Assembly: GCA_021324355.1 (NCBI GenBank)
Contig: JAJPJD010000061.1
Location: 1-41,124, forward strand
Direction: 5' to 3'
DNA: 41,124 nucleotides
Origin: Actinomycetota bacterium
GTDB taxonomy: Bacteria; Actinomycetota; Acidimicrobiia; Acidimicrobiales; RAAP-2
Of the stretch, positions 1 through 41,124 are shown one piece after another (within the stretch, counting starts at the first letter, position 1; each line of letters begins with the position of its first letter). The position numbers and the translations under genes were made by a program. The notes under the pieces are model-generated. The model worked only from the letters and a program-made list of their open reading frames with translations. It ran no database searches and was not told the origin of the DNA.

Positions 1-154
1 CCTGGCTCGGGGCGCCGACCCCCTGCTCGCGGCCGGCCTGGCGGCCCACGTGCACGGGCGAGCCGCTGGAGCGGGGCGGGCCGAGGGGCTCGTCGCACCC
101 GACCTCCCGGACCTGGTGGCCGACTGGCTGTCGGCGGCCCTCGGCCGTGGCTGA
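1..154 (+). CDS. nnrD: NAD(P)H-hydrate dehydratase, C-terminal end (partial)
   Basis: The frame that opens at base 2 encodes about 50 residues ending in GRG and a TGA stop at 152-154. The residues ADPLLAAGLAAHVHGRAA followed by GLVAPDLPD look like the end of the ADP/ATP-dependent NAD(P)HX dehydratase (YjeF C-terminal) domain, which closes with a GADP...A...VHG...A..GL.ASDL pattern. The enzyme repairs hydrated NAD(P)H. The 5' part lies outside the window. The last eight bases (GTGGCTGA) are shared with the start of alr, as often seen for nnr-alr pairs in actinobacteria. The assignment rests on the short tail plus this context. Confidence 0.7.
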   Translation, partial: LARGADPLLAAGLAAHVHGRAAGAGRAEGLVAPDLPDLVADWLSAALGRG

Positions 155-1340
155 GGGCACGACCCGCCCCACGGTGGCGCTGGTCGACGTGGACGCGCTC
201 GCCGCCAACGTCGCCCTCCTGCGGCAGGTGGTGGCCCCGGCGCAGCTGGTCGCGGTGGTGAAGGCCGACGCCTACGGACACCGCTCCCCCCTGGTGGCGG
301 CGGCGGCACTGGAGGCCGGTGCCGCCGGGCTGGCGGTGGCGCTGGTCGAGGAGGGGATCGAGCTGCGCGAGGCCGGGGTCGGCGGACCGGTCCTCGTCCT
401 GACCGAGCCACCGCCCGAGGCGGCCGAGGCCGTCGTCGAGCACGACCTGACCCCGACCCTCTACAGCGAGCCCGGCCGGGCGGCCCTGGAGGCGGCGGCG
501 GCCCGGCGTCGGGCCCCGGTGGGCGTGCACCTGAAGGTCGACACCGGCATGCACCGGGTGGGCGTCGAGCCGGACCGGCTCTTGGAGCTGGCTCGAGCGG
601 TGGCCGACTCGGAGTGGCTGGGCTTGGAGGGGCTGTGGACCCACCTCGCGGTGGCCGACGGATCGGCCGAGGAGGACCGTCGCTTCACCGCCGTCCAGCT
701 GGCCCGCTTCGCCGAGCACCTGGGGATCCTCCAGTCCGCCGGCCTGCGTCCGGCGGTCCGCCACGCCGCCAACTCGGCTGGGGCCATCGCCCACCCGGCG
801 TCCCGGCTGGACCTGGTCCGGGTGGGCATCGCCCTCTACGGCGAGCTGCCCAGCCCGGCAGTGGCCGAGGCGCTGGCGCTGGCGGCCCCGGGCGCTGCCC
901 TGCGTCCGGTGCTCTCGCTCGTCTCCAAGGTGGTGGCCGTCCGCCACCTGGGAGCCGGCGAGCGCCCCTCCTACGGCCGGCTGCGGCCGCTGCCCACGCC
1001 GTCGTGGGTGGCGACGGTGCCGGTGGGCTACGCCGACGGGGTCCCCCACCGGCTGTTCGGCGGGGGCGGCGAGGTCCTGATCGGCGGGCGCCGCCGCCCG
1101 CTGGCCGGGGCGGTGACCATGGACCAGATCGTGGTCGACTGCGGGCCCGAGGGCGACGTGGCGGTGGGGGACGAGGTCGTGCTGCTGGGCGAGCAAGGTG
1201 GCGAGCGGATCAGCGCCCAGGAGTGGGCCCAGCGGACCGGCACCATCGCGTACGAGATCCTGACCGGCATCGGTGCCCGGGTTCCCCGGGTGGCGGTGGC
1301 GCGGGATCGGTCCCACCCACACCGGCTGGGGGGGCGATGA
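147..1340 (+). CDS. alr: Alanine racemase
   Basis: This 397-residue protein matches the length of fold-type III PLP alanine racemases, which interconvert L- and D-alanine for peptidoglycan. The PLP lysine is K39 in VVKADAYGH. The catalytic tyrosine of the C-terminal domain is Y276 in PSYGR. The motifs VPVGYADG, GAVTMDQ and YEILTGIGARVPR are all present. The GTG start at 147 lies inside the nnrD 3' end (8-nt overlap), so translation is probably coupled. The stop overlaps the ATG of the next gene (ATGA). Nothing looks degenerate. Confidence 0.96.
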   Translation: MAEGTTRPTVALVDVDALAANVALLRQVVAPAQLVAVVKADAYGHRSPLVAAAALEAGAAGLAVALVEEGIELREAGVGGPVLVLTEPPPEAAEAVVEHDLTPTLYSEPGRAALEAAAARRRAPVGVHLKVDTGMHRVGVEPDRLLELARAVADSEWLGLEGLWTHLAVADGSAEEDRRFTAVQLARFAEHLGILQSAGLRPAVRHAANSAGAIAHPASRLDLVRVGIALYGELPSPAVAEALALAAPGAALRPVLSLVSKVVAVRHLGAGERPSYGRLRPLPTPSWVATVPVGYADGVPHRLFGGGGEVLIGGRRRPLAGAVTMDQIVVDCGPEGDVAVGDEVVLLGEQGGERISAQEWAQRTGTIAYEILTGIGARVPRVAVARDRSHPHRLGGR

Positions 1341-2320
1341 GAGCCGGGCGGGCCCTGGCGGCGGCGGTCACCGGGGCGGCCGGCGCCTCCCTGCTCGAGC
1401 GAGCGCTGGTCCGGCGCTGGCAGGTGGGCGCCGACGGGCTGGCCGCGGCCGGGCTGACCATGCCGGCCACGGTCGAGCACCACTTCGTCACCACCAGCGA
1501 CGGTGGCCGGATCCACGTGGTCGAGACCGGGCAGGGTCCCCCCATCGTGCTGCTCCACGGCATCACCCTGGGGGTTGGGGTCTGGGTCCGCCAGCTGCGG
1601 GCCTTGAGCCGGCGGCACCGGGTGGTCGCGATCGCCTGGCGGGGTCACGGCCAGTCGATTGCCGGGTCGGGAGGGTACCGGTTCGAGCGGCTGGCCGACG
1701 ACCTGCTCGAGGTGGCGGCGGCCCGCCAGCTGCGGGGCGCGGTGGTGGTTGGCCACTCGATGGGCGGGATGGTCCTCCAGCTGGCCGCCCTGGAGCGCGC
1801 CCAGCAGCTGGCCAGCTGGGCGGTCGGGCTCGCGTTGGTGGCGACCGATGCCGGGCCGGTGGTGCCGGGGCCCCTCGGGCGCCCGGTCGGCCTGGCTACC
1901 GCGCACCTGGCCGGCCGGGCCGCCCGCTTCGCCGAGCGCCGGGGCAAGGGGGTGTATCCCGGTTCGGACCTTGCCACCTGGGGCGCCCGGCTGTCCTTCG
2001 GCGCCCGCCCCCGGCCAGCCGACGTCGAGCTGGTCCGGTCGATCTCGACCTCGGTGTCCCCGCGGGCCATGGCGGGCCTTTTGCCGGAGCTGGCGGCCTT
2101 CGACGTGCGGGTGCGCCTGGACCAGATCGGCCTGCCGACACTGATCGTGGTGGGCAGCCGTGACTTGCTGACCCCGGCCGGCCGTTCGGCCGCCATGGCC
2201 CGGCGGATCCCCGGCGCCCGGCTCGAGGTCCTGGCCGGCTGCGGCCACCTGGTGATGCTCGAGCGTCCCCAGCTCCTCTGCGGCCTGCTGGAGGGGTTCT
2301 CGGCCCAGCTCGCCGGGTGA
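1337..2320 (+). CDS. Alpha/beta-fold hydrolase
   Basis: The protein has 327 residues and starts at the ATG overlapping the alr stop. It is a classic alpha/beta hydrolase: oxyanion-side motif LLHGIT near 72-77, nucleophile elbow GHSMGG with Ser141, acid Asp276 in VGSRDLLTP, and catalytic His304 in GCGHLVMLERP. The first 25 residues are alanine-rich and may be a weak membrane or signal segment, but no clear cleavage site is visible. A hydrolase of this type between alr and tsaE is a familiar actinobacterial arrangement. The substrate is unknown; esterase or lipase activity is a guess from the fold. Confidence 0.9.
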   Translation: MRAGRALAAAVTGAAGASLLERALVRRWQVGADGLAAAGLTMPATVEHHFVTTSDGGRIHVVETGQGPPIVLLHGITLGVGVWVRQLRALSRRHRVVAIAWRGHGQSIAGSGGYRFERLADDLLEVAAARQLRGAVVVGHSMGGMVLQLAALERAQQLASWAVGLALVATDAGPVVPGPLGRPVGLATAHLAGRAARFAERRGKGVYPGSDLATWGARLSFGARPRPADVELVRSISTSVSPRAMAGLLPELAAFDVRVRLDQIGLPTLIVVGSRDLLTPAGRSAAMARRIPGARLEVLAGCGHLVMLERPQLLCGLLEGFSAQLAG

Positions 2321-2333
2321 GCCGGGCCAGGCC

Positions 2334-3464
2334 GTGCAGCGCCCCAGGTACGATCCGCTCTCGGTGCCCGTCCCGGTGGTCCGGTCGACAAGCGCGTGGG
2401 AGACGCTGCGGTCGGAGGCCCTGTCCTGCACCCGCTGCCCGCTGGCCCGGGGCCGGACCCAGGTCGTCTTCGGGGTCGGGGACCCGAGCGCGGACCTCAT
2501 GTTCGTGGGCGAAGGGCCTGGCCGGGAGGAGGACCTGGCCGGCGAGCCGTTCGTCGGCCGCTCGGGGCAGCTGCTCGACCGGCTGCTGGCCGAGGAGCTG
2601 GGGATCGACCGGAGCCGCTGCTACATCGCCAACGTGGTCAAGTGCCGGCCGCCGGAGAACCGGGACCCGGCGCCCGACGAGATCGAGGCCTGCCGCCGGT
2701 ACCTCGAGGCCCAGATCGACCTGGTCGACCCGGTGGTGGTGGTGACCCTGGGCAACGTGGCCGCCCGGCTGCTCCTCGGGACCACCGCCGGCATCAAGGC
2801 GTTGCGGGGACGGGCCTACCCCTACCGCCGGGGCCACCTCGTGCCCACCTACCACCCGGCCTTCGCGCTGCGCTCGGGCGGCCAGGTGGTGGCCGAGATG
2901 CGGGCCGACCTGGTGCGGGCCAAGCACCTCTTGGGGGCTTCGCCCGGCCCCTGGACCCTGCGGGTCGAGAGCGACAGCCCGGCCGCCACCCGCGCGCTGG
3001 CGGCCGGGCTGGCCCAGGTCGTCCGGCCGGGCGACCTGGTCTTGGCGGTCGGGGGGCTCGGCGCCGGCAAGACGGTGTTCGCCCAGGGCTTCGGAGAAGG
3101 GCTCGGGGCCCGGGGCCCGGTGACCAGCCCGACCTTCACCCTGCTCCGGCAGTATCCGTGCCGGTCGGCGGGCGGGGTGGAGCTGTTCGCCCACGCCGAC
3201 CTGTACCGGCTGGACCGGCTGGTCGAGGTGGTCGACCTGGCCATCCCCGAGCTCCTGGCCGAGGGGGCGGTCGCGTTGGTCGAGTGGGGTGACGCCGGCG
3301 CGCCGGTGCTGGGCGACAGCGCGCTCGAGGTGGTGCTCGCGCCGGTCCCCGGCCAGCTCGACCGGCGGACCCTCGCCGTCTCGGGGCGGGGGCCGGCCTG
3401 GTCCGGACGCCGGGCCGAGGTCGAAGCGGCCCTCGGCGGCTCGCGCTCGGGGACGACGCGGTGA
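2334..3464 (+). CDS. Fusion: family 4-type uracil-DNA glycosylase + TsaE ATPase
   Basis: One uninterrupted 376-codon frame carries two enzymes. Residues about 22-202 are an iron-sulfur uracil-DNA glycosylase: cluster cysteines C32, C35, C103 and C120, the motif GEGPGREED (59-67), KCRPPENRDP, and the HPA-type motif at H174. Residues about 206-365 are TsaE, the ATPase of the t6A37 tRNA-modification complex: Walker A GGLGAGKT (240-247), TSPTFTL, HADLYRL and VEWGD. Both halves keep their key residues. The gene directly precedes tsaB (GTGA overlap), which fits TsaE. The GTG at 2334 is used as start; GTG 2364 is an in-frame alternative just behind a TACGAT box. No internal stop or slip site is seen at the junction. 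Confidence 0.88.
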   Translation: MQRPRYDPLSVPVPVVRSTSAWETLRSEALSCTRCPLARGRTQVVFGVGDPSADLMFVGEGPGREEDLAGEPFVGRSGQLLDRLLAEELGIDRSRCYIANVVKCRPPENRDPAPDEIEACRRYLEAQIDLVDPVVVVTLGNVAARLLLGTTAGIKALRGRAYPYRRGHLVPTYHPAFALRSGGQVVAEMRADLVRAKHLLGASPGPWTLRVESDSPAATRALAAGLAQVVRPGDLVLAVGGLGAGKTVFAQGFGEGLGARGPVTSPTFTLLRQYPCRSAGGVELFAHADLYRLDRLVEVVDLAIPELLAEGAVALVEWGDAGAPVLGDSALEVVLAPVPGQLDRRTLAVSGRGPAWSGRRAEVEAALGGSRSGTTR

Positions 3465-4183
3465 TCGTGCTCGGCATCGAGTCGGCCACCGAGCTGGTCG
3501 GGGCGGCGGTATCCGACGGGGAAGGGGGTGGGGCCGAGGTCACCGTGGCCGGTCGTCGCCGCCACGCCGAGTGCCTGGCCCCGGCGATCGAGCAGGCCCT
3601 GGCCCTGAGCGGCCGGCAGCTCCGGGAGGTCGAGGTGCTGGCGGTGGACCTCGGGCCGGGGTTGTTCACCGGGCTCCGGGTCGGCGTGGCCACCGCCAAG
3701 GGCCTGGCCCAGGGGTTGGGCATCGAGGTGGTCGGGGTGACCAGCCTCGAGGTGCTGGCCGCTGCCGCCCTCGACGCCGGGTGGCCGGGCGAGGTGGCGG
3801 CCGTCGTGGACGGGCGCCGGGGCGAGGTCTTCGTCGCCCGCTACCGTCGGGGCCCGGGACCCGGCGGTCTGGCCGAGCTCTCCCCGCCGGCCCGGGCCCG
3901 GCCCGAGGACTTGGCCGAGCTGGCCGCCCCCGACGGCCAGGCCACCTTGGCCTGCGGCGACGGCGCCCTGCGGTACCGGGAGGCCCTGGCGGGAGTGGCC
4001 CCGGTGGTGGTGGCCGGGCCGACCCTGGCCGCGCCGTCCCCGTCGGTGCTGGCCGACTTGGCCCTCGCCCGGCGCTCGGCCGGCTGCCCGGCCGTGGGGT
4101 TGGAGGCGGTGGTGCCGGTGTACCTGCGCGATGCCGACGCCCGGATCAACTGGACCCAGCGGGAGGCGACCGGTGGTGGCTGA
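3461..4183 (+). CDS. tsaB: tRNA threonylcarbamoyladenosine biosynthesis protein TsaB
   Basis: The 240-residue protein is an inactive-type ASKHA paralogue of TsaD and scaffolds the TsaB-TsaD-TsaE complex that makes t6A at A37 of ANN-decoding tRNAs. Family marks are the opening VLGIESATE, RRHAECLAPAIEQAL, and the signature DLGPGLFTGLRVGVATAKGLA. The GTG start overlaps the previous stop by four bases (GTGA). It sits in the order tsaE-tsaB-rimI-tsaD. Confidence 0.93.
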   Translation: MIVLGIESATELVGAAVSDGEGGGAEVTVAGRRRHAECLAPAIEQALALSGRQLREVEVLAVDLGPGLFTGLRVGVATAKGLAQGLGIEVVGVTSLEVLAAAALDAGWPGEVAAVVDGRRGEVFVARYRRGPGPGGLAELSPPARARPEDLAELAAPDGQATLACGDGALRYREALAGVAPVVVAGPTLAAPSPSVLADLALARRSAGCPAVGLEAVVPVYLRDADARINWTQREATGGG

Positions 4184-4714
4184 GACCGCGACCGCGCTGG
4201 GCGGCGTGGCCCTTGCGCCCATGCACCGGCGGGACCTGCGCGCCGTCCTGCAGATCGAGAAACGGGTGTTCCCCGAGCCCTGGAGCCACACCATCTTCGC
4301 CTCCGAGCTCGCGCTGCGCCATGGGCGCTCCTACAAGGTGGCTCGGCTCGGCCGGCGGGTGGTCGGCTACCGCGGGGTCATGTTCAGCGGCGAGGAGGCC
4401 CACGTGACCACGATCGCGGTGGCCCCCGAGTACCACCGCCGTGGCGTGGCCACCGTCCTGCTGCTCGACGCGGTGGCCAGCTCGATCGAGGCCGGGGCGA
4501 ACCAGCTCTCGCTGGAGGTCGCCTTCTCCAACCACGGCGCCCAGGCCCTCTACCGGAGCTTCGGCTTCGCCCCGGTCGGGGTCCGCAAGGGCTACTACCA
4601 GCTCACCGGGGAGGATGCCTACGTGATGTTCGTGCGAGAGATCGACTCGCCTGCCTACGCCGCCCGCCTGGCCGACATCGAGGCCCAGGTGCGGGCCCGG
4701 CCTGCCCTGGCCCG

Positions 4715-4718
<4 letters not shown>
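4176..4718 (+). CDS. rimI: Ribosomal protein S18 alanine N-acetyltransferase
   Basis: This GNAT enzyme of about 180 residues begins VAETATALGG and then LAPMHRRDLRAVLQIEKRVFPEPW, the typical RimI opening. The acetyl-CoA loop is in IAVAPEYHRRGVATVLL, and the C-terminal half has LEVAFSNHGAQALYRSFGF. It would acetylate the N-terminus of S18, but RimI homologues in such clusters may have other targets. I prefer GTG 4176 over the in-frame ATG 4131: GGGAGG at 4161-4166 is correctly spaced, and the GTGGCTGA overlap with the tsaB stop repeats the nnrD/alr junction. GTG 4173 is equally possible. Confidence 0.9.
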
Positions 4719-5725
<1,007 letters not shown>

Positions 5726-5731
5726 GGCCGG

Positions 5732-5755
5732 CACCGCCGCCCGGGGCGGGCGGTG
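5732..5755 (+). terminator. Possible hairpin after tsaD
   Basis: CACCGCC (5732-5738) can pair with GGCGGTG (5749-5755) around a 10-nt loop just after the tsaD stop. There is no T-tract, so any terminator function is inference from position only. Confidence 0.3.
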
Positions 5756-5758
5756 GCC

Positions 5759-5764
5759 TACAGT
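5759..5764 (+). promoter_or_regulatory. Candidate -10 element for the RDD gene
   Basis: TACAGT fits the actinobacterial TAnnnT -10 consensus. It lies 26 nt ahead of the ATG at 5791, with the GAGGAGG ribosome site between them. No good -35 is visible. Confidence 0.35.
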
Positions 5765-5790
5765 CGCGACCGCGGCGCTGAGGAGGCTCC

Positions 5791-6408
5791 ATGACCGATC
5801 AGGACCAGGGTTCGGCAGGCCAGGGTTCCGGGCTGCCCCGCTACCCGTCGGCCCAGCCGCGCGACCCGTGGTCCACGCCGCCGCCCCAGCCCGGTGCCTA
5901 CTACCCCCCCGGCTCCATGCCGCCGCCCCGCTCCGGTCCGGGGTCCGCACCCGATGGGCCGGGGGCGCCCTCGGCGGACTACGCCCGCTACTGGGCCCGG
6001 GTGGCAGGCTTCATCCTCGACAGCGTCATCGTCTGGCTGGTCTCGCTCGTGTACCTGGTCCCGACGCACGCGGTCAGCACCCACCGGTACTCGGGGGCCA
6101 CCGGCCGGCTGGGGATCTCCGACCGAGGGACCCTGGTCCTGCTGTTGGTCGAGGTCGTCTACAACACCCTCCTCATCGGGCTGCGGGGCCAGACCCTGGG
6201 CATGATGGCCGTGCGGATCAAGGCGGTCGACGCCACCAGCGGCGAGCTGATCGGCGTCGGGCGGGCCCTCGGGCGGGACCTGGTCGAGCGGGTGCTCAGC
6301 TTCCTGTTCCTCCTGCCGCTGTTGGTCGACTTGCTCTTCCCGGTCTGGGACTCGCGGCGCCAGACCCTCCACGACAAGGCGGTCGGCTCGGTGGTCGCTC
6401 GGGTGTGA
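5791..6408 (+). CDS. RDD family membrane protein
   Basis: The 205-residue protein has a Pro/Gln/Gly-rich, probably disordered N-terminal tail (1-60). An RDD domain follows, recognised by YARYWARVAGFILDSVIVW with the R and D in the first helix. Three hydrophobic segments lie at about 72-92, 112-132 and 170-190. The domain ends with the family-like WDSRRQTLHDKAVGSVV. RDD proteins are poorly defined membrane proteins, some tied to ion transport. GAGGAGG lies at a good distance from the ATG. It stands alone between tsaD and groES. Confidence 0.88.
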   Translation: MTDQDQGSAGQGSGLPRYPSAQPRDPWSTPPPQPGAYYPPGSMPPPRSGPGSAPDGPGAPSADYARYWARVAGFILDSVIVWLVSLVYLVPTHAVSTHRYSGATGRLGISDRGTLVLLLVEVVYNTLLIGLRGQTLGMMAVRIKAVDATSGELIGVGRALGRDLVERVLSFLFLLPLLVDLLFPVWDSRRQTLHDKAVGSVVARV

Positions 6409-6427
6409 GCCCAGCGGCCGAGCTCGC

Positions 6428-6456
6428 TTGCCGCAGGCCCCGGGGGCCGCTATCGT
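6428..6456 (+). promoter_or_regulatory. groES-groEL promoter
   Basis: TTGCCG (6428-6433) and TATCGT (6451-6456) are separated by exactly 17 bases and resemble a housekeeping sigma promoter. The -10 abuts the CIRCE operator, so bound HrcA would block initiation. Confidence 0.65.
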
Positions 6457-6482
6457 TAGCACTCACAAGGTTTGAGTGCTAA
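6456..6482 (+). promoter_or_regulatory. CIRCE operator (HrcA site)
   Basis: TTAGCACTC (6456-6464), a 9-nt spacer, and GAGTGCTAA (6474-6482) form a perfect CIRCE inverted repeat. This is the known HrcA repressor site of heat-shock genes. It overlaps the -10 and the likely transcription start of groES. No hrcA gene is in the window. Confidence 0.96.
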
Positions 6483-6505
6483 CGAGTGCCAAGGAGGCCT
6501 CACCG

Positions 6506-8486
<1,981 letters not shown>

Positions 8487-8584
8487 CGACCGGGCCGCCC
8501 GAGCGCCTCGCCGGCGGCGGCTCGGACCGCCGGCCGGACGCCGCGGTCCCGTGGCGCCGGCTGCCGGCCTGGCAGCGCCGGGGA

Positions 8585-9205
8585 CTGTCGCTCGACCGTC
8601 TGCGTGCGGCCCTCCAGCGGGCCGGACTGGCGGGGGCTGACCCGCCGCTGGGGCTGGGGCCGCCCGGGGCGGCCCGGGACGCCGCGGCGGTCCTGGTCGC
8701 GTTGTTCCAAGAGGCCGGCGAGGGCGAGGCCCGGGTCCTGCTCACCCGGCGCTCCGAGCAGCTGCGGACCCACCGGGGCCAGGTCAGCTTCCCCGGCGGG
8801 CGGCTGGACGAGGGGGAGGGGGCGGTGCAGGCCGCCCTGCGGGAGGCCCACGAGGAGATCGGCCTCGACCCGGGGTCGGTCGAGGTCGCCGGCTGGCTCC
8901 ACCCGGTGACCACCCGCTACGAGACCCTGGTCCTGCCGGTGGTGGGGGTCCTGGCCGAGCGGCCGAGCCTGGTGGCCAATCCGGCCGAGGTGGCCCGGGT
9001 GTTCGACGTCCAGCTGGCCGAGCTGGTGGCAGACGGCGTCTACCGCGAGGACCGCTGGGACCCCGACGCCCCGTGGTCGGCCGGGCCGCCGGCCGCCCGC
9101 ACCATGTGGTTCTTCGACGTGGCGGGCGAGCGGGTCTGGGGCGCGACCGCCAGGATGCTGCGCGAGCTGCTCCTGGTCGTCTTGGGCTTGTCGCCGGTCG
9201 ACTGA
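8585..9205 (+). CDS. Nudix hydrolase, CoA pyrophosphatase type
   Basis: The frame encodes a Nudix protein with the CoAse-specific segment LLTRRSEQLRTHRGQVSFPGG followed by the Nudix box GGRLDEGEGAVQAALREAHEEIGL, so it probably cleaves CoA or its derivatives. The start is uncertain. Between the groEL stop and the domain this frame has no ATG, GTG or TTG; the nearest is a GTG at 8204, 283 nt inside groEL. I place the start at CTG 8585 because the residues after it (SLDRLRAALQ) look like the usual N-terminal helix, giving 206 residues. That choice is inference. The stop lies in a perfect palindrome shared with the convergent gene. Confidence 0.82.
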   Translation: MSLDRLRAALQRAGLAGADPPLGLGPPGAARDAAAVLVALFQEAGEGEARVLLTRRSEQLRTHRGQVSFPGGRLDEGEGAVQAALREAHEEIGLDPGSVEVAGWLHPVTTRYETLVLPVVGVLAERPSLVANPAEVARVFDVQLAELVADGVYREDRWDPDAPWSAGPPAARTMWFFDVAGERVWGATARMLRELLLVVLGLSPVD

Positions 9206-9215
9206 GCCGGCTCAG
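9202..9215. repeat. 14-bp perfect palindrome across two convergent stop codons
   Basis: CTGAGCCGGCTCAG contains the TGA of the Nudix gene (9203-9205) and, on the other strand, the TGA of the GNAT gene (9214-9212). The two genes are separated by only six bases. It may be a small bidirectional hairpin or simply chance. Confidence 0.4.
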
Positions 9216-9688
9216 CCGGCCGGGGTGGTGAGCTCCCGCCACATCGCGATGTGCTCGACCCCCTCGGCCAGGAACACCTCCCCGGTGGCGGTGAAGCCGG
9301 CTCGCTCGTAGAAGGGGCGGGCGGCCGTGCGGGCGTTGCACCACACCAGCCGGCCGCCGGCCTGGGTCGCCAGCTCGAGGAGGGCGGCCAGGACGTGGCC
9401 ACCGTGGCCGCGGCCTCGCTCCTCAGCCACCGTGGCCATGCCCCGGATGCGCCAGGCGTCGGTCAGCGCCGGATCCCACGGCGGGGCTTCGGGGAGGAGG
9501 CTGCCCACCGAGACGACCCGGCCATCGATCACCACCGCCAGATGCCGGGCCCGGGGGTCCTCGTCGAACGGCAGCACGCTGGCGTCGGATGGCCGGCCCG
9601 GCCGAAGCACCTCGGCCCGCAGGGGCCGCACCACCTCGACCCCGACCGCTCTGGGAACCGGTGGTTCCCGGTCCGGCACTGGCGCCAC
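9212..9688 (-). CDS. GNAT family N-acetyltransferase
   Basis: The 158-residue protein has the GNAT core: HLAVVIDGRVVSVGSLLPE (beta strands), RIRGMATVAEERGRGHGGHVL as the acetyl-CoA loop (R/Q-x-x-G-x-G/A type), and ARPFYERAGFTATGEVF in the C-terminal half. The substrate is unknown. Three bases separate it from the TetR gene upstream on the same strand, so the two probably form one transcript. Confidence 0.85.
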   Translation of the reverse strand: MAPVPDREPPVPRAVGVEVVRPLRAEVLRPGRPSDASVLPFDEDPRARHLAVVIDGRVVSVGSLLPEAPPWDPALTDAWRIRGMATVAEERGRGHGGHVLAALLELATQAGGRLVWCNARTAARPFYERAGFTATGEVFLAEGVEHIAMWRELTTPAG

Positions 9689-9691
9689 CGC

Positions 9692-10378
9692 TCAGACCGC
9701 CGGACGCCCGAGCGGCTCGCCCGCTCCGCCGGGGCGCCGGGCGGTGCGGGCCGCCGCCCGGTCGGCCACTGCCAGGACCAGGTCCGCCGCCTCCTCGGCC
9801 AGCTGGTCGGGCCGCAGCGGGACCCGTCCGGCCAGCCAGTCGGCCAGCAGCTGGCCGACCCCGCCCACCAGCATCGAGGTCGCCGCCCAGCCGACCGGGT
9901 CGGGCCCGCCTCCCTGCCTGGCCGCCCCGTAGTGGGTGGCCGCTGCCACCACCGCAGAGGTGGTCTCGGCCCGGCGGCGCTCCAACGCCGGGATGCCGAG
10001 GGGGGCGTACAGCAGCCGGCCGCGGATCGGGTCCCGGGCGACGAAGGTGACGGTGCTGCGAACCACCGCGCCGACCTGGTCGGCCGGATCGGGCCCGGCG
10101 GCCGCCAGGGCGTCGCACACTGCGGCGCTCAGCTGTTCGAGTGCCCGGTCGTAGGCGGCCACCGCCAGTTCGTCGAGGTCGGCGAAGCTCTCGTAGAGGT
10201 AGCGGGGGTGGAGCCGGGCCCGCTCGAGCACCGCCCGGACGGTGAGGCCCTCCGGTCTGGCTGCCCCCAGCAGCCCGGAGGCCGCCTCCACCAGCAGCTC
10301 CCGGCGCTGGCGGCGGCGGACCTCGGAGGGCAGGCCGGTGAAGCGGCGGGGGGCACGGGCGAGCTCAGGGTTTGGCAA
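9692..10378 (-). CDS. TetR family transcriptional regulator
   Basis: The protein has 228 residues. The N-terminal helix-turn-helix is RRQRRELLVEAASGLLGA, then GLTVRAVLERARLHPRYLYESFADLDELA, the TetR pattern with the conserved tyrosine and phenylalanine of the recognition helix. The C-terminal ligand domain is divergent. The only usable start is TTG at 10378, because an in-frame TAA lies three codons upstream. That TTG lies inside an imperfect palindrome and 8 nt from a TAnnnT box. Divergence from the epoxide hydrolase operon suggests it controls that operon and itself. Confidence 0.9.
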   Translation of the reverse strand: MPNPELARAPRRFTGLPSEVRRRQRRELLVEAASGLLGAARPEGLTVRAVLERARLHPRYLYESFADLDELAVAAYDRALEQLSAAVCDALAAAGPDPADQVGAVVRSTVTFVARDPIRGRLLYAPLGIPALERRRAETTSAVVAAATHYGAARQGGGPDPVGWAATSMLVGGVGQLLADWLAGRVPLRPDQLAEEAADLVLAVADRAAARTARRPGGAGEPLGRPAV

Positions 10379-10389
10379 CGTGTGTTACC
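10374..10389. promoter_or_regulatory. Candidate TetR operator
   Basis: GGCAACGTGTGTTACC is an inverted repeat of 6-bp arms (GGCAAC / GTTACC, one mismatch) around a 4-bp centre. It covers the TetR start codon and touches the TetR -10. TetR regulators commonly bind such repeats in the divergent intergenic region. Confidence 0.5.
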
Positions 10390-10392
10390 TTA
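10387..10392 (-). promoter_or_regulatory. Candidate -10 element for the TetR gene
   Basis: On the minus strand this reads TAAGGT, with 8 nt to the TTG start, so the transcript would be leaderless. On the plus strand an overlapping TACCTT (10386-10391) could serve the divergent operon. Confidence 0.4.
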
Positions 10393-10453
10393 CTCCCGTG
10401 GGGGGTCAGCAGGCCTGGAGCGGGCGGGCAGCGGTCCCGGCCGGCGCCGCGCG

Positions 10454-11407
10454 GTGAGCGGACCGGCCGTCGAGCGCCGGGACGTCCGGCGCGACGGGGT
10501 GCGGCTGGCGGTCGAGGTGGCCGGCGAGGGCCCGGTGGTGGTCCTGGCCCACGGGTTCCCCGAGCTCGCCTTCTCCTGGCGCCACCAGGTCCCGGCCCTG
10601 GTCGAGGCCGGCTACACGGTGGCCACCCTCGACCAGCGGGGCTACGGCCGCTCCGAGCGGCCGGCGGCGATCGAGGCCTACGACGTCGTGCAGCTCGGCG
10701 CCGACCTCCTGGCGGTGCTGGACGAGCTGGGGGTGGCGCAGGGGTCCATCGTCGGCCACGACTGGGGGGCGGTGGTGGCCTGGCAGCTGGCCCTGCTCGC
10801 CCCGGACCGGGTGCGGGCGGTGGTCGGGATGAGCGTGCCGTTCCTGCCCCGCCCGTCGGTGCCCCCGCTGGCGCGGTTGGCGGAACGGTTCCGGGACCGG
10901 TTCTTCTACATCCTCTACTTCCAGGAGCCCGGGGTGGCCGACGCCGAGTTGGGCGCCGACCCGGCTCGCACGATGCGCATGCTGCTGGCCGGCCGACCGG
11001 TCGCCGGCCCGGCCGAGGGCGGGGGCTTCCTCGACCGGCTGGAGGAGCCGGCCGAGCTCCCCGGCTGGCTGTCCCAGGCCGAGCTGGACCACTACGTCGC
11101 CGAGTTCACCCGGACCGGGTTCACCGGCGGACTGAACTGGTACCGAAACCTGGACCGCAACTGGGCGCTGACCGCTCCGCTGGCCGGGGCCCACGTGCGG
11201 TGCCCGTCGCGTTTCATTGCCGGGGCCGCCGACCCAGTGCTCAGCTTCTCGCCGCCGGCTGCCGGCGCCGGGCTGCTCGACGACCACCGGGGCGACCTCC
11301 TGCTCGAGGGGGCTGGTCACTGGGTCCAGCAGGAGCGGCCGGCCGAGGTCAACGCCGCGCTGATCGAGTTCCTCGACGACGTGCACGACAGGAGGACCCC
11401 GTCATGA
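10454..11407 (+). CDS. Alpha/beta hydrolase, epoxide hydrolase type
   Basis: The 317-residue protein has the epoxide hydrolase marks: HGFPE oxyanion motif (33-37), nucleophile Asp103 in GHDWGA (aspartate rather than serine), acid Asp260 in AGAADPVLS, and His289 in GAGHWVQQE. A cap domain lies between. It would open an epoxide to a diol. The GTG at 10454 is the chosen start; an in-frame GTG at 10382 lies in the operator region. The stop overlaps the next ATG (ATGA). The monooxygenase next door would supply the epoxide; this pairing is inference. Confidence 0.9.
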   Translation: MSGPAVERRDVRRDGVRLAVEVAGEGPVVVLAHGFPELAFSWRHQVPALVEAGYTVATLDQRGYGRSERPAAIEAYDVVQLGADLLAVLDELGVAQGSIVGHDWGAVVAWQLALLAPDRVRAVVGMSVPFLPRPSVPPLARLAERFRDRFFYILYFQEPGVADAELGADPARTMRMLLAGRPVAGPAEGGGFLDRLEEPAELPGWLSQAELDHYVAEFTRTGFTGGLNWYRNLDRNWALTAPLAGAHVRCPSRFIAGAADPVLSFSPPAAGAGLLDDHRGDLLLEGAGHWVQQERPAEVNAALIEFLDDVHDRRTPS

Positions 11408-12597
11408 CCGACCCCCTGCGATTCGGGGTGTTCTACGCCCCGTTCCACCCCCTGGGCCAGAACCCTACGTTGGCGCTCGAGTACGACCTCGAACGGGTGG
11501 TGGCGCTGGACCGATTGGGCTTCGACGAGGCGTGGTTCGGGGAGCACCACTCGGGCGGGTACGAGATCATCGGTTGTCCAGAGATCTTCGTGGCCGCCGC
11601 GGCCGAGCGGACCAGGCACATCAAGCTGGGCACCGGCGTGGTCTCCCTCCCCTACCACCATCCCTGGTTGGTGGCCGACCGGATGGTCCTGCTCGACCAT
11701 TTGACTCGGGGCCGGGTCCTGTTCGGGACCGGCCCCGGGGCGCTGCCGAGCGATGCCTACGTCATGGGGATCGACCCGGTCGACCAGCGCCGACGGATGG
11801 AGGAGTCCCTCGAGGCGATCCTGGCCCTGCTGCGCTCCGAGGAGCCGGTCACCCGGGAGACCGACTGGTTCACCCTGCGGGAGGGCCGCCTGCAGCTGCG
11901 CCCCTACAGCCACCCCCACTTCGAGGTGGCGGTGGCCGCCATGGTCTCGCCGTCGGGTCCCCGGTTGGCCGGCCGCTACGGCGTGTCGCTGCTGTCGCTG
12001 TCGATGCAGGTGGTCGAGGGCGGGTTCGCGGCGGTCGAGTCGGCCTGGGGGGTGGTCGAGGAGCAGGCCCGGGCGGCTGGCCGGCCACCCCCGGACCGTT
12101 CGAGCTGGCGGGTCCTGGGGGCGCTGCACGTGGCAACGACCCGGGAGCAGGCGATCGAGGAGTGCACCTACGGCCTGGAGGACTTCTCCCGGTACTTCGG
12201 GACCGCCGGCTTCGTCCCCCTGGGCCAGCAGGTCGAGGGGGACGGTGACCCCCGAGCGCTGGTCGAGCGGTACGCGGCCAGCGGCAACGTGGTCATCGGC
12301 ACGCCCGACGACGCGATCTCCTACATCGAGCGGTTGCTCCAGGCCTCCGGCGGTTTCGGCACCTTCCTCCTGCTCGGCCACGACTGGGCGTCCCCGGAGG
12401 CCACCCTGCGCTCCTACCGCCTGTTCGCCCGGGAGGTGATCCCGTACTTCAAGGGCCAGCTGGGCGCGCCCCGGGCCTCGCACGACTGGGCGGCGTCCAA
12501 GCGCGACCAGCTGTTCGGCCGGGCCGGCCAGGCCATCATGAACGCCATCGCGAGCCACGTCGAGGAGCGGTCGGCCCGGACGACCGAGCAGCGGTAG
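11404..12597 (+). CDS. Luciferase-like (LLM class) flavin-dependent monooxygenase
   Basis: The 397-residue protein shows the bacterial luciferase fold: FGVFYAPFHP start, GFDEAWFGEHHSGGYEI, RHIKLGTGVVSLPYHHPW, DHLTRGRVLFGTGPGALPSDAY, and a C-terminal GTPDDAISYIERLL followed by a helical tail. Such enzymes use reduced FMN and O2. Length and motifs resemble limonene 1,2-monooxygenase-type members that make epoxides. It overlaps the epoxide hydrolase by 4 nt and is followed after 2 nt by an alcohol dehydrogenase. The exact substrate cannot be read from sequence, and no flavin reductase is nearby. Confidence 0.9.
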   Translation: MTDPLRFGVFYAPFHPLGQNPTLALEYDLERVVALDRLGFDEAWFGEHHSGGYEIIGCPEIFVAAAAERTRHIKLGTGVVSLPYHHPWLVADRMVLLDHLTRGRVLFGTGPGALPSDAYVMGIDPVDQRRRMEESLEAILALLRSEEPVTRETDWFTLREGRLQLRPYSHPHFEVAVAAMVSPSGPRLAGRYGVSLLSLSMQVVEGGFAAVESAWGVVEEQARAAGRPPPDRSSWRVLGALHVATTREQAIEECTYGLEDFSRYFGTAGFVPLGQQVEGDGDPRALVERYAASGNVVIGTPDDAISYIERLLQASGGFGTFLLLGHDWASPEATLRSYRLFAREVIPYFKGQLGAPRASHDWAASKRDQLFGRAGQAIMNAIASHVEERSARTTEQR

Positions 12598-12599
12598 CG

Positions 12600-13658
12600 A
12601 TGCGGGCGGCCGTGCTGCGGGCCGGTCGGATGGTGGTGCGCGACGACGTGCCCGAGCCGGTCCCGGGGCCGGGGCAGCTCTTGGTCCAGGTCCGGGCGTG
12701 CGGGATCTGCGGCTCCGATCTCCACTTCGCCCGGCACGGGGCGACCCTGGTCGAACTGGCGGCATCGATGCGGGGTGGGCCCACCCTGGGCGGGCGGGGG
12801 ATCGAGCTGTCCCGGGACGTCTTCATGGGCCACGAGTTCTGCACCGAGGTGCTCGAGCTCGGGCCGGGCACCGACGGGCCGCGCCCGGGGACCCTGGTGA
12901 CCTCGGTCCCGGTCCTGGCGGACGCAACCGGCGTGAGGGACCTGGCCTACTCCAACGACCTGCCGGCCGGGTACAGCGAGCGGATGCTGCTCTCGGCCGC
13001 CCTCGCGCAGCCGGTGCCGGCCGGGACCAGCGCCGAGCGGGCGGCGCTGACCGAGCCGATGGCGGTCGGGCTCCACGCGGTCAACCGGGCTGGCGTCGCC
13101 GCCGGGCAGGGCGCGGTGGTGATCGGCTGCGGGCCGGTCGGCATCGCGGTGCTGGCCTGGTTGGCGGTGATCGGGGCCGAGCCGGTGGTGGCGGCGGACT
13201 TCTCGCCGCTGCGCCGGGACCTCGCCCGCCAGATGGGGGCCCACCAGGTGGTGGACCCGGCGGCCACCGACGTCTTCGACGCCTTCGCGGCCGCCGGTGG
13301 CGGCCCCTCGCCGGTGGTGTTCGAGGCGGTCGGGGTCGAAGGGGTGATCGACGAGATCCTGCGCTCGGCCCCTCCCCGGTCCCGGCTGGCGGTGGTGGGG
13401 GTCTGCATGGGCCGGGACCGGTTCACCCCGTTCTACGGCATCGCCAAGGAGCTCTCGGTGGTGTTCTGCTTCGGCTACGACCTCGAGGAGTTCGCCGAGG
13501 CCCTGCGGGCCATCGCAGACGGCCGCCTCGATCCGGGCCCGATGATCACCGGCCGGGTGCCCCTGGACCAGGTCGCGGCGGCCTTCGACGACCTGGCACG
13601 CCCCCAGGGCCACTGCAAGATCCTGGTCACCGCTGACCGGCCGGCTGTGCCAGGCTGA
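12600..13658 (+). CDS. Zinc-dependent alcohol dehydrogenase (MDR family)
   Basis: The 352-residue protein is a medium-chain dehydrogenase. Catalytic zinc ligands are C37 (CGICGSD) and H78 with E79 (FMGHEF). The Rossmann glycine motif is GCGPVG. The usual four-cysteine structural-zinc lobe is missing: the segment after GHEF runs to SVPVLADATG with no CxxCxxC cluster. It begins 2 nt after the monooxygenase stop, so it probably oxidises an alcohol or diol made by the two upstream enzymes (inference). Confidence 0.9.
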   Translation: MRAAVLRAGRMVVRDDVPEPVPGPGQLLVQVRACGICGSDLHFARHGATLVELAASMRGGPTLGGRGIELSRDVFMGHEFCTEVLELGPGTDGPRPGTLVTSVPVLADATGVRDLAYSNDLPAGYSERMLLSAALAQPVPAGTSAERAALTEPMAVGLHAVNRAGVAAGQGAVVIGCGPVGIAVLAWLAVIGAEPVVAADFSPLRRDLARQMGAHQVVDPAATDVFDAFAAAGGGPSPVVFEAVGVEGVIDEILRSAPPRSRLAVVGVCMGRDRFTPFYGIAKELSVVFCFGYDLEEFAEALRAIADGRLDPGPMITGRVPLDQVAAAFDDLARPQGHCKILVTADRPAVPG

Positions 13659-13692
13659 GCCCCAGCCCCGGGGAGGGGACCGCGGAGCGGAG

Positions 13693-14583
13693 GTGGCGGT
13701 GCGCAGGGCGCTCGTGCTGAGTGGTGGTGGGTCGGTCGGGATCGCCTGGCAGAGCGGTCTGGCGGCCGGGTTGCGCCGGGGAGGGGTCGACCTCATGGCG
13801 GCCGACCAGATCGTGGGGACCTCGGCCGGCTCAGCGGTCGGTGCCCAGCTGGCCTTGGGGCGGGATCCCGAGGACCAGCTGGCCCGCTACCGCCGGGCGG
13901 AGCCACAGCCGCCCGCCCCCTCCACCGCCAGCGGGGCGATGGCGGAGCGGATGGCTCGGTTCATGGCGATCATGGCCGAGGTCGCCGACGCCTCGCCGCA
14001 GGAGCGCCGGGCCCGGATCGGGCAGTTCGCCTTGGAGGCCGATGCCATGGCCGAGGAGGAGTTCGTGGCCCTGTTCTCCTACCTGAAGGGGGAGCCGTGG
14101 CCCCGCCGGTTCTCGTGCACCGCGGTGGACGCCGCCACCGGGGTGTTCCAGGTGTGGGACGAGTTGAGCGGGGTCGAGCTCGACCGGGCCGTCGCCTCCA
14201 GCTGCGCGGTGCCCGGGCTGTTCTCCCCGGTCACCATCGCTGGGCGGCGGTACATGGACGGGGGGATGCGCTCGGGGACCAATGCCGACCTGGCGGCCGG
14301 GTGCGACCGGGTGCTGGTGGTGTCCTTGCTGGACCCCTCCCGGCTCCCGGCGGGGGACCCCCGCGCGGCTCGCTACCTCGAGACCACCCAGGCCGAGCTG
14401 GCCGGGCTGGCCGACGCCGGGGCCGCCGTCCAGGTGCTCGCGCCCGACGACGCTGCGGCCGCGGTGCTGGGGGTGAACCTGATGGACGCCTCCAGGGCTC
14501 CGGCGGCCGCGCTCGAGGGGCTGCGGCAGGGCCAGGAGGCGGCCGGCCAGCTGGGGCCGTTCTGGCACCCCGGGAGCGACTGA
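13693..14583 (+). CDS. Patatin-like phospholipase
   Basis: The 296-residue protein has the glycine-rich oxyanion loop LSGGGSVGIAW (9-19), nucleophile Ser44 in VGTSAGS, and Asp189 in YMDGG, together the Ser-Asp dyad of bacterial patatins. It would hydrolyse acyl esters, probably lipids. GTG 13693 is used as start; GTG 13699 is a close alternative. It lies 34 nt after the alcohol dehydrogenase and may be part of that operon. Its role in the cassette is unclear. Confidence 0.9.
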   Translation: MAVRRALVLSGGGSVGIAWQSGLAAGLRRGGVDLMAADQIVGTSAGSAVGAQLALGRDPEDQLARYRRAEPQPPAPSTASGAMAERMARFMAIMAEVADASPQERRARIGQFALEADAMAEEEFVALFSYLKGEPWPRRFSCTAVDAATGVFQVWDELSGVELDRAVASSCAVPGLFSPVTIAGRRYMDGGMRSGTNADLAAGCDRVLVVSLLDPSRLPAGDPRAARYLETTQAELAGLADAGAAVQVLAPDDAAAAVLGVNLMDASRAPAAALEGLRQGQEAAGQLGPFWHPGSD

Positions 14584-14595
14584 GGCCCCTCGGGC

Positions 14596-15600
14596 ATGGC
14601 CGACGAACCGGTCGTCCGGGCCCGGCGGTTCCTTGGGCTGGTGGCAGCCCGACTGGTCGCGCTGGAGGGGGCCGGGGCCCGTCGTTCGCCGGGGGAGTCC
14701 CGGGTGCTGGCCGAGATCGGGCCGACCGGGTGCCAGCTCCGGGCCCTCCGCCGACGCCTCGGCCTGGATGCCGGCTACCTGAGCCGACTGCTGCGGTCCC
14801 TCGAGGGCGCCGGCCTGGTCACGGTGGGCCCCGACACCACCGACCGCCGCGCCAAGCGGGTCCGGCCGACCCGGGCCGGCCGGGCCGAGCAGCGGGCGCT
14901 GGCGCAGCGGGCCGCCCGGGCCATGACCGCGCTCCTCGAACCGCTCGACGAAGGCCAGCGGGCGCAGCTGCTCGGGGCGGTGACCGAGGTGGCCCGCCTG
15001 GTGGTCCAGCCAGCGGTGGTGCTGGACGCGGTCCGGCCCTCGGCGCCGCCGGCCCGATGGTGCCTCGAGCGCTACACCGAGGAGCTGGCCGACCGGCTGC
15101 CCGGAGGCTTCGACCGTGCCCGTGCCCGGCCCCTCGAGCCGCGGGACCTGGTCCCGCCGGCCGGGGTGTTGGTGCTGGCCAGCCTGTGGGGCGACCCGGT
15201 GGGCTGCGGCGGCCTGCGGCTGCACCGGGATCGCACCGCGGAGATCAAGCGGATGTGGGTCGCCCCGGCCGTGCGGGGCCTGGGGGTGGGGCGGCGCCTC
15301 CTCGACGAGCTCGAGGCCCGGGCGGCCGCCGCCGGGGTCCGGGTCGTGCGCCTGGACACCCACTCGGCGCTGGCCGAGGCGGTCCAGCTGTATCGACGCT
15401 CGGGCTACCAGCCGGTGCCACCGTTCAACGACGAGGTGCACGCCGACCTGTGGTTCGAGAAGGCTCTGGCGGTGCGGGGGCCAGACGGTATGGTGGGCTC
15501 GGTGTCGCAGGTCGCAGGGTCGGCTCGACTGAGGTCGCCGTCGGAGACTCCCCCGGCGCGCCGGGGCGGGAGCAGAGCCGGAGGGCAATCGAGTGGCTGA
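14596..15600 (+). CDS. MarR-type HTH domain fused to GNAT acetyltransferase
   Basis: The frame encodes 334 residues. About 1-140 form a MarR winged helix: CQLRALRRRLGLDAGYLSRLLRSLEGAGLV, then TDRRAKRVRPT as the wing. About 150-291 form a GNAT: IKRMWVAPAVRGLGVGRRLLDELEARA (acetyl-CoA loop) and AVQLYRRSGYQPVPPFND, ending HADLWFEKAL. MarR-GNAT fusions are a known bacterial type. The last 43 residues (292-334) are Gly/Ser/Arg-rich, do not belong to the GNAT fold and run into the guaB3 start (8-nt overlap, GTGGCTGA). The tail may be genuine or may reflect a lost stop codon. Confidence 0.88.
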   Translation: MADEPVVRARRFLGLVAARLVALEGAGARRSPGESRVLAEIGPTGCQLRALRRRLGLDAGYLSRLLRSLEGAGLVTVGPDTTDRRAKRVRPTRAGRAEQRALAQRAARAMTALLEPLDEGQRAQLLGAVTEVARLVVQPAVVLDAVRPSAPPARWCLERYTEELADRLPGGFDRARARPLEPRDLVPPAGVLVLASLWGDPVGCGGLRLHRDRTAEIKRMWVAPAVRGLGVGRRLLDELEARAAAAGVRVVRLDTHSALAEAVQLYRRSGYQPVPPFNDEVHADLWFEKALAVRGPDGMVGSVSQVAGSARLRSPSETPPARRGGSRAGGQSSG

Positions 15601-16756
15601 GATCGAGATCGGCATCTTCAAGTCGGGCCGGCAGGCGTACGGTTTCGACGACATCGCCATCGTCCCGTCGAGGCGGACCCGCGACCCCGAGGACGTGGAC
15701 ATCAGCTGGGACATCGACGCCTACCACTTCGACCTCCCGCTGCTCGGGGCGGGCATGGACGGCGTCACCTCGCCGGCCACCGCCATCGAGCTGGGCCGCC
15801 TCGGCGGCCTGGGCGTCCTCAACCTCGAGGGGCTGTGGACCCGCTACGAGGACCCGCTCCCGCTGTTCGAGGAGATCCGGGAGCTCGACGACGACAAGGC
15901 CACCGCCCGGATGCAGCAGATGTATGCCGAGCCCATCAAGCTCGAGCTGGTCACCGAGCGGATCCGCCAGGTGAAGGAGGCCGGGGTGACCGCCGCCGCC
16001 TCGGTCACCCCGCAACGGACCATCGAGCTGGCCCCGGCGGTGCTCGAGGCCGAGCTGGACATCCTGGTGATCCAGGGAACGGTGGTCTCGGCCGAGCACG
16101 TCTCCAAGACGGTCGAGCCGCTCAACCTCAAGCGGTTCATCCGAGAGTTCGACCTGCCGGTGATCGTGGGTGGCTGTGCCTCCTACCAGGCTGGGCTCCA
16201 CCTGATGCGCACCGGCGCGGTCGGGGTGCTGGTCGGGGTGGGGCCGGGGAACGCCTGCACCACCCGGGGGGTGCTCGGGATCGGCGTCCCCCAGGCCACT
16301 GCGATCGCCGACGTGGCCGGCGCCCGCATGCGCCACCTGGACGAGACCGGGGTCTACGTGCACGTGATCGCCGACGGCGGGATGAGCAAGGGCGGCGACA
16401 TCGCCAAGGCCATCGCCTGCGGGGCCGACGCGGTCATGCTCGGCTCGCCGCTCTCCTCGGCCGTCGAGGCCCCGGCCCGGGGGTTCCACTGGGGCATGGC
16501 CACCTTCCACCCGACCCTGCCGCGGGGGACCCGGGTCCGCACCGGGGTGCGGGGGACCCTGAAGGAGATCCTGCTCGGCCCGGCCCACGAGAACGACGGC
16601 AGGATGAACCTGTTCGGCGCGCTCCGCACGGCGATGGCCACGTGCGGGTACGAGACCCTGAAGGAGTTCCAGAAGGCGGAAGTCATGGTGGCCCCGTCCC
16701 TGCAGACCGAGGGCAAGCAGCTCCAGCGGTCCCAGGGCGTCGGCATGGGCCATTGA
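15593..16756 (+). CDS. guaB3: GuaB3-family IMP dehydrogenase-related protein
   Basis: The 387-residue TIM-barrel protein matches the actinobacterial GuaB3 group: [20 protein letters not shown] at the start, [12 protein letters not shown], and the loop [10 protein letters not shown] with the catalytic-type Cys222, then [16 protein letters not shown]. No CBS domains are inserted, unlike classical IMPDH of about 500 residues. Members have been linked to IMP dehydrogenase-like or GMP reductase-like reactions, and the activity cannot be settled here. The GTG start overlaps the preceding gene by 8 nt and the stop overlaps guaA by 4 nt, so it is tied to GMP synthesis. Confidence 0.93.
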
Positions 16757-18303
16757 CGGCGGTCGACGACGCCCTCGTCGTCGTCGACTTCGGAGCCCAG
16801 TACGCCCGGCTGATCGCCCGGCGGGTCCGCGAGGCCCACGTGTTCTCCGAGATCGTGCCGCCCAGCATCACCGCGGCCGACCTGGCTGCCCGCAAGCCCA
16901 AGGGGATCATCCTGTCGGGCGGGCCGAGGTCGGTCTACGAGGTGCCGGCGCCCACGCTCGACCCCGGGATCTACGACCTGGGCATCCCCATCCTCGGCAT
17001 CTGCTACGGCGCCCAGCTCATCGCCCTGCAGCTCGGGGGCGCGGTTGCCCGCACCGGCCGGGGTGAGTACGGCCGGACCGAGCTCACGGTGTCGGCGCCT
17101 GGCGCACTGTTCGCCGACTGGCCGCCGAGCGTGCCGGTGTGGATGAGCCACGGCGACGCGATGACCGAGGCCCCGCCGGGTTTCGCGGTGCTGGCCAGGA
17201 GCGAGGGCTCGCCGGTGGCCGCGTTCGGTGACGACCGGCGGCGGATCTACGGGGTCCAGTTCCACCCCGAAGTGGTGCACACCGCCCGAGGCAGCGAACT
17301 GCTGGCCCGGTTTGCCCACGAGGTCTGTGGGTGCCCGGCCAGCTGGACCCACGTGTCGATCATCGAGTCGGCGGTCGAGGCGGTGCGGGCCCAGGTGGGG
17401 TCGAACCGGGTGCTGTGCGCCCTGAGCGGCGGGGTCGACTCGGCGGTGGCCGCCGCCCTGGTCCACAAGGCGGTGGGAGACCAGCTCACCTGCGTGTTCG
17501 TCGACACCGGGCTCATGCGGGCCGGAGAGGCCGAGCAGGTGGAGGAGACCTTCCGCCGCCAGTTCCGCATCGACTTGGTGCACGTGAAGGCAGCCGACCG
17601 GTTCTTCGAGGCCTTGGCCGGGGTGACCGACCCCGAGGTGAAGCGCAAGCGGATCGGCGAGCTGTTCATCCGGATCTTCGAGGAGGTGGCGGCCGAGCTC
17701 GGGGCGGGGGGGTCGCCACCGGGCTTGTTGGTCCAGGGAACCTTGTACCCCGACGTGATCGAGTCGGGATCCGACGACGCGGCCAGCATCAAGTCCCACC
17801 ACAACGTCGGCGGGTTGCCGGCCGACCTGGCGTTCGAGCTGGTCGAGCCGCTTCGGCTCCTGTTCAAAGACGAGGTTCGAGCGGTCGGCGAGGAGCTCGG
17901 GCTGCCGGCCGAGATCGTCTGGCGCCAGCCGTTCCCGGGCCCGGGGCTGGCCGTGCGCATCGCCGGGGAGGTCACCAGGGAACGGGTCGAGATCGTCCGA
18001 GCGGCCGACACCATCGTGGTCGACGAGGTCCGCCGGGCCGGCCTCTACCGCGACCTGTGGCAGAGCTTCGCGGTGCTCCCGGTCACCCGGACCGTGGGGG
18101 TGATGGGCGACGGCCGGACCTACGCCTACCCGATCGTCATCCGGGCGGTGACCAGCGACGACGCCATGACGGCCGACTGGGCTCGGCTCCCCTACGAGCT
18201 CGTCGAGCGGATCGCCTCCCGGATCATCGGGGAGGTCGAGGGGGTGAACCGGGTCGTGCTCGACGTGACGTCCAAGCCGCCGGGCACGATCGAATGGGAG
18301 TGA
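16753..18303 (+). CDS. guaA: GMP synthase (glutamine-hydrolysing)
   Basis: The 516-residue enzyme converts XMP to GMP. The N-terminal class I glutamine amidotransferase has Cys84 in GICYGAQ and the His-Glu pair in VQFHPEV. The ATP pyrophosphatase domain has the PP-loop [14 protein letters not shown]. The C-terminal dimerisation part ends with the conserved KPPGTIEWE. The start is TTG at 16753, overlapping the guaB3 stop (TTGA); the residues after it ([20 protein letters not shown]) give the expected amidotransferase opening. The stop overlaps pcrA. Confidence 0.96.
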
Positions 18304-20582
18304 GCCGGACCGGCCCGCTGGACCTGGGGACCGACCGCCCGGACGGGCCGACCCCGGCCAGCCCGCCGCGACCGCCCCACTTGGAGGACCCCCCGGCGGG
18401 GCCGCTCGGCGTGGGTCCGAAGCGGCGGCCCAGCCGGCCCGAGGCCCTGCTCGAGGGGCTGAACCCCCAGCAAGCGGCGGCGGTGGTCCACCGGGGCGGC
18501 CCCCTGCTGGTGGTGGCCGGCGCTGGGTCGGGCAAGACCCGGGTGCTCACCCGCCGCATCGCCCATTTGCTCGCGACCGACGAAGCCGCCCCGTGGGAGA
18601 TCCTGGCCATCACCTTCACCAACAAGGCCGCCGACGAGATGCGCCGGCGGGTGGTGGAGCTGGTCGGCCGGCGCGCCGAGCACATGTGGGTGTCCACGTT
18701 TCACTCGGCCTGCCTGCGCATGCTGCGGGCCCATGCCTCGATCCTCGGCTACGAGCCGGGATTCACCGTCTACGACGAGCTCGACTCCCGCCGGCTGGTG
18801 GAGGTGGTCGAGTCCGAGCTCGGCTACGACCTCAAGCGGCTGCCGCCCCGTTCGGTGGCCGCTGCCATCTCGTCGGCCAAGGCCGAGCTGCTCGACCCCT
18901 CCGAGCTGGCCCGGCGGGCGGCCGGGGAGCCGCTGTCGTCGCGGGTTGCCGAGATCTACGCCCGATACCAGGACCGGCTCCGTTCGGCCAACGCGATGGA
19001 CTTCGACGATCTGCTGATGGTGACGGTGCAGCTGCTCGAGCGCTCCGAGGTGGTCCGCCGCGGCTATGAGGAGCGGTTCCGGCACATCTTGGTGGACGAG
19101 TACCAAGACACCAACAAGGCCCAGAACCGCCTGGTGATCCTGCTCGGCTCGGCGCAGCGCAACGTCTGCGTGGTCGGTGACTCCGACCAGTCGGTCTACC
19201 GCTGGCGGGGGGCCGACATCTCCAACATCTTGCACTTCGAGCAGGCGTTCCCCGATGCGACCACCATCGTCCTCGAACAGAACTACCGCTCCACCCAGCG
19301 GGTCCTCGACGCGGCCAACGCGATCATCGCCAACAACCGGGCCCGCCGGCCCAAGGTCTTGTTCACCGAGTCGGCGCAAGGGCCCCCGGTCGTCCGCTAC
19401 CGGGCCGAGGACGAGCACGACGAGGCGGCCTTCGTGGCGGCCGAGGTGGCGCGGTTGCACGACCGGGAGGGCCTGGCCTACGCCGACATGGCCGTCTTCT
19501 ACCGGACCAATGCCCAGAGTCGGGTCCTGGAGGAGGAGCTGGTCCGCCGGGAGGTCCCCTACAAGGTGGTGGGGGGAACCCGCTTCTACGACCGCCGCGA
19601 GGTGAAGGACGTCCTCGCCTACCTCCGGGTCCTGGTCAACCCGGCCGACGAGGTCTCGGCCCGGCGAATCCTGAACGTGCCCCGTCGGGGCCTCGGGGAC
19701 ACCTCGGTCGAGCGCCTGGTCTCGTACTCCCGAGCCGAGGGCCTCACCGTGGTCGGCGCGTTGGCCCGGGCGCAGGAGGCCGGGCTCTCCGGCCGGGCGC
19801 TGGCCGGGGCGACCGCCCTCTGGCAGCTCCTGGAGGAGCTCCGAGCGCTGCGGGAGACCCGCGCGCCGGGCGACCTGGTCGAGGAGGTGGCCGCCCGCAG
19901 CGGCTACCTGGCCATGCTGGAGGCCGAGCGAAGCCACGAGGCCGACGGACGGATCGAGAACCTCTACGAGCTGGCCGGGGTGGCGGCCGAGTACGAGGAC
20001 CTGGCCGAGCTGCTCGAGTCGGTGGCCCTGGTGTCCGACGCCGACGAGCTGGACGCGGCCGCCGACCGGGTCAACCTGATGACCCTGCACACCGCCAAGG
20101 GCCTCGAGTTCTCGGCGGCGTTCCTGACCGGCCTGGAGGAGGGGATCTTCCCCCACGCCCGGGCCCTGGCCGACCCGATGGAGCTGGAGGAGGAGCGACG
20201 GCTCTGCTACGTCGGGGTGACCCGGGCCAAGGAGCGGCTGTACGTGACCCATGCCTGGCGACGGACCCTGTGGGGGTCGACCACCGCCAACCTGCCGTCT
20301 CGCTTCCTGGCCGAGGTGCCGGCCGAGCTGGTGGAGGACGTGGGGGTGCTCGGCTCGGGCGCCCTGACCGCCAGGGCGGCCCCCCGGCCGGGGCGCCGTC
20401 AGAGCACCGGGGCCGAGACGCTGGGGCTGGCCGCCGGGGACGCGGTGGTCCACGACCGCTGGGGCGAGGGGACGGTGGTGTGGGCGGCCGGCGAGGGGGA
20501 CGGCGCCCAGGCCGAGGTGGTGTTCGCCTCGGTGGGTCGAAAGAAGCTGCTGCTGTCGGCGGCGCCGTTGCGCCGCCGCTGA
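18294..20582 (+). CDS. pcrA: ATP-dependent DNA helicase UvrD/PcrA
   Basis: This SF1A helicase of about 762 residues has Q-motif LNPQQAAAV, Walker A AGAGSGKT (K81), motif Ia [11 protein letters not shown], Walker B DEYQDTN, motif [24 protein letters not shown], and motifs V-VI in [11 protein letters not shown] and [17 protein letters not shown]. The C-terminus has a Tudor-like module ([12 protein letters not shown]). It unwinds DNA in nucleotide-excision and mismatch-type repair. The first 50 residues are a Pro-rich extension. Two starts fit: ATG 18294 and GTG 18300, the latter giving a GTGA overlap with guaA. Confidence 0.95.
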
Positions 20583-20606
20583 GGGGCGGCCACCGGCGGC
20601 CACGCC

Positions 20607-20612
20607 TATCAT
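20607..20612 (+). promoter_or_regulatory. Candidate -10 element, near-leaderless
   Basis: TATCAT lies 9 nt before the ATG at 20622, and no Shine-Dalgarno sequence is visible in between. The spacing predicts a transcript starting within a few bases of the ATG. Confidence 0.45.
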
Positions 20613-20621
20613 CGGGCTCCC

Positions 20622-21038
20622 ATGAAACGTCCCTACCGGGTGGTCGTGGCCAAGCCCGGCCTGGACGGCCACGACCGCGGGGCCAAGGTCATCGCCCGAG
20701 CACTGCGCGACAGCGGGTTCGAGGTGGTCTACACCGGTCTGCACCAGACCCCCGAGCAGGTGGTGGCGGCGGTGGTCCAAGAGGACGCCGACGCGGTCGG
20801 GCTCTCCATGCTCTCGGGTGCCCACCTGTCGCTCGTCCCCAAGGTCCTCGACGGCCTGGCCGCGGCCGGCCGGAGCGACGTGCTGGTCCTGGTGGGCGGG
20901 ATCATCCCCGACGCCGACATCCCCGCCCTGACCGAGCTCGGGGTGGCCAAGGTGTTCACCCCGGGCACCCCGCTGGCGTCGATCGGGGCGTGGCTGGCCG
21001 ACGCCCTCGATCGCCGCGAGGAGGCCTTGGGGGTCTGA
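20622..21038 (+). CDS. Stand-alone cobalamin-binding mutase subunit
   Basis: The 138-residue protein is a complete B12-binding domain of the methylmalonyl-CoA mutase type: the base-off motif DxHxxG is DGHDRG (15-20, His17 as cobalt ligand), with GLSMLSGAH and the nucleotide-loop GG in VLVGGIIPD. It lacks the TIM-barrel substrate domain, so it should act as small subunit of a split acyl-CoA mutase (methylmalonyl-, isobutyryl- or hydroxyisobutyryl-CoA type). The large subunit is not in the window. The neighbouring sucCD makes a succinyl-CoA product attractive, but that is inference. Confidence 0.88.
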
Positions 21039-21096
21039 CCCGGGCCGTCTTGGGGCTCGATTTTCCGACGCCGGGCGCCAACGGGAAGACTGGGCT

Positions 21097-21108
21097 GCCG
21101 GCGCCGGC
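21097..21108. repeat. 12-bp palindrome upstream of sucC
   Basis: GCCGGCGCCGGC is perfectly self-complementary and lies in the 113-nt gap between the B12 subunit and sucC. It could be a hairpin in the sucCD leader or a weak terminator. No clear promoter box is seen in this gap. Confidence 0.3.
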
Positions 21109-21151
21109 GCGCCGGGAGGAACCGAGCCGACAGAAAGCAGGTCGAAGGAGC

Positions 21152-22303
21152 GTGGACCTCTTCGAGTACCAGGGCAAGGAGTACTTCGCCCGCTTCGGCA
21201 TCCCGACCTCGCCGGGCGGGATTGCCGACACCGTGGCCGAGGCGGTGGCCCAGGCCGATCGGGCCGGCTACCCGGTCGTGGTGAAGGCGCAGGTGAAGGT
21301 CGGGGGGCGGGGCAAAGCCGGCGGGGTCAGGCTGGCCAACGACGCCGCCGAGGCGGCCCGGGCGGCCGAGGCCATCTTGGGCATGGACATCAAGGGGCAC
21401 GTGGTGCGGCGGCTGTGGATCGAGCACGCGTCGGACATCGCCCGTGAGTACTACGCCAGCTTCACCCTCGACCGGCCAGCCAAGCTCCATCTCGGGATGC
21501 TGTCGGCCTCGGGCGGGGTGGACATCGAGGAGGTGGCCGCGACCAACCCCGAGGCCATCGCCCGGCTCCACGTCAACCCGTGTGACGGCCTGGACCACGA
21601 CACGGCCCGGCGGTGGGTGGCGGAGGCCGGCCTGGACGAGCCGGCCCGGGAGCAGGCGGCCGACCTGCTGGTGCGCCTCTACCGCTGCTTCGTCGAGGGC
21701 GACTGCGACCTGGCCGAGATCAACCCGCTCATCCTCACCACCGACGGGGTGGTGCGGGCCCTGGACGCCAAGGTGACCCTCGACGAGAACGCCGCGTTCC
21801 GGCACCCCGAGTGGGCGGAGCTGGCCGGGAGCGAGTCCGAGGACCCCCGGGAGCAGATGGCCAAGGCGCGGGGCCTCAACTACATCGGTCTCGACGGCAC
21901 GGTCGGCATCATCGCCAACGGTGCCGGCCTGGCGATGAGCACCCTCGACGTGGTCAACCAAGTGGGGGGGTCGGCGGCCAACTTCCTCGACATCGGCGGG
22001 GGGGCCAACGCGGCGGTGATGTCGGCCGCACTCGAGGTCATCAACGCCGACCCCAACGTCCGCTCCATCTTGGTCAACATCTTCGGCGGGATCACCCGGG
22101 TCGACGACGTGGCCAACGGGGTGATCGAGGCGCTGTCCCGGGTCGAGATCCGCTCGCCGATCGTCCTGCGCTTGGACGGCACCAACGCCGAGGCCGGCCG
22201 GGCGCTGCTGGCCCCCCACCTCTCCGAGCAGGTCCAGGCCGAGCCGACCATGCTGGCCGCCGCCCGCCGGGCAGTGGCCCTGGCCGAAGGGGCGGCCCGA
22301 TGA
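21152..22303 (+). CDS. sucC: Succinyl-CoA synthetase (ADP-forming) beta subunit
   Basis: The 383-residue ATP-grasp subunit starts with the conserved DLFEYQGKEYFARFGIP. It has VVKAQVKVGGRGKAGGV for nucleotide binding, LAEINPLILT, and the glycine-rich LDIGGGANA plus ILVNIFGGITR in the ligase domain. It couples succinyl-CoA to nucleoside triphosphate in the TCA cycle. The GTG at 21152 is chosen from the conserved N-terminus. The only purine-rich box (AAGGAG, 21145-21150) is just one base away, unusually close. The stop overlaps sucD (ATGA). Confidence 0.96.
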   Translation: MDLFEYQGKEYFARFGIPTSPGGIADTVAEAVAQADRAGYPVVVKAQVKVGGRGKAGGVRLANDAAEAARAAEAILGMDIKGHVVRRLWIEHASDIAREYYASFTLDRPAKLHLGMLSASGGVDIEEVAATNPEAIARLHVNPCDGLDHDTARRWVAEAGLDEPAREQAADLLVRLYRCFVEGDCDLAEINPLILTTDGVVRALDAKVTLDENAAFRHPEWAELAGSESEDPREQMAKARGLNYIGLDGTVGIIANGAGLAMSTLDVVNQVGGSAANFLDIGGGANAAVMSAALEVINADPNVRSILVNIFGGITRVDDVANGVIEALSRVEIRSPIVLRLDGTNAEAGRALLAPHLSEQVQAEPTMLAAARRAVALAEGAAR

Positions 22304-23187
22304 GCATCTTCGTGGACGAGCGCACCACCGTCATCGTGCAGGGCCTGACCGGCGGCCAGGGTCGCTTCCACGGCCTGCGCAACCGGGACTACGGGACCAA
22401 GGTCCTCGCCGGGGTCACCCCGGGCAAGGGGGGCACCGACGTCGAGGGGATCCCGGTCTACGACACCATGGCCGAGGCGGTCTCGGCGACCGGGGCCACC
22501 GCCTCGTTCGTGGTGGTGCCACCCCGGTCGGCCTGCGACGCCATCCTCGAGGCGGCGGCGGCCGGGATCTCCTTCATCGTCTGCATCACCGAGGGCATCC
22601 CGGCGCAGGACGAGGCCCTGACCTACAACCGCCTGGTCCGAGAGTTCCCCGGCACCCGGCTGCTCGGTCCCAACTGCCCCGGGATCATCTCCCCGGGCAA
22701 GACCAACATCGGCATCACCGCGGGGGACATCGCGCTGGCCGGCGGCCCGGTCGGCATCGTGAGCCGTTCGGGCACCCTCACCTACCAAGCCCTGCACGAG
22801 CTGTCGCAGCAGGGGGTCGGGCAGACCACCTGCGTGGGGATCGGCGGCGACCCGGTGCCGGGGACCAACTTCATCGACTGCCTGGAGGCGTTCGAGGCCG
22901 ATCCGGAGACCAAGGCGGTGATGATGATCGGCGAGATCGGCGGCTCCGAGGAGGAGCGGGCGGCCGAGTTCATCGGCCAGCACATGACCAAGCCCGTGGT
23001 GGCCTACATCGCCGGGGTGACCGCGCCGCCGGGCCGCAAGATGGGGCACGCCGGGGCCATCATCTCGGGCTCCCAGGGGACGGCCCAGGCGAAGATGGAG
23101 GCGCTGGCGGCCGCCGGCGTGGTGGTGGCCGCCAACCCGACCGAGGCCGGCGAGAAGATGGTCGAGCTGGTCCGGGGCCTGTCCTAA
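22300..23187 (+). CDS. sucD: Succinyl-CoA synthetase alpha subunit
   Basis: The 295-residue subunit has the CoA-binding Rossmann start [44 protein letters not shown], and the phosphorylated histidine H250 in [16 protein letters not shown]. It pairs with SucC; its ATG overlaps the sucC stop by four bases. Nothing is unusual. Confidence 0.97.
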
Positions 23188-23201
23188 GGGCACCGGGCCG
23201 C

Positions 23202-23207
23202 TACCGT
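23202..23207 (+). promoter_or_regulatory. Candidate -10 element, leaderless purN
   Basis: TACCGT lies 6 nt before the GTG start at 23214, and no ribosome site fits between. Transcription would begin at about the start codon. Confidence 0.45.
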
Positions 23208-23213
23208 GGGCTC

Positions 23214-23801
23214 GTGCGCGTCGCCGTGCTCGTCTCTGGTTCCGGGACGATCCTCGGTGCGATGCTCGAACAGGGCGTCCCGGTCGCCGTGGTGGTGGCC
23301 GACCGTCCCTGCCCCGGCCTGGAAGTGGCCTCGGCCGCCTCGGTCCCGGCGGTCCTGGTGGACCGGCGAGACTACGGCGGCTTCGGGCCCCGGTTCCGCC
23401 GCTGGGCGTTCACCGAGGCGGTGACCGAGGTCCTCCTCGCCGCCCGGGTCGACCTGGTGGCCATGGCGGGGTTCGGGACCGTCCTGGACCAGCCGGTCCA
23501 CGACGCCTTCGGCGGCCGGATCCTCAACACCCACCCGGCCCTGCTGCCAGCGTTCCCGGGATGGCACGCGGTGGAGGCGGCCCTGGCGGCCGGGGTCACG
23601 GTGACCGGGTGCACGGTCCACCTGGCCACCGTCGAGATGGATGCCGGCCCGATCCTGGCCCAGGCCGAGGTGCCGGTGGAGGAGGGCGACACGGTGGAGA
23701 CCCTGCACGAGCGGATCAAGGCGGTGGAGCGCCGGGTGTACCCGCAGACCGTGCTCGAGGTCCTGGACCGGCTGGCCGCCGGCTCGGCCGCCCGGCCGTG
23801 A
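23214..23801 (+). CDS. purN: Phosphoribosylglycinamide formyltransferase
   Basis: The 195-residue enzyme formylates GAR using 10-formyl-THF, the third step of purine synthesis. It has a VLVSGSGT opening, the catalytic Asn105 and His107 in ILNTHPALLPAFPG, and Asp143 in HLATVEMDAGPIL. A 26-nt gap separates it from sucD and 13 nt from purH. The usual SGSGSN phosphate loop reads SGSGTI, a mild variation. Confidence 0.93.
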   Translation: MRVAVLVSGSGTILGAMLEQGVPVAVVVADRPCPGLEVASAASVPAVLVDRRDYGGFGPRFRRWAFTEAVTEVLLAARVDLVAMAGFGTVLDQPVHDAFGGRILNTHPALLPAFPGWHAVEAALAAGVTVTGCTVHLATVEMDAGPILAQAEVPVEEGDTVETLHERIKAVERRVYPQTVLEVLDRLAAGSAARP

Positions 23802-23814
23802 GGGCCCTCGTGCC

Positions 23815-25317
23815 ATGAGGGCACTGCTGTCGGTGTCCGACAAGACCGGTCTGGTCGAGCTGGCGGCTGGCCTGAGGGAGCTGGGCGTCGAGCTGGTGGC
23901 CAGCGGCAACACCGCGGCCACGCTGACCGCAGCCGGGATCCCGCATCGGCCGGTGGCCGAGGTGACCGGAGCACCCGAGATCCTGGGGGGGCGGGTCAAG
24001 ACCCTGCATCCGGCGGTGCACGGCGGCATCCTGGCCGACCGGTCGGTCCCCGAGCACCTGGCCCAGCTGGACCACCTCGGGATCGAGCCGATCGACCTGG
24101 TGGTGTGCAACCTCTACCCGTTCTCCTCGGACCCCTCGGTCGAGCTGATCGACGTGGGCGGGCCGGCCATGGTCCGAGCGGCGGCCAAGAACTTCGCCCA
24201 CGTGGGGGTGGTGGTCTCCCCCGAGGACTACCCGGCGGTGCTCGCCGAGCTGGCCGCCCACGGCGCCCTCTCGGAGGAGACGAGGCGGCGGCTGGCCCGC
24301 AAGGCCTTCGCCCACACCGCCGCCTACGACGCGGCCATCGTGGCCTGGTTCGACCGCGACGAGGAGCTGCCCGAGACCCTCCACCTCACCTTGGAGCGGG
24401 CCGAGGTCACCCGCTACGGCGAGAACCCGCACCAGCGGGGGGCCCGCTACCGCCAGGCCGCCACCCCCAGCTTCTGGGACCGGACGGTCAAGCTGGCCGG
24501 GAGCCCCCTCAGCTACTTGAACCTGTTCGACGCCGACGCGGCCTGGCGGCTGGTGCACGAGCTGGCCGCCGACGCCGGCCGGCCGGCGGCCGCGATCGTG
24601 AAGCACGCCAATCCGTGCGGGGCGGCGGTGGCCGACGACCTGGTCGACGCCTACCGCCGGGCCTTGGAGGCCGACGTGGTGTCGGCCTTCGGCGGGGTGG
24701 TGGCGGTGTCGGGCCAGGTCGGGCTGGTCCTGGCCGAGGCCATCGCGGCCGGACCGCAGGCCGATGTGATCGTGGCCACCGGCTTCGACGACGACGCCCG
24801 CGACCGCCTGGTGGCCCGGCGGCGGGCCACCAGATTGCTGGCTGCCCCGGCTCCCGAGCCGCCCGGCCTCCAGCTCCGCAGCATTGGCCGGGCGGTCCTG
24901 GTCCAAGAGCCGGACCAGCTCTCGCCCCCTCAGGGCTGGCAGGTGGTGTCGCGGACCGCACCGACCGAAGCGCAGTGGTCGGACCTGGTGGTGGCGTGGC
25001 GGATCTGCGCCCGCACCACCTCGAACGCGGTGGTGGTGGTGGCCGGCGGCCGGGCGGTCGGGGTGGGTGCCGGCCAGCCGTCGCGGGTCGGTGCCGCCGA
25101 GCTGGCGGTGAGGAGGGCCGGGGAGCGGGCCACGGGCGGGGTCGGGGCGAGCGACGCGTTCTTCCCGTTCCCCGACGGGCTGGAGGTCCTGGCCGAGGCC
25201 GGGGTGGGGGCGGTGGTCCACCCTGGGGGGTCGGTCGGCGACCCGGCGGTCCTTGAGGCCGCCGACCGGGCCGGGGTGGCCCTGGTGGTGACCGGCGAGC
25301 GCCACTTCCGGCATTGA
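23815..25317 (+). CDS. purH: Bifunctional AICAR transformylase / IMP cyclohydrolase
   Basis: The 500-residue protein performs the last two purine steps. The N-terminal cyclohydrolase (about 1-195) begins [17 protein letters not shown] and has [15 protein letters not shown]. The transformylase has [22 protein letters not shown] and SAFGGVVA, and ends [13 protein letters not shown]...GGSVGD and ERHFRH. It is slightly shorter than many homologues (around 520), with no obvious missing motif. The pairing with purN is classical. Confidence 0.96.
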
Positions 25318-25339
25318 GCGGCGCCGGACGGAGCGCCCG

Positions 25340-26227
25340 ATGAGCGCGATTCTGCTCGATGGCGAGGCGGTGGCGGCCCGGATCCGGGCCGAGGTGGCCC
25401 AGCGAGCGGCCGCGCTGGCGGCGGCCGGGGTGGTGGTCGGCCTGGGCACCATCCTGGTCGGCGACGACGTCGCGAGCGCCCGCTACGTGGAGATGAAGCA
25501 CCGCGACGCCGCCGAGGTCGGCATCGCCTCGTTCCACCAGCACCTCGAGGCCGACGCGACCCAAGCCGAGGTCGAGACCGCGGTCGAGCGGTTCAACCAG
25601 GACCCGGCGGTCCACGCCTTCTTGGTCCAGGTGCCGCTCCCCCCGGGGCTGGACGGGGACCGGGTGCTGGGCCTGGTGGACCCGGACAAGGACGTCGACG
25701 GCCTCCAGCCGGTCAACCTGGGCCGGCTGGTGATGGGCAGCCCGGGCCCGTTGCCGTGCACGCCGGCGGGCATCGTCGAGCTGTTGCGCGCCTACGACGT
25801 GCCGGTCGAGGGGCGCCACGTGGTGGTGATCGGCCGAGGCCTGACCATCGGCCGGCCGCTCGCGCTCCTGCTCTCCTTGCGCCGCCCGGGGTGCAATGCC
25901 GCGGTCACCGTCGTCCACACCGGGGTGCCCGACCTGGCCGAGCACGTCCGGCGGGCCGACGTGGTGATCGCCGCCGCCGGGTCCCCGGGCCTGGTCACCG
26001 CGGCCATGGTGAAGCCGGGCGCCGCGGTGGTGGGTGCCGGCACCAGCTGGTCCGGACGCCGGCTGCTCTCCGACGTGGCCGAGGACGTGGCCGAGGTGGC
26101 CGGGTGGGTCACCCCCCGGCTGGGGGGGGTCGGCCCGATGACCCGGGCCATGCTCCTGCGCAACGCCCTCGAGGCGGCCGAGCGGGCCCGAGGGCTGCCG
26201 GGGGACTCGCCCGGCCGCCTACGCTAA
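25340..26227 (+). CDS. folD: Methylenetetrahydrofolate dehydrogenase / cyclohydrolase
   Basis: The 295-residue bifunctional enzyme links 5,10-methylene-THF and 10-formyl-THF, the donor for the two purine enzymes upstream. It has the Tyr49-x3-Lys53 catalytic pair in [41 protein letters not shown], and the NADP site [17 protein letters not shown]. The canonical GRSxxVGKP reads GRGLTIGRP. Its stop codon overlaps a possible -10 box for metF. Confidence 0.94.
26220..26225 (+). promoter_or_regulatory. Candidate -10 element, leaderless metF
   Basis: TACGCT ends in the folD stop codon and lies 8 nt before the GTG of metF, so metF may have its own leaderless transcript in addition to read-through from folD. 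Confidence 0.4.
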
Positions 26228-26233
26228 GGGGTC

Positions 26234-27118
26234 GTGACCAGGATCGCCGATCTCCTGGCGGCGGGGCCCACCTACTCGTTCGAGTTCTTCCCGCCCAAGA
26301 GCGACCGGGAGCTCAAGGTCCTGTCGCAGACGCTGCTCGAGCTCCAGCCCCTCGGACCCTCGTTCGTCTCGGTCACCTACCGCGGCGGCGCGGCCTCTCG
26401 CCAGCGGACCCAGGACCTGGTGACCGGCATGCTCCACACCTCCACCCTGGTCCCGATGGCCCACCTGGTCTGCGTGGCCCACACCCGCTTGGAGCTGGCC
26501 GAGATCCTGGTGTCGCTGCGCAAGGCCGGCGTGGAGAACGTGCTGGCCTTGGGCGGTGACCCCACGGCGGCCGACGACGGGTCGCCGCGGGAGCTGGCGT
26601 ACGCAGTGCAGCTGGTCGAGCTGGCCCGAGCCATCGGGGGGTTCTCGATCGGCGTGGCCGCCCACCCCGCCGGCCACCCAGCGTCACCGGACCTGCGCTC
26701 GGACCGGGACCGGCTGGCCGAGAAGCTGGCCCTGGCCGACTTCGCGATCACGCAGTTCTTCTTCGAGCCCGACGAGTACCTCGGCCTGGTGGCTGATCTG
26801 GCCGAGCGGGGCGTCCGCAAGCCGGTCCTGCCAGGGATCATGCCGGTGACCTCGCTGCGCTCGGTTCCCCGCATGGCGGCGATGGGGGCGGCGGTGCCGG
26901 CCTGGATGGAGTCGCGCCTGGTGGAGGCCGACGCCACCGGCGGAGCGGAGGCGGTCCGGCGCTGCGGCATCGAGCTGGCCACCGAGCTGTGCCGGGCAGT
27001 GCTGGCCGCCGGGGCACCAGGGCTGCACTTCTACACCCTCAACCAAAGTGGCGCGACCCGCGAGATCTACCTCGCCCTGGGCCTCGCACCCAAGGCGATC
27101 GCCGCCGGGGCCGGATGA
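26234..27118 (+). CDS. metF: 5,10-Methylenetetrahydrofolate reductase
   Basis: The 294-residue FAD-dependent TIM-barrel enzyme makes 5-methyl-THF for methionine synthesis. The catalytic glutamate is E17 in SFEFFPPKS. Other family marks are FVSVTYRGG, VENVLALGGDP, FSIGVAAHPAGHP, FAITQFFFEPDEY, PGIMPVTS and a C-terminal GLHFYTLNQS. GTG 26234 is only 6 nt after folD. The pair places methylene-THF at the branch between purines and methionine. Confidence 0.94.
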   Translation: MTRIADLLAAGPTYSFEFFPPKSDRELKVLSQTLLELQPLGPSFVSVTYRGGAASRQRTQDLVTGMLHTSTLVPMAHLVCVAHTRLELAEILVSLRKAGVENVLALGGDPTAADDGSPRELAYAVQLVELARAIGGFSIGVAAHPAGHPASPDLRSDRDRLAEKLALADFAITQFFFEPDEYLGLVADLAERGVRKPVLPGIMPVTSLRSVPRMAAMGAAVPAWMESRLVEADATGGAEAVRRCGIELATELCRAVLAAGAPGLHFYTLNQSGATREIYLALGLAPKAIAAGAG

Positions 27119-27140
27119 GCCCGCCCCCGGTCCCCGATTT

Positions 27141-27154
27141 GCGCCGGCCGGCGC
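27141..27154. terminator. Palindrome between metF and icd
   Basis: GCGCCGGCCGGCGC is a perfect 14-bp palindrome in the 56-nt gap. It could end the folate transcript or sit in the icd leader. No T-tract follows, so the terminator label is tentative. Confidence 0.35.
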
Positions 27155-27174
27155 CGTGACCTAGGAGCAGAGCC

Positions 27175-28371
27175 ATGGCAGAGAAGATCACGATGGGCCC
27201 CGACGGCGTGCTGTCGGTCCCCGACGAGCCGATCATCCCGTTCATCGAGGGCGACGGCACCGGGGTGGACATCTGGCCCGCTGCACGGATGGTCCTCGAC
27301 GCGGCGGCCGCCAAGCACGGGCGCACCATCGCCTGGAAGGAAGTGCTGGCCGGCGAGAAGGCGTTCCGGGAGACGGGGAACTGGCTGCCCGAGGAGACCG
27401 TCGAGGCGTTCAAGGACCACCTGATCGGGATCAAGGGCCCGCTGACCACGCCAGTGGGCGGCGGGATCCGCTCCCTCAACGTCGCCCTGCGCCAGCTGCT
27501 CGACCTCTACGTGTGCCTGCGCCCGGTCCGCTGGTTCGCCGGGGTGCCGTCCCCGGTCCGCCATCCGGAACTGGTCGACATGGTGATCTTCCGGGAGAAC
27601 ACCGAGGACGTCTACGCCGGCTACGAGGTGGAGGCCGGGACCCCCGAGGCCGAGCGCCTGGCCCGCTACCTGCGCGAGGAGATGGGCTGGCCGATCCGCG
27701 ACGGTTCGGGCATCGGCATCAAGCCGGTCTCGGAGTTCGGGTCCAAGCGGCTCATCCGGGCTGCCATCACCTACGCGCTGGATCACGGGCGCCGCTCCGT
27801 CACCTTGGTGCACAAGGGCAACATCCAGAAGTACACCGAAGGCGCCTTCCGGAGCTGGGGCTACGAGCTCGTCTCGGAGGAGTTCGCCGATCGGGCGGTG
27901 AGCTGGGACGACTGCGGGGGGGACCCCGGTGACCGCCTGCTGGTGAAGGACGCCATCGCCGACAACGCCCTCCAGCAGGTCCTCACCCGTCCGGCCGACT
28001 TCGATGTCATCGCGACCACCAACCTGAACGGTGACTACCTCTCCGACGCGCTGGCCGCCCAGGTGGGAGGGATCGGCATCGCTCCCGGGGCGAACATCAA
28101 CTACGTCACCGGCCACGGGGTCTTCGAGGCCACCCACGGCACCGCCCCGCGCTATGCCGGCCAGGACAAGGTCAACCCGGGATCGGTCCTGCTCTCCGGG
28201 GTCCTCATGTTCGAGCACCTGGGCTGGGTCGACGCTGCCGCCGACATCGTGAAGGCCTTGGAGGAGACCATCGCCGCCAAGATCGTCACCTACGACTTCG
28301 CCCGGCTGATGGAGGGGGCGACCGAGGTGAAGTGCTCGGAGTTCGCCTCGGCGATCGTGGACCGGCTGTAG
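27175..28371 (+). CDS. icd: Isocitrate dehydrogenase, NADP type
   Basis: The 398-residue enzyme is of the homodimeric E. coli-like class. It has [14 protein letters not shown], the regulatory serine position S100 in [41 protein letters not shown], and the coenzyme segment [17 protein letters not shown]. In the E. coli enzyme the Lys-Tyr pair here selects NADP; this one has Arg-Tyr, still suited to NADP. The ATG has AGGAG upstream. The mdh gene follows after 22 nt. Confidence 0.95.
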
Positions 28372-28393
28372 GGCCGAGGAGAGAGGAGATCCC

Positions 28394-29389
28394 ATGGCAC
28401 CCGTATCCCCCGCCCAGGTCACCGTCACCGGAGCGGCCGGCCAGATCGGCTACTCCCTGCTGTTCCGGATCGCCTCGGGCCAGCTGCTCGGTCCCGACCG
28501 GCCGGTGGTCCTGCGGCTGCTCGAGATCGAGCCGGCCATGAAGGCCCTCGACGGGGTGGTGATGGAGCTCGACGACTGCGCGTTCCCGCTGCTGGCCGGG
28601 GTGGTGGCGACCAGCAACCCGAAGGAGGCGTTCGACGGGGCCAACTGGGCCCTGCTGGTCGGCTCGGTCCCCCGCAAGGCCGGGATGGAGCGGGGCGACC
28701 TGCTGAGCGTGAACGGGGGGATCTTCAAGCCCCAGGGCGAGGCCATCGCGGCCCATGCCGCCAGCGACGTCCGGGTGCTGGTGGTGGGCAACCCGTGCAA
28801 CACCAACTGTCTCATTGCCCGCTCCGCGGCCCCCGAGGTCCCGGCGGAGCGGTGGTTCGCGATGACCCGGCTGGACGAGAACCGGGCCCGCTCCCAGCTG
28901 GCCAAGCGGGCGGGGGTGCCGGTGGCCGAGGTGACCAACATGGCCATCTGGGGCAACCACTCGGCCACCCAGTTCCCCGACTTCGCCCACGCCCGCATCG
29001 GCGGGGTGCCGGTCCCCGAGGTCATCAGGGACGAGGCGTGGCTGCGGGGCGAGTTCATCACCACCGTGCAGCGCCGGGGGGCAGCGATCATCGAGGCCCG
29101 GGGCCTGTCGTCGGCCGCCTCGGCGGCCAATGCGGTGGTGGACACGGTCCGCGCCCTCACCACCTCGACCCCGGCCGGGGACTGGTTCTCGGTCGCGGTG
29201 GTGAGCCGGGGCGAGTACGGGACTCCCGAGGGGCTCCAGTTCGGCTTCCCAGTGGCGGCCGACGGCGACGGCAGCTGGCACGTCGTCGAGGGGCTGACCC
29301 ACGACGACTTCGCCACCGAGCGCATCGCGCTCACCACCGCCGAGCTCGAGGCCGAGCGGGAGGACGTCCGGCGCCTGGGCTTGATCTGA
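28394..29389 (+). CDS. mdh: Malate dehydrogenase
   Basis: The 331-residue NAD-dependent enzyme has the Rossmann start [59 protein letters not shown], substrate Arg in [13 protein letters not shown], and the catalytic His in [13 protein letters not shown]. The form resembles the cytosolic MDH group common in actinobacteria. GAGGAGAGAGGAG precedes the ATG. With icd it forms a TCA pair. Confidence 0.96.
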
Positions 29390-29407
29390 GGATCCCGGCT
29401 GGGAGGC

Positions 29408-29947
29408 TCAGGGCGCGCTGGCCGGACGCTCGTAGACCCACAGCGTGGTGGTCTGAAAGCCGTTGATCGGCCCGGGCGTGCCCTGGCGGGACAGGACGTA
29501 GGAGAACCCCGCCCGCTGGAGGGTGCGGTTGGGCGCGGTGTTGAAGGCGTTGGGCTCGCAGAACAGCCGCCGCAGCCTCAGGACCTCCAGGTAGTGCTCG
29601 ACGGTCAGCCGCACGAACGCGGTGCCGAGCCCCTGGCGCCGTCGGGACTCCTCGACCAGGTGGAGGTGCATGAACGCCGATTCCCCGAGCACGATGCGGT
29701 CCGCGGTGCTGAACCCGACCGGGTCCCCGTCGAGCTCCCACAGCACGGCGTACATCGAGCGTTGCCCGAGCGGGCGTGTGCACTCGAGCTCACTGGCCCG
29801 CCGCCACGCCTCCCGTTCGGGGAGCCGGTCCCGGGCCACGCCCAGCAGCGCCAGGTACTCGTCGCTCGCGTCGTGGAAGTAGTCGACCCGGATCCCGACT
29901 GCCGACGGCGGCATCTCTCGGACCGACAGCCGGCCAGGCGGACCCAT
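29408..29947 (-). CDS. GNAT family N-acetyltransferase
   Basis: The 179-residue protein has a GNAT core: MYAVLWELDGDPVGFSTAD, MHLHLVEESRRRQGLGTAFVRLTVEHYLE (acetyl-CoA loop RRRQGLG) and FCEPNAFNTAPNRTLQRAGFSYV. The NAFNTAPNRTLQRAGF stretch is the GNAT beta6-alpha4 region in a form typical of small-molecule acetyltransferases. The substrate is unknown. It is convergent with mdh, with only 18 nt between the stops. Confidence 0.83.
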   Translation of the reverse strand: MGPPGRLSVREMPPSAVGIRVDYFHDASDEYLALLGVARDRLPEREAWRRASELECTRPLGQRSMYAVLWELDGDPVGFSTADRIVLGESAFMHLHLVEESRRRQGLGTAFVRLTVEHYLEVLRLRRLFCEPNAFNTAPNRTLQRAGFSYVLSRQGTPGPINGFQTTTLWVYERPASAP

Positions 29948-29962
29948 TGCGGGCCCACGCCG

Positions 29963-30175
29963 TCAGGAACCGACCGCCACCGGCAGGTCGATGCCGGCGT
30001 TGCGCAGGAACGTCAGCTTCTTGCCCAGTGCGTCTCGCCACGCGGCCATCTCCTCGTCGAAGTGCGAGCGGTCGCCTTCCTCGAACGCGTGCTCGAGCTC
30101 GTCGAACGCGGCGTCCTCGGCGTCGAGCAGCTCGCGGTACTTCAAGAAGAACTGGTCCTCGATCGGCTGAGACAC
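29963..30175 (-). CDS. Small acidic protein of unknown function
   Basis: The 70-residue product is acidic and helical-looking (LDAEDAAFDELEHAFEEGDR), with a Trp-containing second half and a hydrophobic end IDLPVAVG. I do not recognise the family. A purine-rich box lies 5 nt before the GTG start on the minus strand, which supports translation. It lies 15 nt upstream of the GNAT gene and could share its transcript. Confidence 0.6.
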   Translation of the reverse strand: MSQPIEDQFFLKYRELLDAEDAAFDELEHAFEEGDRSHFDEEMAAWRDALGKKLTFLRNAGIDLPVAVGS

Positions 30176-30195
30176 CCAGGCCCCCTCCCGGTCCC

Positions 30196-30214
30196 GGCCC
30201 GCCCAGTGCGGGCC
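30196..30214 (-). terminator. Perfect hairpin below the sdh operon / in a short leader
   Basis: GGCCCGC and GCGGGCC pair perfectly around a 5-nt loop. It lies downstream of the sdh-SCP2 stop and upstream of the 70-residue gene, so it may end the sdh transcript or sit in the leader of the small gene. No T-tract is present. Confidence 0.4.
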
Positions 30215-30224
30215 CCTCGGGGCG

Positions 30225-30230
30225 AGACTA
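30225..30230 (-). promoter_or_regulatory. Candidate -10 element for the small acidic protein
   Basis: The minus strand reads TAGTCT here, fitting TAnnnT. The resulting leader of about 45 nt would carry the 30196-30214 hairpin and the purine-rich ribosome site. Confidence 0.3.
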
Positions 30231-30281
30231 CGCCAGCAGGCCCCGGGCGACCAGGGTGTCCCGGCGATCGATTGGGGCCTC

Positions 30282-30308
30282 GAACCCGGGCCGAGAAGAA
30301 CCCGGGCC
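30282..30308. repeat. Direct repeat GAACCCGGGCC
   Basis: Two identical 11-bp copies lie at 30282-30292 and 30298-30308, each with a palindromic CCCGGG core, beside the SCP2-gene stop codon. They may help form a 3'-end structure. Confidence 0.35.
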
Positions 30309-30733
30309 TAGAAGGTGGTCTCGGCCTGCAGCGAGGTCATCCGGGCGGCTGCCGCCGCCAGGACCGCCTGTCCGGCCACCAGCACCGAGAGGTCGCCGCG
30401 GACCCGCACCCGGCCGGCCGCCAAGGCCTGCGCCGGGTCGAGCTCGCCGCGGGCCACGGCGGCCGCGTCCTCGTAGCCGAGTGCGATGACCACGTCGGCC
30501 GGCTCGTCGGATGGCCCGGCCTCGGCCAAGGAGATCCGGTCGGGCTCGACGCACAGGACGACCCGAAGCGGGCCGTCCTCGACCGAGCGGCCGGGGACGC
30601 CGGAGACCGCCTGTTCGACCCGCCAGCGGCCCGAGGCCGCACGGACCGACCCGGCCCCCAGGTCTGTCAGCTCGACGCCGGCCAGCGCGGCGTTGAACCC
30701 GGCGATCCACTCGGGAGTGAGGAAGCGGGCCAC
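30308..30733 (-). CDS. SCP2 sterol-binding-domain-like protein
   Basis: The 141-residue product has the features of a small SCP2-type domain: FLTPEWIAGFNAAL, a beta-sheet with VVLCVEPDRISLAEAG, DVVIALGYEDAAAVARGELDPAQALAAGRVRVRGDLSVLV, and a closing helix. The GELDPAQAL...G.VRVRGD pattern is the best recognised part. SCP2 domains bind lipids or acyl-CoA. The GTG start is 2 nt after the sdhB stop, so it is probably the last gene of the sdh operon. A link with quinone or lipid handling is speculation. Confidence 0.75.
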   Translation of the reverse strand: MARFLTPEWIAGFNAALAGVELTDLGAGSVRAASGRWRVEQAVSGVPGRSVEDGPLRVVLCVEPDRISLAEAGPSDEPADVVIALGYEDAAAVARGELDPAQALAAGRVRVRGDLSVLVAGQAVLAAAAARMTSLQAETTF

Positions 30734-30735
30734 GG

Positions 30736-31515
30736 CTAGCGACCGTGGGCGGCAGCCTCGTTCGGTGACGCCTTGCGTCGCCGGAGGATGGTGCGGCCGA
30801 GCCAGGCCACCGGGTCGTAGGCGGCGTCGACCACCCGCTCCTTCAGCGGGATGATGGCGTTGTCGGTGATCTTGATGTGCTCCGGGCACACCTCGGTGCA
30901 GCACTTGGTGATGTTGCACAGCCCCAGGCCCTCCCGCTGGCGGAGCAGCTCCCGTCGGTCGTTGGTGTCCAGCGGGTGCATCTCGAGCTCCGCGAAGCGG
31001 ATGAAGAAGCGGGGCCCGGCGTAGTGCGCCTTGTTCTCCTCGTGGTCCCGGATGACGTGGCACACGTCCTGGCACATGAAGCACTCGATGCACTTGCAGA
31101 ACTCCTGGCCCCGCTCGATGTCGACCTGGGCCATGCGGTAGCCGCCCTCGGGCCGGGGCGGCGGGGCGAACGGCGGGACCTGCTTGGCCACCTCGAAGTT
31201 GAACGACACGTCGGTGACCAGGTCGCGGATGATCGGGAAGGTCCGCATCGGGGCCACGGTGACCGGGCCCTCGGGGAGCTGGTCCATCCGGGTCATGCAC
31301 ATGAGGCGCGGCGTGCCGTTGATCTCGGCCGAGCAGGACCCACACTTGCCGGCCTTGCAGTTCCACCGGCAGGCGAGGTCCCCAGCCTGGGTGGCCTGGA
31401 TCCGGTGGACCACGTCCAAGACGACCTCTCCTTCTTGGGCGGGGAGCCGGTACTCGGCGAACGCGCCGCCGGAGCTGTCGCCCCGCCAGACCCTCATGAC
31501 CACCTCGGCCGCCAT
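30736..31515 (-). CDS. sdhB: Succinate dehydrogenase/fumarate reductase iron-sulfur subunit
   Basis: The 259-residue protein carries three clusters. The 2Fe-2S ligands lie in ACRWNCKAGKCGSC with a later C in RLMCM. The 4Fe-4S motif is CIECFMCQDVC. The 3Fe-4S motif is CNITKCCTEVCPEH. It passes electrons from SdhA to the membrane quinone site. Its ATG shares one base with the sdhA stop. The sequence style is that of the mycobacterial Sdh1 complex, an inference from family memory. Confidence 0.94.
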   Translation of the reverse strand: MAAEVVMRVWRGDSSGGAFAEYRLPAQEGEVVLDVVHRIQATQAGDLACRWNCKAGKCGSCSAEINGTPRLMCMTRMDQLPEGPVTVAPMRTFPIIRDLVTDVSFNFEVAKQVPPFAPPPRPEGGYRMAQVDIERGQEFCKCIECFMCQDVCHVIRDHEENKAHYAGPRFFIRFAELEMHPLDTNDRRELLRQREGLGLCNITKCCTEVCPEHIKITDNAIIPLKERVVDAAYDPVAWLGRTILRRRKASPNEAAAHGR

Positions 31516-33329
31516 CAGTGCCCCTCCTCGAACAGCGCTGCCAGCTCGGGGGGCATCTCGGGGATCGGCTCGGGGCCGATCTTGATCTCCTCGGCCATGC
31601 CGCCCCCCGACGGCTGGCGCTGGACCAGGTTGACCTTGCCGAACTCTGGGTCGGCGTTGGGGTAGTCCTCCCGGGTGTGCCCGCCCCGGCTCTCACGGCG
31701 ATCCCGGGCCCCGAGGGTCACGCAGCGCGAGACGGTCAGCATGGCCGGCAGGTCGGTGGCCAGGTTCCAGGCCGGGTTGTAGGCCCGGCCGCCGGTGACC
31801 TTGACCTTGCCGGCCAGAAACACCAGCTCGTCCAGTCGCTCGAGCGCCTGGTCCAGCTCGTCGCCGGTCCGGATGATCCCGACCAGGTCCTGCATGGTGT
31901 CCTGGAGCCGGTGGTGGAGCTCGTAGGGGTTCTCGCCGTCGTCCCGCTCGAAGGGGGCCAGGGCCTCGGCCACCGTGTGCTCGATCTCCGCCTGGTTGGG
32001 AGCCGGCGTGCCGGTCCGCCCCTCGGCGTAGTCGGAGGCGCCCATCCCGGCCCGGTAGCCGAAGACCAGCAGGTCGGACAGGGAGTTCCCGCCGAGCCGG
32101 TTGGAGCCGTGCATCCCGCCGGCAGCTTCCCCGCACACGAACAGCCCGGGCACGGTGGCGGCGCCGGTCTCGGCGTCGACCCGGACCCCGCCCATCATGT
32201 AGTGGCAGGTCGGGCCGACCTCCATCGGCTCGGCGGTGATGTCCACCCCGGCCAGCTCCATGAACTGGTGGTACATGGAGGGCAGCCGTCGCCGGATGTA
32301 CTCGGGGCTGCGCCGGCTGGCGATGTCCAGGAACACCCCGCCGTGCGGGCTGCCCCGGCCCGCCTTCACCTCGGTGTTGATGGCCCGGGCCACCTCGTCT
32401 CGTGGCAAGAGCTCCGGCGGCCGCCGGCCGGCCGAGTGGTCGGCGTACCAGCGGTCGGCCTCCTCCTCGGAGTCGGCCGTCTCCTCCCGGAACATGTCGG
32501 CCACGTAGTCGAACATGAACCGCCGGCCCTCGGCGTTGCGCAGGACGCCGCCGTCGCCCCGAACCCCCTCGGTGACCAGGATCCCGCGCACCGACAGCGG
32601 CCAGACCATCCCGGTCGGGTGGAACTGCACGCACTCCATGTCAATGAGGTCGGCGCCGGCCCACAGGGCCATGGCGTGACCGTCACCGGTGCACTCCCAG
32701 CTGTTGGAGGTGTACTTCCAGGACTTGCCGACGCCGCCGGTGGCGAGGACGACCGCCTTGGCCGAGAACACCACCATGTCGCCGGTCGCCCGCCAGTAGC
32801 CGACCGCCCCGGAGATCACCCCGTCGGCGTCGGACAACAGCCGCAGGATCTTGCACTCCATGAAGACGGCGACGTCGAGGGCGACGGCTCGCTGCTGGAG
32901 GGTGCGGATCATCTCGAGGCCGGTCCGGTCGCCCACGTGGGCCAGCCGGGCATAGCGGTGGCCGCCGAAGTCCCGCTGGAGGATCCGCCCATCCGCCGTG
33001 CGGTCGAACAGCGCCCCCCAGGCCTCCAGCTCCTGGACCCGTTCCGGTGCCTCCTGGGCGTGGAGCTGCGCCATGCGCCAGTTGTTGAGCATCTTGCCGC
33101 CGCGCATGGTGTCTCGGAAGTGGACCTGCCAGTTGTCCTCCGGATAGACGTTGCCCATGGCGGCTGCGATGCCGCCCTCGGCCATCACGGTGTGGGCCTT
33201 GCCCAGCAGCGACTTGCAGATGAGCGCGGTCCGCAGGCCGCGGCTCTTGGCCTCGATGGCGGCCCGCAGGCCGGCACCGCCGGCCCCGCTCACGATCACG
33301 TCGTAGTCGTGGGTCTCGTACTCGGCCAT
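31515..33329 (-). CDS. sdhA: Succinate dehydrogenase/fumarate reductase flavoprotein subunit
   Basis: The 604-residue FAD protein begins YDVIVSGAGGAGLRAAIEA (dinucleotide fold). It has the covalent-FAD histidine region KAHTVMAEGGIAAAMGN, MECVQFHPTGM, RGDGGVLRNAEGRRFM, and the FAD-binding C-terminal GGMHGSNRLGGNSLSDLLVFG. It oxidises succinate. The last part (HTREDYPNADPEFGKVNLVQ) is the usual SdhA end plus a short extension. It starts 9 nt after the sdhC stop. Confidence 0.96.
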   Translation of the reverse strand: MAEYETHDYDVIVSGAGGAGLRAAIEAKSRGLRTALICKSLLGKAHTVMAEGGIAAAMGNVYPEDNWQVHFRDTMRGGKMLNNWRMAQLHAQEAPERVQELEAWGALFDRTADGRILQRDFGGHRYARLAHVGDRTGLEMIRTLQQRAVALDVAVFMECKILRLLSDADGVISGAVGYWRATGDMVVFSAKAVVLATGGVGKSWKYTSNSWECTGDGHAMALWAGADLIDMECVQFHPTGMVWPLSVRGILVTEGVRGDGGVLRNAEGRRFMFDYVADMFREETADSEEEADRWYADHSAGRRPPELLPRDEVARAINTEVKAGRGSPHGGVFLDIASRRSPEYIRRRLPSMYHQFMELAGVDITAEPMEVGPTCHYMMGGVRVDAETGAATVPGLFVCGEAAGGMHGSNRLGGNSLSDLLVFGYRAGMGASDYAEGRTGTPAPNQAEIEHTVAEALAPFERDDGENPYELHHRLQDTMQDLVGIIRTGDELDQALERLDELVFLAGKVKVTGGRAYNPAWNLATDLPAMLTVSRCVTLGARDRRESRGGHTREDYPNADPEFGKVNLVQRQPSGGGMAEEIKIGPEPIPEMPPELAALFEEGH

Positions 33330-33338
33330 CGCGGGCTC

Positions 33339-34163
33339 CTAGAAGATCTTGGGATCGGTGAACGCGCCCGACGCCACCAGCCGGACGTACAGGTCGGTCA
33401 GGGCCACGAACACCAGGCTGACCCAGGCGAACTGCATGTGGCGCGCGTTGAGCGGCGTGAGCAGTCGCCACAGGCGGTGGCGCACGGGGTGCTTGGAGAA
33501 GGCGTCGACGTGACCACCGCACAGGTGGCGAGCAGCATGGCAGGACAGGCTGTAGGTCCACAGCAGCACGGCGTTGACCACCAGGACGAGCGTGCCGACG
33601 CTCACGCCGATGCCGCCGTCGCCGGGCAGCCGGAACGCCATCACCGCGTCGATGGTGAGGATCACGTTGAAGATCAGGCCGATGTAGAAGAAGTACCGGT
33701 GGATGTTCTGGAAGATGAGCGGGAAGCGGGTCTCGCCGGTGTAGCGGGTGTGGGCGTCGGCCACCGCGCACGCCGGCGGTGACTGCCAGAACGCCCGGTA
33801 GTAGGCGCGGCGGTAGTAGTAGCAGGTGAGCCGGAAGCCGAGCGGCCCCCCCAAGATGAGCAGGGCCGGCGTGATGTGCCACCAGGTGATGACGAGGAAG
33901 GTCCCGTGCGCGCCGGCCACGCAGCTGGCGGTGATGCAGGGCGAGAAGAACGGCGAGATCAGGTCCCGGTGGGCCGCCGCGCCGACGTAGTAGTCCTTGT
34001 TCACGAACACGGCCCAGGTGGAGTAGACGACGAAGGCGGTCAGGACGACGGCGCTGATGGCCGGCTGCACCCACCAGCGGTCACGGCGCAGGGTCCGAGC
34101 GGCCGGGCCACCCCGGACGCCGCCCAGCCGCACCGGCGTGATCGTGGCACCCTCAACGCTCAC
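33339..34163 (-). CDS. sdhC: Succinate dehydrogenase membrane anchor (Sdh1 type)
   Basis: The 274-residue protein has five likely membrane helices at about 33-53, 96-112, 155-176, 185-206 and 243-263, with histidines near several of them (H86, H96, H155, H209, H213) that could hold haem. Its length and lone-anchor position before sdhA-sdhB match the mycobacterial Sdh1 (Rv0249c-like) layout, as opposed to separate SdhC and SdhD. The GTG start overlaps a possible small upstream ORF by 4 nt. Confidence 0.88.
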   Translation of the reverse strand: MSVEGATITPVRLGGVRGGPAARTLRRDRWWVQPAISAVVLTAFVVYSTWAVFVNKDYYVGAAAHRDLISPFFSPCITASCVAGAHGTFLVITWWHITPALLILGGPLGFRLTCYYYRRAYYRAFWQSPPACAVADAHTRYTGETRFPLIFQNIHRYFFYIGLIFNVILTIDAVMAFRLPGDGGIGVSVGTLVLVVNAVLLWTYSLSCHAARHLCGGHVDAFSKHPVRHRLWRLLTPLNARHMQFAWVSLVFVALTDLYVRLVASGAFTDPKIF

Positions 34164-34306
34164 GCGGCGTCCTCCTCCACATCGGTCACATCGGTCACAT
34201 CGGTTCCAGTCCCCACGTCGGCCTGGCTCGCCGCCTTCTTGCCCGGTCCGGCCGCCTCCGGCCGCGCCAGCCGACGTCTCCGGGGGTGGTCGACCTCATC
34301 TTTCAT
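34160..34306 (-). CDS. Possible 48-residue ORF upstream of sdhC
   Basis: This short frame starts at ATG 34306 and ends in a GTGA overlap with sdhC. Its product is basic in the first half and ends VGTGTDVTDVTDVEEDAA, encoded by a 9-bp tandem repeat. No convincing ribosome site precedes it. The overlap suggests a coupled leader peptide, but this could be chance in GC-rich DNA. Confidence 0.3.
   Translation of the reverse strand: MKDEVDHPRRRRLARPEAAGPGKKAASQADVGTGTDVTDVTDVEEDAA
34178..34204. repeat. Three tandem copies of CACATCGGT
   Basis: Perfect 9-bp units lie at 34178-34186, 34187-34195 and 34196-34204. They encode the TDV repeat of the small ORF, or lie in the sdhC leader. Unit number may vary between strains. 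Confidence 0.7.
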
Positions 34307-34383
34307 CCGCCCGGCCGGGCCGCGCAATCCCGCTCGCCACCTGCGCGGATGGGTGTGATGGGGCCTGGGCTCCCGCCAGCCCA

Positions 34384-34389
34384 TAGGCT
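34384..34389 (+). promoter_or_regulatory. Candidate -10 element, leaderless moxR
   Basis: TAGGCT lies 6 nt before the ATG at 34396, with no ribosome site between. A TGGGCT/AGCCCA inverted repeat lies just upstream. Confidence 0.4.
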
Positions 34390-34395
34390 CGAGGC

Positions 34396-35835
34396 ATGGC
34401 GCTTCCTGCACACCCTCCCGCCCCGCCCCACGACCTGCCGCGGACGCTCGGCGAGCTGCGCGCCTCAGGCTGGGAGTCGGTGCCGGTCTCAGAGGAGCTC
34501 CGGCGCAACGCCGCCCGCCGCATCAGCGCCGGCGAGCCGCTGATCCACGGGGTCCTGGGATTCGAGGACACCGTCATCCCCCAGCTCGAGAACGCCATCT
34601 TGGCCGGGCACGACATCATCTTGCTGGGGGAGCGGGGCCAGGCCAAGACCAGGATCATCCGATCGCTGGTGGAGCTGCTCGACGAGTGGATGCCGGTGGT
34701 CGCCGGGTCCGAGATCAACGACGACCCCTACCAGCCGACCTCCCGCTACGCCCGGTTGAAGGTGGCCGACGAGGGCGACGAGACGCCGATCGCCTGGGTC
34801 CACCGGTCGGATCGCTACGGCGAGAAGCTGGCCACCCCTGACACCTCGATCGCCGACCTCATCGGGGAGGTGGACCCGATCAAGGTGGCCGAGGGCCGGT
34901 ACCTGTCCGACGAGCTGACCCTCCACTACGGCCTGGTCCCCCGGGTGAACCGGGGGATCTTCGCCATCAACGAGCTCCCCGATTTGGCCGAGCGGATCCA
35001 GGTCGGCCTGCTCAACGTGCTGGAGGAGCGGGACGTCCAGATCCGCGGCCACCGGGTCCGCCTCCCCCTCGACGTCATGCTGGTGGCGACCGCCAACCCC
35101 GAGGACTACACCAACCGGGGCCGGATCATCACCCCGCTCAAGGACCGCTTCGGCGCCCAGGTTCGCACCCACTACCCCCAGGAGACGAGGACCGAGGTCG
35201 CGATCATGCGGGCCGAGGCGTCGCTGCCGTCCTGCGGGCTGCCGGTGATCGTGCCCGACTACATGGAGGAGGTGCTGGCCGAGATCAGCCAGCTCGCTCG
35301 GCGCAGCCCGCACCTCAACCAGCGCAGCGGGGTGTCGGTCCGGTTGACCATCGCCAACTACGAGACCGTGGTGGCCAACGCGCTGCGGCGGGCACTTCGA
35401 GTCGGCGAGCCGGTGGCGGTGCCCCGGGTGAGCGACCTGGCTGCCCTCTTGCCCTCCACGCAGGGCAAGATCGAGGTCGAGGCCCTGGAGGAGGGCCGGG
35501 AGGACGAGGTGGTTGCCCAGCTGGCGGCGGCGGCGGTGCTCTCGGTGTTCCGGCGCCGGGTGACCCTGGAGGACCCCGGGGCGGTGGTGGGCAGCTTCGG
35601 CGAGGGGACCGTGGTCCACACCGGCGACGACCTGCCGTCGGCGGACTACCTGGGGGTCCTGGCCGAGATGGGCCCGCTGGAGCCGCCGACCCGGGCGCTG
35701 GCTGGCCCGGAGGCCGCCGAGTCGCCGGCGCTCATGGCCGCGGCGCTGGAGTTCCTGCTCGAAGGGCTGCACCTCACCAAACGGCTCAACAAGGACGCCT
35801 CGGGCCCCCGGGCCCTCTACCGTCGTCGCCGGTGA
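34396..35835 (+). CDS. MoxR-type AAA+ ATPase (magnesium-chelatase-like)
   Basis: The 479-residue ATPase has Walker A GERGQAKT (78-85), then GIFAINELPDLAERIQVGLLNVLEER as the Walker B and pore region, VATANPEDYTNRG (sensor 1 Asn) and PLKDRFGAQV (arginine finger region). Walker B has Asn192-Glu193 where Asp-Glu is usual. Together with the following VWA protein it forms a MoxR-VWA pair, which in other bacteria acts as a chaperone or in metal or cofactor insertion; the client here is unknown. It resembles the Rv0958/Rv0959 pair of mycobacteria (from memory). Confidence 0.9.
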   Translation: MALPAHPPAPPHDLPRTLGELRASGWESVPVSEELRRNAARRISAGEPLIHGVLGFEDTVIPQLENAILAGHDIILLGERGQAKTRIIRSLVELLDEWMPVVAGSEINDDPYQPTSRYARLKVADEGDETPIAWVHRSDRYGEKLATPDTSIADLIGEVDPIKVAEGRYLSDELTLHYGLVPRVNRGIFAINELPDLAERIQVGLLNVLEERDVQIRGHRVRLPLDVMLVATANPEDYTNRGRIITPLKDRFGAQVRTHYPQETRTEVAIMRAEASLPSCGLPVIVPDYMEEVLAEISQLARRSPHLNQRSGVSVRLTIANYETVVANALRRALRVGEPVAVPRVSDLAALLPSTQGKIEVEALEEGREDEVVAQLAAAAVLSVFRRRVTLEDPGAVVGSFGEGTVVHTGDDLPSADYLGVLAEMGPLEPPTRALAGPEAAESPALMAAALEFLLEGLHLTKRLNKDASGPRALYRRRR

Positions 35836-35848
35836 GGACCGGCTGGCT

Positions 35849-37957
35849 ATGACCGCTCGCTACGACTACACCGGCTGGGACGGGTCCCAGGAGTGGGGCG
35901 ACCTCGACCCGGACGACCTGCTGGCCGAGTTGACCGACGACCTGCTCTCGGGCGGGGACCTGAACGACGCCCTGCGCCGGCTCATGCGGGCCGGCATGCG
36001 GACCCAGAGCGGCGAGCGGGTCCTGGGCATCCGGGAGATGATCGAGCGCATGCGCCGCCGGCGCGAGGAGCTGCTCAAGCAGGGCAGCCCGAACGCCGAG
36101 ATGGAGCGGATCTCCCGGGCGCTCGACGAGGTGGTCGCCCAGGAGCGCTCGGCAATCGACCAGTTGGAGCAGGAGGCCCGTGACTCCGGCGACGAGCGGC
36201 GGGCCCAGGTCACCTCGGAGGTCGCGGCCGAGCGGCGGATGTCGCTCGACCTGTTGCCCCCGGACCTGGCCGGCAAGGTCCAAGGGCTCCAGCACCACGA
36301 GTTCGTCTCCAGCGAGGCCCGTGAGCGCTTCGAAGCGCTGATGGAGGAACTCCGCCAGCAGGTGGCCCAGACCTACTTCGAGGGGATGTCCGAGGCGCTG
36401 CGCTCGACCGACCCCGAGCAGCTCAACCGGATGCGCGAGGCCATCGACGCCCTCAACACGATGCTCGAGCAGCGGGCCCGTGGCGAGGACCTCGACCCCA
36501 GCTTCGAGCAGTTCATGGAGCGCTTCGGCGACCTGTTCCCGGGGAACCCGCAGAACCTCGACGAGCTGCTCGAGCAGCTGGCTGCCCGGATGGCGGCTGC
36601 CGAGGCGATGTGGCGGTCGCTCTCGCCAGAGCAGCGCCAGCAGCTCCAGTCCCTGGCCAACTCGTTGCTGGAGGACATGGATCTGCGCTGGCAGCTGGAG
36701 CGCCTGGCGGCCAACCTCAAGGACGCGCTGCCCGGGGCAGGCTGGGGCCAGTCCTACCGCTTCCGGGGCCAGGACCCGCTCGGCTTCGGCGAGGCGACCG
36801 ATGTGGCCAGCCAGCTGGGCGAGCTGGACCGGATGGAGGAGATCTTCTCCTCGGCGACCTCGCCCAACGCCCTGGACGAGATCGACCTCGACCAGCTCCG
36901 CCGCCAGCTGGGCGACGACGCCGCCCGGTCGCTCGAGCGGCTGGCCCGGCTGACCAAGACCCTCCAGGAGCACGGACTGATCGAGACCCGCGGCGGCCGG
37001 ACCGAGCTCACCCCCAAAGGGGTCCGCCGGCTGGGCCAGAGGGCCCTGGCCGACCTGTTCTCCCAGATGCGGCGGGAGCGCATCGGCGACCACCAGGCGG
37101 CCACCTCGGGGACCGGCCACGACCGGGAGGAGACCACCAAGCCCTACGAGTACGGCGACCCGATGAACCTGCACCTGTCGGCGACCGTGCACAACGCGGT
37201 GCGCCGCGGCGGCGCCGGCCTCCCGGTGCGGCTCCAGCCCGAGGACTTCGAGGTGGTGGAGACCGAGGCGCTCACCCGCTCGGCCACCGTCCTGCTGGTG
37301 GACCTGTCGATGTCCATGCCGATGCGGGACAACTTCGTCCCGGCCAAGAAGATGGCCATGGCGCTGCAGACCCTCATCTCGACCCGGTTCCCCCGGGACT
37401 ACCTGGGCATCGTCGGGTTCTCCGAGGTGGCCCGGGAGATCAAGGCCGAGGACCTGCCCACCGCGATGTGGGACTACGTCTACGGCACCAACCTCCAGCA
37501 CGCGCTGGCGCTGGCCCGCCGCATGCTCGCCCACCAGTACGGGACCAAGCAGATCATCGTGGTGACCGATGGGGAGCCCACCGCCCACATCGACGATGCC
37601 GGCGAGGTCTGGTTCAACTACCCGCCGGTTCAAGAGACCCTGCGGCGGACCATGGCCGAGGTCATCCGGACCACCAAGGCCGGCATCACCATCAACGTGT
37701 TCGCCCTGGACCTGGAGCGCACCCACTACCCCTTCGTCGAGCAGATCGCCCGGGTGAACGGGGGCCGCACCTTCTACACCACCCACGACGCCCTGGGCGG
37801 CTACGTCCTGTCGACTTCCTCCGGCACCGCCGCTACCTGCGCCCGGCTGGCTGAGCCGCGCCGGTCTTCGGCGCCCTTCAGCGGTCCTGGCCCGTCCCGT
37901 GGCCCTTCATCTGACCACATAGAGTGGTCAAATTGGCCCCTGCCCTGGCGTTTTTGA
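35849..37957 (+). CDS. VWA-domain protein, MoxR partner, with 3' frameshift
   Basis: The frame as given encodes 702 residues: a long helical, charged N-terminal region (1-440) and a VWA domain whose MIDAS residues are visible as DLSMS (D485, S487, S489), T547 in YGTNLQ and D574 in VVTDGEPT. After L654 (bases 37808-37810) the sequence leaves the family pattern. In the other frame the next codons read VDFLRHRRYLRPAG and stop at 37852-37854, exactly the expected C-terminus. One G seems to be missing after 37810. The 48-residue tail then runs over the whiB upstream region. The corrected protein would have 668 residues. It partners the upstream ATPase (13 nt gap). Confidence 0.9.
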   Translation: MTARYDYTGWDGSQEWGDLDPDDLLAELTDDLLSGGDLNDALRRLMRAGMRTQSGERVLGIREMIERMRRRREELLKQGSPNAEMERISRALDEVVAQERSAIDQLEQEARDSGDERRAQVTSEVAAERRMSLDLLPPDLAGKVQGLQHHEFVSSEARERFEALMEELRQQVAQTYFEGMSEALRSTDPEQLNRMREAIDALNTMLEQRARGEDLDPSFEQFMERFGDLFPGNPQNLDELLEQLAARMAAAEAMWRSLSPEQRQQLQSLANSLLEDMDLRWQLERLAANLKDALPGAGWGQSYRFRGQDPLGFGEATDVASQLGELDRMEEIFSSATSPNALDEIDLDQLRRQLGDDAARSLERLARLTKTLQEHGLIETRGGRTELTPKGVRRLGQRALADLFSQMRRERIGDHQAATSGTGHDREETTKPYEYGDPMNLHLSATVHNAVRRGGAGLPVRLQPEDFEVVETEALTRSATVLLVDLSMSMPMRDNFVPAKKMAMALQTLISTRFPRDYLGIVGFSEVAREIKAEDLPTAMWDYVYGTNLQHALALARRMLAHQYGTKQIIVVTDGEPTAHIDDAGEVWFNYPPVQETLRRTMAEVIRTTKAGITINVFALDLERTHYPFVEQIARVNGGRTFYTTHDALGGYVLSTSSGTAATCARLAEPRRSSAPFSGPGPSRGPSSDHIEWSNWPLPWRF
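37912..37930. promoter_or_regulatory. Perfect inverted repeat TGACCAC-N5-GTGGTCA
   Basis: Seven-base arms (37912-37918 and 37924-37930) flank ATAGA. The spacing suits a dimeric regulator, and the position is about 130 nt upstream of whiB. It could also be a hairpin ending the VWA transcript. Confidence 0.5.
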
Positions 37958-37961
37958 ACGC
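37948..37961. repeat. Short inverted repeat GCGTT-TTTG-AACGC
   Basis: Five-base perfect arms surround a 4-nt loop with a T-run. On the plus strand this could assist termination after the VWA gene. Confidence 0.3.
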
Positions 37962-38061
37962 GAAGTGTGAGAATTCCCCTCTTGCGTTCGGCGGTGCGAT
38001 AGGGGAAGATGACATGGTTGTAGTTACATCGGTGCCACTTACAGCGAGGGGAGGCCGACCG

Positions 38062-38349
38062 ATGGACTTGGCCGCAGTGCTCTACGGGCGCCTGGACCGC
38101 AGCTGGCAAGCGCAGGCCAACTGCATGGGCGTCGATCCCGACCTGTTCTTCCCCGAGCGTGGCGCGTCGACCAGGGAGGCCAAGGAGGTGTGCCGGGGCT
38201 GCGTGGTCCGGGAGGACTGCCTGGAGTACGCGCTGGCCAACGGCGAGAAGTTCGGCATCTGGGGCGGGCTGAGCGAGCGGGAGCGCCGCCGACTCCGTCG
38301 AGCCCGGGCCCTCCAGCGCCGAGCCGCCGTCATGGACGACGCGTCCTGA
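38062..38349 (+). CDS. WhiB-family iron-sulfur transcriptional regulator
   Basis: The 95-residue protein has the four cluster cysteines C21, C44, C47 and C53 (NC...VCRGCVVREDC), the DPDLFFPERG segment, the conserved GIWGG turn (65-69), and a basic C-terminal DNA-binding tail ERERRRLRRAR. WhiB proteins hold an O2/NO-sensitive 4Fe-4S cluster and act with the principal sigma factor. The style (STREAKEVC, EYALANGEKFGIWGG) is near the WhiB2/WhmD group, tentatively. ATG 38062 is set by GGGGAGG 8 nt upstream. The 3' end overlaps the convergent gene by 20 nt. Confidence 0.93.
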   Translation: MDLAAVLYGRLDRSWQAQANCMGVDPDLFFPERGASTREAKEVCRGCVVREDCLEYALANGEKFGIWGGLSERERRRLRRARALQRRAAVMDDAS

Positions 38350-39187
38350 GCGACGGGTCGTCCATCCGAGCCTCGAGGCAGAGGTCGTCGCGCAGCCCCA
38401 AGGTCCCGAATCGCCTGACGTCGATGCGCTCCAGCACCGCCCGGGGCACCAGCCCCACCACCTCGGCCCGCCGGATCCTGGCGGCGGCCGGCAGGGCCGC
38501 CGCAACCCGGTCGTAGGCCTCGGCCGGCCCGACCAGCTCCGGCTCGACCAGGTTGCACGAGACCTGGCTCCCGCTCGACAGGGCCAGCGCGAGGGTCCGC
38601 ACGGCAGCGCTGCGCACCTGGGCCGCCACCGCTCGCAGCTCGCCGACGGACAGGCCGTCCACCCACAGGTTGTAGGCGACCAGCGGGCGACGAGCGCCGA
38701 CCGCCATCGCGCCGGCACGGGGGTGGGGCCGGTCAGGGCCGGTGTCGGGCCGCAGGGTGTCGAACGCCCCCCGTCGGACCTCGGGCAGCGATCGCTCGCC
38801 GCCGTCGGGCATGGGGCCGTAGAGGAAGCAGGGAACCCCGAGGGTTGCTCCCGCCCACACCGCCAGGGTGTCCCGGGCCTCGAGCGGGTCGGCCAGCTCG
38901 TGGGAGCCGACCGGCGCGAACGGCACCACGTCGACCACCCCGAAGCGGGGGTGCGCCCCGCGGTGACGCGACAGGTCGAGGGTGTCAACCGCGGTGCGGA
39001 CGAGGGATCGGACCGCGGCCACCACGGCCGGGCCGGGACCGCCCAGGGTCAGGACGCTGCGGTGGTGGTCGGGGTCGGCATGGAGGTCGAGCAACGACTC
39101 GCCACAGGCGGCGGCGAGGACCTCGAGGGTGGCGCGGTCACGGCCCTCGCTCACGTTGACCGCCGACACCAGTGGGAGTTCGGTCAC
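38330..39187 (-). CDS. Glutamate formiminotransferase-like protein
   Basis: The 285-residue protein matches the formiminotransferase domain: VSAVNVSEGRD start, DPDHHRSVLTLGG, and the catalytic-histidine region SRHRGAHPRFGVVDVVPF (H75, H79), then NLWVDGLSVGELRAVAAQVR and SCNLVEP. It would move a formimino group from formiminoglutamate to THF. The cyclodeaminase half of the animal enzyme is absent. The GTG start lies 33 nt after the stop of the minus-strand whiB. It adds a one-carbon entry to the folate genes at 23-27 kb. Confidence 0.88.
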   Translation of the reverse strand: MTELPLVSAVNVSEGRDRATLEVLAAACGESLLDLHADPDHHRSVLTLGGPGPAVVAAVRSLVRTAVDTLDLSRHRGAHPRFGVVDVVPFAPVGSHELADPLEARDTLAVWAGATLGVPCFLYGPMPDGGERSLPEVRRGAFDTLRPDTGPDRPHPRAGAMAVGARRPLVAYNLWVDGLSVGELRAVAAQVRSAAVRTLALALSSGSQVSCNLVEPELVGPAEAYDRVAAALPAAARIRRAEVVGLVPRAVLERIDVRRFGTLGLRDDLCLEARMDDPSLRTRRP

Positions 39188-39220
39188 CCGGCGAGCGTCG
39201 CCTGCGCCGGTGGGGGCGGC

Positions 39221-39481
39221 TCAGCGAGCGGGCAGTGCGACCCGCGACGCCCGGCGAGACCGCAGGATCCGGCGGCGTTCACGCTCGGACCGGCCCCCCC
39301 AGACCCCGTGGTCGATCCGGTTCGCCAGGGCGTACTCGAGGCACTCCTCGGCCACCGGGCAGTCCGCGCAGATGCGCTGGGCCGCCTGGACCCCGAGGCC
39401 GTCGCTCGGGAAGAAGATGGCAGGCGGCATGTCCCGGCACTTGCCTCGGGCCATCCACTCGGTGTCCATGACCGGTTCCAT
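39221..39481 (-). CDS. WhiB-family iron-sulfur transcriptional regulator (second copy)
   Basis: The 86-residue protein starts MEPVMDTEWMARGKC and has cluster cysteines C15, C38, C41 and C47 (KC...ICADCPVAEEC), the conserved GVWGG turn and an arginine-rich tail ERERRRILRSRR. It differs clearly from the plus-strand WhiB, so it is a paralogue of another subgroup. I choose the ATG at 39481, with GAGAGG just upstream, because the in-frame ATG at 39499 lies inside a likely -10 (TATGCT). It lies directly upstream of formiminotransferase on the same strand. Confidence 0.92.
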   Translation of the reverse strand: MEPVMDTEWMARGKCRDMPPAIFFPSDGLGVQAAQRICADCPVAEECLEYALANRIDHGVWGGRSERERRRILRSRRASRVALPAR

Positions 39482-39494
39482 ATCCTCTCGGCCG

Positions 39495-39500
39495 AGCATA
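39495..39500 (-). promoter_or_regulatory. Candidate -10 element for the second whiB
   Basis: The minus strand reads TATGCT, 13 nt before the chosen ATG at 39481, giving a leader of only a few bases. Confidence 0.4.
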
Positions 39501-39552
39501 GCGGCGCCCGGCTGGCCGCCCCCGCCGCTGGACTACGGGTCGACAGCCCCCG

Positions 39553-40467
39553 GTGGATTGGGCCACGGCGGTGAGGGCACCCGCTGGTCCGCCGGTGTGG
39601 CCTGGCTGGGGTGCCGGCACGACCCCTGGTCCCGCGGGCTCGCCAGCCCCCAGGGGCTGGAGCCGCCGTCACTGGATCGGGCTGGTCCTTGGGTGTGCGT
39701 CCCTCGGTGCGCTGGCCGGCGGCGCCGCCGGCTATTGGGTCGCCGGCCGGTCGCAGGAGACCATCGTCGAGCGGTTCTCGCCCAACGCCCCACCGCTGGC
39801 CCGACCGGTCGACGTCCAGGCGGTCCTGGCCACGGTCGAGCCGGCGGTGGTCTCGATCTCGACCACCGCCAGGGTCCATGGCGCCACGGTGGTGGGCACC
39901 GGATCGGGCATGGTCCTCACCTCCGACGGCCAGGTCCTGACCAACGACCACGTCATTGCCGGGGCGAGCACCGTGACGGTGACCCTGCTCGGTCAGACCC
40001 AGCCGCTGCCGGCCACGGTCGTGGGGACCGACCCGGGCCAGGACCTGGCCCTCATCCAGGTGGAGGGGGTCCGGGGCCTGCCCACGGTGCACTTCGGCGA
40101 CTCCGATCGGGCCCGGGTGGGTGACACCGTCTTGGCCATCGGCAACGCCCTGGGGCTGTCGGGGGGACCGACGGTCACCGAGGGCATCCTGTCGTCGACC
40201 GACCGGTCGCTCAGCGTCACCAGCGACCTCGGCGGGCGCAGCCAGGAGCTCTCCGGCCTCCTCCAGACCGATGCCGCGATCAACGCCGGCAACTCGGGCG
40301 GACCCCTGGTCGACTCCTCCGGTCGGGTCATCGGGATGAACACCGCGGTGGCCGAGAGCGAGCGGGGGGTGGCGCCGGCGCAGGGGATTGGCTTCGCCAT
40401 CGCCGTCGACACCATCAAGCCCCTGCTCGCGCGGTTGCGTCGGGGCGGGACGGTGGGGAACGGCTGA
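39553..40467 (+). CDS. HtrA-like (S1C) trypsin-type serine protease, membrane-anchored
   Basis: The 304-residue protein has a cytoplasmic Pro/Gly-rich start, one membrane segment at about 42-64 (WIGLVLGCASLGALAGGAAG), and an extracytoplasmic trypsin-like domain with catalytic His133 (TNDHVI), Asp164 (GQDLALI) and Ser248 (NAGNSGGPL). The C-terminus ends soon after GIGFAIAVDTIKPLL, so there is no PDZ domain, unlike most DegP/HtrA proteins. It is probably an envelope-stress protease. GTG 39553 is used; GTG 39571 is an alternative. Confidence 0.92.
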   Translation: MDWATAVRAPAGPPVWPGWGAGTTPGPAGSPAPRGWSRRHWIGLVLGCASLGALAGGAAGYWVAGRSQETIVERFSPNAPPLARPVDVQAVLATVEPAVVSISTTARVHGATVVGTGSGMVLTSDGQVLTNDHVIAGASTVTVTLLGQTQPLPATVVGTDPGQDLALIQVEGVRGLPTVHFGDSDRARVGDTVLAIGNALGLSGGPTVTEGILSSTDRSLSVTSDLGGRSQELSGLLQTDAAINAGNSGGPLVDSSGRVIGMNTAVAESERGVAPAQGIGFAIAVDTIKPLLARLRRGGTVGNG

Positions 40468-40487
40468 TGGGGGCCGCCCGGCCCGGG

Positions 40488-40493
40488 TACGCT
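40488..40493 (+). promoter_or_regulatory. Candidate -10 element for the 96-residue gene
   Basis: TACGCT lies 31 nt before the GTG at 40525, and GGAGG lies in between (40516-40520), so this would be a leadered transcript. Confidence 0.35.
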
Positions 40494-40524
40494 CGTCGCC
40501 GATCGATCCACCCCCGGAGGTCCT

Positions 40525-40815
40525 GTGCCCCCCGAGCCCCAAGACGCCACCACCGACACCGGCGAGCCGGCGCCCGAACCGGTCGGGCACGTACGCATCG
40601 TGTACTTGGGCCCGGTGGCCCCCCACTGGGAAGTGCAGTCGGACTACGGCGACCCCGCGGTGATCGAGGGGTTCAGAGAGCGTGCCCTGGCCCGCCTGGT
40701 CCTCCTGCCACCCCACGATCCGCAGTTCCGGCGGAACCGGGAGCGGGTGGCCCGGGATGCTGAGCGGGAGAACCTGGCCCTGGAGTGGGACCTGGGCTTC
40801 CCCGAGGAGTCCTAG
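40525..40815 (+). CDS. Conserved-looking small protein of unknown function
   Basis: The product has 96 residues: an acidic, disordered start (about 1-20), then HVRIVYLGPVAPHWEVQSDYG, VIEGFRERALARLVLLPPHDPQF, and a charged helix ending in LEWDLGFPEES. I do not recognise a family. The GTG start has GGAGG 4 nt upstream and a TACGCT box further up, which supports a real gene. It is convergent with the metalloprotease gene (6 nt between stops). Confidence 0.65.
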   Translation: MPPEPQDATTDTGEPAPEPVGHVRIVYLGPVAPHWEVQSDYGDPAVIEGFRERALARLVLLPPHDPQFRRNRERVARDAERENLALEWDLGFPEES

Positions 40816-40821
40816 CGAGCG

Positions 40822-41124
40822 CTAGGTCGGGGGGTCCTCGGGCAGGTCGAGCCGCTCCAGCCACAGGCCTGGTGCGTCGACCTCCGCCGGCGTGGGCAGC
40901 GCTCGGCCGCCCTCGAGCAATCGGGCCAGACCCGCCTCGCCCGCCCGCTCGAGGACCCCTCGGACGAAGGCGGCGCCCCGATCGACCTGGGTCCGGCTGG
41001 CGTCGAAGCCGAACAGGGCGGCGGCCGCCTGGCGACCCTGGGAGTCGCCGGCCCGGTGCCGGTACCAGGCTTCGGCCAGCGCGCCCGACGAGCCGGTGAT
41101 GGCCTCGATCACGCGGGCGGTCGC
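40822..41124 (-). CDS. Zinc-dependent metalloprotease (DUF2342 type), C-terminal end (partial)
   Basis: The frame stays open to the window edge, so only the last 100 residues are visible. The end QVDRGAAFVRGVLERAGEAGLARLLEGGRALPTPAEVDAPGLWL follows the closing pattern of the DUF2342 zinc-dependent hydrolases (GERFV..V....G......W......LPT..EI..P..W), a family often labelled F420-associated in actinobacteria. The HExxH zinc motif would lie outside the window. Assigned from this tail only. Confidence 0.72.
   Translation of the reverse strand, partial: ATARVIEAITGSSGALAEAWYRHRAGDSQGRQAAAALFGFDASRTQVDRGAAFVRGVLERAGEAGLARLLEGGRALPTPAEVDAPGLWLERLDLPEDPPT

What the first reader, a model, noticed from the sequence alone, without database searches (positions are those of the whole stretch)
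10374..14583. Monooxygenase / epoxide hydrolase / alcohol dehydrogenase / patatin cassette under a divergent TetR
A luciferase-like monooxygenase of the limonene-monooxygenase style overlaps an aspartate-nucleophile epoxide hydrolase and is followed by a Zn dehydrogenase. This reads as olefin to epoxide to diol to ketone. It is the only clearly accessory block in a core-gene window. The combination with a patatin lipase suggests a lipid- or terpenoid-ester substrate and a pathway not obviously described.
Basis: inference. Interest (0 to 1): 0.55.

Follow-up and report, generated by a model that had tools for sequence, protein, structure and literature searches.

The report
Flavin monooxygenase–epoxide hydrolase–dehydrogenase operon
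An actinobacterium carries a small gene cluster that probably turns a carbon–carbon double bond of an unknown compound into an epoxide, then a diol, then a ketone; its core gene set recurs in many actinobacteria, including mycobacteria, and its natural substrate is not known.

Summary
An EphA-type epoxide hydrolase (EH), a LimB/MmyO-like luciferase-family monooxygenase (LLM), a diol-dehydrogenase-like Zn enzyme (ADH) and a patatin lie head to tail (gaps -4, +2, +34), divergent from a TetR-like gene whose TTG start sits inside a conserved palindrome. The core is EH-LLM-ADH: among the best 80 homologous loci EH stands beside LLM in 77 of the 79 with room for it, and ADH in 72 of 80, from Acidimicrobiia through Pseudonocardiaceae to mycobacteria. 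Patatin is a local add-on (5 of 7 genus genomes; 2 of those 80 loci). In Mycobacterium tuberculosis the EH-LLM pair is annotated as ephA-Rv3618. Relatives carry a further gene between TetR and EH that resembles the polyether epoxidases MonCI/LasC; it is absent from the window and broken in one sister genome. It ties the locus to epoxide chemistry independently of the LLM. Best reading: olefin to epoxide to vicinal diol to ketol, working like limonene limB-limA-limC but with unrelated hydrolase and dehydrogenase. Substrate and activity are unproven; a Baeyer-Villiger or F420-dependent LLM is not excluded. A new variant of a known kind, of moderate interest, mainly as a testable route to EphA's unknown substrate.

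The parts
9692..10378 (-). TetR-like regulator, divergent, TTG start inside the palindrome
   Evidence: ORF; weak profile hits; homologues beside the operon in 12 of 80 related loci; one search shows 21 rows, the window included, of which 3 repeat a genome
10374..10389 (.). palindrome GGCAACGTGTGTTACC, probable TetR operator overlapping the TetR start codon
   Evidence: TTGGCAAC-N4-GT[TGA][AG]CC at the TetR start in 20 of 21 rows (17 of 18 distinct genomes, exception L042); one place in own genome for GGYAACNNNNGTTRCC, reversed-pattern control also one; the exact 16-mer once in each of 6 of 6 genus relatives
10454..11407 (+). EphA-type alpha/beta-hydrolase epoxide hydrolase
   Evidence: D103, Y152, Y230, D260, H289 identical in 89 of 89 aligned EH sequences (L040, cut by a stop, had been dropped by the length filter)
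11404..12597 (+). luciferase-like monooxygenase of LimB/MmyO type, presumed epoxidase
12600..13658 (+). Zn-dependent medium-chain dehydrogenase, (R,R)-butanediol/sorbitol dehydrogenase-like
   Evidence: C37, H78-E79 and E152 kept in at least 97% of 84 aligned sequences
13693..14583 (+). patatin-like serine hydrolase, lineage-specific add-on
   Evidence: GTSAG at residue 42, DGG at 189; 5 of 7 genus genomes, 2 of 80 related loci

Best explanation
A TetR-controlled catabolic or detoxification operon for an olefinic hydrophobic compound. The LLM, with reduced flavin from a reductase encoded elsewhere, epoxidises a C=C bond (inferred). The EphA-type enzyme opens the epoxide through a covalent Asp103 ester to a vicinal diol (family chemistry; residues shown). 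The butanediol-dehydrogenase-like enzyme oxidises the diol to a ketol (inferred). The patatin is an optional extra esterase. TetR binds the palindrome that contains its own start codon and is released by substrate or product (inferred). It works like limonene limB-limA-limC, with a non-homologous hydrolase and dehydrogenase, and is the relative of the mycobacterial ephA-Rv3618 pair.
For: Conserved, closely packed gene order EH-LLM-ADH; a second lineage keeps the three genes in another order, ADH-LLM-EH (L133, L134, L140; L016). EH catalytic residues identical in 89 of 89 aligned sequences, and M. thermoresistibile EphA is an active EH (abstract and passages of PMC7538969). The LLM is close to LimB-like and MmyO-like proteins; MmyO with MmyF epoxidises methylenomycin C in vivo with O from O2 (passages of PMC12593393). 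Relatives carry a MonCI/LasC-like gene between TetR and EH (phmmer E 4.2e-12; profile E 3.4e-21), and MonCI is described as an epoxidase (abstract of PMC10560226). ADH nearest solved relatives are butanediol and sorbitol dehydrogenases.
Against: No activity data for this LLM clade came to light. Its best solved relative by sequence profile and by Foldseek is a type II Baeyer-Villiger monooxygenase. No flavin reductase in the cluster: two PF01613 genes lie elsewhere in the genome. 8 of 80 related loci lack the ADH and 2 of the 79 with room lack the EH; in L040 the EH gene is cut by a stop right after the nucleophile. The tree puts the trio LLMs apart from LimB and MmyO, with weak support for the split (80/52), so the substrate may be quite different. 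The MonCI-like gene could be the real epoxide source in the ancestral operon.
Confidence: 0.58

Rival explanations
1. The LLM is a type II Baeyer-Villiger monooxygenase acting after the dehydrogenase: diol to ketol to ester or lactone, which a serine hydrolase then opens; the epoxide comes from elsewhere (ancestrally from the MonCI-like enzyme).
For: Best solved relative is 3,6-diketocamphane 1,6-monooxygenase by profile (E 9.5e-31) and Foldseek. MonCI-like gene present in relatives. A serine hydrolase is attached in two lineages: patatin here, PF00144 in L134.
Against: LimB-like and MmyO-like proteins are closer (46.0% and 42.7%) than 3,6-DKCMO (26%). The MonCI-like gene is missing from the window and broken in G006 while EH-LLM-ADH stays, and no second source of epoxide is then seen.
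Confidence: 0.2
2. The LLM is an F420-dependent oxidoreductase and the operon is redox metabolism without epoxidation; the EH merely removes stray epoxides.
For: NCBIfam's top hit is F420_Rv2161c, under its cut-off (83.7 against 166.9 bits). An RHA1 plasmid homologue lies near F420 biosynthesis genes, though also next to a flavin reductase.
Against: The first 13 Foldseek rows and first 12 VIA-align rows are non-F420 monooxygenases or luciferases, although the VIA Z-scores at the border (29.5 and 28.9) are tied. Homologues at 45.7-47.3% lie near flavin reductase genes (L112, L116, L121). MmyO needs a flavin reductase (passages of PMC12593393).
Confidence: 0.12
3. The operon makes or tailors a secondary metabolite (like methylenomycin or polyether epoxidation) rather than degrading a compound.
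For: The nearest studied epoxidases, MmyO and MonCI/LasC, are biosynthetic.
Against: No polyketide, peptide or terpene synthase among the window proteins scanned (8, 10). The locus sits beside GroES, GroEL and a NUDIX gene. An AMP-binding ligase gene lies downstream in L134.
Confidence: 0.1

Closest known systems
Mycobacterial ephA (Rv3617)-Rv3618 pair
   Same: EH followed by LLM in the same order; the mycobacterial LLMs are 68-72% identical to the window's and most lie in this order; in M. tuberculosis annotated as probable epoxide hydrolase and possible monooxygenase (table in PMC7825740)
   Different: In the M. tuberculosis table Rv3618 is followed by esxV, not by an ADH. The palindrome was not found in up to 2,500 bp upstream of EH in 61 of 61 mycobacterial loci, against 14 of 17 others with it. 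The mycobacterial locus L050 lies beside ftsH, the window's beside groEL and NUDIX. Orthology to Rv3618 itself is inferred from gene order, not measured
Limonene limA-limB-limC cluster of Rhodococcus (L118, R. qingshengii)
   Same: LimB-type LLM next to an epoxide hydrolase and a dehydrogenase; LimB-LimA chemistry as in passages of PMC7794910
   Different: [quoted passage not shown] here an alpha/beta hydrolase and a Zn medium-chain enzyme stand in their places; LLM 46.0% identical
MmyO/MmyF methylenomycin epoxidase
   Same: LLM family, 42.7% over aligned columns; in vivo epoxidation (passages of PMC12593393)
   Different: biosynthetic cluster, flavin reductase in the described cluster, no EH in the stretch seen
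MonCI / LasC (Lsd18) polyether epoxidases
   Same: the extra gene of related operons matches them over most of its length
   Different: that gene is missing from the window; best own-genome match only 22 bits

Membership tests
LimB/MmyO-type LLM epoxidase | luciferase-like TIM-barrel monooxygenase | tested here: met
   PF00296 137 bits; model pLDDT 79.2, Foldseek E 6.4e-23 to 4uwm
LimB/MmyO-type LLM epoxidase | sequence closer to LimB/MmyO than to other LLM classes | tested here: met
   46.0% and 42.7% against 33.1% for an LLM from another cluster (L114) and 26% for 3,6-DKCMO; L118 and L115 were named from their neighbours, not by accession
LimB/MmyO-type LLM epoxidase | uses reduced FMN/FAD from a separate reductase | tested here: inconclusive
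   no reductase in the cluster; two PF01613 genes elsewhere; fold rows favour flavin enzymes but border rows tie
LimB/MmyO-type LLM epoxidase | epoxidation of an olefin | not testable with these tools
   needs enzyme assay
EphA-type epoxide hydrolase | HGXP, Asp nucleophile, two cap tyrosines, Asp-His relay | tested here: met
   H33-G34-x-P36, D103, Y152, Y230, D260, H289, identical in 89 of 89 aligned sequences; the role of each residue is assigned from family knowledge and PMC7538969 passages
EphA-type epoxide hydrolase | closest solved relative is EphA | tested here: met
   382.7 bits to 5cw2 against 232.7 for the next
EphA-type epoxide hydrolase | epoxide hydrolase activity | not testable with these tools
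   needs enzyme assay
limABC limonene operon | epoxide hydrolase of the LEH family | tested here: not met
   the window EH is an alpha/beta hydrolase
limABC limonene operon | LimC-type dehydrogenase | tested here: not met
   the window enzyme is a Zn medium-chain dehydrogenase; that LimC is a short-chain enzyme is recalled
ephA-Rv3618-type EH-LLM pair | EH immediately before LLM, same strand, overlapping or nearly so | tested here: met
   overlap of 4 bp in the window; 77 of 79 loci with room hold the EH
MonCI/LasC-type flavin epoxidase | gene present in the window | tested here: not met
   75 bp between TetR and EH; own genome best 22 bits
type II Baeyer-Villiger monooxygenase | ketone to ester activity | not testable with these tools
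   nearest solved structure only
patatin-like hydrolase | GxSxG nucleophile and DGG | tested here: met

The most novel reading that the evidence does not exclude
A so far undescribed, widespread actinobacterial olefin-oxidation operon in which one EphA-type hydrolase serves a dedicated partner flavin monooxygenase (LimB type) and, ancestrally, a second unrelated flavin epoxidase (MonCI type). The natural substrate of mycobacterial EphA is then the product of its neighbour (Rv3618 type), and the mycobacterial pair is a reduced form of this larger operon. The MonCI-type gene is being lost repeatedly (absent in the window, broken in G006, truncated in L043) while the trio remains.
Probability: 0.4. 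Interest if true: 0.6.

Novelty: new variant of a known kind. Interest (0 to 1): 0.4.

Why it matters
The substrate specificity of mycobacterial epoxide hydrolases is stated to be unknown (passage of PMC7538969). If EphA's partner is the flavin monooxygenase next door, the question becomes a defined coupled assay, and an operon from Acidimicrobiia or Pseudonocardia with its own regulator and operator offers a way in without a listed germ. The trio would also be a self-contained olefin-to-ketol cassette for biocatalysis.

Tried and rejected
Rejected: patatin as part of the conserved core. Rejected: the operon is unique to this organism. Thought less likely, not excluded: the LLM as a sulfonate or related sulfur monooxygenase; such enzymes come from rank 30 on in the VIA rows, and NtaA/DmoA scores 32.7 bits against a cut-off of 279.7. 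Not settled from structure: FMN against F420, and epoxidase against Baeyer-Villiger; the model has pLDDT 79 and low-confidence loops, and a shared fold shows no function.

Led nowhere: promoter/terminator scan (0 promoter-like sites; 1 terminator-like against 1.0 expected, inside the EH gene). The first operator scan upstream of EH (6 of 90 loci) was flawed, since it measured from guessed ORF starts and used only 400 bp, missing for example L055; one search repeats it from the match start with up to 2,500 bp: 0 of 61 mycobacterial loci, 14 of 17 others. The degenerate palindrome also has one further place in 4 of 6 genus relatives (G001, G002, G004, G006), so a second target there is possible; these places were not examined.

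Errors of mine: the EH was given with a start one base off (wrong frame) and gave nothing; corrected. The simple gene picker picks wrong frames in places; the neighbours named here rest on tblastn or Pfam. Selection: the 80 loci are the best 80 of 226, 64 of them mycobacterial; the tree kept 12 of those mycobacterial loci (56 of 106 distinct LLMs). In one search the EH rows needed more than 250 residues, which dropped L040.
Full report
What is there. Between groES-groEL-NUDIX and a MarR-GNAT/IMPDH-like pair the window holds GNAT and TetR-like genes on the minus strand and EH, LLM, ADH and patatin on the plus strand. Spacings are -4, +2 and +34 bp, and 75 bp separate TetR from EH. GC3 is uniform (0.92-0.95) over the five genes, and window GC shows no break there. 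Nothing marks the block as recently foreign.

The enzymes. EH: best solved relative M. thermoresistibile EphA at 382.7 bits. HGFP, D103, Y152, Y230, D260 and H289 are present; the catalytic residues are identical in 89 of 89 aligned sequences (some genomes twice, and L040, cut by a stop right after the nucleophile, dropped). LLM: PF00296. By sequence profile the nearest solved structures are 3,6-diketocamphane monooxygenase, luciferases and other non-F420 monooxygenases, with F420 enzymes lower. An AlphaFold2 model (pLDDT 79.2, pTM 0.78) gives much the same order, with the caution that VIA rows 12 and 13 tie. ADH: butanediol and sorbitol dehydrogenase relatives, with C37, H78-E79 and E152 conserved in at least 97% of 84 aligned sequences. 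Patatin: GTSAG and DGG.

Relation to LimB and MmyO. A plasmid search found full-length LLMs at 43.6-50.8% identity in its first 19 rows. One (L118, R. qingshengii) lies between a limonene-1,2-epoxide-hydrolase-family gene and limC, so it is taken as LimB. Another (L115, S. anthocyanicus) lies in a cluster with AvrD-like, ACP and KSIII genes, so it is taken as MmyO (MmyD-AvrD similarity from PMC12593393 passages). Both names are inferences from neighbours. Identities to the window LLM over aligned columns are 46.0% and 42.7%. In the tree the trio LLMs, apart from the second lineage below, form a group of 33 rows with weak support (80/52), apart from LimB and MmyO. So the enzyme is of that type, not shown to be an orthologue of either. 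The paper on MmyO shows in vivo epoxidation with 18O from O2 and a need for a flavin reductase (passages).

Synteny. Of the best 80 of 226 homologous loci, 64 are mycobacterial. EH stands beside LLM in 77 of the 79 with room and ADH in 72 of 80; TetR was scored in 12, a MonCI-like gene in 8, patatin in 2. Missing EH: L048, L056; missing ADH: L045, L046, L048, L049, L052, L053, L056, L107. All 7 genomes of the genus, own included, have EH-LLM-ADH; patatin is in 5 of 7 (not G001, G002). In a wider set of 61 relatives, LLM matches of 72% or more were in 10 of 61. A distinct lineage (L133, L134, L140; L016) has ADH-LLM-EH, in L134 followed by a PF00144 serine hydrolase and an AMP-binding ligase. 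Less similar LLMs (L135-L139, L141, L142; 56-63% identical) showed no EH or ADH homologue in the stretches held, and the plasmid LLMs (L110-L123) none of the EH.

The lost epoxidase. In many Acidimicrobiia relatives a further gene stands between TetR and EH. Its best solved relatives are MonCI and LasC/Lsd18 by single sequence (E 4.2e-12 and 3.8e-9) and by a 7-sequence profile (E 3.4e-21 and 2.6e-17). MonCI is described as an epoxidase (abstract of PMC10560226). The gene appears whole in G001, G002 and G004 and nearly so in G003, at a contig end (434 residues matched). It matches in two pieces in G005. It is a broken remnant in G006 and only an N-terminal piece in L043. It is absent from the window, with 75 bp left, and the own genome's best match is 22 bits. 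The window, L030 (the G003 contig, by length) and L125 (G006) form one group in the tree, with L030 and L125 sisters, so at least two losses are likely. No such gene was scored in the Pseudonocardiaceae or mycobacterial loci. This gene ties the locus to epoxide chemistry independently of the LLM, but it also leaves room for the view that it, and not the LLM, made the epoxide in the ancestral operon.

Regulation. TTGGCAAC-N4-GT[TGA][AG]CC lies across the TTG start of the TetR gene in 20 of 21 rows (17 of 18 distinct genomes; exception L042), in some with a second, similar palindrome shortly downstream. In the own genome GGYAACNNNNGTTRCC has one place, the same number as the reversed-pattern control, so uniqueness alone proves little. 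The exact 16-mer is kept once in each of 6 of 6 genus relatives; 4 of those 6 have one further place for the degenerate pattern, and their controls are 0. A local autoregulator is the natural reading. A site within four mismatches lies in up to 2,500 bp upstream of EH in 14 of 17 non-mycobacterial loci and 0 of 61 mycobacterial ones, so mycobacteria control the genes otherwise.

Mycobacteria. ephA and Rv3618 are adjacent in M. tuberculosis, annotated probable epoxide hydrolase and possible monooxygenase (table, PMC7825740). In M. decipiens they are next to a further oxidoreductase gene (passage of PMC11237670), which may be the ADH of the trio (inference). Rv3618 was proposed as specific to the carbon-starved phenotype in one proteomic study (passages of PMC12090744). 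The upstream neighbour in L050 is FtsH. The searches showed me no function or substrate for the pair; most listed papers were not opened.

Verdict. Shown: gene content, order, conservation, catalytic residues, palindrome conservation, presence and loss of the MonCI-like gene. Inferred: epoxidation by the LLM, reaction order, co-transcription, ligand, substrate. Works like limB-limA-limC: likely. Member of limABC: no (EH and dehydrogenase families differ). Member of the EphA-Rv3618-type pair: yes by gene order and homology.

Noticed in passing
window 14596-15600: MarR-type winged helix fused to a GNAT acetyltransferase in one ORF, overlapping the IMPDH-like gene 15593-16756 by 8 bp.
   Followed up: no
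window 2334-3464: One 376-aa ORF carries a uracil-DNA-glycosylase domain (46-182) and a TsaE domain (214-335); possibly a fusion.
   Followed up: no
L134 300-6894 (also L133, L140, L016): Second lineage of the trio in order ADH-LLM-EH; in L134 followed by a PF00144 serine hydrolase and an AMP-binding ligase, hinting at acid activation after ketol cleavage.
   Followed up: partly
L125 about 9687-10411; L043 6560-6991: Broken or truncated MonCI-like genes between TetR and EH, or upstream of EH, with EH-LLM-ADH still present.
   Followed up: yes
L040 7033-7980: The EH gene of Saccharopolyspora sp. HNM0986 is cut by a stop codon directly after the nucleophile Asp; real decay or a sequence error.
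   Followed up: partly
L100 and L103: Mycobacterium palustre carries two copies of the EH-LLM-ADH trio on one contig.
   Followed up: no
L116: Streptomyces plasmid stretch with a LimB/MmyO-type LLM near flavin reductase, arylamine N-acetyltransferase-like and acyltransferase genes; looks like a biosynthetic cluster.
   Followed up: no
G001:C32, G002:C70, G004:C86, G006:C35: One further place each for the degenerate palindrome away from the operon.
   Followed up: no
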